64,000 bases of DNA, from NCBI GenBank assembly GCA_024398435.1, contig JAKSJD010000007.1, positions 1-64,000 of the forward strand, in the 5' to 3' direction. Both the position numbers and the translations under genes were made by a program. Shown here piece after piece: positions 1 to 64,000 of this stretch. The stretch's first letter is position 1. Each line of letters begins with the position of its first letter. Under the pieces are notes generated by a model, which saw only the letters and a list, made by a program, of their open reading frames with translations, searched no databases and was not told the DNA's origin. Source of the DNA: Bacteroidaceae bacterium. GTDB lineage: Bacteria; Bacteroidota; Bacteroidia; Bacteroidales; Bacteroidaceae.

Positions 1-50
1 GCACAACCTTGCCAAGGTTGGGGTCGCGAGTTCGAGTCTCGTTTTCCGCT
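1..50 (+). tRNA. tRNA-Gly(GCC), 3' part
   Basis: The anticodon stem CAACC/GGTTG (4-8, 16-20) closes the loop TTGCCAA with anticodon GCC. The T arm is 26-42 and the acceptor 3' strand TTTCCGC is 43-49, with discriminator T at 50. The D arm and 5' acceptor strand lie before the window. No CCA is encoded. Confidence 0.92.
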
Positions 51-84
51 CAAGAAAAATTCAGGCTTTGCTTGAGTTTTTTTT
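49..84 (+). terminator. Intrinsic terminator of tRNA-Gly
   Basis: The stem CTCAAG (49-54) / CTTGAG (71-76) is followed by eight T. It starts inside the tRNA acceptor end, so the transcript can fold either way before 3' processing. Confidence 0.65.
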
Positions 85-273
85 GTTTTATACAAGTCGT
101 CATCTTTTGCTGCTTTATGGGTTCCCCCTATTAATATATAATAATGTGTATGGAGTTCAAGATCAGTTCTTGAGCTAATGTTTCCGTGTCAGATTTCAAG
201 TATTTGCCTCAACTTATAGGAATATAAGCATGTTTTCATTGATATATAAGCCGAAAAACGCAGAACAATTTTT

Positions 274-361
274 AAATCAGCGTCGCCGTTTAATGAAATT
301 ACGTCGCTGTTTAGTGAAATTACGTCGCCGTTTCATTAAATTTCGACGTTGATTTAAGAAT
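274..361. repeat. 88-bp intergenic element, family A copy 1
   Basis: A leader AAATCAG is followed by three 21-bp units (281-301, 302-322, 323-343) of a GC-rich head CGTCGCYG and an AT-rich tail like TTTAATTAAATT, then a partial unit ending GATTTAAGAAT. The ends are inverted (TTAAATCAGCG against CGTTGATTTAA). Other copies are at 23236-23324 and 59402-59490. The rest of the 85-503 gap, apart from the adjoining family F element, shows no gene or structure that I can recognise. Confidence 0.85.
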
Positions 362-364
362 ATA

Positions 365-409
365 CCTATAGAAAAGATAAAATATCCCCTTATTTCCAGG
401 AAAATATTC
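365..409. repeat. Family F element (CCTATAGAAAA), copy 1
   Basis: Two units of 22 and 23 bp. The first begins CCTATAGAAAAGATAAAATA and the second is degenerate, ending AAATATTC before ATGG. It follows family A copy 1 directly. The same order and nearly the same total length recur at 59402-59538, and related units occur at 32572-32637. Confidence 0.7.
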
Positions 410-503
410 ATGGAAACACAAAGAAATTGGCACCAATCCAGAAATCTGAATTTGGTGCCAACTAATCGGACGGACCAGAATCCCAACGACTCAAAGAATG
501 TAA

Positions 504-842
504 TCACCAAAGATTGAGTTCGGGACCAGTCATGTATTTCAGGAATGAAAAGTGTTTGCGAGTCGTTTCGTAATCCTTCTTTTTCTGGTTTACATAAGCC
601 TCCCTCTCAAAACAAATATTGAAATAAGCCACTCTCGAATTCCTATATTTCAGCAGACGAATGCCCCACTCTATCATGTACCAAAGGTAGAAACCGACGA
701 CAAGCAGTTCGATTGCCTGCTTCGAATGAATCTTCTCGTGGCGAAGTTCAATCGATGAAAGCGTCATCTTCGTGAAAATGATTCCGCAAAGATTGATAGC
801 CTTAAACTTTCCGAATGGAATAATCTTATTGTTAATTACCAT
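504..842 (-). CDS. Small HEKIH-motif protein, probable membrane protein
   Basis: A 112-residue protein of unknown function. It has RHEKIH at about residues 34-39, an HExxH-type arrangement that could bind metal. A hydrophobic stretch (about 45-65, rich in L, V, F, Y, W) may be a membrane segment, and a conserved-looking FEREAY follows near 78-83. I recall similar short proteins in other Bacteroidales but no assigned role. It starts 15 bp after the Crp-like gene stop on the same strand and is probably cotranscribed with it. A protease role is possible, but the protein is very short for a peptidase. Confidence 0.7.
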   Translation of the reverse strand: MVINNKIIPFGKFKAINLCGIIFTKMTLSSIELRHEKIHSKQAIELLVVGFYLWYMIEWGIRLLKYRNSRVAYFNICFEREAYVNQKKKDYETTRKHFSFLKYMTGPELNLW

Positions 843-857
843 AATCTTCCTAATGTT

Positions 858-1562
858 TTATTCGTAATGGCTAACGTGGGTCAGCTTATCCACATCCAAC
901 AATGTAATCCTTCTTTTATCCACTTTCACCAGATTTTCCGAAGCAAAGGCCGAAAGGGTGCGAATGGCATTGGCCTCAGTCATGTACGACAAATCTGCTA
1001 AATCAGACCTCTGCAAATATATTGCCAATGTCTTTCCATCGGGTTCGTAACCGTAATAATCTGCCAAAGTCAGCAATGTATCGGCCAAACGCCCACGCAT
1101 CTGCTTCTGCATCAGCATTACGATTCGCTGGTCGGAATAGCCCAAGTCGGCAGCAACTCGCTTCAGCAACATCATACTCAAATCGAAGTTGCCTTCCATA
1201 ATCTCGACAATCAGGTCCATCGGAATGGCACAAAGTGTTGCTCCCGTAAAAGTGGCAGCATGAGTCATATAATTCCTATTCAGCAAATTCGACTGGAATC
1301 CATAGAAGTGGAATGGCTTCAGCAACTTGATGATGAAAAGCTTATCGCCAGGAATTTCGGAGAACAACTTCACGTTTCCCTCAATCACACACATCAAATT
1401 CCTGGAAACCTCGCCTTTCCTATGAATGAGTTCGCCCTTGCCATATTCAAGAATGTAGCATTCATCATACACTCTGTTCCAATCTTCGTCGGAAAGCAAC
1501 GAAGCCAAAGGACTGAGCAGCTCCTTCAACTTCTCTTTTGGATATTTCGGTTTACGAATCAT
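858..1562 (-). CDS. Crp/Fnr family transcriptional regulator
   Basis: 234 residues. The N-terminal half (about 20-130) is a cyclic-nucleotide-binding-like beta barrel (GKGELIHRKGEVSRNLMCVI, then EGNVKLF). A long dimerisation helix follows, and then a C-terminal winged helix-turn-helix (about 180-225: LQRSDLADLSYMTEANAIR). No Fnr-type cysteine cluster is visible, so the ligand is unknown. A strong promoter (1586-1615) lies just upstream, back to back with that of the glycogen operon, so this protein may regulate the operon or itself. That link rests on position only. Confidence 0.9.
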   Translation of the reverse strand: MIRKPKYPKEKLKELLSPLASLLSDEDWNRVYDECYILEYGKGELIHRKGEVSRNLMCVIEGNVKLFSEIPGDKLFIIKLLKPFHFYGFQSNLLNRNYMTHAATFTGATLCAIPMDLIVEIMEGNFDLSMMLLKRVAADLGYSDQRIVMLMQKQMRGRLADTLLTLADYYGYEPDGKTLAIYLQRSDLADLSYMTEANAIRTLSAFASENLVKVDKRRITLLDVDKLTHVSHYE

Positions 1563-1585
1563 GCAATCACAATTTATTTCGTCTG

Positions 1586-1615
1586 CAAAGATAGGACTAT
1601 GTTTTATAACATCAA
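1586..1615 (-). promoter_or_regulatory. Bacteroidetes promoter of the Crp-like gene
   Basis: On the minus strand TTG (1613-1615) is followed after exactly 19 bases by TATCTTTG (1586-1593), the full -33/-7 consensus. Transcription would start about 20 bases before the start codon. Confidence 0.8.
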
Positions 1616-1696
1616 AGAAAAGTTAACGTATTTTGCTAAAAACAAGCGAATAATCTATAAAAATGCGCAAAATTTAAAAAATAATCCAGAACTTTC

Positions 1697-1727
1697 TTGC
1701 GTATAATAATATAAATATGTATCTTTG
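1697..1727 (+). promoter_or_regulatory. Promoter of the glycogen operon
   Basis: TTG (1697-1699), N20, TATCTTTG (1720-1727). The predicted 5' leader of about 60 bases precedes the debranching enzyme start at 1795. Confidence 0.75.
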
Positions 1728-1794
1728 TGGGTTGACTTATATCTATGCCCACAATGGCATACTGAAACCAATAAAAAGAAACAATACCTAATAT

Positions 1795-3738
1795 ATGAGT
1801 TATCTACAGTTTGAGAAAAGTCTGATGACCAATTTGCAGGAAGCTCTGCCAAAGGAGATTCTCCGCACAAATAGGTCGGGAGCCTATTCATCATCTTCCA
1901 TCGTCGACTGCAACACTCGGAAATACCACGGACTGTTGGTGGTTCCAGTGCCTGAAATCGACGACAAGAACCATGTATTGCTTTCGTCGCTCGACGAAAC
2001 CGTCATACAGCATGGAGCAGAATTCAATCTCGGCCTACATAAATACACAGGTGGAGTGTTCAGCCCTAACGGTCATAAATACATCCGCGAATGCACATGG
2101 GAAAAGGTGCCTACAACCATTTATCGCGTTGGAGGAGTGATTCTGAAGAAGGAAAAAGTGTTCCAGCACTTTCACAATAGAGTGCTGATTCGCTACACCC
2201 TTCTCGATGCACATTCAGTCACAACACTCCGCCTCCGTCCTTTCCTCGCATTCAGAAGAGCCGACCGACTGACACACGAAAATGCCGCTGTCAACAAAGA
2301 ATACCAGGAAATCGACAACGGAATCAAGACCCACATGTATGAGGGCTATCCCGAACTCTTCATGCAGACCAACAAAAAAGCCGAATTCGTATTCGTGCCA
2401 AACTGGTATAAAGGCATCGAGTATCCTAAAGACCAAGAGTTAGGATACGAATATCAGGAAGACCTCTACGTACCGGGCTATTTCGAATTCAACATCAGGA
2501 AAGGCGAAAGCGTAATATTCTCCGCCGGACTTGAAGAAATAAAGACAAAGACACTCAAGAAGACATTCGATGAGGAAGTGGAAGTCCACAAGCCTCGCGA
2601 AAACTTCCATCAGTGTCTCGTCAATGCAGCCCACCAGTTCCATAGCCGAAAGAAAGGTGAGCGCTACATCGTGGCCGGCTATCCTTGGTTCCATTCAAGA
2701 GGCCGCGACACATTCATCTCATTGCCAGGACTCACACTTGCCATCGATGAAAACGAGACCTACAAGAAAGTAATGGCCACAGCCGAAAAGGCTCTCATCG
2801 ACCTCATCAATGGTCAGCCAATCTCTGTCAACATTCGCGAGATGTACGATCCCGACGTTCCGCTCTGGGCAATATGGTGTATCCAGCAATATGCCCGACT
2901 TGTCGACAGAGACGAAGCCACCCAACTTTATGGCCGACTCGTCAACAAACTGACAAGCTACATCAAGAAAGGCAAACACCCTAACCTCTTCCTTCACGAC
3001 AACGGACTTCTCTACACCAACGGAACAGAAAAGCCTGTCACATGGATGAATTCAATGATCGACGGACGACCTGTTGTTCCACGCACTGGTTACATCGTAG
3101 AAATCAATGCACTCTGGTACAACGCACTCGTCTTCAACTCACAGATTCTCGAAGCAAGAGGCAAACAGGCCGAAGCCGAAGACTATAAGAAACTGGCAGA
3201 AAAATGCGGAAAGTCGTTCAAGGAAGTATTCCTCAACGAGTTCGGTTACCTTATGGACTATGTTGATGGCAACAACATCTCATGGGAAGTTCGTCCAAAC
3301 ATGCTTATAGCCTCATCGCTCGAGAACACCCCATTGAGCCTTGCCGAAAGAAAAGGAATATTTGACATTTGCACAAAGGAACTTCGCACTCCAAAGGGAA
3401 TGCGTTCGCTTTCACCAAAGAGCGGAGCATATACTCCAATATACGAAGGAACACAAAGAGACCGCGATGCAGCCTATCATCAAGGAACTGCATGGCCTTT
3501 CATGCTCGGTTTCTATCTCGAAACATGCATGAAGATTCAGAAGCGAAGCGGTCTGTCATTCGTCGACCGCTGCCTCATCGGCCTTGAAGAAGAAATGTTC
3601 TATCACGGAATCGGCACATTGCCTGAATTGTTTGACGGCAACCCTCCATTCCACGGACGAGGAGCATTGTCATTCGCCATGAATGTGGCTGCAATATTGA
3701 GAGTAAGCAAATTACTTACTAAATTCTACAACTATTAA
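1795..3738 (+). CDS. Glycogen debranching enzyme (amylo-alpha-1,6-glucosidase type, GH133)
   Basis: 647 residues, a normal length for the bacterial one-activity type. The N-terminal beta-rich domain (about 1-230) carries the family start region (TNRSGAYSSSSIVDCNTRKY). The C-terminal (alpha/alpha)6 catalytic domain (about 270-645) has GYPWFHSRGRDTFISLPGL and, near the end, DRDAAYHQGTAWPFMLG. It should hydrolyse alpha-1,6 branch points left after outer chains are shortened, in the cytoplasm. It is the first gene of a tight operon with GT4 and GH57 genes (gaps of 17 and 15 bp), and is served by the promoter at 1697-1727. Confidence 0.93.
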   Translation: MSYLQFEKSLMTNLQEALPKEILRTNRSGAYSSSSIVDCNTRKYHGLLVVPVPEIDDKNHVLLSSLDETVIQHGAEFNLGLHKYTGGVFSPNGHKYIRECTWEKVPTTIYRVGGVILKKEKVFQHFHNRVLIRYTLLDAHSVTTLRLRPFLAFRRADRLTHENAAVNKEYQEIDNGIKTHMYEGYPELFMQTNKKAEFVFVPNWYKGIEYPKDQELGYEYQEDLYVPGYFEFNIRKGESVIFSAGLEEIKTKTLKKTFDEEVEVHKPRENFHQCLVNAAHQFHSRKKGERYIVAGYPWFHSRGRDTFISLPGLTLAIDENETYKKVMATAEKALIDLINGQPISVNIREMYDPDVPLWAIWCIQQYARLVDRDEATQLYGRLVNKLTSYIKKGKHPNLFLHDNGLLYTNGTEKPVTWMNSMIDGRPVVPRTGYIVEINALWYNALVFNSQILEARGKQAEAEDYKKLAEKCGKSFKEVFLNEFGYLMDYVDGNNISWEVRPNMLIASSLENTPLSLAERKGIFDICTKELRTPKGMRSLSPKSGAYTPIYEGTQRDRDAAYHQGTAWPFMLGFYLETCMKIQKRSGLSFVDRCLIGLEEEMFYHGIGTLPELFDGNPPFHGRGALSFAMNVAAILRVSKLLTKFYNY

Positions 3739-3755
3739 TCAAAGGAGGAAAAGCA

Positions 3756-5018
3756 ATGAAAGTTTTAATGTTCGGATGGGAATTTCCTCCCAAAATATAT
3801 GGAGGCCTTGCAGTTGCCTCATACGGAATCACAAAAGGCCTGAGCCTTCAGCCAGATATGGAAACTATCTTCTGCCTTCCAAAACCAACGGGAGAAGAAG
3901 AGAAGTTCCTTAAAATTATCGGCATGAACCAAGTGCCTATCGTCTATAAAGGCCACGACTACAATTATGTAAAGAACCGTATGCCTAACTATATGACAGC
4001 AGAAGACTATTACCACTTCCGCGATCATATCTATGCTGACTTTTCCTACATGCATACCAACGATATGGGCTGCATGGAATTTGCCGGTGGCTATCCAGAA
4101 AACTTGCATGAAGAAATCAACAACTTCTCAATCATCGCTGGTGTGGTTGCCCGTGCAGAACAGTTCGACATAATCCATGCTCACGACTGGCTCACATATC
4201 CAGCAGGTGTTCATGCCAAGATGGTAAGCGGCAAACCTCTATGCATCCATGTTCATGCTACCGACTTCGACCGAAGCAGAGGCAAAGTGAATCCTACAGT
4301 TTATTCCATCGAAAAGAACGGAATGGACCATGCCGACTGTATCATGTGCGTTAGCGAACTGACCCGTCAAACCGTTATAAAAGAATATCATCAAGACCCT
4401 CGCAAGTGCTTTGCAATGCACAATGCCGTATATCCTCTTTCTAAGGATTTGCTCGACATTCCTCGTCCCGACCATTCAAAAGAAAAGGTTGTAACCTTCC
4501 TTGGCCGAATCACAATGCAGAAAGGTCCTGAATATTTCGTCGAAGCTGCTGCTCTCGTATTGAAGCGTACTCATAACATCCGCTTCTGCATGGCAGGTTC
4601 GGGAGATATGATGGAAGCAATGATCGACCTTGCAGCAAAACGAGGAATTGCAGATAGATTCCATTTCCCTGGTTTCCAAAGAGGTCGTCAAGTGTATGAA
4701 TGCTATAAGAATTCAGATGTATTCGTAATGCCTTCAGTTAGCGAACCATTCGGTATCGCTCCTCTTGAGGCCATGCAATGCGGCACCCCTTCAATCATAA
4801 GCAAGCAATCCGGTTGTGGAGAAATTCTCGACAAGGTCATAAAGGTTGACTATTGGGATATTTACGCAATGGCTGATGCAATATACTCGATTTGTACAAA
4901 TCCATCTCTCTTCAAATACTTACAGGAAGAAGGTATTAAGGAAGTTAATGAGATTACATGGGAAAAGGTTGGCCAACGCATCCGCCGACTCTACAATCAA
5001 TGTTTAGGAATAAATTAA
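3756..5018 (+). CDS. GT4 glycosyltransferase, probable glycogen synthase
   Basis: 420 residues with a GT-B fold. The N-terminal Rossmann half begins MKVLMFGWEFPPKIYGGLAV, where the glycine loop contacts the donor. The C-terminal half has VTFLGRITMQKG (about 247-258) and the E-x7-E donor-binding motif in SEPFGIAPLEAMQCG (about 328-342). It lies between a debranching enzyme and a GH57 enzyme, so the likely reaction is alpha-1,4-glucan extension from a nucleotide sugar. This GT4 protein would do the job of the GT5 GlgA found in proteobacteria. A Shine-Dalgarno-like AAAGGAGG precedes the start. Confidence 0.88.
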   Translation: MKVLMFGWEFPPKIYGGLAVASYGITKGLSLQPDMETIFCLPKPTGEEEKFLKIIGMNQVPIVYKGHDYNYVKNRMPNYMTAEDYYHFRDHIYADFSYMHTNDMGCMEFAGGYPENLHEEINNFSIIAGVVARAEQFDIIHAHDWLTYPAGVHAKMVSGKPLCIHVHATDFDRSRGKVNPTVYSIEKNGMDHADCIMCVSELTRQTVIKEYHQDPRKCFAMHNAVYPLSKDLLDIPRPDHSKEKVVTFLGRITMQKGPEYFVEAAALVLKRTHNIRFCMAGSGDMMEAMIDLAAKRGIADRFHFPGFQRGRQVYECYKNSDVFVMPSVSEPFGIAPLEAMQCGTPSIISKQSGCGEILDKVIKVDYWDIYAMADAIYSICTNPSLFKYLQEEGIKEVNEITWEKVGQRIRRLYNQCLGIN

Positions 5019-5033
5019 AAAACAGATACAACA

Positions 5034-6500
5034 ATGGCTAAAACAATTTGCTTATATTTCGAGATTCATCAAATCATACATTTGAAGCGTTATCGTTTCT
5101 TTGATATTGGTCGCGACCATTATTATTATGATGACTATGAAAACGAACGGAGTATCAACGATATTGCCGAGCATTCATACGTTCCTGCATTGCAGACACT
5201 CATTGCAATGGCTAAGGATTATGGGAAATACTTCAAGGTAGCCCTCTCACTTTCAGGTGTCGGACTCGAACAACTTGAAATGCATGCTCCTCAAGTTATC
5301 GACCTTTTGCAGGAACTTAACAAGACTGGATGCGTGGAATTCCTTTGCGAACCATACAGCCATGGTCTTGCAGCACTTGGAAACGAAGAAAGTTTCCGTG
5401 ATGAATGCTTGAGAATGAAGGCTAAAATCAAGGAACTCTTCGGACAATCTCCAAAAGTATTCCGCAACAGTTCGCTCATCTATTCTGATGAAATTGGTGC
5501 ACAAGTAGCATCAATGGGCTTCAAGGGAATGCTTACCGAAGGTGCTAAACACATTCTCGGATGGAAGTCGCCACACTTCATCTATAATTGCGCCCTCAAT
5601 CCAAACCTCAAGATTTTGTTGCGCGACTATAAACTATCAGACGACCTTAGCCTGAGATTCAACAATTCCGATTGGAGCGAATATCCTTTGATGGCTGACA
5701 AATACACCCAATGGATTGCAGACCTTCCAGAAGGAGAAAATGTAATTAATATCTTCATGGAACTTTGCGCTCTCGGAATGTTCCAACCTCTGAGCAGCCA
5801 TATTCTTGATTTCCTCTATGCTTTGCCTAAATGTGCAAAAGAACGTGGAATAACATTCTCTACTCCAAGCGAACTTTGCAGCAAGGGCAAGTCTGTTGGC
5901 AACATTGATATTCCTTACAATGTTAGTTGGGTAGACGAAGAAAGAGATACAAGTTGCTGGCTTGGAAACATGATGCAGAGAGAGGCATTCGATAAACTTT
6001 ACAGTGTAGCTGACAGAGTACGCATTTGCAATGATGTTAGAATCAAGCAAGATTGGGATTATCTGCAAGCATCAAACAATTTCCGCTTCATGACCACAAA
6101 ACACAATAGTGTTGGCATGAACAGAGGTATTTACGATGGTCCTTATGATGCTTTCACCAATTACATGAACATCCTTGGCGACTTCATCAACAGAGTAAAC
6201 ACACTCTACCCTGTAGACATGGATAATGAGGAACTCAACTCTTTGCTTACAACCATCAAGAATCAAGGCGAAGAAATCGAAGCTAAAGACCGCAAGATTG
6301 AGAAGTTGCAAAAGATTCTCGAAAAGTATCAACCATCTGTATCGAAGAAGGAAGAAAAGGCTCAAAAAACCAACAAGGCTAAAGAATCAAAGAAAGCTGA
6401 TGCAGAAAAGAAGGAAACTCCAAAAGTTGCAGTAAAGAAAGCTCCAGCTAAGACAAAGAAAGCAACAGAAAAGCCAAAAGCTCCAAAAGCAAAGAAATAA
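5034..6500 (+). CDS. GH57 family glycoside hydrolase (alpha-amylase-like), diverged
   Basis: 488 residues. The catalytic domain covers about 1-400: FEIHQIIHLKRYRFFDIG at the N-terminus, MLTEGAKHILGWKSPH near 165-180 (the Glu nucleophile region), and KLSDDLSLRFNNSDW near 200-215 (the Asp acid/base region). Motif 1 reads HQI instead of the usual HQP. The segment IFMELCALGMFQ (near 240) replaces what I recall as IFMDYETFGEHQ in close homologues. The last 80 residues are a coiled coil (EEIEAKDRKIEKLQKILEKY) and a Lys/Ala/Pro-rich tail. It is probably an alpha-glucan hydrolase or transferase of glycogen turnover, but the motif changes leave its activity uncertain. Confidence 0.87.
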   Translation: MAKTICLYFEIHQIIHLKRYRFFDIGRDHYYYDDYENERSINDIAEHSYVPALQTLIAMAKDYGKYFKVALSLSGVGLEQLEMHAPQVIDLLQELNKTGCVEFLCEPYSHGLAALGNEESFRDECLRMKAKIKELFGQSPKVFRNSSLIYSDEIGAQVASMGFKGMLTEGAKHILGWKSPHFIYNCALNPNLKILLRDYKLSDDLSLRFNNSDWSEYPLMADKYTQWIADLPEGENVINIFMELCALGMFQPLSSHILDFLYALPKCAKERGITFSTPSELCSKGKSVGNIDIPYNVSWVDEERDTSCWLGNMMQREAFDKLYSVADRVRICNDVRIKQDWDYLQASNNFRFMTTKHNSVGMNRGIYDGPYDAFTNYMNILGDFINRVNTLYPVDMDNEELNSLLTTIKNQGEEIEAKDRKIEKLQKILEKYQPSVSKKEEKAQKTNKAKESKKADAEKKETPKVAVKKAPAKTKKATEKPKAPKAKK

Positions 6501-6518
6501 TATTATGCTTATAATATC

Positions 6519-6551
6519 AGAGGCTGCATTCCATAATGGTTTGCAGCCTCT
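6519..6551. terminator. Bidirectional terminator between convergent genes
   Basis: A perfect 10-bp stem AGAGGCTGCA / TGCAGCCTCT lies between the GH57 stop and the lipid kinase stop, with T-rich DNA on the plus-strand side. Confidence 0.7.
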
Positions 6552-6594
6552 TTGCTTTAATCTGTATTATCAGGTAAATGTGTACTTTTTCCAA

Positions 6595-7518
6595 TTATAT
6601 AATGAAGTTCAAGCATTCTGGCTGAACTTCAATTCGCATTGGAGTGACTTTTGGTTCTTCGAGCATACAGCCATCAAGAGAGATGCGAGCTTTTCCTTCG
6701 TCAAGTATCTCAACTTTCTGAACTCTGTATGGATGAACATTCTTATAGTTAAGGAACTGACCTTTTCCAAGAAGATAGAAACCTTCCAACAATTGCCACC
6801 ACTTTGGACGGGTTACAACTGAAAGGTCGAGCAATCCATTGTATGGAACAGAATTCGGCGTCTGACCATAACCAACACAATTTCCTACACAAACAGACAT
6901 TACCTGACCGGAAACATCTTCCGTATCTGCCTTCATGCTAATATCAAACGACTTGCGTTCAAAGATGTTTGCAATAGCTACTGGGATAATAGAAAGACGT
7001 TTTGAGCCAATCAAACGAGTTGCCTTGTCCGTCACATCTATAAGTTTGGCTCCAAGACCTATATTCACACAATTGAGGAAATATCGCTGATGAGGGACAT
7101 TGTCATTATCCGTATATACACATAAGCCAACATCTATCATACGAGTATGGCGCTCTATGATTCTGTCTATCACTTTCTTATAGTCGTCAACTGTAACTCC
7201 CCAAAAACGGGCAAAGTCGTTTCCTATACCATTTGGCAACAATCCAAACGCAAAGTCTTCGGGAAGGCTTTCGCAACGGAACAATCCATTGAGAGCTTCA
7301 TTAAGTGCTGCATCATTGCCAACAACTATTATTGTGTGGTAATTGTTATCACAAAACATTTTGGTCAGTCGCTCTACTGAACCTGAACCTTCAGATTGTA
7401 CAAAGTCGTATTGCACACAACGTTTTTCCATGTATTGTTGCATGGCAAGCCAACGCTTATGTGAATTGACCGAGCCAACCCTTGAACTATATACAACTCC
7501 CCAACGATTCTTATCCAT
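6595..7518 (-). CDS. Diacylglycerol/lipid kinase family protein (YegS-like)
   Basis: 307 residues, the usual length. It has the DAGK catalytic fold with LLPNGIGNDFARFWG (about 92-106) for nucleotide binding and the C-terminal beta domain (YGQTPNSVPYNGLLDLSVV). The normally invariant GGDGT loop reads VGNDA (in VVGNDAALNEALNG, near 65), so phosphoryl transfer may be altered. It probably phosphorylates a membrane lipid or long-chain base, substrate unknown. It starts 7 bp after the antiporter stop, so the two are cotranscribed. Confidence 0.85.
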   Translation of the reverse strand: MDKNRWGVVYSSRVGSVNSHKRWLAMQQYMEKRCVQYDFVQSEGSGSVERLTKMFCDNNYHTIIVVGNDAALNEALNGLFRCESLPEDFAFGLLPNGIGNDFARFWGVTVDDYKKVIDRIIERHTRMIDVGLCVYTDNDNVPHQRYFLNCVNIGLGAKLIDVTDKATRLIGSKRLSIIPVAIANIFERKSFDISMKADTEDVSGQVMSVCVGNCVGYGQTPNSVPYNGLLDLSVVTRPKWWQLLEGFYLLGKGQFLNYKNVHPYRVQKVEILDEGKARISLDGCMLEEPKVTPMRIEVQPECLNFII

Positions 7519-7525
7519 AATCCAA

Positions 7526-8887
7526 TTATATTGAGTGAGTTAAATAAAATACTACCATTCCTGCTGCCCATGCTACGAGTACTCTCCAGAAGATGTGGCG
7601 GAAATACCAAGGCAAGCGAATGCGCTCCACTTCAACCACCGCATGACCTGCAAGCGTGCCTACATACAGCAAAGCTCCTCCAAGGGCTGAACAATAAGCA
7701 AGCAATTGCCAATAGATTCCGTTTTGTGCGAATTCCGGAGCAGCGCCAACTGTTTCTTCTGCAAAGAGGTTCAAACCTACCATTACAAATGGAAGATTAT
7801 CGATAAAGCTTGAGATGAAACCTATGAATGCACCATAAACATACACATTATGAACGTGTGTTTGGAGTAAATCGCCAACGAATTTCAATGCTCCACATTC
7901 TACCAAAGCACCTACTGCCAAAGAAATTCCAAGGAAATACAGGATGAGTCGCATACCGATAAATTCAGTATTGCGGATACGCTTTCTTTGGATGAAAAGC
8001 ATATTTCTGTTTTGTCTGAAATTATAGATTCCCTCAATTACCCATACAAGAGCCAAAACTGTGAGAGCACCGAGGAAAGGAGGCAGTTTTGTTACATTGT
8101 GGAAAGTAGGAATCGACCATAAACCTGCCAATCCAATAAACAAAAGGAATATCTTCTGGAATGGGCTCAGCATCGAATCATCGCCATCATATCGATTGAT
8201 GAACGAAGATACTTCAACCTGTCCTACCAAGAGTTTTGATACCAAAAGATTGAAGACACATAGGCTTGTAATGGCAGGAAGGAACAAACCTGCAGCAAAA
8301 GCAGATGGTGTGACAACTCCTCTAACCCAAAGCATGAGTGAGGTCATATCTCCGATAACCGTAAATGAGCCGCCCAACAATGCTGAGACGAATATCACAC
8401 ACGAGTAGATAACCTTCTGGCGATGCGAAACCACTATCTGTCCCATGATTGACATCATGAGCACAACTGTTGTCAGATTGTCCACATTGGCAGAAATCAC
8501 GAATGTCAGCAAAGAAAGTGCCCACAGGAACTTTCGGCTGTTGCGTGTTCGAAGCCACTTGACAAGCGAATCAAACACGCCATTATTGTTCATTATCTCC
8601 AATATGGTATTTGTCGCAATGAGGAAAAGTATAACCTGACAAGCTTCGTTGATATACTTCACAATTACATTGTCGGCAATGAATTGCTTCTCCTGACCGA
8701 TCAAATGATAATCGGGATAACCCATCAAATTAAGGAAGTCGGCACCATGAACCATGTAGACAACCCATGCACTGACACCACAGAACATTGCCACTGCAGC
8801 ACGGTTCACATGATTGATTTGCACCGTACTCATCAGCAGGAATCCCGTTAAAAGGATTACAACGATAATGATAGTAGTTAGTAACAT
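7526..8887 (-). CDS. nhaD: Sodium:proton antiporter, NhaD type
   Basis: 453 residues with about 11-12 hydrophobic segments, a member of the ArsB/NhaD ion transporter superfamily. Family signatures include FLIATNTILEIMNNNGVFD (about 87-105), a conserved central segment SANVDNLTTVVLMMSIMG (about 133-150) and FISSFIDNLPFVMVGLN (about 355-371). These Asn/Asp-rich helix breaks form the ion path. It exchanges internal Na+ for H+ at the inner membrane. It is the first gene of a two-gene unit with the lipid kinase. The 257-bp gap upstream holds the family B repeat. Confidence 0.9.
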   Translation of the reverse strand: MLLTTIIIVVILLTGFLLMSTVQINHVNRAAVAMFCGVSAWVVYMVHGADFLNLMGYPDYHLIGQEKQFIADNVIVKYINEACQVILFLIATNTILEIMNNNGVFDSLVKWLRTRNSRKFLWALSLLTFVISANVDNLTTVVLMMSIMGQIVVSHRQKVIYSCVIFVSALLGGSFTVIGDMTSLMLWVRGVVTPSAFAAGLFLPAITSLCVFNLLVSKLLVGQVEVSSFINRYDGDDSMLSPFQKIFLLFIGLAGLWSIPTFHNVTKLPPFLGALTVLALVWVIEGIYNFRQNRNMLFIQRKRIRNTEFIGMRLILYFLGISLAVGALVECGALKFVGDLLQTHVHNVYVYGAFIGFISSFIDNLPFVMVGLNLFAEETVGAAPEFAQNGIYWQLLAYCSALGGALLYVGTLAGHAVVEVERIRLPWYFRHIFWRVLVAWAAGMVVFYLTHSI

Positions 8888-9000
8888 CTGCTCTTTTCTT
8901 TATATATTAATATAATATGTGTACGACATCAGCCGATTACATTTCCCCTATTCTCAAAGCCCACAAAAAACCGACTATAATGTCTGTAAAAAAACATCGC

Positions 9001-9066
9001 GGTTCGGAAGGTCATTTCTCGCGAAACTCGACCCTATTTCTCGCGGTTCGTGAGGTCATTTCTCGC
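9001..9066. repeat. Three 22-bp units, family B (ATTTCTCGC)
   Basis: Exactly 22 bp each: 9001-9022, 9023-9044, 9045-9066. All end ATTTCTCGC; units 1 and 3 begin GGTTCG and share AGGTC. A partial fourth starts at 9067 (GGTCCG). The array lies between the tRNA-Gly 3' end and the antiporter start. No spacers separate the units. Confidence 0.8.
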
Positions 9067-9144
9067 GGTCCGCAGAAACGGTTCCATATTTCCTTTTTCA
9101 CGCCTTTCCCAAAGGGATATTTTCCCGTAATGTTGATTTGTGGG

Positions 9145-9217
9145 AGCGGTAGACGGGGTTCGAACCCGCGACCTTCGGCTTGGGAAGCCAACGCTCTGCC
9201 AACTGAGCTACTACCGC
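9145..9217 (-). tRNA. tRNA-Gly(CCC)
   Basis: Read on the minus strand: acceptor GCGGTAG/CTACCGC, D arm with AGCTCAGTTGGCAGAGC, anticodon stem TTGGC/GCCGA around TTCCCAA (anticodon CCC), and T loop GGTTCGAACCC. It is 73 nt, discriminator T, with no encoded CCA. TATCTTTG on the minus strand (9232-9239) 14 bases upstream is a suitable -7 box. Confidence 0.95.
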
Positions 9218-9386
9218 ACATTATTTGACTGCAAAGATACAAAATAATGTAGAAACTTTAGTTCAACGAACTAATATTTTTTTACTTTCCGCCCCCAAAA
9301 ATGCTAAACTGAGTCAATTAAGAATGTAGAATGGAGAATATTTTAAGTTTTTCACTTTTCGCCATTCACTTTTCACTTAATTTCAT

Positions 9387-9394
9387 TACCTTTG
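9387..9394 (+). promoter_or_regulatory. -7 box almost touching the recF start
   Basis: TACCTTTG ends only 4 bases before the recF ATG at 9399. TTC stands at the position expected for the -33 TTG. Transcripts from this promoter would have almost no 5' leader. Confidence 0.6.
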
Positions 9395-9398
9395 CAAT

Positions 9399-10493
9399 AT
9401 GAATCTGAAGCATATTACAATTCTCAACTATAAAAACATCGGTGAAGCCGAACTCGACTTCTCCCCCAACATCAATTGCTTTGTAGGAAGCAACGGAGAA
9501 GGCAAGACAAACATCATCGATGCCATTTATTTTCTTTCCTTCACGAAAAGCGCGACCAATTCAATCGATTCGCTGAATATCAAGCATGGAGAGGAACTCA
9601 TGATGCTGCAAGGCATTTACGACCTAAACGGTACGGATGAGGAAATCAGTTGTGGATTGAAACTTCATCAAAAGAAACAATTCAAGCGCAACAAAAAGCC
9701 TTATAAGCGACTTGCAGAACACATCGGATTGCTGCCGATCATACTTGTTTCGCCAAACGATCAAGAACTCATTCTCGGAGGAAGCGAGGAAAGGCGCAGG
9801 TTCATGGACATCGTGATTTCACAATACAATCCAGCTTACATCAATCTGCTTATCCGCCACAACAAGGCTCTTCAGCAACGCAACCAATTGCTCAAGATGG
9901 AGGAAGAACCAGATGCCGACATTATGGCAATGTATGAGGAAATAATGGCTTCAACCGGAGAAGCAATCTATCGGGAAAGGGAATTGTTCATCAACAAATT
10001 CATTCCTGTATTCCAAGATTACTATACCAGAATATCTCTCGGACACGAAACAGTTGGCCTCAACTATACAAGTCATTGCCAACGAGGTCCTCTGCTCGAA
10101 GTGATTCAACGCGACAGAATGAAAGACAGAGCCATCGGATATTCTCTTCACGGAATCCACAAAGACGACCTCGAAATGACTCTCGACGGGCATCCAATCA
10201 AGAGAGAAGGTTCTCAAGGACAGAACAAAACCTATCTTATAAGCCTCAAGTTGGCTCAATTCGACTTTCTCAAAGAAACAGGAAGCAAGACCACCCCACT
10301 GCTTTTGCTTGATGACATTTTCGACAAGCTCGATTCAAACCGAGTGGAACAAATCATCAACCTCGCATCAGCAGAATCGTTCGGACAAATCTTCATCACG
10401 GACACCAATCGCGAGAATCTCGACAAAATACTTGAACGCTCAAAGGGCGACTATCGCATATTCCGCGTGAAAGGCGGAAACATCCTGCAATAG
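9399..10493 (+). CDS. recF: DNA replication and repair protein RecF
   Basis: 364 residues, normal for RecF. This SMC-like ATPase loads RecA at gapped DNA with RecO and RecR. Visible motifs are the Walker A GSNGEGKTN (about 30-38), the ABC signature region EGSQGQNKTYLISLKLAQ (about 267-284) and the Walker B LLLLDDIFDKLDSNR (about 302-316). It heads a run of same-strand genes (DUF721, DUF5063, exonuclease, methyltransferase) with gaps of 11-50 bp, and lies next to DUF721 as in many Bacteroidetes. Confidence 0.96.
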   Translation: MNLKHITILNYKNIGEAELDFSPNINCFVGSNGEGKTNIIDAIYFLSFTKSATNSIDSLNIKHGEELMMLQGIYDLNGTDEEISCGLKLHQKKQFKRNKKPYKRLAEHIGLLPIILVSPNDQELILGGSEERRRFMDIVISQYNPAYINLLIRHNKALQQRNQLLKMEEEPDADIMAMYEEIMASTGEAIYRERELFINKFIPVFQDYYTRISLGHETVGLNYTSHCQRGPLLEVIQRDRMKDRAIGYSLHGIHKDDLEMTLDGHPIKREGSQGQNKTYLISLKLAQFDFLKETGSKTTPLLLLDDIFDKLDSNRVEQIINLASAESFGQIFITDTNRENLDKILERSKGDYRIFRVKGGNILQ

Positions 10494-10519
10494 CCAATCC
10501 AACAAATAAAACAAACAAA

Positions 10520-10810
10520 ATGAGACGAAGCAAAGCACAACCGCTTACCGATATACTCCACGAATTCCTGAGAACCGAAGGACTTGAGACTCCTCTCAAC
10601 CAGCATCGGCTCATAAGTGCGTGGCCGGAAGTGATGGGCGAAGCTATAAACAAATATACAGGCGAGATTTTCATCCAAAACCAAACCCTCCATGTAAAAA
10701 TCAAGTCAGCTCCACTGAAGCAAGACCTCATGATGGGCAGGGAAAGTCTCGTCAAGCAACTAAACGAACACGTTGGAGCACAAGTTATCACAGATATAGT
10801 GTTTCACTAA
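10520..10810 (+). CDS. DUF721 (DciA-like) protein
   Basis: 96 residues. It begins RRSKAQPLTDILHEFLR and contains the DUF721 signature LISAWPEVMGEAINKYT followed by LHVKIKSAPLKQDLMM. In other bacteria, members of this family (DciA) help load the replicative helicase. The position directly after recF fits a replication or repair role. The bacteroidetal form is shorter than actinobacterial DciA. Confidence 0.85.
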   Translation: MRRSKAQPLTDILHEFLRTEGLETPLNQHRLISAWPEVMGEAINKYTGEIFIQNQTLHVKIKSAPLKQDLMMGRESLVKQLNEHVGAQVITDIVFH

Positions 10811-10831
10811 ATTAATCGACAAACCAAGAAT

Positions 10832-11356
10832 ATGAACAAAGAAGAAAATCCAGTATATAGCCGAGATGTACTCGAATTCACCACTGTAGCCGTACAATAT
10901 TGTGCATATTTGGAAAACAGTGAAGGCAGAGAACGAGCAGAATTTGTAGATACAATGAGCAAGCTTCTGCCACTACTCTATCTCAAGGCTACCATTTTGC
11001 CAAACTATGAGACATTCAACGATGAGTTTCCTCCAGAATGTGTTACTGAAGAAAATTACGACATCATCAGGAACAATGTAGCATACATAATGGCCGAACT
11101 CGACGATTATCTCGATGTTTTCGTCGAAGACATGAAGTACAGCGACTCGCCTATACTAATGACAATCAGCGAAAATCTTGCCGACATTTATCAGGAACTC
11201 AAGAACTTTGCCTACACATACAAGATGGGAGTTGAAGAAGACATGATGAGTGCTATCATGATTTGCAAGCAAAACTTCATAACCGATTGGGGACAAAAAC
11301 TTGCAAACGTATTGAGAGCCATTCATGAGGTGAAATACAATGCCGACAATGAATAG
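10832..11356 (+). CDS. DUF5063 family protein
   Basis: 174 residues, acidic and predicted all-helical (RDVLEFTTVAVQYCAYLENS, then LLPLLYLKATIL and a C-terminal WGQKLANVLRAIHEV). No catalytic motif, signal peptide or membrane segment is visible. I assign it to DUF5063 from memory of this gene's usual place beside the RNase D-like exonuclease in Bacteroidales. Function is unknown. Confidence 0.8.
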   Translation: MNKEENPVYSRDVLEFTTVAVQYCAYLENSEGRERAEFVDTMSKLLPLLYLKATILPNYETFNDEFPPECVTEENYDIIRNNVAYIMAELDDYLDVFVEDMKYSDSPILMTISENLADIYQELKNFAYTYKMGVEEDMMSAIMICKQNFITDWGQKLANVLRAIHEVKYNADNE

Positions 11357-11405
11357 GCAAACAAATCAGCTTTGATTGACAAAGCCAAACACACTGACAA
11401 ATAAG

Positions 11406-12068
11406 ATGAAGACAATATACGAGAAATTCAAGAAAGAAGATATTCCAAACTTGCCAAGGGCGGTATTCGAGGGGAGAATATTTGTCATAACAACAGAAAG
11501 CGAAACCAAGAAAGCTATCGACTACCTGATGAAGCAACCAATCCTCGGATTCGACACTGAAACCCGCCCATCCTTCAAACATGGAGTGGTTCACAAGGTT
11601 TCTCTCCTTCAGGTTTCAACCCACGATACCTGTTTCCTTTTCCGAATCAAGGACACAGGAATAACTGACAGCATAAAGCAATTGCTCGAAGACACCCACA
11701 TCACAAAGATTGGTTTGTCTCTTCACGACGATTTCATGATGCTTCAAAAAAGAAGGAAATTCGTTCCTGGCACATTCATCGACCTTCAAAACGAAGTGAA
11801 AGAACTCGGAATTGCCGATTGTAGTCTTCAAAAACTATATGCTAACATATTCGGACGACTGATCAGTAAGCGCCAGCAACTCACAAACTGGGATGCAGAC
11901 ATACTTACCGAACCACAGAAACTATATGCTGCCACAGATGCCTGGGCTTGCATTATGCTTCACGAAGAAATTGAACGTCTGAACAAGACAAACGATTACG
12001 AACTAATATTGGATGTTCCCGATATTCCAGAAATCGTGGAAGAACAGGAATCCCAAGATAACAAATAA
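11406..12068 (+). CDS. 3'-5' exonuclease, RNase D / DnaQ-like
   Basis: About 220 residues. The DEDD exonuclease motifs are present: GFDTETRP (ExoI, Asp and Glu), KIGLSLHDDFMML (ExoII) and YAATDAWACIML (ExoIII, DEDDy type with Tyr). It probably trims the 3' ends of structured RNA. I take the ATG at 11406 rather than an in-frame TTG at 11376, because the family starts near this point. No HRDC domain follows, unlike E. coli RNase D. The C-terminus is acidic. Confidence 0.88.
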   Translation: MKTIYEKFKKEDIPNLPRAVFEGRIFVITTESETKKAIDYLMKQPILGFDTETRPSFKHGVVHKVSLLQVSTHDTCFLFRIKDTGITDSIKQLLEDTHITKIGLSLHDDFMMLQKRRKFVPGTFIDLQNEVKELGIADCSLQKLYANIFGRLISKRQQLTNWDADILTEPQKLYAATDAWACIMLHEEIERLNKTNDYELILDVPDIPEIVEEQESQDNK

Positions 12069-12079
12069 GCTACACAACA

Positions 12080-13258
12080 ATGAAAAAACTATTCTTAAGA
12101 AGAGGAAAAGAAGAATCGCTCTTGCGCTTCCACCCTTGGATATTTTCAGGTGCAATCAGCCACTATGATGCAGAACCAGAAGAAGGAGAAGTTGTAGAAG
12201 TTTATACTTGTGATAATAAATACATTGCCACAGGACATTTCCAAATCGGTTCAATCATGGTTCGCGTGCTCTCATTCGAGCATGAGAAAATCGATCAGGC
12301 ATTCTATGAACACAAACTTTCCACAAGCTATGATGTAAGAAAGCAAATTGGTGTTGCCGAAAAAACCGACAACAACACCTATCGACTCGTTCATGGCGAA
12401 GGAGACAATCTGCCAGGATTAGTAATAGATATTTATGGAAAGACAGCCGTAATGCAAGCCCATTCAGTTGGAATGCATTGCGACCGCCATGTTATTGCAG
12501 CCGCTTTGAAACAAGTGATGGAAGGAAAAGTGGAAAACATCTTCTACAAATCAGAGACAACACTTCCTTTCAAAGCCGAACTTGGTCAGGAAAACGGATT
12601 CCTTCTTGGTGGAAGTTCTGAAGACATTGCAATTGAAAACGGACTTAAATTCCATGTTGATTGGCTTAGGGGACAAAAGACAGGTTTCTTTGTTGACCAA
12701 AGAGAAAACAGAAGTTTGCTTGAAAAATACAGTAAGGGAAAGAAAGTGCTGAACATGTTCTGCTATACTGGAGGATTTTCTTTCTATGCAATGCGAGGAG
12801 GGGCTCAATTGGTACATTCCGTAGATTCTTCACAAAAAGCCATTGACCTCACTAATGCCAATGTCGAGCTCAACTATCCAGGAGATACCCGCCATACGGC
12901 TTATGCAGAAGATGCATTCAAGTTCCTTGACAACATGAAAGAGCAGTATGATCTCATAATTCTAGATCCACCTGCATTTGCAAAGCATAAGGACGCCTTG
13001 AGGAATGCCCTCAAAGGATATTCCCGACTCAATCAGAAAGCTTTTGAGAAAATTGTTCCTGGAGGAATTCTATTTACCTTCAGTTGTTCTCAAGTTGTTA
13101 CTAAGGACAATTTCCGTGCAGCAGTATTTACAGCAGCAGCACAAGCTGGCAGAAAAGTACGAATTTTGCATCAATTACATCAGCCAGCCGACCACCCTAT
13201 CAACATTTATCATCCTGAGGGGGAATACTTAAAAGGACTTGTACTTTATGTTGAGTAA
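12080..13258 (+). CDS. rlmI: Class I rRNA large-subunit methyltransferase, RlmI-like
   Basis: 392 residues. An N-terminal PUA domain (about 1-75, LRRGKEESLLRFHPWIFSGA) precedes a SAM-dependent methyltransferase domain. Motif I is KVLNMFCYTGGFSFYAMRGG (about 222-241), motif IV is LIILDPPAFAKHK (about 293-305) and motif VI contains the catalytic cysteine in FTFSCSQVV. The family makes 5-methylcytosine in 23S rRNA. It is 11 bp after the exonuclease gene and is the last gene of the recF run. Confidence 0.9.
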   Translation: MKKLFLRRGKEESLLRFHPWIFSGAISHYDAEPEEGEVVEVYTCDNKYIATGHFQIGSIMVRVLSFEHEKIDQAFYEHKLSTSYDVRKQIGVAEKTDNNTYRLVHGEGDNLPGLVIDIYGKTAVMQAHSVGMHCDRHVIAAALKQVMEGKVENIFYKSETTLPFKAELGQENGFLLGGSSEDIAIENGLKFHVDWLRGQKTGFFVDQRENRSLLEKYSKGKKVLNMFCYTGGFSFYAMRGGAQLVHSVDSSQKAIDLTNANVELNYPGDTRHTAYAEDAFKFLDNMKEQYDLIILDPPAFAKHKDALRNALKGYSRLNQKAFEKIVPGGILFTFSCSQVVTKDNFRAAVFTAAAQAGRKVRILHQLHQPADHPINIYHPEGEYLKGLVLYVE

Positions 13259-13313
13259 AATATGGTATTAGTGACAAAATTTAGCAAAACAGTAAAAAAA
13301 ATTAAAAAAATCA

Positions 13314-13343
13314 TTGCTATTTCAAAAATAAGTCATATATTTG
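13314..13343 (+). promoter_or_regulatory. Consensus promoter of a short transcript
   Basis: TTG (13314-13316), exactly 19 bases, then TATATTTG (13336-13343). No ORF begins within the next 100 bases, but two terminator-like hairpins do. Confidence 0.75.
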
Positions 13344-13349
13344 CACCGT

Positions 13350-13457
13350 GTTTTTCATGGTATTAGATTTATTTTAAGGTTAGTAAAAGGTTGCTTGTCG
13401 AGATGATAAGCGATTTTTTAAACGCTTTGCCACACAAAATGGCAAAGCGTTTTTTTG
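13350..13457 (+). ncRNA. Candidate small RNA of about 70-110 nt
   Basis: A perfect-consensus promoter is followed by an uninterrupted non-coding stretch and two intrinsic terminators: GCTTGTC/GATAAGC (13393-13411) with TTTTTT, and a perfect 12-bp stem AACGCTTTGCCA/TGGCAAAGCGTT (13421-13432, 13440-13451) with a T run. A separate promoter (13478-13507) then serves the symporter, so this segment is transcribed on its own. The 5' part (TTTCATGGTATTAGATTTA, then AAGGTTAGTAAAAGG) resembles sequences I recall from other Bacteroidales and may belong to a described Bacteroidales ncRNA motif. The rest of the 13259-13607 gap contains nothing else clear. Confidence 0.5.
13421..13457 (+). terminator. Strong intrinsic terminator after the small RNA
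   Basis: A perfect 12-bp stem with a 7-base loop is followed by seven T. It insulates the symporter gene from upstream transcription. Confidence 0.8.
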
Positions 13458-13477
13458 ATAAAATATGGTATTTGTTA

Positions 13478-13507
13478 TTGTCATTTGCCATAATTTTCGT
13501 AACTTTG
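13478..13507 (+). promoter_or_regulatory. Promoter of the symporter gene
   Basis: TTG (13478-13480), exactly 19 bases, TAACTTTG (13500-13507). The leader to the ATG at 13608 is about 95 bases. Confidence 0.75.
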
Positions 13508-13607
13508 CCGCATGTAATACGCCAATAGGCGTAAAGCAAATGTCCTGCATTACATTCTGGTACAAGTAAATATTTAAATCATACAGCATATAAACGAATA
13601 TAGCAAT

Positions 13608-14975
13608 ATGGACACGATAATGCAAATCATACAGACAATCAACGACTTTCTATGGGGTTGGCCAATGATAATTATGCTTTTAGGCACTCATATCTTTCTG
13701 ACCATTCGCCTCAAATGTCCTCAGAGAAAGATATTCAAGGCAATAAAACTTTCCGTACAAAAGGATAAAAACTCGGATGGAGACGTAAGTCAGTTTGGTG
13801 CTTTAGCCACCTCACTTGCCGCCACAATCGGAACGGGAAACATCATTGGAGTGGCAACGGCCATTTCGTTAGGAGGTCCCGGAGCAGTACTTTGGTGCTG
13901 GTTGACCGGTGTGTTCGGTATTGCCACAAAATACAGCGAAGGCTTATTGGCAATTAAATATCGAGTAAAAAACGAAGAAGGCAAGATGATTGGAGGCCCA
14001 ATGTATGCCCTCGAAAGAGGTCTTGGAATGAAATGGCTAGCAGTCATCTTCTGCATATTCACAGCAATTGCTGCATTCGGAATCGGTAATGCCGTACAGG
14101 CAAATGCAATATCCGAAAACATCAGTATGGTTTTCAGTGGAATTTGCGACCGCTCAACCAGCAGCCTTATTACAGGCTTCATTATGGCAGCTCTTGTTGG
14201 ATTTGTCATAATCGGTGGAGTTAAGAGCATCGCTACATGGTGTACGAAACTCGTTCCTTTCATGGCTATATTCTATGTACTTGGTTGCATCATCATACTT
14301 ATAATCAATCACAGTTATGTAGGTCAGGCAATAGAACTTATCTGCAAGGAAGCTTTCTCTTTGAAGGCTATGGGAGGAGGAGCTACAGGAACTGTCCTGA
14401 TGATGGCAGCACGATATGGAATTGCCCGCGGACTTTTCTCGAATGAGTCGGGTATGGGTTCAGCTCCAATCGTAGCAGCTGCTGCTCAAACAAGAAATCC
14501 TGTTCGTCAGGCACTCGTTTCTTCTACAGGAACATTCTGGGACACAGTAGTTATTTGTGCAATTACAGGTATTGTAGTTGTCACAAGCATTATTGCTTAT
14601 CCAGAAATCAGTCAATCAGATGGAGGTATGCTTACAAAGAAGGCATTCGGAATGATACCTTATATCGGAACACCTATCCTTACATTCGGAATCATCACAT
14701 TTGCTTTCTCAACGATTCTCGGATGGAGCTACTATGGAGAACGTGCTGTGGAATATCTCGGAAAGAAACGTTCGGTAGTGTTCTATCGTGTAATTTGGGT
14801 GTTGATGGTGTTTGCAGGTTCAACTATGAGCCTTGATTTCGTATGGAGTATCTCCGATATGATGAATGCCTTGATGGCAATACCAAACCTCATTGCCCTA
14901 CTCTTGTTGTCTGGCGTCATTGCAAAAGACACCCAACACTATTTGTGGAATGGTCATATAGAAGACAAGGAATAA
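13608..14975 (+). CDS. Sodium:alanine symporter family protein (AGCS)
   Basis: 455 residues with about 10-11 membrane segments. It has the family signature near the first third: LAATIGTGNIIGVATAISLG (about 69-88), followed by GGPGAVLWCWLTGVFG, and the later SNESGMGSAPIVAAAAQTRN (about 279-298), both characteristic of AGCS Na+-coupled alanine or glycine uptake. The substrate within the family (alanine, glycine, glutamine) cannot be read from sequence. The antiporter gene follows after only 4 bp, so the two are cotranscribed. Confidence 0.92.
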   Translation: MDTIMQIIQTINDFLWGWPMIIMLLGTHIFLTIRLKCPQRKIFKAIKLSVQKDKNSDGDVSQFGALATSLAATIGTGNIIGVATAISLGGPGAVLWCWLTGVFGIATKYSEGLLAIKYRVKNEEGKMIGGPMYALERGLGMKWLAVIFCIFTAIAAFGIGNAVQANAISENISMVFSGICDRSTSSLITGFIMAALVGFVIIGGVKSIATWCTKLVPFMAIFYVLGCIIILIINHSYVGQAIELICKEAFSLKAMGGGATGTVLMMAARYGIARGLFSNESGMGSAPIVAAAAQTRNPVRQALVSSTGTFWDTVVICAITGIVVVTSIIAYPEISQSDGGMLTKKAFGMIPYIGTPILTFGIITFAFSTILGWSYYGERAVEYLGKKRSVVFYRVIWVLMVFAGSTMSLDFVWSISDMMNALMAIPNLIALLLLSGVIAKDTQHYLWNGHIEDKE

Positions 14976-14979
14976 CGGA

Positions 14980-17250
14980 ATGATACATGATTTATGCGTC
15001 ATAATGCTTACTGCAGGCATCACGAGCTTGCTGTTTAAGTTGTTTCGTCAGCCAGTTGTTCTCGGCTACATAGTAGCAGGAATAATTGCCGGACCTTATG
15101 TCTGTGGCCAATCATGGATTGACGATACGGGAAGTGTCGATATGTGGGGCGAGATTGGAGTATTGTTCCTTTTGTTTGCAATGGGTTTGGAATTCAGTTT
15201 CAAGAAGTTGCTCCAGGTGGGCAGTACCGCTTTGATTGCTGCCGGAACCGTAGTGATAGGAATGATGTCGGTTGGTTTTCTTGTTGGCCTTTTGCTTGGT
15301 TGGAACGAGATAAATTCCCTTTTCCTTGGCGGAATGCTTTGTATGTCGTCAACCACCATTGTGTTTAAGGCTATCGAAGACATGAAACTCGGCACCCATA
15401 AGTTTGCGAAAGTGGCATTCGGCATACTCATTGTAGAAGACTTGTTTGCTGTGGTTTTGATGGTTTTGCTCTCTTCGATTGCTGTAAAGCAACAATTCGA
15501 AGGCAAGCAAATGCTTATGGAAGTGGGCAAACTCGTTGGGTATCTCGTGCTTTGGTTTGTTGTTGGCATTGCTGTGATTCCTACATTCCTGAAGATTTTC
15601 CGCAAGCATCTGAATGACGAAACTCTAACGATTTTTGCCATCGGAATGTGTCTCGGAATGGTACTTTTGGCAATAAGTGCCGGATTCAGTTCTGCTCTTG
15701 GAGCTTTCGTGATGGGAAGTGTGTTGGCAGAAACCCTTGAAGCCGAACGAATTGAGCACCTTGTACAACCTATCAAGAATATTTTCGGGGCAATATTCTT
15801 CGTGTCTGTTGGTATGATGATTAATCCGGAATTGCTCGTTGAGTATTGGTTGCCTATTCTCGTACTTACATTTGTGGTAATCCTCGGACAAATCACGTTC
15901 AGCACTCTCGGCACGTTGTTGTCTGGCCAATCATTGCGAGTCAGCCTTCAAACTGGCTTTTGTTTGGTACAAATAGGTGAATTTGCCTTCATCATTGCCA
16001 ATTTCGGTCAGTCGGCAGGTGTTACGGATACGAATCTCTACCCTATTGTTGTGGCTGTCAGTGTTATCACTACATTCCTCACTCCTTATATCATGCGACT
16101 CTCAGGACCTGCGGAAGAGTATCTCACTCGCAAGTTGAGTCCTGGTGTACTTCTGTTTATCGAGAACTATTCATCAAGAAGAAATACCGTAACGGAAGAG
16201 AGTTCGTGGAACAAATACATCAAGAAGATTGTTTCGTCGATACTCGTTTCCGGCATTTTGCTCGTATTCCTTTATATTATATATTTTAATTATGTGTCGC
16301 CTTTCATCCTTTCGAAGTCATCCTGGTTTGAGGATGTCCTGACAGATGAGGCCTCACAATTCGTGTTAAAAGCCATTGCTCTGGTAATATTACTCACAAT
16401 AGCCGCTCCTTTCATCTATAATGTATCTATCCGATATTGCCGAACCGAACAGGCTATGGAGCTGTGGAGTTCGGGCAATCACCGAAAGGCTACATTGGCC
16501 GGTATATTCATATTCCGAATAATTGCCGGAGTGGCATTCATCTCTTATGCCATACTTAGGATTTTCACTCTTGGAGCCGGAGTGCTTGTAGGCATTTCCC
16601 TTTTGTTCCTTTTGTTCATCATGTTCTCACGAAGAGTGAAGAAGCAATCACGAAGTATGGAGGAGAGATTCATGGGCAATCTTACGGCCAGAGAGGTTTC
16701 GGCCGAGAAAAAACGGGCTATGAGTAAGACTTTCGTAAGTCATCTTCTCAATTACGACCTCCATATTTCCGACTTTACAGTGCCATCCGACTCTTCTTTC
16801 AGTGGAAAAACCTTGAGCCAACTCGGCATCCGAGGCAAAACGGGTGTGAGCATTGTCCGCATTATCCGAGGCGGAATCCATACGAATATTCCGGGTGGAG
16901 GCAAGCATGTTTATCCTGGCGACCAGATTGTTGTGGCCGGAACCGACGAACAAATCGAGGCTTTCAAGCAGATGCTCGATGGAAGTATTGTGAAGAAAAA
17001 CGAAAATGCAGAGCGAACTCACGTCACTTTGGAACGGTTCACTGTGACCGAAACCAGCAGCCTTGTTGGCAAAACGATTATCGATTCTCATATCCGCGAC
17101 AATGCCGAATGTATCGTTATGGGCATTGAACGAGGCGGAGAATACATTATGAATCCCGAACCTTCGACGGCTTTCATGGCTGGAGATATTGTTATCGTTG
17201 CCGGAGAAACAGAAAAACTCAGAAAGACAATCCTTCTTCTCAACGACTGA
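14980..17250 (+). CDS. Cation:proton antiporter (CPA2/Kef type) with two TrkA-C domains
   Basis: 756 residues. A 12-13 helix Na+/H+ exchanger domain covers about 1-380 (QPVVLGYIVAGIIAGPYV at the start; FGILIVEDLFAVVLMVLL near 146-163). A second hydrophobic block (about 415-545) follows, then two TrkA-C ligand-binding domains (about 605-672 and 683-752). No NAD-binding RCK-N domain is present, so gating would be by a small ligand bound at TrkA-C. It probably exports K+ or Na+ in exchange for protons. It sits in an operon with a sodium-coupled symporter. Confidence 0.9.
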   Translation: MIHDLCVIMLTAGITSLLFKLFRQPVVLGYIVAGIIAGPYVCGQSWIDDTGSVDMWGEIGVLFLLFAMGLEFSFKKLLQVGSTALIAAGTVVIGMMSVGFLVGLLLGWNEINSLFLGGMLCMSSTTIVFKAIEDMKLGTHKFAKVAFGILIVEDLFAVVLMVLLSSIAVKQQFEGKQMLMEVGKLVGYLVLWFVVGIAVIPTFLKIFRKHLNDETLTIFAIGMCLGMVLLAISAGFSSALGAFVMGSVLAETLEAERIEHLVQPIKNIFGAIFFVSVGMMINPELLVEYWLPILVLTFVVILGQITFSTLGTLLSGQSLRVSLQTGFCLVQIGEFAFIIANFGQSAGVTDTNLYPIVVAVSVITTFLTPYIMRLSGPAEEYLTRKLSPGVLLFIENYSSRRNTVTEESSWNKYIKKIVSSILVSGILLVFLYIIYFNYVSPFILSKSSWFEDVLTDEASQFVLKAIALVILLTIAAPFIYNVSIRYCRTEQAMELWSSGNHRKATLAGIFIFRIIAGVAFISYAILRIFTLGAGVLVGISLLFLLFIMFSRRVKKQSRSMEERFMGNLTAREVSAEKKRAMSKTFVSHLLNYDLHISDFTVPSDSSFSGKTLSQLGIRGKTGVSIVRIIRGGIHTNIPGGGKHVYPGDQIVVAGTDEQIEAFKQMLDGSIVKKNENAERTHVTLERFTVTETSSLVGKTIIDSHIRDNAECIVMGIERGGEYIMNPEPSTAFMAGDIVIVAGETEKLRKTILLLND

Positions 17251-17289
17251 TTTATTGGCTTTTCCATAAAATCTTATGGCTTCGTAGAA

Positions 17290-17355
17290 AATACGATAAT
17301 GGTCGTAAGGCAATACGATAATGATCGTAAGGCAATACGATAATGATCGTATGAT
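17290..17355. repeat. Three 22-bp units, family C (TACGATAATGATCGTA)
   Basis: Units at 17290-17311, 17312-17333 and 17334-17355 each hold TACGAT-N4-ATCGTA (one mismatch in the first) and are joined by AGGCAA. Each unit can form a small hairpin. The array lies between convergent genes (antiporter and the 17394-17903 gene). Confidence 0.85.
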
Positions 17356-17393
17356 CAAAACATCAATAGAAATTTTAGGGAAGAACAGGCGAA

Positions 17394-17903
17394 CTATACC
17401 TTATACCTCTGAGGAATGTAATCGGCACCATAGGTTTTCGTGGCCCAACTAATATAATTGTTGATTTCGGATTCGAGGGCTTCATCCCCCGTTTCAGGAG
17501 CAAACACGATGAGATTTGCCCAGAGATGGTTGGTCTTTTCATCATAATTCACCTGACCAATGCCTGTGCAGACATCATTCCCTGCCCATTCCTCATACGA
17601 TTGCATCGTCTTCTTTGGCATGTAGCCCATGAGTTTTCCATCGTCGCGAACCACTGCCCAAGCCTTTCCGCCATAAGGACTGTCCTGTTCCGTCTTCACG
17701 GCAAATATCATCACTCCAATATCATCCTTATTGATATAATACTTTGCTCGCGCCAATTTTGCACGCCATACCCTTACACTTTGAGAATGAACATACTCGG
17801 GAAACAATGTTTGGATGCGTTGTTTCTCTTTCCGTTCCTTCCTGATAAAGAAGAAATAAATGATTGGCAATGCCACTATTGCTATGAAATATGTTGGAAA
17901 CAC
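17394..17903 (-). CDS. Membrane-anchored protein of unknown function
   Basis: 169 residues, not recognised. One N-terminal membrane helix (YFIAIVALPIIYFFFI, about 4-19) is followed by a positive patch RKERKEKQR, so the rest should face the cytoplasm. The soluble part is mixed alpha/beta with a Lys- and Trp-rich middle (WRAKLARAKYYI, GGKAWAVVRDDGKLMGYMP) and no catalytic motif. It has its own likely -7 box, TATATTTG on the minus strand (18007-18014). It is a single gene flanked by family C repeats downstream. Confidence 0.75.
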   Translation of the reverse strand: MFPTYFIAIVALPIIYFFFIRKERKEKQRIQTLFPEYVHSQSVRVWRAKLARAKYYINKDDIGVMIFAVKTEQDSPYGGKAWAVVRDDGKLMGYMPKKTMQSYEEWAGNDVCTGIGQVNYDEKTNHLWANLIVFAPETGDEALESEINNYISWATKTYGADYIPQRYKV

Positions 17904-18076
17904 CTTGATATTTACTATTTAACTATGTACAAACTTCAGTTCGACGGAGTCAATGTACTAATTCGTTTAACTTGGAATTATATTCCGTTTTGCACTCTTC
18001 GCTTTGCAAATATAGGAATAATTTGGCGGACAGAAGTATCAAAAAGCCATTTTTAACAATCTTTATCATTAAATAT

Positions 18077-18107
18077 TTGCGTAAATAAATATAATTTCGT
18101 AATTTAG
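18077..18107 (+). promoter_or_regulatory. Possible manC promoter
   Basis: TTG (18077-18079), N20, TAATTTAG (18100-18107), one base off the -7 consensus. It is 25 bases before the manC start. Confidence 0.45.
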
Positions 18108-18132
18108 CAAGCTTTTTAAAACTAACAATCGC

Positions 18133-19218
18133 ATGAACAATCAAAACAACTATGTTGTGATTCTGGCCGGCGGCATCGGAACAAGATTGTGGCCAAGCAG
18201 CCGAACTCAGAAACCAAAACAATTTCTCGACATACTGGGCACGGGCTCTACCATGCTCCAAACCACCTACGAAAGATACGCAGAATTCGTACCAAAAGAG
18301 AATATCATCGTCGTTTCAAATGAAATGTACGAAGACCTCACACGCCAACAACTGCCAAGTCTTCCGCAAAAGAACCTATTGCTCGAACCTATCCGACGCA
18401 ATACAGTGCCAAGCGTAACATGGGCAGCAATGCACGTCTACCACAGAAATCCAAATGCATTGATGCTAATCTCGCCTGCCGACCAAATGATTACCGACTA
18501 TGACGCCCTCAAACAAGACATCATGGCTGGATTCAAATACGTTGAAGAGAACCAAAGACTCCTCACACTTGGTATTACTCCTACACGCCCCGAAACCACA
18601 TTCGGATACATTCAGATGGCCGACCAAATGGCCGACAACATATTCAAGGTAAAGAGTTTCACAGAAAAACCAGAAATTGAATTCGCCAACCTCTTCTACG
18701 AAAGCAATGAATTCCTTTGGAACACAGGTCTTTTCATGTGGGCAGCAAAGACTTATCTCGATGCCATAAGAGGGATGTCCGACGATTTCACACAACGAAT
18801 GGAAGCCTTGAAGGACCATATAAAAGCCGGTTCGCCCCTATCACACGTCATCGACGATGCCTTCTCCATCAGCCCAAGCATTCCACTCGAAACGGGTGTA
18901 CTCGAGAAAGTTAATATCGTCGATGTAATGCTCTGCCACTTCGGTTGGCGCGACCTCGGAACATGGAACGAAGTGTTCAACGTCATTCCAAAAGAGAAAA
19001 ACAACAATGCTGTTATCAGTGCCAACGCCCTATTCTATGATTCAGAAGATTGTGTGGTCAAGTTGCCAGAAGGCAAGATAGCAGTCATTCAAGGTCTCAA
19101 GGACTATGTTGTGGTAGAAGAAGACAATGTCCTGATGATTTGCAAGAAAGACGACCAACAGGCAATTCGACATTTCGTCAACGATGTTCAAATCAACATG
19201 GGAGATGATTTCCTATAA
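18133..19218 (+). CDS. manC: Mannose-1-phosphate guanylyltransferase
   Basis: 361 residues, the single-domain type without the isomerase half found in bifunctional ManC. The nucleotide-binding signature GGIGTRLWPSSRTQKPKQFL is at about 14-33, and the sugar-phosphate site FTEKPE at about 180-185. It makes GDP-mannose from mannose-1-phosphate and GTP, the donor for mannosylated and fucosylated glycans of the cell surface. It is a single gene with a terminator shared with the convergent deaminase. Confidence 0.93.
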   Translation: MNNQNNYVVILAGGIGTRLWPSSRTQKPKQFLDILGTGSTMLQTTYERYAEFVPKENIIVVSNEMYEDLTRQQLPSLPQKNLLLEPIRRNTVPSVTWAAMHVYHRNPNALMLISPADQMITDYDALKQDIMAGFKYVEENQRLLTLGITPTRPETTFGYIQMADQMADNIFKVKSFTEKPEIEFANLFYESNEFLWNTGLFMWAAKTYLDAIRGMSDDFTQRMEALKDHIKAGSPLSHVIDDAFSISPSIPLETGVLEKVNIVDVMLCHFGWRDLGTWNEVFNVIPKEKNNNAVISANALFYDSEDCVVKLPEGKIAVIQGLKDYVVVEEDNVLMICKKDDQQAIRHFVNDVQINMGDDFL

Positions 19219-19256
19219 TCCTTGCATAACAAACTATTAGCACACCCATAAACAAC

Positions 19257-19283
19257 AATAAGCCGAGCATTGCCCGGCTTATT
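19257..19283. terminator. Bidirectional terminator between manC and guaD
   Basis: A perfect 9-bp stem AATAAGCCG / CGGCTTATT, with A- and T-rich flanks, lies between convergent genes. Confidence 0.7.
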
Positions 19284-19305
19284 GCTTTATATGCTATCAG
19301 TCAAA

Positions 19306-19770
19306 TCAATACTCCACCTTTTCCGTATTGTTTCTCCAAGCATCAAAGGCAGCCATCGCCTCTTTCGGGAGAAGTTCTTCCGTCTTCAGCTTTCTCTCCT
19401 GTGGTTCGAGAGCCAATTCCTTATAGATGAACTCATCGCTGAATCCGATTTCATCTGCATCATGTTGGTTGCATCCATAATAAAGATGGTCGAGATGAGC
19501 CCAATAGATGGCACCGAGACACATTGGACAAGGTTCGCAAGAAGAATAAATCTCACATCCATCCAATTGGAAAGTGTTCAACTTCTGACAAGCTGCACGT
19601 ATGGCTTGCACTTCAGCATGAGCCGTAGGGTCGTTGTTTGGAGTGACGCGATTAACTCCTGTTGCTACTATTTCATTGTCCTTCACGATGACAGCACCGA
19701 AAGGTCCGCCACCATTCTCTACATTTTCTACTGCCAATTGAATGGCCAACTTCATGTATTTCTCATTCAT
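19306..19770 (-). CDS. guaD: Guanine deaminase-type nucleoside deaminase
   Basis: 154 residues, the cytidine-deaminase fold. Zinc ligands and the catalytic glutamate are seen in HAEVQAIRAAC (about 50-60) and PCPMCLGAIYWA (about 81-92). The length and the C-terminal half (GCNQHDADEIGFSDEFIYKE) match B. subtilis-type GuaD, which converts guanine to xanthine, better than tRNA deaminase TadA. A TadA-like role cannot be wholly excluded. Its own promoter lies at 19833-19863. Confidence 0.85.
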   Translation of the reverse strand: MNEKYMKLAIQLAVENVENGGGPFGAVIVKDNEIVATGVNRVTPNNDPTAHAEVQAIRAACQKLNTFQLDGCEIYSSCEPCPMCLGAIYWAHLDHLYYGCNQHDADEIGFSDEFIYKELALEPQERKLKTEELLPKEAMAAFDAWRNNTEKVEY

Positions 19771-19832
19771 ATCTTGTCCGTATTAAGTTTCTTCTTCCCA
19801 CGTTTATGGGCTTTGATTATGGTTTTACCTTG

Positions 19833-19863
19833 CAAATATAGAGAATTTTTATCATTCTGCCAA
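19833..19863 (-). promoter_or_regulatory. guaD promoter
   Basis: Minus strand TTG (19861-19863), N20, TATATTTG (19833-19840). The leader is about 55 bases. Confidence 0.7.
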
Positions 19864-19906
19864 TTATTTGACAGAAGATTTTCAAACAAAGAGCAAAACA
19901 GATAAG

Positions 19907-19949
19907 CTGACAAAGAAAAGGGAGTTGTGATACGCAACACAACTCCCTT
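19907..19949 (-). terminator. Terminator of the 980-residue secreted protein gene
   Basis: A perfect 12-bp stem AAGGGAGTTGTG (19918-19929) / CACAACTCCCTT (19938-19949), followed on the minus strand by TTTCTTTGT. Confidence 0.75.
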
Positions 19950-20008
19950 GGATTAGACAAAACCGATTCTCCTAATTTGGTCGTCTAATTATTGTCGAAA
20001 TTAATCGA

Positions 20009-22951
20009 TTACTTTACGAGGAACTTCTGACCATTCTGGATGTAGAGGCCCTTAGCTGGAGCCTTAACTGCACGACCAGAGAGATCGAAGATCTTGCCTG
20101 ACTTGATTGTAGATTCTGCTGTCTCTACCTTTTCGATAGCATCAGGAATTGTGATGTCATCGAATGATACGCAATAGAGGTGGCAGTTATCAATCTTGAA
20201 CCAACCTGCACCGTCGTGTGGATGTTCTACACCTGCAGCGTTCTTATTGTTTGTGCGGAAACCAATCTTAGCAACTCCGTCTTCACCAACATAGAAGCGA
20301 ACTTCCATATGGCGAGGGACTGATGTATAGTCGTAACTTACATCATTGTCGTATCCTGCATAAGAGAAGAATGAGATGTCAGGGTTAGTGTTGAGAGATT
20401 CAAGAGTCTGTGAGTAGAGCATATCCTCTGTGAAGTTGTCACCATAGTCTGATTCGCGAGCCCACATCTGAATGTGATTGTTAGCGAAGAGGCGCTGAGT
20501 TGTGATACAGTTGCCTGACCAGTCGTACTGAACCATTACGTCAGCTGTGAAGAGATAGATACCCTTAGGGAGTTTCAATGTCTGAGAGAGTTCAACTTCT
20601 GGTACATTTCCGTTCCAAACACCGAAGAGGTGAGTTCCGTCTGTTGGCTGCTTATCATAGTGAACTTCGTCAATTGTTACGTCGATACCACCGTCGCCTT
20701 CATTGATTGCACACCATGACTGGATGCCGGCTGCATTGATATCCTGTACTGTATGTACTTCTGCGCCACCTACTGTAAGGTTCCAACCGTTTGGTACATT
20801 AGCAACACCACCACTGCTTTGGCCGTTCTGGCTTGAGAGGTCTTCGAAGCTATTGTTCTTGATATAGCCTGTAAGGTCGCTTCCTGGTTCGATTGGGTCT
20901 GACTTAAGACATGCTTCGAGAGCATCAGCAAGCTGCTGGATAGCTGCTTCTACTTCTTCGACTGTCTCGTATGCTCCGTCTTCCCAGTTTGCAGTAACGT
21001 CCATGATAACATCACCGAATTCGCCTGCACCAAGCTTATCTTCGTTTTCAAGAAGTGCTTCTTCTGAATTGATGATAGCATCATAGAGCTTGTTGTAAGC
21101 CTGTACCATTGCATTGAATTCTCCGATGAAGTCCTTTGTGCTGAGGATTGCTGCATCGATTGCTTCTGGTTCTGATGTTTCATCGAATGCGCGGTTAGCT
21201 GCAACAACTGCTTCTGCCTGTTCCTTAACTGATTCTGGAATAACGAGGTCGATGTCTTCTACGAGTGCATCAATCTTATCTGTGAAGTAGTTGAGCATTT
21301 CGAGAGCGTCTTCAACATTGTAACCTTCCTTGATGATGCGGAAGTTATCAACCTTGAACCAACCATCACCACCTGCGCCGTTTGATTCTGTACGCAATGC
21401 AGCAGCGATGTTAGAGTCTGTACGAACACCGAATGTGAGTGTTCCGTCGAACACGTAAGCTCTTACTTCCATTTCCTGAAGTTCTGTATCGGTTGTAGGT
21501 TCTGTAAGTCCCTGGAATCCGTAAACTTCAGTTTGGTCAAGTTGAGTTTCATCATAATCGGCAGCATCTGCAAAGTAAGTTGAGTTGAGGTTTGCGAAGA
21601 TGCGCTGAGTTGTACGACGTGAACCGTTGCCATTAGCACCTACCATGAGAGCCGCCTTAACGGTATATGTACCATTGTCAAGGTTTTCGATTGTCTGGCT
21701 GAGTTCATAGCTTGGGATGCTTCCATTCCAAATACCGAAGATATTTGAACCGTCCTTAGCACCAGTAGCATCGCCGTTGATTCCGTGCCATGCGCCGAAA
21801 CCTGCTGCACGAACATCGTCAGCTGTTACGAGCTGTACTCCGTTTGCATATACATTCCATCCTGTTGGAGCACCTTCAATACCGCTGGTTGTGTTTCCAT
21901 TCTGTGAAGAAAGGTCTTCGAATGACATGTTCTGTCCGAGGCTTGTGATTTCACCGTTGCCTGCGTTGTAGTTTGTGAGAGCATTGTTGAGGGCATCGAT
22001 TGCGTTCTGAACATCTTCAGCTGATGTGAGAGAAAGCTGTCCCTTTGCAGTTTCGAGGGCTGCAAGGAGTACTCGGTCTTCAGCTTCGAGTGCTTCTACC
22101 TTTTCAATAAGAAGGTTGAGAGCAATCTTATTATTGATCATTGCCTTGATGTTTTCAGCATCTTCTGAGAAGAATTCTTCGCCATTGTAGATTGCTACAC
22201 AAGCATTGTATGTTACATCGTAGTTGCCTTCTTCGCCATTTACTACATAATTGTTGTAGAAGTTGTTGATAGCGTCGCAAGCACCTGCCTTGTCCCAATA
22301 CTCTGCATAGTTTACTGCATCTACGAGCATCCAGTTACATGTAGTTGAGTCAGCAAAAACATAGAGGTCGCTGTATTCGCTAACATATACAGGATCACCG
22401 TATTCATCTTTGAGTGGACCTCCGTAGAAGTCTGGATACCACTGACCGCCATTGACTGGTTCGTTGGCAACAATGTATTCGTTGCCACCGTTCATGTGGA
22501 GGTGGAGTCCGATACAGTTAGTGTTGTTGCCTTCGCCTACCTTAAAGCGGAATTCATTAGCTGAAACCTGTTCAACATAGAACTTAGGAACAACTTCTGG
22601 ATCTGGGCACTCTGTGATAATTCTTGAATGGAGGTTGTCTGTTCCGCTAGGAATAACCATGTACTTAACAGTTTCGTCTGTAAGCACTTCCTGGAATGAC
22701 CATGAACCGTCTTCGTTAGCAATTGCAGTGAATGCAACATGGTTTTGCTCACTTGCATTGTTGTAATAGAGAGCACCGTCCCAGCTTGTGTGGCCGAGCC
22801 AATTTGTGAGTTTGTGAACGTTTTGGAAGAGATAAGACTGTCCGTCGGTGATACTTGACACACCAACTGGAGGCTCTACCTGAGCGTTCAAACTGATGCT
22901 TGCTGCAAGGAAAGCAACGAGCATTACAACTTTCGAGTAAAACTTCATCAT
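20009..22951 (-). CDS. Large secreted protein with duplicated CBM-like domains and C-terminal sorting module
   Basis: 980 residues. A signal peptide (VVMLVAFLAASISLNAQ, about 8-24) is followed by a beta-rich domain (about 30-215) and a helical FIVAR-like segment (about 285-335). A first jelly-roll-like domain begins at MSFEDLSSQNG (about 340-545). A second helical segment (about 545-680) and a second copy of the domain from SFEDLSSQNG (about 697-925) follow. Both copies share GWN, LFGVWNG or IFGIWNG, ELSQT, TTQR(I/L)FAN and GWFK(V/I)DN. The C-terminus (IFDLSGRAVKAPAKGLYI) is a Prevotella-type sorting domain, probably for type IX secretion. No catalytic domain is seen; carbohydrate binding or adhesion is inferred. 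ATG ATG at the start leaves a one-codon choice. Confidence 0.88.
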   Translation of the reverse strand: MMKFYSKVVMLVAFLAASISLNAQVEPPVGVSSITDGQSYLFQNVHKLTNWLGHTSWDGALYYNNASEQNHVAFTAIANEDGSWSFQEVLTDETVKYMVIPSGTDNLHSRIITECPDPEVVPKFYVEQVSANEFRFKVGEGNNTNCIGLHLHMNGGNEYIVANEPVNGGQWYPDFYGGPLKDEYGDPVYVSEYSDLYVFADSTTCNWMLVDAVNYAEYWDKAGACDAINNFYNNYVVNGEEGNYDVTYNACVAIYNGEEFFSEDAENIKAMINNKIALNLLIEKVEALEAEDRVLLAALETAKGQLSLTSAEDVQNAIDALNNALTNYNAGNGEITSLGQNMSFEDLSSQNGNTTSGIEGAPTGWNVYANGVQLVTADDVRAAGFGAWHGINGDATGAKDGSNIFGIWNGSIPSYELSQTIENLDNGTYTVKAALMVGANGNGSRRTTQRIFANLNSTYFADAADYDETQLDQTEVYGFQGLTEPTTDTELQEMEVRAYVFDGTLTFGVRTDSNIAAALRTESNGAGGDGWFKVDNFRIIKEGYNVEDALEMLNYFTDKIDALVEDIDLVIPESVKEQAEAVVAANRAFDETSEPEAIDAAILSTKDFIGEFNAMVQAYNKLYDAIINSEEALLENEDKLGAGEFGDVIMDVTANWEDGAYETVEEVEAAIQQLADALEACLKSDPIEPGSDLTGYIKNNSFEDLSSQNGQSSGGVANVPNGWNLTVGGAEVHTVQDINAAGIQSWCAINEGDGGIDVTIDEVHYDKQPTDGTHLFGVWNGNVPEVELSQTLKLPKGIYLFTADVMVQYDWSGNCITTQRLFANNHIQMWARESDYGDNFTEDMLYSQTLESLNTNPDISFFSYAGYDNDVSYDYTSVPRHMEVRFYVGEDGVAKIGFRTNNKNAAGVEHPHDGAGWFKIDNCHLYCVSFDDITIPDAIEKVETAESTIKSGKIFDLSGRAVKAPAKGLYIQNGQKFLVK

Positions 22952-23235
22952 AATTTTGATAAATTAAAAGGTTATTGAACTTGATTAAAAAAACTTAGTT
23001 TTATGGTGCAAATATACACATTATTATTCATACGCGCGCTACGTTTTTAATATAATATGTGTTTTTTGTCACATCTTTACTCAAAACATATCGGCATTGT
23101 CAATTAATTCACAAGAACAACTCCATCACGAATGCATCAACCAGTTGTTTCGAGCAAATAAAACTTTGGGAATTTCCCTTCTTCCAAAACCTGTTTTAGT
23201 AAGCAACATTTCCTCTTTCATTTAGAAACATTTTT

Positions 23236-23324
23236 AAATCAGCGACGCCGTTTCACTAAATTACGTACGCTGTTTATTTAGGTTTCGACGCCGTTTAATT
23301 AAATTGCGACGCTGTTTTAAGAAT
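23236..23324. repeat. 89-bp intergenic element, family A copy 2
   Basis: AAATCAG leader, then units of 21, 22 and 21 bp (from 23243, 23264, 23286) and the terminal CGACGCTGTTTTAAGAAT. The ends TTAAATCAGCGACG and CGACGCTGTTTTAA are near-perfect inverted repeats. It lies in the 545-bp gap between the divergent secreted-protein gene and engB. The only other signals I see there are a minus-strand TATATTTG (23009-23016) for the secreted protein and the engB promoter. Confidence 0.88.
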
Positions 23325-23439
23325 CTTTCAACAGAAACAAGACTTTTCTCCCACATTATCTATATAATTATTATGGCTAAACTCATGAATGCTCCATTCC
23401 ACTATTCGTCCCTAAACTGAAGAATCTTGCTGGTTTATT

Positions 23440-23469
23440 TTGCCGTTAGCAGTTTTTTCCGTATCTTTG
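23440..23469 (+). promoter_or_regulatory. engB promoter
   Basis: TTG (23440-23442), exactly 19 bases, TATCTTTG (23462-23469). It rules out any engB start upstream of about 23475. Confidence 0.8.
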
Positions 23470-23496
23470 CAGCGCAAAAACCAAACAATCCAACTC

Positions 23497-24093
23497 ATGA
23501 TCATCAAGTCAGCACAGTTTAAGCAAAGCAGCCCAAGGGCCGACATGTGTCCTTCCACCGACCTTCCCGAATATGCTTTCATAGGAAGGTCGAACGTAGG
23601 AAAGTCGAGCCTCATCAACATGCTCACTGGCAAGAACAAGCTGGCAATGACATCGAGCACACCGGGTAAGACTATGCTCATCAACCACTTCATCATCAAC
23701 GACAAGTGGTGGCTCGTCGATCTGCCTGGTTACGGATTTGCACAGAGAGGAAAACGCGAGATGGACAAACTGTGGAACCTCATTTCCCACTATGTTCTCG
23801 ACAGAATGGAACTCACATGTCTCTTCGTCCTGATCGATGTTCGCCACGAACCACAAAAGAAAGACCTCGAGTTTCTTCAGTTCCTCGGAGAGAATAGAGT
23901 GCCTTTCTCAATCGTCTTCACAAAAGCCGACAAACTCAGCATTTCAAAGGCCAAGGCAAATGCCGAAAGCTACATGAACTCGCTGAAAGACCAATGGGAA
24001 GAACTCCCTCCATATTTCCTCACAAGCGCAACAAGCCGACTCGGCAAAGACGAATTACTCGATTATATCGACTCAATCAACGCGTCTTTATAA
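23497..24093 (+). CDS. engB: Ribosome biogenesis GTPase EngB/YsxC
   Basis: 198 residues. G motifs: GRSNVGKSS (G1, about 29-37), TPGKT (G2), DLPGYG (G3), TKADK (G4) and TSA (G5). It is an essential GTPase acting in assembly of the 50S subunit. The ATG at 23497 is chosen because a full promoter overlaps the possible upstream extension. It is an isolated gene in front of rho, which has a separate promoter. Confidence 0.94.
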
Positions 24094-24111
24094 AAAAAAC
24101 CGCAAAAAATT

Positions 24112-24141
24112 TTGTCCGTTAAAGGATTTGTACTATCTTTG
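24112..24141 (+). promoter_or_regulatory. rho promoter
   Basis: TTG (24112-24114), exactly 19 bases, TATCTTTG (24134-24141). It gives a leader of about 210 bases before rho, long for this genome. Confidence 0.8.
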
Positions 24142-24218
24142 CAGACGATTTAGGATTTATAATCACATATAACATCCCCACACTTTTCATTTTTGCATCA
24201 AATTCCGACAAACTTTCT

Positions 24219-24362
24219 ATGCCCTTAATAGGCACTTTCTCAGGAATCATGCGCAATGGAATAGTACGACAAATCATTTCCAAACATCAACGAGCAAGCA
24301 TTTATGCCCTCACACCAGTAAGCAACAACAAAGTAGAAACTATAATATCAATACAAATATGA
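24219..24362 (+). CDS. Possible rho leader peptide (47 codons)
   Basis: A small ORF inside the rho leader ([20 protein letters not shown] at its N-terminus). Its stop TGA overlaps the rho start as ATGA, the arrangement of translational coupling. E. coli rho also has a leader ORF (rhoL), but I see no sequence likeness. No strong Shine-Dalgarno is present, as is normal in Bacteroidetes. It could be chance, since the frame is open through the whole leader. Confidence 0.35.
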
Positions 24363-26428
24363 TACACATAGAAGATTTGAAAAAGAAAGACTTGGCCGAG
24401 CTCAACGAAATAGCTACCGAACTCGGAATCGACACCAAGAAGATGAACCAACAAGACTTGATTTACGCAATCATAGATAAATCCGCAACTCTATCAGCTG
24501 CACAAAAGGCCTCAAGCGACAAGCCAAAGAAGCGTCAACGCATCAAGGCAGTCGACCACGTTTACTCTGCCGACCAACTCAATGCAAAGAAAATTGACAA
24601 GCCTGCAGTGGCTGTAGCCAACAACTCCCTATTCAACGACCTCTCATTCGAAGACATCGAAATCCTCGACAAGACAGAAAGAGAGCGCGAAGCCGCAGCA
24701 AAACAGCAAAAGGCAGAAGAACCAAAGGCGGAACCAATGGTAGAAAAGGCTGAAGAACCAGCTGTAGAAACACCAAAGAAAAAACGCGGACGCCCTCGCA
24801 AGACACAAGAGGAAGAAGCTGTAGAAACGGTAACAAGCGAAACGAAAGCAGCAGCAGAACCAGCCGAAGAAGCTGCAACAGAGGAACCCGTTGCTGAAAC
24901 TCCAAAGAAAAAGCGCGGTCGCCCTCGCAAGACACAAGAGCCAACCGAAGAAGACAGCATAATTGAAAGTTCACTCGTCGAAGTAGAAAGCGAAAGCAAC
25001 ACACAGATGGCTAATGCCGAAATGCAGGAAGTAGAAAAAGCAAACAACGATTTCTCCGTTCCAACATCAAAGGCTCCACTCATGGCAAACGAATTCGACG
25101 ATGGTTCAGACTTCATCATTCTCGAAGACATCCCTATGGAAGACATAGGCGTAGACAATCAACCTATCAGCTTCTTCGATAAATACAAGAACGATCAGAA
25201 AGAAGAGGAACCTGCAAGAACAAACATACAGGAAAAGCCATTCGAGCAAGTCAACTTCGACCAACCTGCAGAAGAAGAATACGAAGACGACTTCAACGAA
25301 CCATACGACCTCGTTGGACTTATCGTCACAAGCGGAGTTCTCGATGTAGCAAACGAAGGTTACGGATTCCTCCGCAGCAGCGACTACAACTACCTTTCTT
25401 CTCCTGACGACATCTACATCAACCAGTCACAAATCAAGCACTACGGACTTAAGACCGGCGACATCGTAGAAGGTGCTATCCGACCTCCACGTGAAGGTGA
25501 GAAATTCTTCCCAATGGTACGCATCGACAAGATAAACGGATGCGACCCATCTGTTGTTCGCGACAGAGTTCCATTCGAATACCTCACCCCACTCTTCCCT
25601 GACGAGAAGTTCACCCTTTGCAGCGGAAAGAACGACAGCCCTACAAGCCGAATCGTCGACCTATTCGCCCCAATCGGAAAAGGACAACGTGCACTCATCG
25701 TGGCACAGCCAAAGACAGGTAAGACAATGCTGATGAAAGATATTGCAAACTCTATCTCTCGCAACCATCCGGAAGCTTACCTCATGATGCTCCTTATCGA
25801 CGAACGTCCGGAAGAAGTAACAGATATGGCTCGAACAGTAAATGCAGAAGTCATTGCAAGTACATTCGATGCACCAGCAGAAAATCACGTAAAGATAGCC
25901 AACCTCGTACTTGAAAAGGCAAAACGCATGGTAGAATGCGGTCACGATGTAGTAATCTTCCTCGACTCCATCACACGTCTTGCCCGCGCCTACAACACCG
26001 TAAGCCCTGCAAGTGGTAAAGTTCTCACCGGTGGTGTTGATGCAAATGCCCTCCAAAAGCCTAAACGCTTCTTCGGAGCTGCACGAAACATCGAAGGCGG
26101 AGGCTCGCTCACAATCATTGCAACTGCTTTGGTCGACACTGGTTCAAAGATGGACGAAGTAATCTTCGAGGAATTCAAGGGAACAGGTAACTCTGAAATT
26201 CAGCTCGACAGAGCCCTTTCAAACAAGCGCGTATTCCCTTCAATCAACCTCATTGCTTCTTCTACTCGTCGCGACGACTTGCTTCAGGATCAATACACAA
26301 TCCAAAGAATGTGGGTTTTGAGAAAGCACCTTGCCGACATGACCAACTTAGAGTCAATGGATCTCATGCTCAATCATATCTCACGAACAGTAGACAACCA
26401 GGAGTTCCTTGCAACAATGAACGGATAA
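24359..26428 (+). CDS. rho: Transcription termination factor Rho, with long acidic insertion
   Basis: 689 residues against 419 in E. coli. The Rho N-terminal helical domain (about 1-45) is followed by a 250-residue low-complexity acidic insert. The insert carries two AT-hook-like [11 protein letters not shown] motifs (about 140-150 and 183-193). Next come the cold-shock-like RNA-binding domain (about 315-390) and the RecA-type ATPase with Walker A PKTGKT near 451-456 and [12 protein letters not shown]. It is a hexameric RNA helicase that ends transcription. Extended Rho is usual in Bacteroidetes. The insert may bind nucleic acid or drive condensation; that is inference. Confidence 0.96.
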
Positions 26429-26480
26429 ATATTATTTCGAGAATTCCTAGAATATCTAGAGTTCCTAGAGCATCAATCAA

Positions 26481-26515
26481 TAAAGGCAGGCAATTCATTC
26501 GAATTCCTGCCTTTA
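26481..26515. terminator. Terminator between rho and the convergent lipoprotein gene
   Basis: The stem TAAAGGCAGG / CCTGCCTTTA has an inner AATTC/GAATT extension, with T-rich flanks. Confidence 0.7.
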
Positions 26516-26538
26516 CTATTTTATCATATATTGATATC

Positions 26539-27252
26539 TTACTGTCCGTTTACACGTTGGAAATATTCCTTCACATAATGATTCTTCTTGAATTCATCAG
26601 GAGCCATTGAATATATTTCGTCAATCTGAGGAGTAGTTGTTGGGAAACCATAAAACTCTTCAGCTTCATAGCATAAGCGCATAAACCATGTGATGCCAAG
26701 AGCATTGTCAAAGTTATCCATGACAAAATGTGTATCAATCTTATCGAGAGCATTTTGAAGACGAAGTTCCTCTTCTCCGAGTTCCTGCAATATCTCTTCT
26801 GAAGAATAACCATCAAGATACATCATTGATTCCTTGTGAGGCAACTCATCATACAACATCTTGAGCGAATCACGCTCTGTAAGGAAAGTATAAAGCTTAT
26901 CATTGAGAGGCGTTCCTGATATTTTCACCTGATTATTCTCTATATCGATTGCAAGCTCTCCCGATTCCAATACGATTGGGAAATTATCGTCACCCATATA
27001 AAGGCGAACCATCATGATACTGTCAACATTGCCGTCCATATGGAACTTACCGTGAACAACCTCACACGAATCGATAGGACTGAAATCAGCTCCTTCATCA
27101 AGTCGCACAATATATGCCATAGTTCCATCGCTTATAGGTTGCGAAAGACTTCCGTTGATTACATATTCAGTCATTCTGTTCGAGCATCCCATAAGGATAA
27201 GTGGCAGGAACAACAACACATTTCCAATTCGTTTCATATTCTTAGTTATCAT
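26539..27252 (-). CDS. DUF4369-type lipoprotein
   Basis: 237 residues from the first ATG; a second ATG at 27237 (MKRIGNVLL) is equally good. The signal peptide ends in a lipobox LMGC, so it is probably a lipoprotein. The N-terminal region (YVINGSLSQPISDGTMAYIV, then SCEVVHGKFHMDG) is of the DUF4369 type, which often precedes thioredoxin-like domains in Bacteroidetes. No CxxC thioredoxin motif follows here. Last gene of the 32158-26539 run. Role unknown. Confidence 0.8.
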   Translation of the reverse strand: MITKNMKRIGNVLLFLPLILMGCSNRMTEYVINGSLSQPISDGTMAYIVRLDEGADFSPIDSCEVVHGKFHMDGNVDSIMMVRLYMGDDNFPIVLESGELAIDIENNQVKISGTPLNDKLYTFLTERDSLKMLYDELPHKESMMYLDGYSSEEILQELGEEELRLQNALDKIDTHFVMDNFDNALGITWFMRLCYEAEEFYGFPTTTPQIDEIYSMAPDEFKKNHYVKEYFQRVNGQ

Positions 27253-27274
27253 ATTTCCTTATCAATATATATTG

Positions 27275-28453
27275 TCAATGATAGTCAAAATACCACCATA
27301 ATGTATTTCCGAACTTCTTTCGTGAAAGGTTTGCCCTCTGCAACGAATCGGTTTCTTCTTCCATTATCGTACGATATTCAATATAGTCGTTAAGCATCAA
27401 TGTATCGGCAAAGGCCATAAGCGAATCATTACTGATATTCTTCGCTTGAAGTAATAGGGCTTCACGATAAGCCTTTGGCAAAGCCATAACATTTTCTACT
27501 CCCTCGACACTATAATAAACTCGTAGTTTACGAGTGAATGTTCTCAAGTTCTTATCAAGCAACAAACTGCACAGATAATAATCTCCCAACAACTTATTAT
27601 CTGTGGAAGTATCATGCTGAGCCATTAATTCGATATACTTTGCAGCCGTATTAATCGAAGGAGAAGCCATTCCGTCAAGATGTCTCTGAATATCCTTTGC
27701 ATTGAATCTACAGAAAGCGTATGATGTGTCGGCAAGGTCAATCAATCCTTCACTGCCATATGGCTGAGGAAAAGAGAATAAATACTCCCCAATTGTTCCT
27801 TCATTGGCCAATGCAAAAAGTCGAAGTTCATTGAGTCTTCTGCTTGTATTGAGCGATTTTCTCCCTACCTTTCCTGCTGCTTCATAATCTTCGTTCATCA
27901 CAAGACGCTCTGCCTTAAGTTCATACATATATACGTCATCTGCAGTTCCTCTTGCACCACAAAGCACCATCATAAGAAACATTATGAGCATATTTGGCCA
28001 CATGTATCTAGCAATGCTATAATCACCTGCTTCAACACTTCCATCCGGGAAATGACGCATTACCCATATTATTGCCGCATAAGCAATCAAAGCCAACGGC
28101 AATGCCCATGCCCACGCATCGATAGAGAAGTGTTCGATAGTTGACTTGTTGATACTTGTTATAACCGCAAGAAGCAATAAAGATGGGAAATAGCTCAATG
28201 CATATGCCCTACCAGTTAGTTTTGTAACCTTTTCTACTCCAAGCTGGACACACAACAAACAGAAAGTGATAAGTATTGCCCCTAATAATCTTGAATATGT
28301 TGTAACACCTCCCGAATAGACATATTGTGCCTGTGCCAAGAGATCTCCTTCAAGGAAATAAAGATAGGAAAAGCTGAACACAACAAACAATACAGCACAC
28401 GCGATTCGTATGCTTCGCATAATGTGGTTTGGTATTGGATTATTGTAGTTCAT
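27275..28453 (-). CDS. Integral membrane protein, DUF6057-like
   Basis: About 392 residues. An N-terminal half with about six membrane segments (IACAVLFVVFSFSYLYFL first; NMLIMFLMMVLCGARG last) is followed by a soluble helical C-terminal half that looks like helical repeats (YMYELKAERLVMNEDYEAAG). I choose the start at 28453 (MNYNNPIPNH). An upstream extension to 28552 overlaps the branching enzyme C-terminus and is not hydrophobic. It is followed 22-37 bp later by the lipoprotein. Function unknown. Confidence 0.8.
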   Translation of the reverse strand: MNYNNPIPNHIMRSIRIACAVLFVVFSFSYLYFLEGDLLAQAQYVYSGGVTTYSRLLGAILITFCLLCVQLGVEKVTKLTGRAYALSYFPSLLLLAVITSINKSTIEHFSIDAWAWALPLALIAYAAIIWVMRHFPDGSVEAGDYSIARYMWPNMLIMFLMMVLCGARGTADDVYMYELKAERLVMNEDYEAAGKVGRKSLNTSRRLNELRLFALANEGTIGEYLFSFPQPYGSEGLIDLADTSYAFCRFNAKDIQRHLDGMASPSINTAAKYIELMAQHDTSTDNKLLGDYYLCSLLLDKNLRTFTRKLRVYYSVEGVENVMALPKAYREALLLQAKNISNDSLMAFADTLMLNDYIEYRTIMEEETDSLQRANLSRKKFGNTLWWYFDYH

Positions 28454-28488
28454 CTCTTTATGCTTGTTGCGAAGAATTGTTTCGAAAA

Positions 28489-30531
28489 CTATTTGCAAAC
28501 TTGCTTTTTCAGCACCACAGCACTTCGAGCCGGTATGTACAGTTGCAACCAACCTTTATGTGCCTTTTTGTAAAGTGGGTCGAAGTTTGTGAAATGTTCG
28601 ACTGTATCATCCGTAAGGTCATTGCCTCCAAAAGAACTTGAATCGGTATTGAGAACAACCTTATACGAACCCTCTGGTACGAGGAATCCATAGTCATTGA
28701 ATGATTTCGATGGGTTGAAGTTAAATGCAAAGATAAGATTTCCTCGCGAATAGGCAAGTATTTGATCACCGTCGTTGTGCCAAATCTCCTGAACCTTTCT
28801 GTTCTGGAAGTTCTTTGTTCCACCAATCAAATGCATAAGAGCCTCATCGAAATCTCCGAGATAATGGTAGCAAAGCTCATGATTGTCGACGAGATTCCAT
28901 TGGCGACGGGCATATTTATGACTCCAACCATTGCCTTGGCGAGGGAAGTCAATCCACTCAGGATGCCCAAACTCATTGCCCATGAAATTGAGATAACCAC
29001 CATTTATCGTTGAAGCTGTGAGCAAACGAATCATCTTATGAAGGGCAATGCCTCGTGTAGCCATGAAGTTTTCGTCGCCTTTCTTGAAGTGCCAATACAT
29101 ATCCGCATCTATAAGTCGGAATATGATTGTCTTGTCGCCCACAAGTGCCTGGTCGTGACTTTCAGTGTAACTGATTGTCTTTTCATCGGCTCTTCGGTTG
29201 GTCACTTCCCAAAACATTGATGAAGGTTTCCAATCCTCGTCTTTGAGTTCCTTTATTGTCTTAATCCAATAATCAGGAATATTCATTGCCATTCGATAGT
29301 CGAAACCGTAACCACCTTGAATGAATGGTGCTGCAAGTCCTGGCATTCCACTGACCTCTTCTGCTATTGTTATTGCCTCTGGCTTTACTTCGTGAATCAG
29401 TTTGTTGGCAAGTGTAAGATAACAAATAGCATCATCATCTTCATGGCCGTTATAGTAGTCGCCATAACCTCCGAAAGCTTCGCCAAGACCATGACTGTAA
29501 TATAGCATACTTGTTACACCATCGAAGCGGAAGCCATCGAAATGGAACTCATCGAGCCAATATTTGCAGTTGGAAAGAAGATAATGAATCACTTCATTCT
29601 TTCCATAGTCGAAGCAAAGGCTATCCCATGCTGGATGCTCGTGGCGAGAGCCTTGCATGAAATATTGGTTAGGGTCTCCGGCAAAATTGCCAAGGCCTTC
29701 CTGTTCGTTCTTCACTGCATGTGAATGAACAATATCCATAACGACAGCTATTCCCATTTGATGAGCTTCATCTATAAGTTGTTTCAGTTCCTCTGGAGTT
29801 CCGAAGCGACTTGAGGGAGCAAAGAAGTTGCTGACATGATAGCCAAAGCTTCCGTAATAAGGATGCTCTGCAATAGCCATTATCTGGATGCAATTGTAGC
29901 CGTCCTTTGCTATACGAGGGAGTATGTTTGTACGGAATTCATTGTATGTACCGACCTTTTCTTCTTCCTGTGCCATTCCAATGTGGCATTCATAGATGAG
30001 AAGAGGAGATGTGTTTGGCTTAAATGTCTTGCTTTTCCATTTGTATGGTTCGGGTGCCCACACCTGTGCTGAAAAGATATTGGTATTAGTATCTTGTACT
30101 ACTCGGTTTGTCCAAGCGGGGATGCGTTCAGCTTCTCCGCCATTCCAATGCACTTTGAGTTTATAGATATCTCCATGCTTCATGGCTTGCTTTGGGAGTT
30201 TGATCTCCCACACACCACCTTCAAGACGATGAAGTCGGTATTGAGGGATTTCATACCATCCATTGAAGTCGCCAACGAGATAAATATCAGTTGCATTAGG
30301 TGCCCATTCACGGAAAGTCCATCCATCGGCTTGCTGATGAAGGCCGAAATACATGTAGCCATCGGCAAAGTCGGAAAGAGTTTGCTTGCCGCCATTTGTA
30401 AGTTCACCGAGTTTATTGAGTGCATGTTGATGACGTCCTACGATGGCATCTTCAAATGGCTCAAGCCATGGGTCGTTTTTTACGATGCCTATCTTTTCCG
30501 TCTTCGCTGCACTTTTATCTTTAGCTGCCAT
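28489..30531 (-). CDS. glgB: 1,4-alpha-glucan branching enzyme, eukaryote-like (GH13_8 type)
   Basis: 680 residues. An N-terminal CBM48 (about 50-140, WTFREWAPNATDIYLVGDFN) is followed by a GH13 barrel. Catalytic residues are in FDGFRFDGVTSM (Asp nucleophile), ITIAEEVSGMPG (Glu acid/base) and ESHD (transition-state Asp). The segment YECHIGMAQEEEKVGTYNEF and overall length match the eukaryotic-type branching enzyme, not the 730-residue E. coli GlgB. It makes alpha-1,6 branches in glycogen. It is 24 kb from the debranching/GT4/GH57 operon, so glycogen genes are split between two sites. Confidence 0.95.
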   Translation of the reverse strand: MAAKDKSAAKTEKIGIVKNDPWLEPFEDAIVGRHQHALNKLGELTNGGKQTLSDFADGYMYFGLHQQADGWTFREWAPNATDIYLVGDFNGWYEIPQYRLHRLEGGVWEIKLPKQAMKHGDIYKLKVHWNGGEAERIPAWTNRVVQDTNTNIFSAQVWAPEPYKWKSKTFKPNTSPLLIYECHIGMAQEEEKVGTYNEFRTNILPRIAKDGYNCIQIMAIAEHPYYGSFGYHVSNFFAPSSRFGTPEELKQLIDEAHQMGIAVVMDIVHSHAVKNEQEGLGNFAGDPNQYFMQGSRHEHPAWDSLCFDYGKNEVIHYLLSNCKYWLDEFHFDGFRFDGVTSMLYYSHGLGEAFGGYGDYYNGHEDDDAICYLTLANKLIHEVKPEAITIAEEVSGMPGLAAPFIQGGYGFDYRMAMNIPDYWIKTIKELKDEDWKPSSMFWEVTNRRADEKTISYTESHDQALVGDKTIIFRLIDADMYWHFKKGDENFMATRGIALHKMIRLLTASTINGGYLNFMGNEFGHPEWIDFPRQGNGWSHKYARRQWNLVDNHELCYHYLGDFDEALMHLIGGTKNFQNRKVQEIWHNDGDQILAYSRGNLIFAFNFNPSKSFNDYGFLVPEGSYKVVLNTDSSSFGGNDLTDDTVEHFTNFDPLYKKAHKGWLQLYIPARSAVVLKKQVCK

Positions 30532-30578
30532 ATTGGGGTGTACAATTTTCAGTGTACGAATTAGAACTTCGCCTGTTC

Positions 30579-31022
30579 CTATGCCTTAACCTTGAAGATT
30601 ACCTTCTGAATCTTTTCTTCCTGGCTGATACAAGGTGCATGACCATCCTGAGGGAAGAAGATTGCGAACATTCCTGGATAAACAGTAACGTATTGCTGTG
30701 CCTCTCCATCATAGAATGTAATGTCCTTTTCTGCATTGTATGGCTGTGGCTGAAGGTCGCATCGAGGAGTATATCCCATAGTTTCAGGACAACTGAGCGG
30801 AATCTGAATGTCTATCATCTCGTCATGAGATTCAAGACGTGCCTGTTCCTTTGTCTTGCCCGTTGCCAAGGAGAAATTGACGAAGAGTTCGTCGCCCTTG
30901 ATGAGTTGTTTGCCTTCTGGTTGCTTTGCCAAGTCAGTATTCTTTACATAGTCGGCTACAGTTGCAAACAATGGATTGAGTGCAACATACTTGTCCAAAT
31001 TGTCTAATGAATCGATTATCAT
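30579..31022 (-). CDS. YhcH/YjgK/YiaL family protein
   Basis: 147 residues of the DUF386 cupin-like family, related to EbgC and to sialic-acid cluster proteins. Conserved metal-site region HDEMIDIQIPLS (about 66-77) and FFPQDGHAPC (about 122-131) are present. Members have been linked to sugar anomer or N-acetylneuraminate use. Here it lies between a MORN protein and the branching enzyme, so a role in sugar or glucan metabolism is plausible but unproven. Confidence 0.88.
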   Translation of the reverse strand: MIIDSLDNLDKYVALNPLFATVADYVKNTDLAKQPEGKQLIKGDELFVNFSLATGKTKEQARLESHDEMIDIQIPLSCPETMGYTPRCDLQPQPYNAEKDITFYDGEAQQYVTVYPGMFAIFFPQDGHAPCISQEEKIQKVIFKVKA

Positions 31023-31045
31023 ATCTGGTTTTTGATTTATTTTGA

Positions 31046-32158
31046 TTATTCCATTGTTTCTACTACTCCTCGACGATACACGCCTTTGCGGATTACCTTT
31101 CCGTTTCGGTCTTTCTCTACGAACGAGCCATCGCGCATATCTTCCACATAACTGCCTTCGAATCGGATTCCGTCCTTATCTTCCTCAACACACTTTCCGT
31201 TCTTCTGGCCATTTTTGAATGTTCCCTTAAACTTGCTTCCGTCCTTCATTCTCAAGACGCCTTCGCCATTCATTTCGCCATTTGCCCATTCTCCGTCATA
31301 CACGTCACCTTCTTTCGAAGTGTATTCGCCTCGTCCGTGCTGGCGATCCATCGACCAATAGCCCTTATATTGAGAACCGTCGGCATAGGTGTAAGTTCCG
31401 AATCCATCCATAAGTCCTTCCTTAAAAGCTCCCACATACTTGCTTCCGTCAACATAGGTGAAGATGCCCTGACCTTGTCGCTTTCCGCCTACATAGTCGC
31501 CTTCGAACTTATCGCCATTCTTGAATGTGTAGATGCCCTTTCCGTCCATCATGTCGTTTTTCCACTGACCTTTATACACGTCGCCATTGGCATAGTTGTA
31601 CGAACCATAACCCTGACGCATATCATTCACCATGTCGCCATAATAGGTAGTGCCGTCGCCCCAGTCGAAAAGGCCTTTGCCCGTCTTTTGGTCGGCTGCC
31701 CATTCGCCTTTATAGAATGCTCCGTTTGCCCAAGTGTATGTACCTTCGCCCTCGCGCATGTCCTGATGCCAGTTGCCGTCGTACTTATCTCCATTGAAAT
31801 AGTACATCACTCCATGGCCTTCCTGGTAGTCGATATTCCAAAGACCTACATACTTGTTGCCTGTAGCAAATGTATATGTGCCGATTCCGTGCTGATGATC
31901 GTTGTACCAAGAGCCTTCGTATTTTTCACCATCCGTAAATGAATAAGTGCCTTCGCCTTGGCGCTTTCCTTTCACGTATTCTCCCTCATAGGTGTCGCCA
32001 GTGAGGAATGTTGTCTTTCCTTTTCCGTTTGGCTTGCCGCCAGAAAGTTCTCCATTGTAGGTCGAACCATCCTTAAATGTGTATCTGCCCGTATCCTGAG
32101 CCGATGCAGAGATTGAGGATGCGAGGAGCAGAGCCAATATTATAGTTTTTCTTGTCAT
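31046..32158 (-). CDS. Secreted MORN-repeat protein
   Basis: 370 residues. A signal peptide (IILALLLASSISASAQ) is followed by 14 consecutive 23-residue MORN repeats of the type YxGxWxNGxxHGxG and a degenerate fifteenth. The regular repeats build a long beta-hairpin solenoid, probably periplasmic or at the surface. I use the ATG at 32158; an in-frame TTG lies two codons upstream. It is the first gene of a probable five-gene operon down to 26539. No catalytic domain is seen. Confidence 0.9.
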   Translation of the reverse strand: MTRKTIILALLLASSISASAQDTGRYTFKDGSTYNGELSGGKPNGKGKTTFLTGDTYEGEYVKGKRQGEGTYSFTDGEKYEGSWYNDHQHGIGTYTFATGNKYVGLWNIDYQEGHGVMYYFNGDKYDGNWHQDMREGEGTYTWANGAFYKGEWAADQKTGKGLFDWGDGTTYYGDMVNDMRQGYGSYNYANGDVYKGQWKNDMMDGKGIYTFKNGDKFEGDYVGGKRQGQGIFTYVDGSKYVGAFKEGLMDGFGTYTYADGSQYKGYWSMDRQHGRGEYTSKEGDVYDGEWANGEMNGEGVLRMKDGSKFKGTFKNGQKNGKCVEEDKDGIRFEGSYVEDMRDGSFVEKDRNGKVIRKGVYRRGVVETME

Positions 32159-32204
32159 AGTCAATTATTCTTTGAAATCTTTTACTCGTTCAATATTCAG
32201 TGAG

Positions 32205-32235
32205 CAAATATAGGCAAAAAAATTCAAACAAACAA
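32205..32235 (-). promoter_or_regulatory. Promoter of the MORN-to-lipoprotein run
   Basis: Minus strand TTG (32233-32235), N20, TATATTTG (32205-32212). Confidence 0.65.
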
Positions 32236-32474
32236 ACTTCGTTAAGATTTATTAGGACTTTTCTATAGAAAACTTCTATTCTCGGCCCTATTTTGCAGCA
32301 AAAACAGCAATAGATTTGCCTCGAAACGCATCTTCCGAGTTTACACATTATAATATATTATATAGCCATCCAACACCATTTGCCATCTTCAACTCTCCCA
32401 TTTCTCTTTTGTCATTTTCCAAGCAACATTTTATCTTTTTCATGGTCCAAAAACCCAAAACTCATGGCTCCAAA

Positions 32475-32560
32475 ACTATAATTATGTACATTGCGGTTAA
32501 TAATTATGTCAATATTATTAATAATTATGTACAATATTAATATTAATTATGTACAATATT
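32475..32560. repeat. Four 21-22-bp units, family D (AATTATGTACAATATT)
   Basis: Units start at 32475, 32497, 32518 and 32539 (22, 21, 21, 22 bp). Each has the core AATTATGT, mostly followed by ACAATATT. The array is in the 632-bp gap between the divergent MORN and DUF4494 genes and is followed directly by family F units. Apart from the MORN promoter and a -7 box TAACTTTG (32727-32734) before DUF4494, the gap shows only AT-rich DNA. Confidence 0.8.
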
Positions 32561-32571
32561 TTACTTTTACA

Positions 32572-32637
32572 CCTATAGAAAACATAAAACACTCCTATAG
32601 AAATGGGAAAACTTTGCTATAGAAATAGCATTTTGCA
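32572..32637. repeat. Family F element, three 22-bp units
   Basis: Units 32572-32593, 32594-32615 and 32616-32637 are exactly 22 bp and begin CCTATAGAAA, CCTATAGAAA and GCTATAGAAA. The first 18 bases match the first unit at 59494. A related single CTATAGAAAA is at about 32270. Confidence 0.85.
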
Positions 32638-32790
32638 AATAGCGAAATATGCTTCTACTCGTGGTTGACGGATAAAATTACATAAAAAAGTTTCGGTTTT
32701 TCTTCTTCTTTTTCGCAAATATTTACTAACTTTGCAGACAGAAACGAAATATCGAATTCATTAATCTATAACACAACTAAAAAGAACATT

Positions 32791-33282
32791 ATGATAGGAA
32801 ACAATTGGTTTGAATGTAAGGTGGCTGCTGAAAAGCAGACAGACGGTGGAATAAACAAAGTGTTTAAGGAGACTTACCTCGTTGATGCCCTCGATTGCGT
32901 AGGCGTAGAAGACAGGATATTGAAGGAGGTCGGTCCATTCTGCAACGGTTCGCTCACCATCACCGGAATCAAAACATATAAGATGGCCGAACTCTTCACT
33001 TCCGACAACGACAATGCCGACAAATGGTACAAGGCCAAAATCAACTTCATCATTGCCGACGAAAAGACAGGAAAGGAAAAGAAGACGGCCGTTGCAATGA
33101 TTATTCAGGCATTCGACTTCGAAGATGCTTTCAAGCGTCTGAAAGAAGGAATGAGAGGCACAATGATGGATTATCAGATTGCAGCCATCCAGGAAACTAC
33201 AATCATGGACGTATTCCCATTCTCTGCCGACGATATCCCAGAAAAGGAAAACAATGTCGCAACTGAAGACAGCGCTGAATAA
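32791..33282 (+). CDS. DUF4494 family protein
   Basis: 163 residues, no signal peptide. It is mostly beta in the first two thirds (NWFECKVAAEKQTDGGINKV, then GSLTITGIKTYKMAELF), and is assigned to DUF4494 by the overall pattern and usual neighbour yggS. The acidic C-terminus overlaps the yggS start by 29 bp in another frame. Function unknown. Confidence 0.85.
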   Translation: MIGNNWFECKVAAEKQTDGGINKVFKETYLVDALDCVGVEDRILKEVGPFCNGSLTITGIKTYKMAELFTSDNDNADKWYKAKINFIIADEKTGKEKKTAVAMIIQAFDFEDAFKRLKEGMRGTMMDYQIAAIQETTIMDVFPFSADDIPEKENNVATEDSAE

Positions 33283-33931
33283 GCTCTACAAGCAACTTGA
33301 TGGCACTGGGGCACAACTCGTAGCTGTGTCGAAATACCACCCAGCAGAAGCCATTCGCGAGGCTTACGACGAAGGACAACGAATCTTCGGAGAAAGTCAC
33401 GTTCAGGAATTGTGTGCCAAAGTCCCCATCCTACCCGACGACATCGAATGGCACTTTATCGGCCATTTACAGACAAACAAGGTGAAATACATCGCGCCTT
33501 TCATCTCGCTCATCCATTCCGTCGACACTTTTAAACTCCTAAAAGAAATCGACCGACAAGCCAGCAAATGCGGACGTACAATCGATTGTCTTCTCCAACT
33601 CCACATCGCAAAGGAGGAGACAAAGTTCGGTTTTCTTCCCGAAGAGCTTTCTGCAATGTTGAGCCAAGAAGAATGGAAAGAACTTAGGAATGTAAGGATT
33701 TGCGGACTTATGTGTATGGCAACAAACACTGATGACGAACAGCAAATCAAAGGCGAATTCCACGAAGCTCACACGATATTCGAGCATTTGAAAGCGACAT
33801 ACTTCACGGATAATGATAGTTTCAAACAATTGTCGATGGGCATGAGCGACGACTACCCTATCGCACTTTCAGAAGGAAGTACGCTCATACGAGTTGGCAG
33901 TTTAATATTTGGAGAAAGAAATTATGGTTAG
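33254..33931 (+). CDS. yggS: YggS-family pyridoxal-phosphate homeostasis protein
   Basis: 225 residues, the usual length. The PLP-binding lysine is in LVAVSKYHP (about 21-29), and the family signature is seen in FIGHLQTNKVKY and in LSMGMSDDYPIAL near the C-terminus. It carries PLP and balances free cofactor in the cytoplasm. I choose the ATG at 33254 inside the DUF4494 end; the longer ORF from 33179 begins with residues foreign to the family. Confidence 0.92.
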   Translation: MSQLKTALNKLYKQLDGTGAQLVAVSKYHPAEAIREAYDEGQRIFGESHVQELCAKVPILPDDIEWHFIGHLQTNKVKYIAPFISLIHSVDTFKLLKEIDRQASKCGRTIDCLLQLHIAKEETKFGFLPEELSAMLSQEEWKELRNVRICGLMCMATNTDDEQQIKGEFHEAHTIFEHLKATYFTDNDSFKQLSMGMSDDYPIALSEGSTLIRVGSLIFGERNYG

Positions 33932-34526
33932 CAGTTCAAGGGATATTGCAAAGGAAATTGCAAAGAAATACAACGTCACACTGACATCTGAGTCGTTGTC
34001 AGCAGTTGCCGAAATCATCACAACTTACCGTTTCAAGCATCGTAAGTTCATACAAAACGAAGGCGACATCGCTGAAAACATCCTCTACATCGAGAAAGGA
34101 TTGTTACGCCTTTACCGCATCGACAACGAGGAAGAAATACTCGAACAGGTTGTCCACGAGAACGACATGCTCATCAGCTATGAGAGTTTGTTCACCGGAC
34201 AGCCAACGAGTCAATTGATTCAAACGATTGAGCCAACCATTGCCCATTGCATCCAATACAAGCAACTGAAAGAATTGGCGGCAAAACACGAAGACGTGAT
34301 GAACCTCATGAATGCAATACTTGAGAACAGCATAATAAAGCTAAGAATGGAAAGCCGCCTTATGCGACTGAAACCAATCGAACGCTACAAAGCTCTCCTC
34401 TATCTGGATTCGGAAGCAGTAAGGCGAACTCCTTTGAAATATATTGCCACTTATCTGGATATGGCTGCAGAAACTCTCAGCAGAGTCAGAAGTGCAATCA
34501 ACAACAATCAAGAAGATTACCATTAA
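33924..34526 (+). CDS. Crp/Fnr family transcriptional regulator
   Basis: 200 residues. The cNMP-binding-like domain (about 25-120: HRKFIQNEGDIAENILYIEK) is followed by a dimer helix and a C-terminal HTH (TPLKYIATYLDMAAETLSRVR, which is 21 residues read as TPLKYIATYL plus DMAAETLSRVR). The ATG at 33924 follows GGAGAAAG, a rare clear Shine-Dalgarno, and overlaps the yggS stop. No ligand-binding residues of true Crp are evident. It is likely a local or redox regulator; targets unknown. Confidence 0.88.
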   Translation: MVSSSRDIAKEIAKKYNVTLTSESLSAVAEIITTYRFKHRKFIQNEGDIAENILYIEKGLLRLYRIDNEEEILEQVVHENDMLISYESLFTGQPTSQLIQTIEPTIAHCIQYKQLKELAAKHEDVMNLMNAILENSIIKLRMESRLMRLKPIERYKALLYLDSEAVRRTPLKYIATYLDMAAETLSRVRSAINNNQEDYH

Positions 34527-34535
34527 AGCAAAAGC

Positions 34536-35489
34536 ATGAAAGCCGTTATACTAGATGCCTATACGACCATAGTGAACGATGATTCGCTTTGGAATCCGTT
34601 GCGACAGATTGCCAAAACTACAGTTTTCCACCGAACAGAAAGGAATGAGATTGTAGAACGTTGCAAGGATGCCGAAATCATCATTACCAACAAAGTGGTG
34701 ATTGATGCCGAAATCATCAGTCAACTGCCACATTTAAGATATATTGGAGTGTTGGCCACTGGCTACAATGTGATTGATACCGAAACGGCAAAACAACATG
34801 GAATAGTCGTTGCAAACGTTCCTGCTTACAGTACAATGAGCGTTGCTCAGATGGTTTGGGCACACATTCTCAACATCACAAACAGAGTTGGCTACTATGC
34901 AGAAGAGAACAAAAACGGACGATGGACAAATAGCAAAGACTTCTGCTATTACGACTTCACTCATCATGAATTAGCCGGTAAGACTTTTGGCGTTGTAGGT
35001 TTAGGCAATACAGGAATGGCTGCCGCCCAAATAGCAATTGCCTTTGGAATGAATGTGAATGCATACACATCAAAGAAAACTCTGCCGAAAGGTATTCGAA
35101 GTGTGTCATTCGACGAACTCTTCTCGCAAAGCGACATCATAAGTCTTCACTGCCCTCTCACACCACAAACTAAGGAACTCATCAACAAAGATTCCCTCGC
35201 CAAGATGAAGTCTTCAGCGATTGTAATCAATACAAGCCGAGGACCTGTTGTCAACGAAGCCGATGTTGCCGACGCTCTAAAGAATGGTCGCATTGCAGCA
35301 TTTGCCGCTGATGTTGTCAGTTCCGAGCCTCCATCTGCCGACACCCCTCTTCTCTCTGCCCCAAATTGTTTCCTCACCCCACATATTGCATGGGCAACAA
35401 AGGAAGCAAGAGAACGACTTATCGACATTACAATTGCCAATGTTAAGGCATTTGCCAACGGACATCCAATAAATCAAGTGAATCTATGA
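34536..35489 (+). CDS. D-2-hydroxyacid dehydrogenase (glycerate dehydrogenase-like)
   Basis: 317 residues. NAD-binding GVVGLGNTGMAAAQIA (about 152-167). Catalytic Arg in INTSRGPVVNEA (about 230-241), Glu in VSSEPP and His in LTPHIAWATKEAR (about 286-298), so the full Arg-Glu-His triad is present, unlike the SerA at 52106. Likely substrate is glycerate/hydroxypyruvate or a related 2-oxoacid. It overlaps the next gene by 4 bp (ATGA). Confidence 0.9.
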   Translation: MKAVILDAYTTIVNDDSLWNPLRQIAKTTVFHRTERNEIVERCKDAEIIITNKVVIDAEIISQLPHLRYIGVLATGYNVIDTETAKQHGIVVANVPAYSTMSVAQMVWAHILNITNRVGYYAEENKNGRWTNSKDFCYYDFTHHELAGKTFGVVGLGNTGMAAAQIAIAFGMNVNAYTSKKTLPKGIRSVSFDELFSQSDIISLHCPLTPQTKELINKDSLAKMKSSAIVINTSRGPVVNEADVADALKNGRIAAFAADVVSSEPPSADTPLLSAPNCFLTPHIAWATKEARERLIDITIANVKAFANGHPINQVNL

Positions 35490-36490
35490 GCCAGCCAAAG
35501 GTAAGCATACTCGTTGCTGTTTATAATGCAGAGAAATATTTGCATCAATGCCTCGACTCTATAATCAACCAGAGTCTTGCAGACATTGAGGCAATATGCA
35601 TCGACGATTGCTCTACCGACTCATCTCGCTCCATATTGGAAGAATACTCCAAAAAGGATTCCCGCATCAAGACAATATTCCTAAACGAGAACGTAGGTCA
35701 AGCTGCCGCCCGTAACAAAGGCCTTGATATAGCAGAAGGCGAATATATCGCAATGCTCGACAGCGATGATTGGTTTGCCGAAGATGCTCTTCAGTTGGCT
35801 GTTGACACCATTGAAGGCAATGATGCAGATTGTGCAATGTTCGACCTCATTCTTTGTAGGGAAGGTCAGGAAGAACCATTCAAAAACCAAACTGACAAGT
35901 CAATCCTCACAGGCGAAGAAGCATTCCGTCTAAGTCTTAATTGGCAGATCCATGGACTCTACATCGTCAAAGCCGACATCCACAAGAATTACCTATTCGA
36001 CACCTCTTGTCGTCTGTATAGCGACGACAACACTACCCGCCTTCATTATTTGCATTCAAGGAAGGTAGCCTTAAGCAAAGGCAAATACTTCTATCGCAAA
36101 CATGCAGAATCAATGACCGAAAGTTGCAACATCCATCGTTTCGACTACGTCAAGGCAAACCTCAGCATGAAGCAACAATTGTTGGAAGAAATCCGTCTTG
36201 GAAACATCAACCACTCGGAAAACATCCTTAACCTTTACGAAACCCATCGATGGCTCAACTTTGTTGACACATATTATTATCTCTACAAGAACAGAGATTC
36301 TTTTTCAAAAGAAGAAGCAAAACAAATCGAAGCTTCTTTGGCCGATATTCTACAGACATTCGAGCCAAAGAGAATAGATGCAAAAACAAGCCACAAATTC
36401 GGTTATTGCCCAACCTTGAATTATAACACATTCAAGATGCAGGAAGAGGCTTATTTCCTTCTTCGAGGAATGATAGGGAAAAACAAATAA
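35486..36490 (+). CDS. GT2 family glycosyltransferase
   Basis: 334 residues. GT-A fold start VSILVAVYNAEKYLHQCLDS (about 5-24) with the D-x-D-like metal site in AMLDSDDWFAED (about 87-98). The C-terminal 130 residues are helical and unlike known acceptor domains. No membrane helix is seen. It probably adds a sugar to a surface polysaccharide or lipid-linked glycan, but no other glycan genes adjoin it. Translation is coupled to the dehydrogenase gene. Confidence 0.87.
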   Translation: MSQPKVSILVAVYNAEKYLHQCLDSIINQSLADIEAICIDDCSTDSSRSILEEYSKKDSRIKTIFLNENVGQAAARNKGLDIAEGEYIAMLDSDDWFAEDALQLAVDTIEGNDADCAMFDLILCREGQEEPFKNQTDKSILTGEEAFRLSLNWQIHGLYIVKADIHKNYLFDTSCRLYSDDNTTRLHYLHSRKVALSKGKYFYRKHAESMTESCNIHRFDYVKANLSMKQQLLEEIRLGNINHSENILNLYETHRWLNFVDTYYYLYKNRDSFSKEEAKQIEASLADILQTFEPKRIDAKTSHKFGYCPTLNYNTFKMQEEAYFLLRGMIGKNK

Positions 36491-36579
36491 GCAAATACGT
36501 CTTTGACTTCCAACAACACAAAAGCACCTATCATCCACGAAAAATACAAAATAATTCATAAAATATTCAGTCAAAGTCA

Positions 36580-36609
36580 TTGCCAATCAAAAAAAATTGC
36601 ATACCTTTG
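36580..36609 (+). promoter_or_regulatory. rpsA promoter
   Basis: TTG (36580-36582), exactly 19 bases, TACCTTTG (36602-36609). The 80-base leader contains a hairpin TGCGTGT...GCATACGCA (about 36619-36638). Confidence 0.78.
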
Positions 36610-36695
36610 CAGCCGATTTGCGTGTACGTGCATACGCACACATGTATTTTCAACATAATGTCTAACATGTCAAATAGAAAAAACTTAAAAAAATT

Positions 36696-38525
36696 ATGAC
36701 AGAAACAAAGAACATTCAACCGCTGGAAGGTTTCGACTGGGAAGCATTCGAAAACAACGGCAAGACCGCTGCAAACATTGCAAGCGAAACTCAGGCCTAT
36801 GAAGGCACATTGAACAACATCAACGACAATGAAGTTGTTGACGGTACAGTAACAGCAATGAACGACCGCGAAGTCGTTGTCAACATTGGTTACAAATCAG
36901 ACGGTATCATTCCAAGAAGCGAATTCCGCTACAACCCAGAACTCGCTGTAGGCGACAAGGTAGAAGTCTACATCGAAAATCAGGAAGACAAGAAGGGTCA
37001 GCTTATCCTTTCTCACAAGAGAGCACGCCAGGCTCGTTCATGGGACCGCGTAAACGCAGCTTGTGACAACAACGAAATCGTTAAGGGATTCATCAAGTGC
37101 CGCACTAAGGGTGGTATGATTGTTGACGTACTCGGTACTGAAGCATTCCTCCCAGGTAGCCAAATCGACGTTAAGCCTATCCACGATTATGATACATTCG
37201 TAGGTAAGACAATGGAATTCAAGATTGTCAAGATCAATCAGGACTTCAAGAACGTTGTCGTATCTCACAAAGCACTCATCGAAGCAGAAATCGAAGCACA
37301 GAAGAAGGAAATCATCAGCAAGCTCGAAAAGGGTCAGATTCTCGAAGGTGTCGTTAAGAACATCACATCTTACGGCGTATTCATCGACCTCGGCGGTGTT
37401 GACGGCCTCATCCATATCACAGACCTCTCTTGGGGCCGCGTAAGCGATCCAAAGGAAGTCGTAGAAATCGACCAGAAGATCAACGTAGTTATCATCGACT
37501 TCGACGAAGACAAGAAGCGCATCGCTCTCGGTCTCAAGCAACTTACTCCACATCCATGGGATGCCCTTTCTCCAGACCTTAAGGTTGGTGACACTGTTAA
37601 GGGTAAGGTAGTCGTTATGGCTGACTACGGAGCATTCATTGAAATCGCTCCAGGTGTAGAAGGACTCATCCACGTAAGCGAAATGAGTTGGTCTGCTCAC
37701 CTCCATTCAGCACAAGACTTCATGAAGGTTGGCGACGAAGTTGAAGCAGTTATCCTCACTCTCGACCGCGAAGAGCGCAAGATGTCTCTCGGTATCAAGC
37801 AGCTCAAGGCTGATCCATGGGAGAAGATTGAAGAAAAGTATCCTGTTGGCAGCAACCATACTGCAAAGGTACGCAACTTCACTAACTTCGGTGTATTCGT
37901 AGAAATCGAAGAAGGTGTTGACGGACTTATCCACATCTCTGACCTCTCTTGGACAAAGAAGGTAAAGCATCCATCTGAATTCACTCAGATTGGTGCAGAA
38001 ATCGAAGTACAGGTACTCGATATCGATAAGGAAAACCGTCGCCTCAGCCTCGGCCACAAGCAGATTGAAGAAAATCCTTGGGACAACTTCGAAACTATCT
38101 TCACTCAGGATTCAGTTCACGAAGGTAAGATCATCGAAATCCTCGACAAGGGTGCAGTAGTACAGCTCGAACAGGGTGTTGAAGGATTTGCAACTCCTAA
38201 GCATCTCGTTAAGGAAGACGGAAGCCAGGCACAGCTCGGCGAAACTCTCGAATTCAAGGTAATCGAATTCAATAAGGACGCAAAGCGCATCATCCTCAGC
38301 CACAGCCGCATCTTCGAAGATGTTCAGCGTGCAGCAGAACGTGCAGCTAAGAAAGAAGCAGCTGCAGCAAAGAAGGCTCCAAAGGCAAAGAAGGAAGCTG
38401 AACCTACAATCCAGAACAAGGCAGCAAGCACTACCCTTGGTGACATCGATGCTCTTGCAGCACTCAAGGCAGAAATGACTTCTTCTAAGGAAGCAGCTGC
38501 AGAAGAGCCAAAGGCTGAAGAATAA
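36696..38525 (+). CDS. rpsA: 30S ribosomal protein S1
   Basis: 609 residues with six S1 RNA-binding domains (about 48-110, 130-195, 215-283, 302-370, 388-455, 475-540). Repeats read as GVFIDLGGVDGLIHITDLSW, GAFIEIAPGVEGLIHVSEMSW (21 residues, written here as GAFIEIAPG plus VEGLIHVSEMSW) and so on. A Lys/Ala/Glu-rich tail covers the last 65 residues. It brings mRNA to the ribosome. Codon use is strongly biased, as expected for high expression. Own promoter and a strong terminator frame it. Confidence 0.96.
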   Translation: MTETKNIQPLEGFDWEAFENNGKTAANIASETQAYEGTLNNINDNEVVDGTVTAMNDREVVVNIGYKSDGIIPRSEFRYNPELAVGDKVEVYIENQEDKKGQLILSHKRARQARSWDRVNAACDNNEIVKGFIKCRTKGGMIVDVLGTEAFLPGSQIDVKPIHDYDTFVGKTMEFKIVKINQDFKNVVVSHKALIEAEIEAQKKEIISKLEKGQILEGVVKNITSYGVFIDLGGVDGLIHITDLSWGRVSDPKEVVEIDQKINVVIIDFDEDKKRIALGLKQLTPHPWDALSPDLKVGDTVKGKVVVMADYGAFIEIAPGVEGLIHVSEMSWSAHLHSAQDFMKVGDEVEAVILTLDREERKMSLGIKQLKADPWEKIEEKYPVGSNHTAKVRNFTNFGVFVEIEEGVDGLIHISDLSWTKKVKHPSEFTQIGAEIEVQVLDIDKENRRLSLGHKQIEENPWDNFETIFTQDSVHEGKIIEILDKGAVVQLEQGVEGFATPKHLVKEDGSQAQLGETLEFKVIEFNKDAKRIILSHSRIFEDVQRAAERAAKKEAAAAKKAPKAKKEAEPTIQNKAASTTLGDIDALAALKAEMTSSKEAAAEEPKAEE

Positions 38526-38556
38526 TCAGAACTCACGCGTACGCGTATAAATAAAT

Positions 38557-38594
38557 AAGGTGTGTTCACATTGTGAGCGCACCTTTGTTTTTTT
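38557..38594 (+). terminator. rpsA terminator
   Basis: A 13-bp stem AAGGTGTGTTCAC / GTGAGCGCACCTT (with G-T pairs) is followed by TGTTTTTTT. Confidence 0.8.
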
Positions 38595-38646
38595 CATGCA
38601 AAAAACATGTAAATCAAAAATATTTATAAAAAAGTTTCAAAATAAT

Positions 38647-38677
38647 TTGGTTGGAACAAAAAAAAGTATTACCTTTG
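38647..38677 (+). promoter_or_regulatory. Promoter of the mini secreted protein
   Basis: TTG (38647-38649), N20, TACCTTTG (38670-38677), 27 bases before the start codon. Confidence 0.7.
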
Positions 38678-38704
38678 TGGCGAAAAGTATAAATACGACT
38701 GCGT

Positions 38705-39016
38705 ATGATGAAAAGATTACTCATATTCATGACGGTAGCAATGCTATTGGGAATAGCTCAACCTACGATGGCTCAGGAAGTACAGAAAGCCACTATAAGT
38801 GTTGAGCAGCAAGACATTTCTATCTCAGTCAATGGATCTACTATACATGTTAAAAATGCTGCACAAATGGTTATCGAAGTCTACAACCTTGCAGGCATTA
38901 GAGTTGCCTCTTATAAAATAGACAGTGCAGACAAGACCTTTGACTTTAGCAGTTTCCAAAAAGGATGCTATATTTTAAAGATAGGAAATACAGTCAGAAA
39001 AGTTTCCCTGAAATAA
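38705..39016 (+). CDS. Mini secreted protein made of a signal peptide and a C-terminal sorting-like domain
   Basis: 103 residues. The signal peptide is RLLIFMTVAMLLGIAQPTMA (about 4-23). Nearly all of the rest (about 30-103) looks like the type A C-terminal domain of type IX secretion cargo: VYNLAGIRVASYKID, FQKGCYILKIG and a C-terminal VRKVSLK. No cargo domain is attached. It has its own promoter and terminator. It could be a free surface or decoy protein, or a remnant of a larger cargo, but there is no trace of a lost 5' part. Confidence 0.8.
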   Translation: MMKRLLIFMTVAMLLGIAQPTMAQEVQKATISVEQQDISISVNGSTIHVKNAAQMVIEVYNLAGIRVASYKIDSADKTFDFSSFQKGCYILKIGNTVRKVSLK

Positions 39017-39049
39017 CATCCAGCGATTGACAAGTCAATCACAGAATAC

Positions 39050-39096
39050 AAATCCTTGTTTTTAGGTATCCACCGACACCAAAGCAAGGATTTTTT
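39050..39096 (+). terminator. Terminator of the mini secreted protein gene
   Basis: A perfect 9-bp stem AAATCCTTG / CAAGGATTT with a T run continuing from the 3' arm. The loop is 26 bases. Confidence 0.65.
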
Positions 39097-39149
39097 AGTG
39101 AAAGACATCAGCAGCCAACCATAACATGATGAATTAGTGCCGATTACGA

Positions 39150-39695
39150 ATGGGTAAATACAACGAAGAAGAAACGTTAAAACGATTGCAAGATCCAGCC
39201 ACGCAAAGCAAAGCCTTTGAGGAGATTGTCAATCATTATAGCCAGCCTCTATACTGGCAGATTCGTCGATTGGTCATAGACCACGACGATGCCGACGATG
39301 TTCTTCAAAACACATTCATCAAAGCATGGACAAACATAAGTGCTTTCCGAGGAGAATCAAAGCTATCTACATGGCTCTACAAAATTGCCTATAACGAAAG
39401 CCTTACATTCCTAAACCATAAGAAAGAGCAAATGTCGCTCGACGAAGAAGGTTCTATGGTTACAGAAACCCTCGAAAGCGATACATATATTGACGGTGAC
39501 GAAACACAGCTAATGCTCGAGAAAGCAATACAGCAGTTGCCTGACAAGCAAAGAGCCGTGTTCAACATGAAATATTTCCAAGAGATGAAATATGAAGATA
39601 TCTCCAAGATTACCGGCACCAGTGTTGGAGCATTAAAGGCCTCTTTCCACATAGCCGTAAAAAAAATTGAAGAATATTTTAACAGTCACGATTAA
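39150..39695 (+). CDS. ECF-type RNA polymerase sigma factor
   Basis: 181 residues. Sigma region 2 (about 30-95) contains DHDDADDVLQNTFIKAW. Region 4 (about 125-175) contains LPDKQRAVFNMKYFQEMKYE and ISKITGTSVGALKASFHIA. No region 1 or 3, so group IV. It is followed by a single-span membrane protein and a small exported protein, a layout typical of an ECF sigma with its anti-sigma factor and an envelope stress effector. No promoter clearly seen just upstream. Confidence 0.92.
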   Translation: MGKYNEEETLKRLQDPATQSKAFEEIVNHYSQPLYWQIRRLVIDHDDADDVLQNTFIKAWTNISAFRGESKLSTWLYKIAYNESLTFLNHKKEQMSLDEEGSMVTETLESDTYIDGDETQLMLEKAIQQLPDKQRAVFNMKYFQEMKYEDISKITGTSVGALKASFHIAVKKIEEYFNSHD

Positions 39696-39745
39696 ACCAT
39701 ATTAAATATATATAGTCATAAGATTGAAAAGATTTAGGACACGAT

Positions 39746-40132
39746 ATGATATTAGAGGAAAAGAAATTAGAAAAACGATTCGGTAAGGGCAACCCATATA
39801 CCGTGCCAGAAGGATATTTCGATACCCTTACTTCTCGCATTATGAGCAACTTACCAGATGCTGACCAATGCAAGACAATCAGCATCATGCCTTCACGAAA
39901 GACATACTGGAAGCAATGGACATGCGGTGTAGCTGCATGCATTGCTGGAGCACTCATTTGCTTAAATGTATTTGATTCTCCAACACAACCTGCAAACAAC
40001 TTCGCCAGCAACAACACTAACAAAACCGAAATGTCTGCTGGATACGACGAAGAATATCAGAAGGAAGTTATGAGATACGCCATGGTTGACTACAATGACG
40101 TGTACACATATCTTTCAGGAACAGCATATTAA
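39746..40132 (+). CDS. Probable membrane anti-sigma factor
   Basis: 128 residues. A cytoplasmic N-terminal part (about 1-60, starting MILEEKKLEKRFGKGNPYTV) precedes one membrane helix (CGVAACIAGALICLNVF, about 62-78), then a 50-residue periplasmic tail. No zinc-binding HxxxCxxC motif is present. Assignment rests on position after the sigma gene and topology. The PYTVPEGYFDTL segment recurs in Bacteroidetes proteins found beside ECF sigma genes, as far as I recall. Confidence 0.7.
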   Translation: MILEEKKLEKRFGKGNPYTVPEGYFDTLTSRIMSNLPDADQCKTISIMPSRKTYWKQWTCGVAACIAGALICLNVFDSPTQPANNFASNNTNKTEMSAGYDEEYQKEVMRYAMVDYNDVYTYLSGTAY

Positions 40133-40148
40133 TAACCAATAGGATAGG

Positions 40149-40733
40149 ATGATGAATATAAAAAAAATATTGACCTTTGCTTGTTGCTTATTTATAGCGA
40201 CAGCTATGTCTGCGCAGTTCGGCCAATCAAACCAAGGTCCAAAACCATTCTCACCTGAAGCCTATAACCAAAGTCTGGAAAACTTCGTTCGCCACGAAGC
40301 CAACCTCACTCAGCAAGAATGCCAGAAGTTCTTCCCTATGATGCACGAAATGCTCAACAAGCAAAGAGATGTTACAGGAAAGATTCATATGGTAATGTTC
40401 AAAGGTGGTTCTGCAAAGACTGAAGCCGACTACGAACAATGCATCACACAAATCACCGATTTGGAAGTACAAAGCAAGAAAATAGAACAAGTCTACTATA
40501 AAAAATTCCACGCTGTTCTTTCATGGGAAAAGATTTTGAAGGTTAGGAATGCCCTCTATAGATTCAGCATGGAAGCCTTGCAGAGATTTACTCCACAAAG
40601 AGGACAGCAAGCAGCGCCTAATTGGATGCAAAGAATGCCTGGCGCACAACAAAGATTCGCTCCAAATGCTCAACAAAGAGAGCAATGGGAGAAAATGATG
40701 CAGCAGCGTCAGCAGCAAAACAAGAACAAATAA
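40149..40733 (+). CDS. Small exported protein, Spy/LTXXQ-like
   Basis: 194 residues. Signal peptide ILTFACCLFIATAMSAQ (about 7-23). The mature part is helical with HEANLTQQECQKFFPMMHEM (about 53-72), like the LTxxQ region of periplasmic Spy/CpxP chaperones, and a long helix to about 150. The C-terminus is Gln/Arg/Met-rich (QQREQWEKMMQQRQQQNKNK). It is likely a periplasmic envelope stress protein under the sigma factor upstream. ATG ATG at the start. Confidence 0.75.
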   Translation: MMNIKKILTFACCLFIATAMSAQFGQSNQGPKPFSPEAYNQSLENFVRHEANLTQQECQKFFPMMHEMLNKQRDVTGKIHMVMFKGGSAKTEADYEQCITQITDLEVQSKKIEQVYYKKFHAVLSWEKILKVRNALYRFSMEALQRFTPQRGQQAAPNWMQRMPGAQQRFAPNAQQREQWEKMMQQRQQQNKNK

Positions 40734-41060
40734 ATTATTTTAACCATATTATTATGGGCAAGTTACCAGTGATAGTCACAAGCCCGAATAATTTTCATGC
40801 TGACAAAGGAAGCATGCGACCATATCACAATTAGTTCCATTATAAAGTTGTATTGCTAGCATCCCCTAAATGAGCATGCCTTCAAAGCAATCGACAACTA
40901 CTATATCGACTACAACAACTAATATACAAATGAGTATAAGACAACTAGTATTAAAGGCAAATAATTAAACTAAATATAAGGGAACGCCAATAACAGACGT
41001 GCCCTAAAAAGCATATACAATAAGTAGTAAACTTTTTTATAATTGTTGTTTTTTTGGGGT
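40734..41060 (+). other. 327-bp non-coding stretch ending at a terminator
   Basis: No ORF with convincing features. A 26-codon ORF (40755-40835) and a 30-codon ORF from about 40876 are low complexity. It may be a long 3' untranslated region of the sigma operon, because the first terminator downstream is at 41061-41094. Confidence 0.4.
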
Positions 41061-41094
41061 GGATGTACATGCGAATGTGCGTCCATTCTTTTTT
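41061..41094 (+). terminator. Intrinsic terminator before fbp
   Basis: A 10-bp stem GGATGTACAT / ATGTGCGTCC (with G-T pairs) has a GCGA loop and is followed by ATTCTTTTTT. Confidence 0.7.
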
Positions 41095-41121
41095 ATCAAA
41101 GGTCGATTATTCGAATAATAT

Positions 41122-41152
41122 TTGGCCATTTCACAAATTTATCCTACCTTTG
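41122..41152 (+). promoter_or_regulatory. fbp promoter
   Basis: TTG (41122-41124), N20, TACCTTTG (41145-41152), 19 bases before the ATG at 41172. It excludes an upstream start. Confidence 0.75.
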
Positions 41153-41171
41153 GGGAGAAAATTACCATAAC

Positions 41172-43211
41172 ATGATAGAATCTAAAAAAACAAATTTTGC
41201 CGAATCAATTTCAGAAGAATCAATAAAAGCAGATCTTCGTTACCTACAGTTGCTGACGGAGAACTACCCTACCATTGCCGATGCCAGCAGTGAAATAATA
41301 AATCTTGAAGCCATACTCAACCTCCCAAAGCCTACAGAACATTTTATCAGCGACCCACATGGAGAAAGCGATGCATTTAATCATGTATTGCGAAATGCCT
41401 CTGGATACATTAAGAGAAAAGTTGAGGAAGTGTTTGGGAGCACTATAAGCAAGAAAGAAAAGAAGGAACTTTGTACATTAATTTATTATCCAGAGCAAAA
41501 ACTCGAACTCATAAAGTCTGATTTTGCGAATCATCGGAAGAAAGCAAATGATTCGATGGACACATACTACATTGAAACGTTACATCGACTTATTAAGGTT
41601 TGCAGAATTGTAACCAACAAATACACTCGTTCCAGAATTCGCAAAGCTTTGCCAAAAGAATTTGCATATATCATAGAAGAGCTTCTCCATGAAGACGATG
41701 GAAAGCGCGACAGCAAACGCTTCCACTACTACAACAAGATTGTCGAATCCATTATTGAGACTCAAAGAGCTGATGCATTTATTATAGAGATATGCAAACT
41801 CATCCAACGTTTGGCCATAGACAAATTGCATCTACTTGGTGACATCTTTGATAGAGGAAGCGGTGCTCATCTTATTATGGACACCCTCTGCCAATACCAT
41901 CATTTTGATATCGTTTGGGGCAACCATGATATAGATTGGCTCGGAGCTGCTGCAGGAAACCGAGCTTGTATATGCAACGTGTTGCGTATGTCGTTAAGAT
42001 ATGGAAATCTTTCCACACTTGAGGATGGATATGGAATCAACCTGCTTCCACTCGCGGCATTTGCGATGGAAACCTACGGAAACGATGATTGCAAGATATT
42101 CTCAGTAGTAAACTTGCAAGAACAGCCTATTGACGATGCCAAGATGGACCGCCTCGTAGCTCTCATGCATAAAGCAATTACTATTGTTCAGTTCAAGGAG
42201 GAGGCAAAACTAATCGACCTTCATCCTGAGTTCGACATGAACGATAGGAAACTTCTTCATCTCATCAACAAAGAAACAGGCAAGATCAAAATCAACGGAA
42301 AGGAATATTCACTTCGTGACAGTAACTTCCCAACAATCGACCCTAACAATCCATACGCACTTAGTGAAGAGGAAGAACTAATGATGAGCAAGATAGTTCA
42401 CTCATTCTCTACAAGCGAGAAACTCAAGCGCCACACAAATTGTCTGCTATCTCGTGGAAGTATGTATCTTGTAACTAACGGTAACCTACTGTTCCACGCA
42501 GCTATTCCTTTAAATGAAGACGGAAGCATCCGAGAGGTGGAAATAATGGGAAAGCAGTACAAGGGAATAGAACTCATGAAAAAACTCGGACGATTAGTAA
42601 AAGAAGCATTCAGCAACGACACGACACCTCAAAGACGCCAATATGCCATCGACTATCTGTGGTACCTATGGTGCGGCAAAGACAGTCCGCTATTCAACAA
42701 AGATAGAATGACAACTTTTGAACGTTATTTCATCGACAACAAAGAGGTAGCCACCGAACGAAAGGGATTCTACTTTGAATATGGCGATAATGAGGAGATC
42801 ATGGATATGATTCTTGATGAATTTGGAGTTGAAGGCGATTCGCGCCATATCATCAACGGACATGTTCCAGTAAGAAGGGTCAAAGGCGAATCACCTGTAA
42901 GAGCAAATGGCAAGCGACTTGTAATCGACGGAGGTTTCTCTCTTGCCTATCAACCAAAGACTGGCATAGCTGGATACACCCTTATGTTCCACAGTCGCGG
43001 ACTTGAACTTGTCGAACATCAGCCATTCCGTTCTGCCGAGGATGCTATTAAAGATTGTATTGACATCAAGAGCAGTCGCGAGATTGTGGAACTCAGCGAA
43101 CATCGAATGTATGTTCGAGATACTGACAAAGGAAAGGCTTTAATGGAGAGAGTGGAGAATCTCAAGAAACTATTGTATGCCTACAGAAACGGATGGATAA
43201 AAGAAAAATAA
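41172..43211 (+). CDS. fbp: Fructose-1,6-bisphosphatase class III
   Basis: 679 residues, normal for class III. Metal-binding motifs of the calcineurin-like phosphatase fold are seen at ISDPHGESDAF (about 58-68), LLGDIFDRG (about 221-229) and GNHDIDWLGAAAG (about 251-263). It is a key step of gluconeogenesis, converting fructose-1,6-bisphosphate to fructose-6-phosphate. The start is fixed by the promoter and terminator just upstream, which lie within an apparent N-terminal extension. A DUF4375-like gene follows after 7 bp. Confidence 0.95.
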   Translation: MIESKKTNFAESISEESIKADLRYLQLLTENYPTIADASSEIINLEAILNLPKPTEHFISDPHGESDAFNHVLRNASGYIKRKVEEVFGSTISKKEKKELCTLIYYPEQKLELIKSDFANHRKKANDSMDTYYIETLHRLIKVCRIVTNKYTRSRIRKALPKEFAYIIEELLHEDDGKRDSKRFHYYNKIVESIIETQRADAFIIEICKLIQRLAIDKLHLLGDIFDRGSGAHLIMDTLCQYHHFDIVWGNHDIDWLGAAAGNRACICNVLRMSLRYGNLSTLEDGYGINLLPLAAFAMETYGNDDCKIFSVVNLQEQPIDDAKMDRLVALMHKAITIVQFKEEAKLIDLHPEFDMNDRKLLHLINKETGKIKINGKEYSLRDSNFPTIDPNNPYALSEEEELMMSKIVHSFSTSEKLKRHTNCLLSRGSMYLVTNGNLLFHAAIPLNEDGSIREVEIMGKQYKGIELMKKLGRLVKEAFSNDTTPQRRQYAIDYLWYLWCGKDSPLFNKDRMTTFERYFIDNKEVATERKGFYFEYGDNEEIMDMILDEFGVEGDSRHIINGHVPVRRVKGESPVRANGKRLVIDGGFSLAYQPKTGIAGYTLMFHSRGLELVEHQPFRSAEDAIKDCIDIKSSREIVELSEHRMYVRDTDKGKALMERVENLKKLLYAYRNGWIKEK

Positions 43212-43218
43212 TATAGTT

Positions 43219-43674
43219 ATGAATTACGAGGAATCAATTGAGAAGCTATACAATCTGACCGACGAAATGATAGAACGCGTCGGTGGCCAACTTACAGATG
43301 ATGTCATGGACCGTTTGTCGCTTGACGAGCATTGCCTATTGGCTTATCGCTACTTACGCGATGAAGTGATGGAAGGCGGTTGGTTTCAACTCATACAAAA
43401 CGGTTTTGGACCATACATATTGTTAGGGCCATTGCCTATGCTGATGAAGAAGGTATGGGGTTTGAAATATTTCGGTCAGTATCTCTTTGATGTTTCAAGA
43501 GAGTACAAAAAGAATAAAGAAGAACTTGAAAGGGATAAAACAGATGAAGAATTCATGGCTTCATACGAACAATTTGAAACCCTAAACGAGATGGGAGACG
43601 ACTTCCTCGATGAATGGGAAGAAATGGTCACTCCTGCAATCGTTATGGGCTACATTGAACGTCAAAAGGCATAA
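43219..43674 (+). CDS. DMP19 family (DUF4375) protein
   Basis: 151 residues, soluble and acidic. The segment RYLRDEVMEGGWFQLIQNGFG and the following YILLGPLPMLMKKVWGLKYF fit the DUF4375/DMP19 fold. The Neisseria member is a DNA mimic that binds a repressor, but a DNA-mimic role here is not established. Cotranscribed with fbp (7-bp gap). Nothing else is known from context. Confidence 0.8.
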   Translation: MNYEESIEKLYNLTDEMIERVGGQLTDDVMDRLSLDEHCLLAYRYLRDEVMEGGWFQLIQNGFGPYILLGPLPMLMKKVWGLKYFGQYLFDVSREYKKNKEELERDKTDEEFMASYEQFETLNEMGDDFLDEWEEMVTPAIVMGYIERQKA

Positions 43675-43732
43675 AACGTACAATCTTTGCAGATAATGCG
43701 CCAACAATATCGTTTGTTAGCGCATTTTTTAT

Positions 43733-43740
43733 TACCTTTG
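43733..43740 (+). promoter_or_regulatory. -7 box close to the smpB start
   Basis: TACCTTTG ends 6 bases before the smpB ATG at 43747, so a transcript from it would be nearly leaderless. The nearest upstream TTG gives a 16-base spacer, shorter than usual. Confidence 0.5.
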
Positions 43741-43746
43741 CACATC

Positions 43747-44223
43747 ATGAACAAGAAAACAAAGGCTAAGCAACAAGTCAACATAAAGAACAAGCGCGCC
43801 TCGTTCGACTACGAATTCATCGACACATATACAGCCGGTATTGTGTTGACAGGACCTGAAATCAAGTCAATTCGTGAAGGCAAGGCTTCTTTGCTCGACA
43901 CCTACTGCATTTTCCCCGCAGGCGAGTGTTGGGTAAAAGGCATGTATGTTGCTCCTTATGGTGCTGCTTCCTATAATAATAAAGCTGAGCGACGCGACCG
44001 CAAGCTCTTGCTCAACAAGAAGGAAATCCGAATACTTGAAGCAGAACAAAAACAAGCAGGTATTACGGTTGTCCCTACCCGACTCTATATCAATGAGAAG
44101 GGACTTGCAAAACTTGTCATAGCTCTTGCACGAGGTAAGCACGAATACGACAAGCGCCAAAGCATAAAGGAAAAGGAAGCAAAGCGAGAGATAAAGCAAC
44201 AGTTTGAACATGTTCGACTCTAA
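43747..44223 (+). CDS. smpB: SsrA-binding protein SmpB
   Basis: 158 residues. [20 protein letters not shown] and [16 protein letters not shown] are family signatures, and the basic C-terminal tail ([19 protein letters not shown]) mimics the tmRNA anticodon region on the ribosome. It acts with tmRNA in rescue of stalled ribosomes. The start at 43747 is chosen over 43687 because a -7 box lies in the extension. metH follows after 63 bp. Confidence 0.95.
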
Positions 44224-44286
44224 AAGCACATGCATAAGCATAAGTAAAACGTTTGCAAACACACGAAATAAAGCAAAAGACAAAGA

Positions 44287-46971
44287 ATGGTGAAAATACT
44301 TGACGGTGCAATGGGCACCATGTTGCAAAGGAAAGGATATACCAGCAACTTCGACAACATCTGCATAAGCAATCCCGACGATGTACTCGATATACATCGC
44401 CAGTATCTTGATGCCGGTGCCGACATCATCACAACCGATTCTTTCAATGTAGCACCACTCGAACAACCAGTGACAGCAAAGGCTGCTGCCCAACTGGCAA
44501 GAATGGCAGCCGACGAGTATACAAAGAAGACTCCAGACAAGCCTCGAATGGTGGCAGGCACTGCCGGACCAACAAGTCACACTCTTTCTCTTTCGCCCGA
44601 TGCAAACAATCCTACACTCCGAACCACAACTTTTGCAGAATTGACTGCGGCATACACCCGTCATATAGAGGCATTGATTGAAGGAGAATGCGATTTCCTT
44701 TTGCTGGAAACCATTTTTGATACACTCAACGCAAAGGCCGCAATCTATGCTGCACGCCAGGCAATGAAGAATGTCGGAAAGACTTTGCCTATCATGCTTT
44801 CTGTAACAATGTCGGACAAGACGGCTCGAACACTTTCAGGACAGACTCTCGAAGCCTTCATTGTTTCTACCGTCCACACCACTCCACTCTATTCTATCGG
44901 TTTGAATTGTGGAGCAGGACCTGTGCAACTTTTGCCACATCTTCGCAAATTGCGCCAACTTCAGCAAACTCTTCCACAACTTAAGGACACTCTTATCAGT
45001 ATTCATCCAAATGCTGGTTTGCCTAACGAGCTGGGAGAATACACTCTTACCCCTGAGATTTTCGCCGACAACATAAAGCCTTATTTCGAGGAAGGATTGG
45101 CTGACATTATAGGAGGATGCTGCGGAACAACACCTCAACATATCCAAGCCATTAACGAACTTAATGAGAAGTTTTCTGCCATCAGCAGCTTACAATCAGC
45201 TACCAGAAACGATTTTGATGGCAAAGACAATGAAGCCAATCATATTTTCCTTACAGGACTCGAATGCATTTCCCATGCAAGCGACCAACTCATTAAGGTT
45301 GGAGAGCGCTGTAATGTTGCAGGTTCGAGAAAGTTCCTAAGGCTTATCAACGAGAAGAACTATGAAGAAGCCATCCAGATTGCACGCCAACAGATATATG
45401 ATGGTGCAAGCATTATCGATATAAACATGGATGATCCTCTCCTAAATCCTCAAGAGGAGATGGTCAATTTCATTCGTCTTATCCAGAGCGAACCAGATAT
45501 TGCAAAGGTTCCTCTCATGATTGACTCATCCGACTTCAACGTCATACAAGCCGCTCTTCGAAACATTCAGGGCAAGAGTATCGTGAATTCCCTTTCCTTG
45601 AAAGACGGAGAACAGCAATTTATCGAGCAAGCATCTGAAGTAAAGAACCTTGGAGCTGCCCTCATTGTTATGGCATTCGACGAAGAAGGACAGGCAACCA
45701 CATACCAACGAAAGATTGATGTCTGCAAGAGGGCTTATGATATTCTGACCAAAAAAGTAGGTTACAATCCGTTTGATATCATATTCGACCCATGCGTTCT
45801 TACTGTTGGAACCGGCATTGCAGAACACCAAAACTATGCTGCCGACTTCATCCGTGCCACTGAATGGATTCGAAAGAATCTTCCTGGAGCTCATGTAAGT
45901 GGCGGTATAAGCAATCTGTCTTTTGCTTTCAGAGGCAACAATCCACTCCGACAAGCCATTCATACCGTATTTCTCCACCACACATTCAATGCCGGTGAGG
46001 ATATGGCTATCATCAATCCTACCTGCAATCTCGATGCGGGTTTGTTGCCTTCGGAACTTATAAGTCGTATCGACGATTTGCTTCTCAATCGATGTGATGA
46101 TGCAACTGAACGCCTTATTGATTTCGTTGCTCAAAATCCTTCGCTTCTCGAAGCCAAAGGCGGAAACACTGCGAGCAAGGTTCCTACCCTTCCACAATCA
46201 TTGGAAGAAAACATTGTAAGAGGCAGCAGCGACCAATTGGAATCAAACGTGATGCAAGCCCTTGCCGAATATGATGGCAATGCACAGCAAGTGATTGAAC
46301 AACCTCTCATGGCTGCCATGCAAACTGTCAGTCAACTTTTCGGCGACGGACAAATGTTTCTTCCACAAGTGGTAAAGTCGGCTCGGACAATGAAACAAGC
46401 CGTCGAGCTGCTCCGACCATATCTCAAGGCAAGCCAAAGCATCGATTCAGGAACGAAGCAACCTACTTGTATTCTGGCAACGGTCAAGGGAGACGTTCAT
46501 GATATCGGAAAGAATATCGTCAGCATCATCATGAGTTTGAACGGCTATCGCATTATTGATATGGGTGTTTCGGTTGAAGCTTCCGACATTGCGGATATGG
46601 CCATAAAGGAAAAGGCCGATGTGATTGGCCTCAGTGCCTTGATTACTCCATCCCTTGCACAAATAGTCAATACTGCCACAGAACTGAACGAGCGAGGAAT
46701 CCGTGTTCCTCTCATGATTGGAGGAGCCGCTACAAGCGAACTTCATACTGCCCTTCGAATTGCTACGATTTATAAGGGAGTGGTTCTTTATTGCAAGGAT
46801 GCTTCGCAAAACACTATCATTCTTCAGCCTCATCTTTCGGAAAGGACAAGCCAAGAAGCCGCCAACGAACTGTGGGAAAAGCAGGCAAAGATGCGTGAGG
46901 AATACAATGCCAAGCAGCAGCCAATGCTGTCTCTCGAGGAGGCAAGGGAAAGAAAATACCGAAAGGAATAA
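44287..46971 (+). CDS. metH: Cobalamin-dependent methionine synthase
   Basis: 894 residues. Homocysteine-binding zinc domain (about 1-290: LDGAMGTMLQRKG; Cys in GLNCGAGP and GGCCGTTP). Folate-binding domain (about 320-580: VGERCNVAGSRKF). Cobalamin cap and binding domain (about 600-860), with the cobalt-ligand His in DVHDIGKNIV. The C-terminal SAM-dependent reactivation domain of E. coli MetH (1227 residues) is absent, so reactivation must use another protein, as is usual in this phylum. No cobalamin or SAM riboswitch is seen upstream. Confidence 0.95.
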   Translation: MVKILDGAMGTMLQRKGYTSNFDNICISNPDDVLDIHRQYLDAGADIITTDSFNVAPLEQPVTAKAAAQLARMAADEYTKKTPDKPRMVAGTAGPTSHTLSLSPDANNPTLRTTTFAELTAAYTRHIEALIEGECDFLLLETIFDTLNAKAAIYAARQAMKNVGKTLPIMLSVTMSDKTARTLSGQTLEAFIVSTVHTTPLYSIGLNCGAGPVQLLPHLRKLRQLQQTLPQLKDTLISIHPNAGLPNELGEYTLTPEIFADNIKPYFEEGLADIIGGCCGTTPQHIQAINELNEKFSAISSLQSATRNDFDGKDNEANHIFLTGLECISHASDQLIKVGERCNVAGSRKFLRLINEKNYEEAIQIARQQIYDGASIIDINMDDPLLNPQEEMVNFIRLIQSEPDIAKVPLMIDSSDFNVIQAALRNIQGKSIVNSLSLKDGEQQFIEQASEVKNLGAALIVMAFDEEGQATTYQRKIDVCKRAYDILTKKVGYNPFDIIFDPCVLTVGTGIAEHQNYAADFIRATEWIRKNLPGAHVSGGISNLSFAFRGNNPLRQAIHTVFLHHTFNAGEDMAIINPTCNLDAGLLPSELISRIDDLLLNRCDDATERLIDFVAQNPSLLEAKGGNTASKVPTLPQSLEENIVRGSSDQLESNVMQALAEYDGNAQQVIEQPLMAAMQTVSQLFGDGQMFLPQVVKSARTMKQAVELLRPYLKASQSIDSGTKQPTCILATVKGDVHDIGKNIVSIIMSLNGYRIIDMGVSVEASDIADMAIKEKADVIGLSALITPSLAQIVNTATELNERGIRVPLMIGGAATSELHTALRIATIYKGVVLYCKDASQNTIILQPHLSERTSQEAANELWEKQAKMREEYNAKQQPMLSLEEARERKYRKE

Positions 46972-47031
46972 ATCTTTCGGACTTCAGTATTCTGGCATAG
47001 TAAAATCAGAATAAAGTTTCACGAAACCATT

Positions 47032-47075
47032 AATCTGGCGAAATGTGGCGAAAAACCGCATTTCGTCAGATTTTT
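47032..47075 (+). terminator. Probable metH terminator
   Basis: An imperfect long stem AATCTGGCGAAATG / CATTTCGTCAGATT (47032-47071) runs directly into TTTTTC. Confidence 0.6.
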
Positions 47076-47127
47076 CTTATACTCCTATCAGTCAACACGT
47101 TACGTTACAGCAATTATCCTTCATAGC

Positions 47128-47216
47128 GAGGACATTTGTCCTCTATATGGGAGGACAGTTGTCCTTTGACGGAAGGACGTTTGTCCTCTATAGGCGGGAC
47201 GCTCGTCCTTTGCTGA
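47128..47216. repeat. Four 21-23-bp units, family E (GGAC-N4-GTCC)
   Basis: Units 47128-47150, 47151-47172, 47173-47195 and 47196-47216 each begin RRGGAC or GGGAC and contain the inverted pair GGAC/GTCC spaced by 4 bases, then a variable CTNTA-like tail. A partial unit AAGGACAGC follows. This lies in the 461-bp gap between metH and the metallophosphatase gene. The rest of the gap has only the metH terminator and a -7 box. Confidence 0.8.
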
Positions 47217-47406
47217 AAGGACAGCAACAAAAGCCTAATGTTTTCCGTCATTGAACCATAATAACTTTGACACTCGCCTATCAGCTTCAAGATATAGTGC
47301 CATTCCACTGCAATGTCAACTTGCATTATACATAGGAAAATGCCTAATATTCAACGTATTCGTTAATTTATTGAGAGAGAAGAACAAGACTTTCTGAATT
47401 ATTTCG

Positions 47407-47414
47407 TATCTTTG
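47407..47414 (+). promoter_or_regulatory. -7 box of the metallophosphatase gene
   Basis: TATCTTTG, 18 bases before the ATG at 47433. No TTG at the -33 position. Confidence 0.55.
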
Positions 47415-47432
47415 CACACAAATAACAATCAG

Positions 47433-49151
47433 ATGGGACAAACAATCCGGAACATACGAATCATCTTCACGACTGACATTCACGGAAACTACTTCCCGTT
47501 CGACTTTCGCCACACACGTTGGGGCAAGGGGAGCCTGCAACGGGTTCATGCGTTCGTTGCACAAGAATGTCAAAATGCAGCAGGCAGTACTATCCTAATC
47601 GATGGTGGTGATATGTTGCAGGGAGAACCCACATCCTACTATTTCAACTATATTCAGGAAAGCAACCGCCATCGCGTGGCCGACTTCTGCAATTTCATCG
47701 GTTACGACTGTGCCGTCATTGGCAATCACGACCTTGAAACAGGTCATGCCGTATTCGACAAATATGTCGACAACTGCAACTTCCCTATTCTTGGAGCCAA
47801 TGCAATCAACACCGAAACGGGCGAACCATACTTCAAGCCTTACACAATCCTCACAAGAAGTGGCGTCAGAATTGCTATCATCGGCTTCATCACACCTGCC
47901 ATTCCGCATTGGATTCCACGTTCGGTATGGAGTGGAATGCAATTTGAAGACATCGTGGAAAGTGCGAAGAAATGGGTGGAATATGTGAAGAGAGAAGAAC
48001 AGCCCGACTTTATCATCGGTTTGCTCCATTCTGGTATGGAAGAAGGAATCGTAACAGAGCAATACCGAGAGAATGCCACAAAACTCACAGCCGAGAATGT
48101 TGCAGGATTCGACCTTATTCTCTACGGACACGACCACACTGCCAACATGCAGGAAATCCAGAATCCCGAAGGCAAGGCCATCAAGTGCATCAACCCGGGA
48201 AGCTATGCCCACAATGTTGCAGAAATCGACCTTCAGTTCACACTCGATGAAGAAATGAAACCAGTGGACTACACCATCGACAGCAAAATCCACTATATCG
48301 GAACGATGCGAAGCTATCATAGCCAGACCTTCCGCAAGCATTTCTTCCGCGACTATCAGGAAGTGAGCAAATATGCTGCCACACCTCTCGGAACAATCCA
48401 CAACGACCTCGACATCACAGATGCCTATTTCGGACCGTCAAACTATATCGACATCATCCAAACACTCCAGTTGAAAGTGAGCGGAGCCGACATTTCATTT
48501 GCTGCCCCACTCTTCTTCAATGCAGTCATAAAGGCAGGTCCGGTAAAAATTGCCGACTTGTTCAACATCTATAGATTCGAGGACAAACTCTATACAATCA
48601 ACCTCTACGGCAAGGAAATAAAGACTTATCTCGAAATGAGCTATTCGGGTTGGATCAACACAATGCACACACCCGACGATCCTCTCCTTCAGACTTGTCC
48701 AATGAAGAGCAGCCCCGACCGCATAGGTTTCAAGAATTTCATCTTCAACTTCGACTCAGCCGCAGGAATCAAATATGAAGTGGATGTACGAAAGGAAGAA
48801 GGCGAAAGAATCAATATCATAAGTATGGCCGACGGACAACCTTTCGACACCGAAAAGACATACACATGTGCAATGACTGCCTACAGAGCCAACGGAGGCG
48901 GAGAGTTGTTGACAAAGGGTGCCGGACTCACGAAAGAAGAAATCGACCAACGAATAGTTTCGTTCACGAGTCTTGACATCCGTCGCTATCTCATGGAATA
49001 TATCAAGCAACAGAAGGACGTATATCCAGAGCCACTCCACCATTGGAAATTCATTCCGACCGATTGGATAGAGGTAGCAAAGCAACGCGAATATGCCATG
49101 CTCTTCGCCACTCAACCTGCCAGCGACGAGGACAACGACGACCGAAACTAA
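47433..49151 (+). CDS. 5'-nucleotidase family metallophosphatase without signal peptide
   Basis: 572 residues. N-terminal calcineurin-like domain: FTTDIHGNYFP (about 11-21), DGGDMLQGE (about 58-66), GNHDLE (about 98-103) and GHDHT (about 231-235) supply the two-metal site. The C-terminal 5'-nucleotidase domain (about 340-540) has AMTAYRANGGGELL. It hydrolyses nucleotide monophosphates or cyclic nucleotides. UshA-type enzymes are normally exported, but the N-terminus (MGQTIRNIRIIF) has no signal peptide. The ATG at 47433 is used because a -7 box overlaps any earlier start. Confidence 0.88.
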   Translation: MGQTIRNIRIIFTTDIHGNYFPFDFRHTRWGKGSLQRVHAFVAQECQNAAGSTILIDGGDMLQGEPTSYYFNYIQESNRHRVADFCNFIGYDCAVIGNHDLETGHAVFDKYVDNCNFPILGANAINTETGEPYFKPYTILTRSGVRIAIIGFITPAIPHWIPRSVWSGMQFEDIVESAKKWVEYVKREEQPDFIIGLLHSGMEEGIVTEQYRENATKLTAENVAGFDLILYGHDHTANMQEIQNPEGKAIKCINPGSYAHNVAEIDLQFTLDEEMKPVDYTIDSKIHYIGTMRSYHSQTFRKHFFRDYQEVSKYAATPLGTIHNDLDITDAYFGPSNYIDIIQTLQLKVSGADISFAAPLFFNAVIKAGPVKIADLFNIYRFEDKLYTINLYGKEIKTYLEMSYSGWINTMHTPDDPLLQTCPMKSSPDRIGFKNFIFNFDSAAGIKYEVDVRKEEGERINIISMADGQPFDTEKTYTCAMTAYRANGGGELLTKGAGLTKEEIDQRIVSFTSLDIRRYLMEYIKQQKDVYPEPLHHWKFIPTDWIEVAKQREYAMLFATQPASDEDNDDRN

Positions 49152-49165
49152 CACCCAGCGAATCC

Positions 49166-49909
49166 ATGTACGACCTTCTCACCATAACCGGACCAACAGC
49201 TTGTGGCAAAACTTCATTTGCTGCCAATGTTGCCTATCATCTTGGTGGAGAGATTCTCAGTGCCGACAGCCGTCAGGTTTATCGTAGGATGGACATTGGA
49301 ACAGGCAAGGACCTTGCCGACTACACCGTGAACGGAACTGCCATCCCCTATCATCTCATCGATATTGCCGAACCTGGAACAAAATACAACGTATATCGAT
49401 TTCAGCACGACTTCCACATTGCCTATGCCGACATTAAGTCAAGAGGCAAACTGCCAATCCTTTGCGGAGGCACGGGGCTTTATGTTGAGTCGATTCTGAA
49501 GAACTATGAATTCGACGGACGCCAAAGTCCTGCACTCAACAGTCTTGTCATTGGTCTGTCAATCGACCGCGATACCCGAAGGGAAAAGATATCCCGCCGA
49601 CTCAACCAGCGCTTGGACGAAGGTATGGTAGACGAAATAATAGGCTTGCTCGATTCAGGCGTTTCAGCAGAAGCTCTTATTAGCTACGGACTCGAATACA
49701 AATATGTCACTCAATACGTTCTTGGCCAACTGACCTTCGAGGAAATGCACGACCTTCTCGAGATTGCTATTCATCAGTTTGCCAAGCGGCAGATGACATG
49801 GTTCAGAGGTATGGAAGAACGAAGAGGCACTCCAATTCATTGGCTCGACGTGAATATCCCACTCGATGAACGCATCCAAATAGTTAAGGATTTATTAACG
49901 AAAGAATAA
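49166..49909 (+). CDS. miaA: tRNA dimethylallyltransferase, short form
   Basis: 247 residues, against about 300 in most MiaA. P-loop GPTACGKT (about 9-16), substrate-site DSRQVYRRMDIGTGK (about 35-49), GGTGLYVES (about 107-115) and the C-terminal QMTWFRG are all present. The missing part is in the middle insertion domain that contacts tRNA. It transfers dimethylallyl to A37 of tRNAs reading UNN codons. The start at 49166 avoids overlap with the upstream gene. Many Bacteroidetes carry two miaA genes, so this could be a second, specialised copy. Confidence 0.88.
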   Translation: MYDLLTITGPTACGKTSFAANVAYHLGGEILSADSRQVYRRMDIGTGKDLADYTVNGTAIPYHLIDIAEPGTKYNVYRFQHDFHIAYADIKSRGKLPILCGGTGLYVESILKNYEFDGRQSPALNSLVIGLSIDRDTRREKISRRLNQRLDEGMVDEIIGLLDSGVSAEALISYGLEYKYVTQYVLGQLTFEEMHDLLEIAIHQFAKRQMTWFRGMEERRGTPIHWLDVNIPLDERIQIVKDLLTKE

Positions 49910-50032
49910 CAATTAGTCGAAAGCAATTTGATATTTGTCCGATTTTTTGTTAATAAATATAAAATATGAATCACCGATAATAAATAATTCACTATATTTG
50001 CAGCGCAGTATAATAAAGAAAAGGGAACAATT

Positions 50033-50821
50033 ATGAAGAAAACATGGATATACCTTGCTTGTGCATCATTGTTTGCAAGCAGTGTACTTACAAGTTGTGA
50101 TATCACATCATCACGCAATTATCTCGGAACAATGGCAGGAGCCGAAATCGGCGGAGTCGTAGGTGAAGCTCTTGGCTGGATGTCAACCGACCGTCACGAC
50201 GGACCTGGTAAAGCTATGCTTGGAAGTCTTATCGGAACAGTGGCAGGAGCTGCTATCGGCAACTCACTTTCCCGTGACAAACAGGAGCAAAGCAACTACT
50301 ACACTTATGACGAGCCACGCAACAACCGCCACTACAACGATGACAACGTAGGTTATCAGACAGGTGGAGGATACGATTCTACCCCTAACCGCAATCAAGG
50401 CGGATACGGACAAGGTGGCTACAATCAGAACTACAATGGCCAAGGTCTCAATGGTCAGGGAAGTTATGGTCAGTTCGTTCCTTGCACTCTCCAAATCTCG
50501 GGAATCAACTATCAAGACGAGGATGGCGACGGAAAGTTCGGCCGCAACGAAACAGTCAATATCATATATGATGTAAAGAACACAGGTCGCTCTGCTTGTA
50601 ATGACGTCACACTCAAGGTTGAAGCAGTAAACAACGCTAAATGCTTTGCATTTTCTCCTTCGACAACAGTCAGCATCGGTCCCGGCGAGTCTGTTCGTTA
50701 CAAAGCCAAGGCATTCTGCAAGAGCCGTCCATCCGAAAGTGTGACCCAGTTTAAGGTAATCGCTTCAAGCCAAAATGCAGGTGAGACATTCGCCGAATTG
50801 CAAATTCGAATGAGCAAATAG
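50033..50821 (+). CDS. Glycine-zipper lipoprotein
   Basis: 262 residues. Signal peptide with lipobox VLTSCD (Cys about 22). Two glycine-zipper stretches (TMAGAEIGGVVGEALGW, about 33-49, and GSLIGTVAGAAIGNSLS, about 63-79) could insert in a membrane. A Gly/Asn/Gln/Tyr-rich linker (about 85-145) follows, then a beta-sandwich domain (about 148-262: LQISGINYQDEDGDGKFGRN). DxDxDG in that segment could bind calcium. Outer-membrane structural role likely. A -7 box TATATTTG (49993-50000) precedes it. Confidence 0.82.
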   Translation: MKKTWIYLACASLFASSVLTSCDITSSRNYLGTMAGAEIGGVVGEALGWMSTDRHDGPGKAMLGSLIGTVAGAAIGNSLSRDKQEQSNYYTYDEPRNNRHYNDDNVGYQTGGGYDSTPNRNQGGYGQGGYNQNYNGQGLNGQGSYGQFVPCTLQISGINYQDEDGDGKFGRNETVNIIYDVKNTGRSACNDVTLKVEAVNNAKCFAFSPSTTVSIGPGESVRYKAKAFCKSRPSESVTQFKVIASSQNAGETFAELQIRMSK

Positions 50822-50874
50822 AGCAATATCGACCCGTTTTATTATAATAAAACACGATTTATCGTGAAATAGAC

Positions 50875-50904
50875 TTGCCATTCCAATATAAATGGTTAAC
50901 TTTG
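50875..50904 (+). promoter_or_regulatory. serC promoter
   Basis: TTG (50875-50877), exactly 19 bases, TAACTTTG (50897-50904). The last base of the -7 box is the first base of the terminator hairpin at 50904. Confidence 0.78.
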
Positions 50905-50936
50905 CCGCTGAAATGTTTTAGCGGCATTTTTATTTT
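50904..50936 (+). terminator. Terminator of the lipoprotein gene, overlapping the serC start site
   Basis: The stem GCCGCT / AGCGGC (50904-50909, 50920-50925) with inner AAA/TTT is followed by ATTTTTATTTT. The serC transcript should begin inside the 5' arm and so would escape it. Confidence 0.65.
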
Positions 50937-51002
50937 AACTTTTTGCGACACATATCGACATAAACAACAGAATATTAATATTCTCACAAATATCAAACTA
51001 AG

Positions 51003-52070
51003 ATGAAGAAGTACAATTTCAATGCAGGCCCATCAATTCTTCCACGCGAAGTAATCGAAGCCACAGCAGCAGCATGCTTGGATTTCAACGGTTCAGGCCT
51101 CTCACTTATGGAAATCAGCCACCGCGCAAAGGATTTCCAGCCAGTAGTTGACGAAGCAGTAGCACTTTTCAAAGAACTCCTCAACATTCCAGAAGGTTAT
51201 TCAGTTTTGTTCCTCGGTGGAGGTGCAAGTCTTGAATTCTGTATGGTACCATACAACTTCCTCGAAAAGAAGGCTGCTTATCTCAATACCGGCGTTTGGG
51301 CAAAGAAAGCCATTAAGGAAGCAAAGGGATTTGGAGAAGTTGTTGAAGTTGCATCATCAGCTGAATCAACTTATTCTTACATACCAAAGGATTACACAAT
51401 CCCAGCAGATGCAGACTATTTCCACTTCACGACAAACAACACAATCTACGGTACAGAAATCCGTAAAGACCCAGAAAGTCCAGTTCCATTGATTGCCGAC
51501 ATGTCATCAGATATCTTCAGTCGTCCAATCGATGTAAGCAAATATATCTGTATCTATGGTGGAGCACAGAAGAACCTCTCAATGGCCGGTCTTACATTCG
51601 TTATCGTAAAGAACGAAGCTGTAGGCAAGGTTAGCCGTTACATCCCTACTATGCTCAACTATCAGACACATATCGACGGAGGTTCAATGTTCAACACTCC
51701 TCCTGTTGTTCCAATCTATTGCGCACTCCAAAACCTCAAGTGGATTAAGGCTCACGGTGGTGTTGAAGCAATGGATAAGCGTGCTCACGAAAGAGCTGAC
51801 ATGCTTTATGCAGAAATCGATCGCAACAAGTTGTTCCGTGGAACAGTTGCTGTTGAAGACCGTTCAGTCATGAATGTATGCTTCGTTATGAACGACGAAT
51901 ACAAGGATCTCGAAGCTGACTTCATGAAATTCGCTACAGAGCGTGGTATGGTCGGAATCAAGGGTCACCGTTCAGTTGGTGGTTTCCGTGCAAGTCTCTA
52001 CAACGCAATGGATATTGAAGGCGTTCAGGCTTTGATCGCTTGCATGCAGGAATTCGAACAACTTCATTAA
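51003..52070 (+). CDS. serC: Phosphoserine aminotransferase
   Basis: 355 residues. It starts [13 protein letters not shown], the family N-terminus, and has the PLP lysine in [11 protein letters not shown] (Lys about 190) and substrate residues in [14 protein letters not shown] near the C-terminus. It converts 3-phosphohydroxypyruvate and glutamate to phosphoserine. serA follows after 35 bp, so two successive steps of serine synthesis are cotranscribed. Codon use is biased, suggesting high expression. Confidence 0.96.
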
Positions 52071-52105
52071 TCAATTAAGAACAAGTAATTCGTACAAGAA
52101 ACAAT

Positions 52106-53023
52106 ATGAAAGTACTCGTTGCAACAGAGAAGCCTTTTGCTCCAGTAGCAGTTGAAGGCATTAAGAAAGAAGTAGAAGCTGCAGGTTACGAACTCGCATT
52201 GCTCGAGAAGTACACAGAACGCCAGCAGTTGCTCGATGCCGTAGCAGATGTAGATGCTATCATCATCCGCAGCGACAAGATTCAGGAAGATGTATTCGAA
52301 GCTGCAAAGCAGCTCAAGATAGTTGTACGTGCCGGTGCTGGTTACGACAATGTCGACCTCGATTCAGCTACACGCCATGGAGTTGTTGTTATGAACACTC
52401 CAGGTCAAAACTCAAACGCAGTTGCTGAACTTGTATTCGGTTTGCTCGTATTCGCAGTTCGTAAGTTCTACAACGGTACAGCCGGAACAGAACTCATGGG
52501 CAAGAAACTCGGTATCCTCGCATTTGGTAACGTCGGCCGCAATGTTGCTCGCATCGCCAAGGGCTTCGGCATGGAAGTAAGTGCTTATGATGCTTATTGT
52601 CCAAAAGAAGCTATCGAAGCTGCAGGAGTTCACGCTGCCGCAAGTCAGGACGAACTCTTCCAGACATGTGATATCGTCAGCCTTCACATTCCTGCTACAG
52701 CCGAAACTAAGAAAAGCATCAATGCTAAGCTCGTCGGCAGCATGAAGAAGAATGCCATCGTTATCAATACTGCTCGCAAGGAAGTCATCGACGAAGACCA
52801 ACTCATAGAACTCATGAACGAACGTACAGACATCAAGTACATCACAGACATTATGCCAGATGCTGATGCTAAGTTCCAGGAATTCGAAGGCCGCTACTTC
52901 TCTACCCCTAAGAAGATGGGTGCACAGACAGCTGAAGCTAACATCAATGCAGGTATTGCAGCTGCTAAGCAGATTGTTGCCTTCTTCAAGGATGGCGTTA
53001 CAAAGTTCCAAGTAAACAAATAA
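52106..53023 (+). CDS. serA: 3-phosphoglycerate dehydrogenase, short lysine-type
   Basis: 305 residues, without the C-terminal ACT regulatory domain. NAD-binding LGILAFGNVGRNVARI (about 135-150), Arg in INTARKEVIDEDQ, Glu in the following strand. Where most members have the catalytic His (TPHxG) this one has TPKKMGAQT, Lys near 269, the type called IIIK and usual in Bacteroidetes. It oxidises 3-phosphoglycerate, the first step of serine synthesis. Feedback by serine is unlikely to use an ACT domain here. Confidence 0.93.
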   Translation: MKVLVATEKPFAPVAVEGIKKEVEAAGYELALLEKYTERQQLLDAVADVDAIIIRSDKIQEDVFEAAKQLKIVVRAGAGYDNVDLDSATRHGVVVMNTPGQNSNAVAELVFGLLVFAVRKFYNGTAGTELMGKKLGILAFGNVGRNVARIAKGFGMEVSAYDAYCPKEAIEAAGVHAAASQDELFQTCDIVSLHIPATAETKKSINAKLVGSMKKNAIVINTARKEVIDEDQLIELMNERTDIKYITDIMPDADAKFQEFEGRYFSTPKKMGAQTAEANINAGIAAAKQIVAFFKDGVTKFQVNK

Positions 53024-53040
53024 TCATTTAATATTTTCTT

Positions 53041-53072
53041 AAGGCCCAGACCCCAACCCGGTTTGGGCTTTA
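53041..53072 (+). terminator. Weak terminator between serA and DUF1015
   Basis: The stem AAGGCCCAGACC / GGTTTGGGCTTT, with one mismatch, ends in TTTATT. The short T tract suggests partial read-through into the next gene. Confidence 0.55.
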
Positions 53073-53092
53073 TTAATAAAATAGAGTGTATA

Positions 53093-54340
53093 ATGGCAAT
53101 CATCAAACCATTCCGTGGCATACGTCCACCAAAGAACTTGGTAGAACAAGTAGAAAGCCGTCCTTACGATGTGCTTGATTCTGACGAAGCACGTGCAGAA
53201 GCTGCCGGCAACGAAAAGTCACTCTACCATATTATCAAACCAGAAATCAACTTCCCTGAGGGAACAAGCGAATACGACCCACGCGTATACGAAAGCGCAG
53301 CAGAGCATTTCCAAATGTTCCAGGATAAGGGTTGGCTCGTTCAAGACGATAAGGAACAGTACTATATCTATGCTCAGACAATGAATGGCAAGACACAGTA
53401 CGGCCTTGTAGTCGGAGCCTATGTAGGCGACTATCTCAACGGTGTAATCAAGAAGCACGAACTCACTAGAGCCGACAAGGAAGAAGACCGCATGAAGCAT
53501 GTTCGCGTCAACAATGCCAACATCGAACCTGTATTCTTTGCATACCCTGACAATGAGGCTCTTCTTCAACTTATTGCTCGCTATGCTCAGACAGAACCTG
53601 AGTACGACTTCATTGCTCCTATCGATGGATTCGGACATAAGTTCTGGGTTGTAAGCAATGATGCCGATATCAAGCTCATTACGGAAGAATTTGCAAAGAT
53701 GCCAAGTCTTTATATCGCTGACGGTCATCATCGCAGTGCCGCTGCAGCACTCGTCGGAGCAGAGAAGGCTCGTCTCAACCCTAACCACAAGGGCGATGAG
53801 GAGTACAACTACTTCATGGCAGTTTGCTTCCCTGCAAGCCAACTCACTATTCTCGACTACAACCGTGTTGTACGCGACCTCAACGGAATGACTCCAGAGA
53901 CATTCCTTAAATCCCTTGCCGAAGATTTTGATGTTGAGCTCAAAGGCGAGGCAGAATATCGTCCACAACAGTTGCATGAGTTCTCGCTCTATCTCGAAGG
54001 CCAGTGGTACAGTCTCAAAGCAAAGCAAGGTACATTCGACGACAGCGATCCAATCGGCGTACTTGACGTAAGCATATCATCACGTCTTATCCTCGACAAG
54101 CGACTCGGAATCACCGACCTTCGCAAGTCGAATCGCATTGACTTCGTAGGAGGTCTTCGCGGTCTGGGCGAACTGAAGCGTCGCGTAGATAATGGTGAGA
54201 TGAAGATGGCACTGGCACTCTATCCTGTCAGCATGAAACAAATCATCGACATTGCCGATTCTGGCAATATCATGCCACCAAAGGCTACATGGTTTGAACC
54301 AAAACTTCGCAGCGGACTTATCATCCACAAACTCAGTTAA
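53093..54340 (+). CDS. DUF1015 family protein
   Basis: 415 residues. It starts AIIKPFRGIRPPKNLVEQV, the family N-terminus, and has SRPYDVLDSDEARAEAAGN and the conserved IADGHHRSAAAA (about 219-230). Assigned to DUF1015. Genes of this family commonly sit beside serA and serC, suggesting a role linked to serine, but no reaction is known to me. Translation is coupled to the next gene (TAATG overlap). The ATG at 53093 is preferred to an earlier in-frame start within the hairpin. Confidence 0.88.
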   Translation: MAIIKPFRGIRPPKNLVEQVESRPYDVLDSDEARAEAAGNEKSLYHIIKPEINFPEGTSEYDPRVYESAAEHFQMFQDKGWLVQDDKEQYYIYAQTMNGKTQYGLVVGAYVGDYLNGVIKKHELTRADKEEDRMKHVRVNNANIEPVFFAYPDNEALLQLIARYAQTEPEYDFIAPIDGFGHKFWVVSNDADIKLITEEFAKMPSLYIADGHHRSAAAALVGAEKARLNPNHKGDEEYNYFMAVCFPASQLTILDYNRVVRDLNGMTPETFLKSLAEDFDVELKGEAEYRPQQLHEFSLYLEGQWYSLKAKQGTFDDSDPIGVLDVSISSRLILDKRLGITDLRKSNRIDFVGGLRGLGELKRRVDNGEMKMALALYPVSMKQIIDIADSGNIMPPKATWFEPKLRSGLIIHKLS

Positions 54341-54936
54341 TGTCAGATACATACAAAACCATAAAAGCAAAGGCAGAAGGAACTTACACCGAAAAGCGTA
54401 GTAAGTTTCTTGCCTTTGCTTTTCCTGTCAAGAATGTAGAAGAGATTAAGGCACACATAGCCGACATAAGCAAGCAATACTACGATGCCCGTCATGCTTG
54501 TTATGCTTACATGCTGGGGCCGGACCGAGAAGTGTTTCGTGCCAACGATAATGGCGAACCCTCTGGTACTGCCGGCAAGCCAATCCTCGGACAAATCAAC
54601 AGTAACGAACTGACTGATATTCTTATTGTTGTTGTCCGCTATTTTGGAGGTATCAAGCTCGGCACGAGCGGACTTATAGTAGCCTATCGTCAGGCAGCAA
54701 TTGAAGCACTTGCCAACGCCGAAATCATAGAGAAGACTGTAGATGACGACATTACCATCCGCTATGAGTTCACCCAGATGAACGGAGTAATGAAAGTCGT
54801 GAAAGACCTTAATCCTCAAATTGTCAATCAGGAGTTTGACATGGATTGCAGCATGACCCTTCGCATCCGCCGAAGCCTAATGTCACAGCTTAGGGAACGA
54901 CTGCTAAAAGTCGATTCCGTGAGTATCGCAGAATAA
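54340..54936 (+). CDS. YigZ/IMPACT family protein
   Basis: 198 residues. The N-terminal UPF0029 domain (about 1-120) contains EKRSKFLAFAF, ARHACYAYMLG, NDNGEPSGTAGKPIL and VVVRYFGGIKLGTSGLI, all family signatures. A C-terminal ferredoxin-like domain follows. Related to yeast IMPACT, a translation control factor; the bacterial role is unknown. Its start overlaps the DUF1015 stop by one base. Confidence 0.9.
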   Translation: MSDTYKTIKAKAEGTYTEKRSKFLAFAFPVKNVEEIKAHIADISKQYYDARHACYAYMLGPDREVFRANDNGEPSGTAGKPILGQINSNELTDILIVVVRYFGGIKLGTSGLIVAYRQAAIEALANAEIIEKTVDDDITIRYEFTQMNGVMKVVKDLNPQIVNQEFDMDCSMTLRIRRSLMSQLRERLLKVDSVSIAE

Positions 54937-55024
54937 TCATCAGTTCCCTTATTGAGATAAATATCAAAAACAGGGACTAAAAGGAAATTAATACTTATCA
55001 ACATTACTAACTCAAGCTTAAATC

Positions 55025-56491
55025 ATGAAAACAAAACAAGTAATTTCAGCACTCGTTCTTGTGTACGGATGTTTTATTTCATCAAATGCACAGCAAGTTG
55101 GTCCGTTCATTTCTAACCAAAGTACAATTGCCACCACTGTATATGGCAAGGTTCAAGGTTATCTCGATGGTGACATCTACACCTTTAAAGGCATTCAATA
55201 TGCTGAAGCCGATAGATTTATGCCACCTACAGATCCAAAGCCATTCGATGGTGTTCACATGTGTAGAGTCTATGGTCCGAAAGCCCCTCAAAGCGAAACA
55301 CTTCGTTTCAATGGTTATCCTCAAAGCGATTATGATTTCGGATTCCAGTTCAAACTTGAGCCAATGGACGAAGCCCGCTGTCTTGTCCTCAACGTATGGA
55401 CGAAAGGCTTAAACGACGGGAAAAAGCGCCCCGTGTTCGTATGGTTTCATGGAGGAGGCTTTGCTACTGGTTCTGCAATCGACCTTCCATGCTATGAAGG
55501 ACGTGCTTTAGCAGAAAAAGGCGACATCGTAGTTGTAACAGTCAATCACCGCCTCAATGTTCTTGGCTATTTCGACATGTCTGGCCTTGGAGGCAGATTT
55601 GCAGAATCTGCAAACCTTGGAATGCAGGATTTGGTGAAGTCATTAGAATGGATACATAAGAATATCGTGAATTTCGGAGGCGACCCTAACTGTGTCACAA
55701 TAGCAGGTCAATCGGGCGGAGGCGGAAAGGTATCCACCGTCATGATGATGCCTTCAGCAAAAGGTTTGTTCCACAGAGCCATTGTACAAAGCGGTTCGTT
55801 CACTTCTTATGGAACTAATGAGAATTCCAAGCTTTATGCACAAGCCTTGCTCGACGAATTAGGATTGCGTGCAAACGATGCAGCCGGTCTCAATGCCGTA
55901 CCATACGACAGATTGGTGGAGGCTATCAACAAAAGCAGTCGAATCGTCAATGCCACACTTCAGGCACAGGGAAAGCGTGGAGGCGGAGGCCAGGGGCCGG
56001 TTATCGACGGCAAATATGTAGTGGCTCCAGGATTCGACGTATCTGCACCTGAGGTTAGTAAGGATATTCCGATGATTATAGGTTCCAACTTCAACGAATT
56101 CGACTTCACAACAGGCCGCGAAGACAGAATGTTCCGCGACGGAGCAATACGTCAAGCTACTGTGAAGGCAGAACAGAACGGAGCTCCAGTGTATATGTAT
56201 ATGTTCAACTGGAAGCCTGTAGGCAACACACTTGGAGCATGCCACGGCATGGAACTCGCATTCATGTTCAACAACATTGCCTTACAGCCAGAAATGAACG
56301 GAGCTACAAAGGAAGCCTATGCTCTTGCCGATAAAATGAGTTCGGCTTGGATTAATTTCATCAAGACAGGAAATCCTAATACAAAGGGACTGCCAGAATG
56401 GAAGCCTTTCAACTCAAACGAAAAGGCAACTATGATATTCGACAATAAGAGTTATCTCCGAACTTCGAGCATATCAGACATAAAGAAATAG
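55025..56491 (+). CDS. Secreted type B carboxylesterase
   Basis: 488 residues. Signal peptide LVLVYGCFISSNAQ (about 11-24). The alpha/beta hydrolase core has the oxyanion hole VWFHGGGFATGS (about 140-151) and the nucleophile elbow TIAGQSGGGG (Ser about 230), with the catalytic His probably in GACHGMELAF (about 402-411). It probably acts in the periplasm on an ester of plant cell wall, lipid or drug-like compounds; substrate unknown. It is a single gene, ending at a shared bidirectional terminator. Confidence 0.88.
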   Translation: MKTKQVISALVLVYGCFISSNAQQVGPFISNQSTIATTVYGKVQGYLDGDIYTFKGIQYAEADRFMPPTDPKPFDGVHMCRVYGPKAPQSETLRFNGYPQSDYDFGFQFKLEPMDEARCLVLNVWTKGLNDGKKRPVFVWFHGGGFATGSAIDLPCYEGRALAEKGDIVVVTVNHRLNVLGYFDMSGLGGRFAESANLGMQDLVKSLEWIHKNIVNFGGDPNCVTIAGQSGGGGKVSTVMMMPSAKGLFHRAIVQSGSFTSYGTNENSKLYAQALLDELGLRANDAAGLNAVPYDRLVEAINKSSRIVNATLQAQGKRGGGGQGPVIDGKYVVAPGFDVSAPEVSKDIPMIIGSNFNEFDFTTGREDRMFRDGAIRQATVKAEQNGAPVYMYMFNWKPVGNTLGACHGMELAFMFNNIALQPEMNGATKEAYALADKMSSAWINFIKTGNPNTKGLPEWKPFNSNEKATMIFDNKSYLRTSSISDIKK

Positions 56492-56524
56492 GAAACTTTG
56501 TATCTATAGCTCTCAGTTTTGGGC

Positions 56525-56566
56525 AAAATAATTCCCCCTTTATGAAAAATAGAGGGGGATTATTTT
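56525..56566. terminator. Bidirectional terminator between the esterase and nnr
   Basis: The stem AAAATAATTCCCCCT / AGGGGGATTATTTT has one bulged base and A/T-rich ends on both strands. Confidence 0.75.
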
Positions 56567-56569
56567 ATT

Positions 56570-58087
56570 CTATTTATTGATTTGCTTGAAAGCTTCGGGA
56601 AGAGATTCTATTATATCCGAAGCAATCATACCCTCAAGCGAAAGGCGTTCGGCTGCGATATCGCCAGCCAATCCATGCACGTATGTTCCGAGCAATACAG
56701 TGTGGAGATGAGGATAATCCTGAGCAAGCAATGCAAGGAGGATGCCTGTGAGCACATCACCACTACCTGCAGTCGACATGCCCGGATTGCCTGTAGGGTT
56801 GAAATATACGTTGCCCTCCGGAGTGACGATGGCCGAGTCGGCACCTTTTATTATCACATAAAGGCGGTTGGTCATAGCATACTTTCTGGTGCGTTCCAGT
56901 TCTTCGTAGCTACCGTTTGTCAATCCAATCAGTCCTCTAAGTTCTTTCTTGTGAGGCGTGAGGATCGTCTCCTGAGGCAATTGGCCAATGCGGTTGGCAT
57001 ACTGCGCCACGATATTGATGGCATCGGCATCGAGCACGAGCAGTCCGCCACTGTACTGAATCTGACTTGCAAGAGCCTTGGCTGTCTGTTCGTCGGTACC
57101 GATTCCAGGACCGATGGCTACGGCATCGTATTGAGAAGTCTCGAAAGGAGTGGCAAACTTGTCGCTACCAATTTCAGCATCAACGATAGCCTCTGGAATG
57201 GAAATCTGCAGAGGCAACAGATTGGATTCAGGCGTGTGAACAGTCAGTTTGCCTGCCCCACTCCTCATGCAAGCCCTTGATGCGAGGATGGCAGCACCTG
57301 CCATACCTTTCTTTCCCGAAATGAGCAAGGCATGTCCAAACGTACCCTTGTGGGAATGGCGCGGACGCTTGCGTATCATATCGTGTATGTCGGTAGGTTC
57401 GATGATGAAGTAAGGTGTGGCCGAAATCTCGTTTTGTGGATCAATAAGGCCTATATCAAGTACTTCCACCTTGCCGAGATATTGTTCGTTCTCAGCAAAC
57501 ATAAAAGCCAGTTTTGTAGAATGGAAAGTGAAAGTATAGTCAGCCCTAACGATGTTGGCCATATTGTTCTCTCGATTGTCCTCTGTCATCAGTCCTGACG
57601 GAACATCTATAGCCACCACAGCCTGAGCGGTCGAAGCATTGATATATTTCACGACTGAAGCGAAGCCACCCATGAGCGGACGCGAGAGGCCCGTACCGAA
57701 GAGGCCATCAACTACGATAGTGTTGCTGCTGATAGTTGGAGGAACAAAGTCGGTAGTGATTTCGTGGTAGGAAATATTCTGAAGCCCATTCAGTCGGTTG
57801 CGATTGGCACTGCAATCAGGACTGAGCTTGTTTCCTATATTAAATAGGTAGACTGTCACCTTGAAGTCCTTTTGACTAAGTAGGCGAGCCACGGCAAGAG
57901 CATCTCCACCATTGTTGCCCGGACCTGCGAACACTAGGACAGGACTGTATTTGTCAAAGATATCTGCCATACGGGCAGCCACAAGTCGGGAGGCCCGTTC
58001 CATCAGTTCGAGCGATGATACGGGTTCGTTTTGGATGGTGTAAGCATCCACCTTGTGCAGTTGTTCCGATGTCAGTATCTTTTTCAT
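56570..58087 (-). CDS. nnr: Bifunctional NAD(P)H-hydrate epimerase/dehydratase
   Basis: 505 residues. The N-terminal YjeF epimerase domain (about 1-215) has FAGPGNNGGDALAVARLL (about 54-71) and DGLFGTGLSRP. The C-terminal ADP-dependent dehydratase domain (about 225-500), of ribokinase fold, has TPHKKELRGL and NPGMSTAGSGDVLTGILLAL. It repairs hydrated NADH and NADPH in the cytoplasm. It lies 3 bp after asnA on the same strand; the two are cotranscribed. Confidence 0.94.
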   Translation of the reverse strand: MKKILTSEQLHKVDAYTIQNEPVSSLELMERASRLVAARMADIFDKYSPVLVFAGPGNNGGDALAVARLLSQKDFKVTVYLFNIGNKLSPDCSANRNRLNGLQNISYHEITTDFVPPTISSNTIVVDGLFGTGLSRPLMGGFASVVKYINASTAQAVVAIDVPSGLMTEDNRENNMANIVRADYTFTFHSTKLAFMFAENEQYLGKVEVLDIGLIDPQNEISATPYFIIEPTDIHDMIRKRPRHSHKGTFGHALLISGKKGMAGAAILASRACMRSGAGKLTVHTPESNLLPLQISIPEAIVDAEIGSDKFATPFETSQYDAVAIGPGIGTDEQTAKALASQIQYSGGLLVLDADAINIVAQYANRIGQLPQETILTPHKKELRGLIGLTNGSYEELERTRKYAMTNRLYVIIKGADSAIVTPEGNVYFNPTGNPGMSTAGSGDVLTGILLALLAQDYPHLHTVLLGTYVHGLAGDIAAERLSLEGMIASDIIESLPEAFKQINK

Positions 58088-58090
58088 ATC

Positions 58091-59128
58091 TTATATCAAT
58101 GGCATTCCATATTCAGCACATTCGCGACGCATCTGCTCAGGCCAGATGCTGGCTTGAATTTCACCTATGTGAGCCTTCTGGAGCAGAATCATACACAAGC
58201 GGCTCTGGCCTATACCTCCACCAACGGAAAGTGGCAATTCGCCAGCAAGCAACTTCTTATGGAAGAAAAGGTTGCGTCGCTCGTCCTTACCGGTGATGCG
58301 GAGCTGATAGTCGAGTGCGTCCTCATCGACACGGATACCCATACTGCTGAGTTCCACTGCCCTACCAAGCACAGGATACCAAATCATGATATCACCGTTC
58401 AGACCCTTGAAGCCTTCACTGTTAGGTGTAGTCCAGTCATCATAGTCGGGAGCACGGAGGTCGTGAGGTTCTCCGTTTGAGAGTTTGCCACCTATGCCCA
58501 TGATAAATACGGCTCCATAAGTGCGGCATATTTCGTCCTCACGCTCTTTTGGCGAGAGATTTGGATAGAGTCGGAGAAGTTCCTCTGCATGGATAAAGTG
58601 GATTTTATCGGGAAGGAACGGAGTGAGTTGGGTAAAATGCTCACAAACAAGATATTCGGTGCGAAGAATGGCACTGTAGATATTGTTGACCACATCTTTC
58701 AAGAAGTCGATATTGCGGTCACCCTTGTTGATAGTGCGTTCCCAGTCCCATTGGTCAACGTAGAGCGAATGGAGATTGTCGAGTTCCTCGTCGCCTCTGA
58801 CGGCGTTCATATCCGTATAGAGTCCGAAACCAGGTTTAATGTCGTATTCGCCGAGCATCATACGTTTCCATTTTGCCAACGAATGAACTACTTCAGCCAC
58901 CTGGTCGTTCATATCCTTAATTGGGAACGATACAGGGCGTTCCACGCCACTCAAGTCGTCGTTCAATCCGAGTCCCTTCAGCACGAAGAGCGGAGCCGTA
59001 ACGCGTCGCAGGCGAAGCGCTGTGGAGAGGTTCGACTGGAAGAAATCCTTGATTAGCTTGATACCCTGTTCGGTTTCGAGTGGGTTAATCTGTTGTTTAT
59101 AGCCTTCCGGCTTAATCAGTTTGCTCAT
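58091..59128 (-). CDS. asnA: Aspartate-ammonia ligase (asparagine synthetase A)
   Basis: 345 residues. N-terminal IKPEGYKQQINPLETEQGIK, and VTAPLFVLKGLGLNDDLSGV and GGGIGQSRLCMILLQKAHIG as class II synthetase-like motifs. It makes asparagine from aspartate, ammonia and ATP. A minus-strand -7 box TACCTTTG is at 59153-59160, 24 bases upstream. Followed directly by nnr. Confidence 0.96.
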   Translation of the reverse strand: MSKLIKPEGYKQQINPLETEQGIKLIKDFFQSNLSTALRLRRVTAPLFVLKGLGLNDDLSGVERPVSFPIKDMNDQVAEVVHSLAKWKRMMLGEYDIKPGFGLYTDMNAVRGDEELDNLHSLYVDQWDWERTINKGDRNIDFLKDVVNNIYSAILRTEYLVCEHFTQLTPFLPDKIHFIHAEELLRLYPNLSPKEREDEICRTYGAVFIMGIGGKLSNGEPHDLRAPDYDDWTTPNSEGFKGLNGDIMIWYPVLGRAVELSSMGIRVDEDALDYQLRITGKDERRNLFFHKKLLAGELPLSVGGGIGQSRLCMILLQKAHIGEIQASIWPEQMRRECAEYGMPLI

Positions 59129-59401
59129 TGTCTTTATTTTGTTTTGTGGCTACAAAGGTAACTAAAATTTGCGAAACAGAAAACTTTTTTGCAACTTTGT
59201 TGCAGTTAACAGTTTATAGTTTGTCGTTTAACGAGATTTTCTTTAGTTTTCCATCATTCATCTTGTAATCATTCATTCATTTTCATTTGAATCTCGAATC
59301 CATGCGTCAAAACTAAAAGTAAGTCGATTCTTTGGCTTGTAAGGCAGTTTCAAATTTCAATTTCTATTGCTCGAAAACCTAAAATTCCCTGCTTCAAACT
59401 T

Positions 59402-59490
59402 AAATCAGCGTCGCCGTTTAATTAAATTACGTCGCCGTTTAATTAGGTTACGTACGCTGTTTAATTAAATTACGTCGCTGTTTTAATAAT
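59402..59490. repeat. 89-bp intergenic element, family A copy 3
   Basis: AAATCAG leader, then units of 21, 21 and 22 bp (from 59409, 59430, 59451) and the end CGTCGCTGTTTTAATAAT. It runs directly into a family F element, as at 274-409. It lies in the 647-bp gap between divergent asnA and the HerA-like gene. Besides these repeats I see the two genes' promoters and nothing else that looks functional in that gap. Confidence 0.88.
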
Positions 59491-59493
59491 ACA

Positions 59494-59538
59494 CCTATAG
59501 AAAACATAAAATATTCCTATCGAATTGTGGAAATATTT
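59494..59538. repeat. Family F element, copy 3
   Basis: Units of 22 (59494-59515) and 23 bp (59516-59538) beginning CCTATAGAAAACATAAAA and CCTATCGAATTG, ending AAATATTT before ATGG. It matches the layout of 365-409. Confidence 0.75.
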
Positions 59539-59716
59539 ATGGCTTTCGGAGGTCGTAGTCAGCATTCGACAAACTTCTTCTACAAATACACTTTCACCAC
59601 AATTGCAACGATTATCATCTTCAACATTAAAGTAATAGCCATTGTAACTACAAAGCATTTCGCGCGAAATGCAGACAAATCTTGTATAAGAATACAAGAA
59701 AAAGGAGAAAATGAGT

Positions 59717-59745
59717 TTGTATGTCGAAAATCTTTACTATCTTTG
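59717..59745 (+). promoter_or_regulatory. Promoter of the HerA-like gene
   Basis: TTG (59717-59719), N18, TATCTTTG (59738-59745), 30 bases before the ATG. Confidence 0.65.
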
Positions 59746-59775
59746 CACAAATATTAATTATCAAAACATAGATTC

Positions 59776-61362
59776 ATGTACACACAAGACAAGCAACTAT
59801 ACGTTGCACACGGACCTCAAGGACCTATTTCCATCTGCGGAAAGATGGCCAACCGTCACGGACTTATAGCTGGTGCCACGGGTACGGGCAAGACTGTCAC
59901 TCTGCAAGTGTTGGCAGAAAGTTTCTCACAAGCTGGTGTGCCTTGCTTCATGGCCGACATGAAAGGCGACCTCTCTGGTATCAGTCAAACTGGTACAATG
60001 AGTGGATTCATCGAGAAGAGATGCCAGGAATTCGGCATCGAGAATCCTCAGTTCGGCAGTTGTCCTGTATGTTTCTACGATGTATTCGGAGAAAAGGGAC
60101 ACCCTATGCGTACCACAATCTCCAACATGGGACCTGAACTCCTTGCACGTCTGCTCGACCTCAACGAAACACAGGCCGGTGTACTGAATATCGTGTTTAA
60201 GGTAGCTGACGAACGCGGGCTCCTTCTCATCGACATGAAGGACCTTCGCTCCATGCTCAACTACGTGGCCGACCACGCTTCAGAACTTACAAAGACTTAC
60301 GGAAATGTAGCTGCTCCAAGCGTAGGTGCCATCCAGCGCGCACTTCTCGCTCTCGAAAATCAAGGTGCAGAACAGTTCTTTGCCGAACCTTCATTCGATA
60401 TCATGGACCTGCTCCAATGCTCTGCTGATGGAAAGGGAATGATGAACGTGTTGGCTGCCGACAAACTGATGCTCAATCCAAAGCTCTATTCTTCGTTTCT
60501 CCTCTGGTTGCTCAGCGACTTATATGTTCAGCTTCCAGAAGTGGGCGACCTCGAACTCCCTCGCCTCATATTCTTCTTCGACGAGGCACACACTCTCTTC
60601 GACGACACTCCAAAGGCATTGGTCGACAAGATCGAACAGGTAGTACGACTCATCCGAAGCAAGGGCGTAGGTGTTTACTTCGTAACTCAAAATCCAACAG
60701 ACATACCAGATTCAGTGCTTGCACAATTGGGCAACAGAGTGCAGCATGCCCTTCGCGCCTTCACTCCAAAGGAACAGAAGAACGTACGCGCTGCTGCTGA
60801 AACATTCCGTGAGAACCCAAGTTTCAAGACCGAAGATGCTATCATGGAACTCGAGACAGGCGAAGCTCTTGTTTCGTTCCTCGACGAAAAGGGCACACCT
60901 GCAATGGTAGAACGTGCCAAGATTCTCTTCCCTCTCAGCCAAATCGGTGCAGTGACCGACCAGCAAAGAGACCTCACAATCAAGTCGTCGCGCATATTCG
61001 GCAAGTACGACAAGACTTTCGACCGTGAAAGTGCATTTGAAGTTCTCCTCGCAGAAAGTGAAGCCCAAATGCAAGCTCAGCAAAATGCCAAAGCTGCTGC
61101 CGAGCAAGCCAAGATAGATGCAAAGGCTCAGAAAGAGCAGGAAAAGGCAGAGAAGGGTTCGAAGAAGAAAGGAATCCTCGGAAGCGTACTCGGAGCCGTG
61201 ATCACAAGCGTAACAGCTGCACTCGGTACTCAGATAGCCAACAAGGTGACTGGTACGAAGAGCCGTTCGACACAATCTATCGGCAAGCAAGTGGCAAAAT
61301 CAGCCGTAAGCACAGCCACTCGCCAACTCTCACGCAGCATCCTCGGAAGCCTCATCAAATAA
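59776..61362 (+). CDS. HerA-like ATPase, DUF853 (YjgR) family
   Basis: 528 residues. Walker A GATGTGKT (about 33-40), Walker [15 protein letters not shown] (about 260-273) and a sensor-like [20 protein letters not shown] (about 297-316). A Lys/Ala/Gln-rich coiled coil (about 430-460) and a Ser/Thr/Arg tail follow. The family is an FtsK/HerA-type ring ATPase of unknown function, thought to translocate DNA or act with nucleases. No nuclease gene is beside it here. pheS follows after 57 bp. Confidence 0.9.
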
Positions 61363-61419
61363 GAAAAGATTGACCATCACACTCAATAGAATATAAACAT
61401 ACAACAAACATAAATACAA

Positions 61420-62439
61420 ATGTTAGAGAAAATTCAAGCAATGCTTGCTGAAGTGGAAACCCTCGAGGCTCACAACGCTGACGAACTCGAAGCCCTCCGC
61501 ATCAAATATCTCAGCAAGAAAGGAAGTATCACTGCCCTCATGGCCGACTTCCGCAACGTACCCGCTGACCAAAAGAAGGAAGTAGGTATCAAGATTAACG
61601 AGTTGAAGACAAAGGCTACAGAAAAAATCAATGCCCTCAAGGCTGAATTCGAAACTGCCGACACTGACACCGACGACATCGATATCACTCGTACAGCATA
61701 TCCAATCGAACTTGGCACACGTCATCCACTCACAATCGTCAAGAACGAAATCATCGACATCTTCTCTCGTCTGGGCTTCTCATTGGCAGAAGGTCCCGAA
61801 GTAGAAGACGACTGGCACGTATTCGGTGCAATGAACTTTGCCGAAGACCACCCAGCACGCGATATGCAGGACACATTCTTCATCGAAAGCCATCCTGACG
61901 TAATTCTTCGCACTCACACAAGTTCGGTTCAGAGCCGCGTGATGGAACGCACCCAACCTCCTATCCGCATCATCTGCCCAGGACGCGTTTACCGCAACGA
62001 AGCTATCAGTGCACGCGCTCACTGCTTCTTCCACCAAGTAGAAGGTCTCTATGTAGATGAAAACGTAAGCTTCACCGACCTTAAGCAAGTACTCCTTCTC
62101 TTCGCTCGCGAAATGTTTGGCGAAAACACTCAGATACGTCTCCGTCCTTCTTACTTCCCATTCACCGAACCATCAGCAGAGATGGATATCAGTTGCAACA
62201 TCTGCGGCGGCGAAGGTTGTTCGTTCTGCAAACACACTGGATGGGTTGAAATCCTTGGATGTGGAATGGTAGACCCAGCAGTGCTCGAACTCAATGGTAT
62301 CGACAGCAAGAAATACAAGGGCTATGCCTTTGGTATGGGTGTTGAACGCATCACCAACCTGAAGTATCAGGTGAAGGACCTTCGTATGTTCAGCGAAAAC
62401 GACACTCGTTTCCTCAAAGAATTCGAAGCTGCCAATTAA
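61420..62439 (+). CDS. pheS: Phenylalanyl-tRNA synthetase alpha subunit
   Basis: 339 residues. N-terminal coiled coil (about 1-85, EALRIKYLSKKGSITALMAD). Class II catalytic core has GTRHPLTIVKNEI, FHQVEGLYVDENVSFTDLK (motif 2 loop region) and YAFGMGVERI (motif 3). Four cysteines in ISCNICGGEGCSFCKHTGW (about 257-275) may bind zinc, as in many bacterial PheS. It charges tRNA-Phe with PheT, which is not adjacent here, so the two subunits are encoded apart. Confidence 0.96.
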   Translation: MLEKIQAMLAEVETLEAHNADELEALRIKYLSKKGSITALMADFRNVPADQKKEVGIKINELKTKATEKINALKAEFETADTDTDDIDITRTAYPIELGTRHPLTIVKNEIIDIFSRLGFSLAEGPEVEDDWHVFGAMNFAEDHPARDMQDTFFIESHPDVILRTHTSSVQSRVMERTQPPIRIICPGRVYRNEAISARAHCFFHQVEGLYVDENVSFTDLKQVLLLFAREMFGENTQIRLRPSYFPFTEPSAEMDISCNICGGEGCSFCKHTGWVEILGCGMVDPAVLELNGIDSKKYKGYAFGMGVERITNLKYQVKDLRMFSENDTRFLKEFEAAN

Positions 62440-62466
62440 CAGAACATTTCCCCACTCTATCATATC

Positions 62467-62503
62467 ATCAGCATTGACACAACAACGTCAGTGCTGATTT
62501 TTT
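62467..62503 (+). terminator. pheS terminator
   Basis: The stem ATCAGCATTGAC / GTCAGTGCTGAT (one G-T pair) is followed by TTTTTT. Confidence 0.8.
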
Positions 62504-62587
62504 ATTCATTTTGGCTTCAAATGCCATATGATTTGTGGGTAAAACAAAGAAAACTAAAAAAAAGTTCAAAAAAAATTGGTAAAAGTT

Positions 62588-62617
62588 TTGGTAGTAACAA
62601 AAAATGTTGTACCTTTG
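62588..62617 (+). promoter_or_regulatory. Promoter of tRNA-Asp
   Basis: TTG (62588-62590), exactly 19 bases, TACCTTTG (62610-62617), 30 bases before the tRNA. Confidence 0.75.
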
Positions 62618-62647
62618 CACTCGCAATTCGGAAATGAGTCGCAAAAA

Positions 62648-62721
62648 GGTGTGTTAGTTCAGTAGGTTAGAATACCTGCCTGTCACGCAGGGGGTCACGA
62701 GTTCGAGTCTCGTACACACCG
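62648..62721 (+). tRNA. tRNA-Asp(GTC)
   Basis: 74 nt. Acceptor GGTGTGT / ACACACC, anticodon stem CCTGC / GCAGG around CTGTCAC (anticodon GTC), T loop GAGTTCGAGTCTC, discriminator G at 62721. No encoded CCA. In the 62440-62795 gap it is the only gene, flanked by the promoter and a terminator. Confidence 0.95.
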
Positions 62722-62731
62722 CAAAGAAGAT

Positions 62732-62763
62732 GAGGAAGCAGACGTTTCCTCTTTTCTTTTTTT
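62732..62763 (+). terminator. Terminator of tRNA-Asp
   Basis: The stem GAGGAA / TTCCTC is followed by a long T-rich run. It separates the tRNA from umuD. Confidence 0.7.
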
Positions 62764-62795
62764 AGTACCTAACCATTTTTTCAAAACACCCAAAC

Positions 62796-63227
62796 ATGAG
62801 CAATCTCGACTTTTTCAACATAGCCAAAGATAAGGATTCACAAATCCCTTATGCCGATGGCGGAGTAAAGGCAGGATTCCCATCGCCTGCTCAAGACTAT
62901 ATGGACCAAACCATCGACTTCAACAAAGTACTTATCAGCCATAAGGCTACCACATTCTGTACACGCGTATCAGGCGATTCAATGATTGATGCCAACGTAT
63001 TTGATGGAGATTATCTTATTGTCGACCGTTCGCTCGAACCCCACAACGGCGATATGGCTGTTTGTTTCATCGACGGAGAGTTCACACTCAAATTTATCGA
63101 ACTTGCAAACAATCAGCTTTGGCTCCGCCCTGCCAACCCCAACTATCCCAAAATCAAAGTAAGCGAAGAAAGCGACTTCATCGTATGGGGAGTCGTTACA
63201 TATATCATCCACAAAGCAAGAGATTAA
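62796..63227 (+). CDS. umuD: UmuD-type autoproteolytic subunit of DNA polymerase V
   Basis: 143 residues, S24 peptidase (LexA-like). Catalytic Ser in VSGDSMIDANVFDGDYLIVD (Ser about 68) and Lys in GEFTLKFIE (about 105). An Ala-Gly cleavage site is seen in VKAGFPSPA (about 24-32). RecA-filament-induced self-cleavage would activate it to join UmuC in translesion synthesis. No LexA box that I recognise stands upstream. It is followed not by umuC but by an acyltransferase gene, 10 bp downstream. Confidence 0.93.
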   Translation: MSNLDFFNIAKDKDSQIPYADGGVKAGFPSPAQDYMDQTIDFNKVLISHKATTFCTRVSGDSMIDANVFDGDYLIVDRSLEPHNGDMAVCFIDGEFTLKFIELANNQLWLRPANPNYPKIKVSEESDFIVWGVVTYIIHKARD

Positions 63228-63237
63228 AAGATTCTAT

Positions 63238-63855
63238 ATGAAGCAGCAAGTAAATCCAAGCGAAACAACAAGAGCAAATGCATTCAATCTTTGGATGTCA
63301 TCTCCGATGCCAATGGTCACTTTGACAAAGACTTTGGACGTAACACGACTTATAAAATACTGCAAGAAGTATGATTATAAGTTCAACATGTTACTTTGCT
63401 GGACCATAGGTCAGGCTGCCTCTAAAGTCAAGGAATTCTATATGCTCCCAGAAAAAGGCGGCATATACCGTTATGACGAACTATCAATAAACGTCATCGT
63501 ACCAAACGTGAATGGAGGAATCAATTCATGCGACATCCAAATGTCAGATACATTGAACGACTTCAATGAAGATTATCTTCGTCTCACAAATTTAGTATCG
63601 CTGAATTGCAAGAGCCAATTTCGGGAAGACACAATGGTCATTGGAACATCTGCAATGATACAGACCGAACTCGACACAATAACCAATCAATATACGGATA
63701 CCTTCCTGAATCCTATGCTTCTATGGGGCAAATACCGACGAAAATGTTTCCGATATAAGTTGCCAGTATCATTCCAATTCCATCATGTACAGATGGACGG
63801 CATGCATGGTGCCATGTTTCTTGAGGAACTACAGAAAAGCATCGATAATATATAA
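63238..63855 (+). CDS. Chloramphenicol acetyltransferase-like acyltransferase
   Basis: 205 residues of the CAT fold. The catalytic motif HHxxxDG is in FQFHHVQMDGMHGAMF (about 179-194). It has the usual CAT size (about 215). In CAT this His removes a proton from the drug hydroxyl. Here the gene is embedded between umuD and umuC with gaps of 10 and 5 bp, so it may act on some other hydroxyl substrate or protein. It might confer chloramphenicol tolerance; sequence alone does not show this. No mobile element flanks it. Confidence 0.85.
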   Translation: MKQQVNPSETTRANAFNLWMSSPMPMVTLTKTLDVTRLIKYCKKYDYKFNMLLCWTIGQAASKVKEFYMLPEKGGIYRYDELSINVIVPNVNGGINSCDIQMSDTLNDFNEDYLRLTNLVSLNCKSQFREDTMVIGTSAMIQTELDTITNQYTDTFLNPMLLWGKYRRKCFRYKLPVSFQFHHVQMDGMHGAMFLEELQKSIDNI

Positions 63856-63860
63856 ATTAT

Positions 63861-64000
63861 ATGTTCGCCCTTTGCGATTGTGATTCGTTTTTTGCCTCTT
63901 GTGAACGTGTGTTCCGCCCCGATCTGTATGGCAAGCCAGTTGTTGTGTTGAGCAACAACGACGGATGTATCGTGGCCTTAACGAAAGAAGCAAAGGCAGT
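63861..64000 (+). CDS. umuC: DNA polymerase V catalytic subunit UmuC, 5' part
   Basis: 46 codons before the window ends. The start MFALCDCDSFFASCERVF has the Y-family metal-binding Asp residues (DCD) and the following SNNDGCIVALTKEAKA matches the UmuC finger region. Error-prone bypass polymerase working with UmuD'. Starts 5 bp after the acyltransferase stop; the rest lies outside the window. Confidence 0.92.
   Translation, partial: MFALCDCDSFFASCERVFRPDLYGKPVVVLSNNDGCIVALTKEAKA

Follow-up and report, generated by a model that had tools for sequence, protein, structure and literature searches.

The nearest described relative of the repeat arrays analyzed here is BrickBuilt, a MITE of Porphyromonas gingivalis that, in the accessible part of its description (PMC4596501), is a single family with a 23-nt unit (AGAYCATARTATCCTCTCRTRTG) and IS5-like ends. 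The likeness comprises the order Bacteroidales, tandem units without spacers, leader and tail flanks, a strictly intergenic location, multiple copies and imperfect units, whereas our arrays fall into many families, keep a 22-bp step and contain mosaics of half-sites. A BrickBuilt-like leader and tail around the array is present in one of them, the AT-rich family (12 copies), and the 23-nt unit itself had no match within 3 mismatches in the window, by which we mean the whole stretch of 64,000 nucleotides that was analyzed. REP and BIME sequences, in the available portions of PMC6006769 and PMC3733652, are likewise short intergenic palindromes in many copies, with atypical flanking structures in the Bacteroidetes subclass 2.6, but the step of our arrays is fixed at 22 bp. 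A REP/RAYT system was rejected, as 8 of the 10 array-bearing genomes of the genus are without a Y1 gene (PF01797: none in G000, G003, G006, G008, G011, G012, G014 and G015, incomplete assemblies of 59-90%); Y1 is present in G009 and, weakly, in G001. Prokaryotic satellites are also tandem repeats, species-specific and sometimes dispersed, but a dominant 22-bp class is not mentioned in the accessible text of the survey, which requires four or more repeats (PMC6749651).

A literature search, with subscription papers and preprints outside its coverage, returned no multi-family 22-bp class. Plasmid iterons and the end sites of Mu and Tn7 also consist of tandem or repeated sites about 22 bp apart, but the arrays described here are spread across many chromosomal spacers, and no Rep domain was found at the ten window neighbours scanned with Pfam. 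The window contained no match to an Rfam CRISPR repeat family at the gathering threshold.

Tandem Repeats Finder detected nine arrays with a period of at least 20 in the window, and every one had a period of 21 or 22 bp, which agrees with the original prediction of one shared period of 21-23 bp, common to unlike sequences and confined to the DNA between genes. Eight of the nine (at 281, 8997, 17290, 23234, 32478, 32572, 47128 and 59400) lie outside gene calls and the ninth, at 6434, falls within the gene 5034-6500. The intergenic location is supported, as is the single step in unlike sequences. The predicted range proved too loose, since the step in the host, the genome that carries the window, is sharply 22 bp (21 in one family). 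The claim of six unrelated families fails if it referred to the window arrays, since those at 281, 23234 and 59400 are copies of one family and positions 32475-32637, with the arrays at 32478 and 32572, are the core plus tail of one element (Table 1).

Table 1. Array features of the window, with positions counted from its first letter.
Feature	Position	Strand	Remark
CGTCGCCGTTTAA family copy	272..388	+	21-bp array, then one CTATAGAAA tail unit
Cluster II half-site array	8988..9073	+	dyad axes 8999, 9021, 9043, 9065
Array of ATACGATnATnATCGTA-type units	17290..17351	+	four elements in 664-kb host sample
CGTCGCCGTTTAA family copy	23234..23324	+	
Outer leader, inverted relative of tail unit (GCAACATTTTATC...)	32421..32445	-	weak tail-profile match, E 1.1
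Leader units CATGGTCCAAAAACCC.. / CATGGCTCCAAAA.. on 22-bp grid	32440..32471	+	common to 12-copy alignment
AT-rich core, four ATTATGTACAATATTA-type units	32472..32568	+	12 copies in 664-kb host sample
Tail of three units, each CTATAGAAA with 13 varied bases, at exact 22-bp steps	32572..32637	+	
Array of GGACR-NN-YGTCC dyads	47128..47215	+	sole family of this kind in sample
CGTCGCCGTTTAA family copy with CTATAGAAA tail	59398..59524	+	source of family query

Pfam was run on 10 of the 12 genes that flank six of the window arrays, and 9 of the 10 gave a match, among them a CitMHS-type transporter, an SMC/RecF-type ATPase, a GTPase, a MORN-repeat protein, a methionine-synthase-like protein, a 5'-nucleotidase, AsnA and a HerA-like helicase, while one was without a match. 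No sign of a common function was seen among these ten neighbours. The window also contains an intergenic match to RF04319 (the Bacteroidetes paralogous sRNA family FopS) at 13348-13423 (+) and tRNA genes at 1-50 (truncated at the window edge), 9145-9217 (-) and 62648-62721 (+), the second of which lies 72 bp from the cluster II array 8997-9073. A tRNA association was rejected, as 2 of 69 elements lay within 500 bp of one of 7 tRNAs, compared to about 1.2 expected.

The host assembly (2,316 kb, an uncultured Prevotellaceae relative, 77.6% complete) was sampled by stretches, and the full sample, the window and 50 further stretches, covers 1,049 kb. It holds 130 intergenic tandem arrays with a period of at least 10, of which 66 are at 22 bp, 14 at 21, 6 at 44, 1 at 23 and none at 20, and the arrays in coding DNA include 2 at 22 bp and 5 at 21 bp. 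In 385 kb of host DNA held out from the earlier analysis, 21 of 39 arrays had the 22-bp period. The predicted excess was confirmed by autocorrelation of intergenic 6-mers in a 464-kb host sample, where lag 22 reached 114e-4, about 20 times the value of 20 dinucleotide shuffles (5.4e-4, sd 1.1), with 3.8e-4 in coding DNA and further intergenic peaks at lags 44 and 66. This was further supported by a count of arrays with period 20-24 in host non-coding DNA, 35 observed versus 2 in total from five shuffles. Arrays were carried by 60 of 258 intergenic regions of at least 100 bp in the host sample; two stretches of E. coli (100 kb) gave one array, of 21 bp.

The 62 arrays found in a 664-kb host sample were joined into 52 elements and these into 10 families (21, 17, 4, 3 and 2 elements, and five singles) by single-linkage clustering, by which the largest family mixes different cores. 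The multi-copy families hold 47 of the 52 elements. A query of 181 bases from position 59380 gave 32 host matches, and 2 of the 16 congeners added three more, each about 30 bases long. In the alignment of the CGTCGCCGTTTAA family an element of about 90 bp, with inverted ends CTTAAATCAGCGTCGC, is common to 12 of 16 copies, whose flanks are unrelated; the remaining four rows had been excised at wrong positions and do not align. In the 12 copies of the AT-rich family the core spans about 100 bp and has inverted ends, of which 16 of 20 bases pair in the window copy (32472-32491 with 32549-32568, counted by eye) and 20 of 20 in the copy L158:7713. Its leader and tail are inverted relatives of each other and keep, for the most part, to a single 22-bp grid that slips by 1 bp, and the outer leader matches the tail profile more strongly in other copies than in the window. 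This profile, built from nine tail copies, gave 15 matches at E <0.1, all at most 51 bp from an array; nine are from the copies used to build it, and others lie beside the CGTCGCC family or in leaders. The word CTATAGAAA occurs 7 times in the window versus 0.42 expected, and 64 times genome-wide versus 22 for the reversed word. An overlapping inverted CTATAGAAA pair (TTTCTATAGAAA) was found at window positions 32256-32275, which share the intergenic region of the element and lie 200 bp to its left, and five spaced inverted pairs of this word recur in the genome. The CGTCGCC and AT-rich families are short, non-coding and multi-copy with inverted ends, which are general features of a MITE. Composite transposons were tried and rejected, as among 69 elements just 4 neighbouring pairs lay within 4.5 kb, 2 of them enclosing genes. 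One array pattern had no exact match in viral contigs, and a scan of viral contigs with an array-neighbouring protein gave 10 distant relatives.

The best resolved family, cluster II, at first seemed irregular, and its structure emerged once 15 of its elements had been set in one register. Each unit then consists of two half-sites of about 7 bases that face each other across a G|C or A|T centre, and one alphabet serves both the left and the right halves (TTTCTTG, AGTTTAG, AACATTA, CGAACCG and CGAAGCG types). At the half-site axis 55 of 70 left halves matched the reversed right half of another element, compared to 31 of 71 at the half-period axis and 0 to 18 at the other 20 axes. This register was set with words already seen, and the independent test is therefore a search for twelve fixed words in the 385 kb of previously unused host DNA. 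Here abutting inverted half-site pairs numbered 21 versus 0.1 in shuffles and 0 in coding DNA, half-sites in the same orientation 22 bp apart 39 versus 0.2 in shuffles, and half-sites diverging at 22 bp 25 versus 0.1. The next peaks were at 44 and 66 bp, every other distance had at most 3, and different half-sites stood exactly 0, 22, 44 or 66 bp from each other. Unlike types made up 18 of the 21 abutting pairs, and 3 were alike where about 6 were expected (computed by hand); self-dyads made up 2 of 70 units in the first set. The pairing of unlike half-sites is only a tendency. We found this alphabet in a single family, in one genome.

All 16 congeners were sampled, with 7 to 200 kb each, and intergenic 22-bp arrays were found in nine (G001, G003, G006, G008, G009, G011, G012, G014 and G015). 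None were found in the samples, several of them small, of the other seven (G002, G004, G005, G007, G010, G013 and G016), which include the near relatives G005 (60 kb) and G010 (86 kb). The autocorrelation peaks of G012 were at lags 84 and 22, and G010 had no lag-22 peak. In the small samples of G004 and G009 multiples of 8 dominate and lag 22 is also raised (48e-4 and 33.8e-4); their stretches L077-L086 show a strong intergenic periodicity at 8, 16, 24 and 32 bp, a different repeat class. Across 28 named loci from the order and beyond the signal recurs with other sequences, with lag 22 at 59.8e-4 versus 5.1e-4 and peaks also at 44, 66, 88 and 110. Arrays were sparse in 22 genomes from other families of the order: G031 had two at 23 bp, G036 one at 22, G018, G026 and G042 one each at 21 and G037 two at 21, and the remaining 16 had none of 21-23 bp. 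Two arrays were present in the record of Alloprevotella sp. Lung230 (L057), which is not marked as a metagenome assembly, and an assembly artefact is therefore unlikely. Related GC-rich arrays with GAGTGCG/GCGCACTC-type words were seen by eye in G015 (L177:10763-11025), G014 (L176) and G003 (L165), so some families may span species; L177 and L049 are one contig (G015:C41) that was present in two surveys. Taken together, the 22-bp register arrays are a real and sharp feature of the genus and some of its relatives.

How the arrays change between species was visible in G012 and G006, which align over about 45 kb with most blocks 78-87% identical. The G012 site has AAAGTATACTTT units, a linker and then TAAACCAACTGGTTTA units, and the orthologous site in G006 has a TAAACCAACTGGTTTA array, a nearly identical linker and then GAGTT..AACTC units. 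By eye, all axes including the linker fall on one 22-bp grid in both genomes. A scripted comparison of 15 neighbouring array pairs gave 3 at exact multiples of 11 (G012, G006 and L049), 3 that missed by 1 bp and 9 that missed by more, and many of these 9 have ill-defined axes. Dyad scores were >0.6 for both arrays in five pairs, among which 3 were exact, 1 was off by 1 bp and 1 by 3. The aligned stretch holds five arrays in G012 and four array sites in G006, with one array clearly shared. The matching spacer in G005 (same neighbours, by eye) has no array, and there is a 21-bp repeat at a distance of about 1.4 kb. Next to the array site, G012 (C1 13476-13583) has lost most of two genes that are kept in G006 (C6 8891-10196) and which we take to be nucleoside-kinase-like.

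Our preferred reading, which we hold to be just short of probable, is that the arrays are dispersed, non-coding MITE-like elements between genes that carry arrays of protein-binding half-sites. In the best resolved family the unit is a short inverted half-site pair, with dyad axes about every 11 bp in a 22-bp register. A dimeric DNA-binding protein, or several related ones, may bind each pair, and adjacent dimers may touch along one side of the helix, by which the spacing would be kept while the sites drift, are swapped or get replaced. Recombination between units would lengthen and shorten the arrays, and some machinery would spread the elements within a genome.

A serious but rather doubtful alternative is that the arrays are selfish palindromic minisatellites, MITE-like parasites without host function, in which transposase or replication handling of small hairpins sets the step and in-register recombination makes the mosaics. 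This would fit the multi-copy dispersal, the single array clearly common to G012 and G006, the precedent of BrickBuilt in the accessible part of PMC4596501, and the inverted ends that part of the arrays have at p 0.05 (14 of 57 in the host, 3 of 11 in G012, 0 of 3 in G006 and 3 of 16 in the named loci). Host spacers with arrays are also longer than those without (median 626 versus 203 when divergent, 415 versus 239 when co-directional and 334 versus 243 when convergent), unlike the single co-directional array-bearing spacer of G012, which is shorter; convergent spacers in the named loci showed no difference (338 versus 347). Against a selfish origin, no transposase partner was found in the host assembly, with its 77.6% completeness, where rve and Y1 domains were absent and the 2.7-kb locus of the one DDE_Tnp_1 gene is free of array motifs. 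Hairpin-templated repair is expected to favour self-dyads, which are rare in cluster II, and the exact spacing between different half-sites is left unexplained by this model alone.

The folding of the arrays bears on a further alternative, RNA hairpin elements in untranslated regions, where 22 bp would be two turns of A-form RNA. The 62 host arrays fold better than 25 random intergenic controls (mean z -2.85 versus -1.0; p 1.8e-11 for all groups). When the period was kept and the columns were permuted, folding was still significant in 25 of 94 intergenic arrays of 21-23 bp, with a mean z of -1.22 versus -0.33 in 73 other arrays (p 9e-5). Of 96 arrays, 52% had a whole-array dyad above the 95th percentile obtained from 70 shuffled sequences. 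Dyads at the unit level were weaker (p 0.05 in 4 of 30 arrays of the host, 8 of 13 arrays in the named loci and 1 of 4 in G012), and simple unit palindromes as a universal feature were not borne out by these counts. Eleven of 52 arrays keep their dyad while a block of constant length varies (at p 0.05; Fisher p 2.7e-4). Mismatches of the G-U and A-C kinds were balanced (37:35) across 33 co-directional spacers, which speaks against selection on RNA. The arrays also occur in every gene orientation and no window array had an Rfam match at the gathering threshold, and we consider RNA hairpins improbable.

Even less probable is a role as targets of a site-specific recombinase, in which half-sites would be exchanged at the two central bases. 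The mosaic half-sites around a 2-bp centre would fit such an exchange, and of the five tyrosine-recombinase loci in the host three lie near a 22-bp repeat (2.0-2.7 copies) and a fourth near a cluster II element (these four are L242-L245). This association was, however, noticed post hoc and combines two methods of detection, two of the three repeats have no more than 2.0 copies, a 22-bp repeat is present in 16% of randomly chosen 3-kb windows, and adjacent units leave no segment that could move. It is equally improbable that local sequence simply slips with a preferred step, with neither element nor function. Five of the 10 families are single elements in the 664-kb sample, but most elements belong to multi-copy families, some arrays keep the dyad while the spacer varies, and different half-sites share one register in held-out DNA.

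Returning to the MITE-like elements with binding half-sites, we infer from the register, the dyads and the half-sites that protein binding is the best-supported reason for the register. The sharp 22-bp step in the host and its relatives, the half-site spacing in held-out DNA, the matches at the half-site axis, the different arrays that by eye share a grid in G012 and G006, the whole-array dyads with balanced mismatches and the conserved dyads beside a block of fixed length all count for binding, and the share of elements in multi-copy families counts for the explanation as a whole. Other results count against binding, namely that no protein was found, that unit-level dyads are weak, that 9 of 15 neighbouring array pairs are off the 11-bp multiple by more than 1 bp, that the half-site alphabet is limited to one family of one genome and that arrays are absent from the samples of G005 and G010. 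In-register recombination between units could also make mosaics. Further, DNA has 10.5 bp per turn, and the drift of about 1 bp per 22-bp unit speaks against binding as well; at 2.1 turns per unit the original prediction that each core lies on one face of the helix is only approximate. While its observation was confirmed, its interpretation as a binding array is partly supported, through the half-site register in held-out DNA, the common grid of different arrays at an orthologous site and dyads without strand-biased mismatches.

A broader possibility, which we regard as unlikely on the present data, is a chromosomal half-site code, in which related DNA-binding proteins of Prevotella-like bacteria would sit on modular inverted half-sites about every 11 bp. 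They would form short nucleoprotein filaments in almost one in four intergenic regions of at least 100 bp, with a 22-bp register that the elements carry to new places and that outlives the sequence of the sites. The fixed step in unlike intergenic repeats, together with the interchangeable half-sites, suggests one trans-acting ruler in these gut-associated bacteria, and the arrays are a concrete bait for finding the ruler protein. It would explain part of the length and variability of intergenic DNA in these genomes and, if the arrays affect neighbouring genes, their turnover would lead to expression differences between closely related species.
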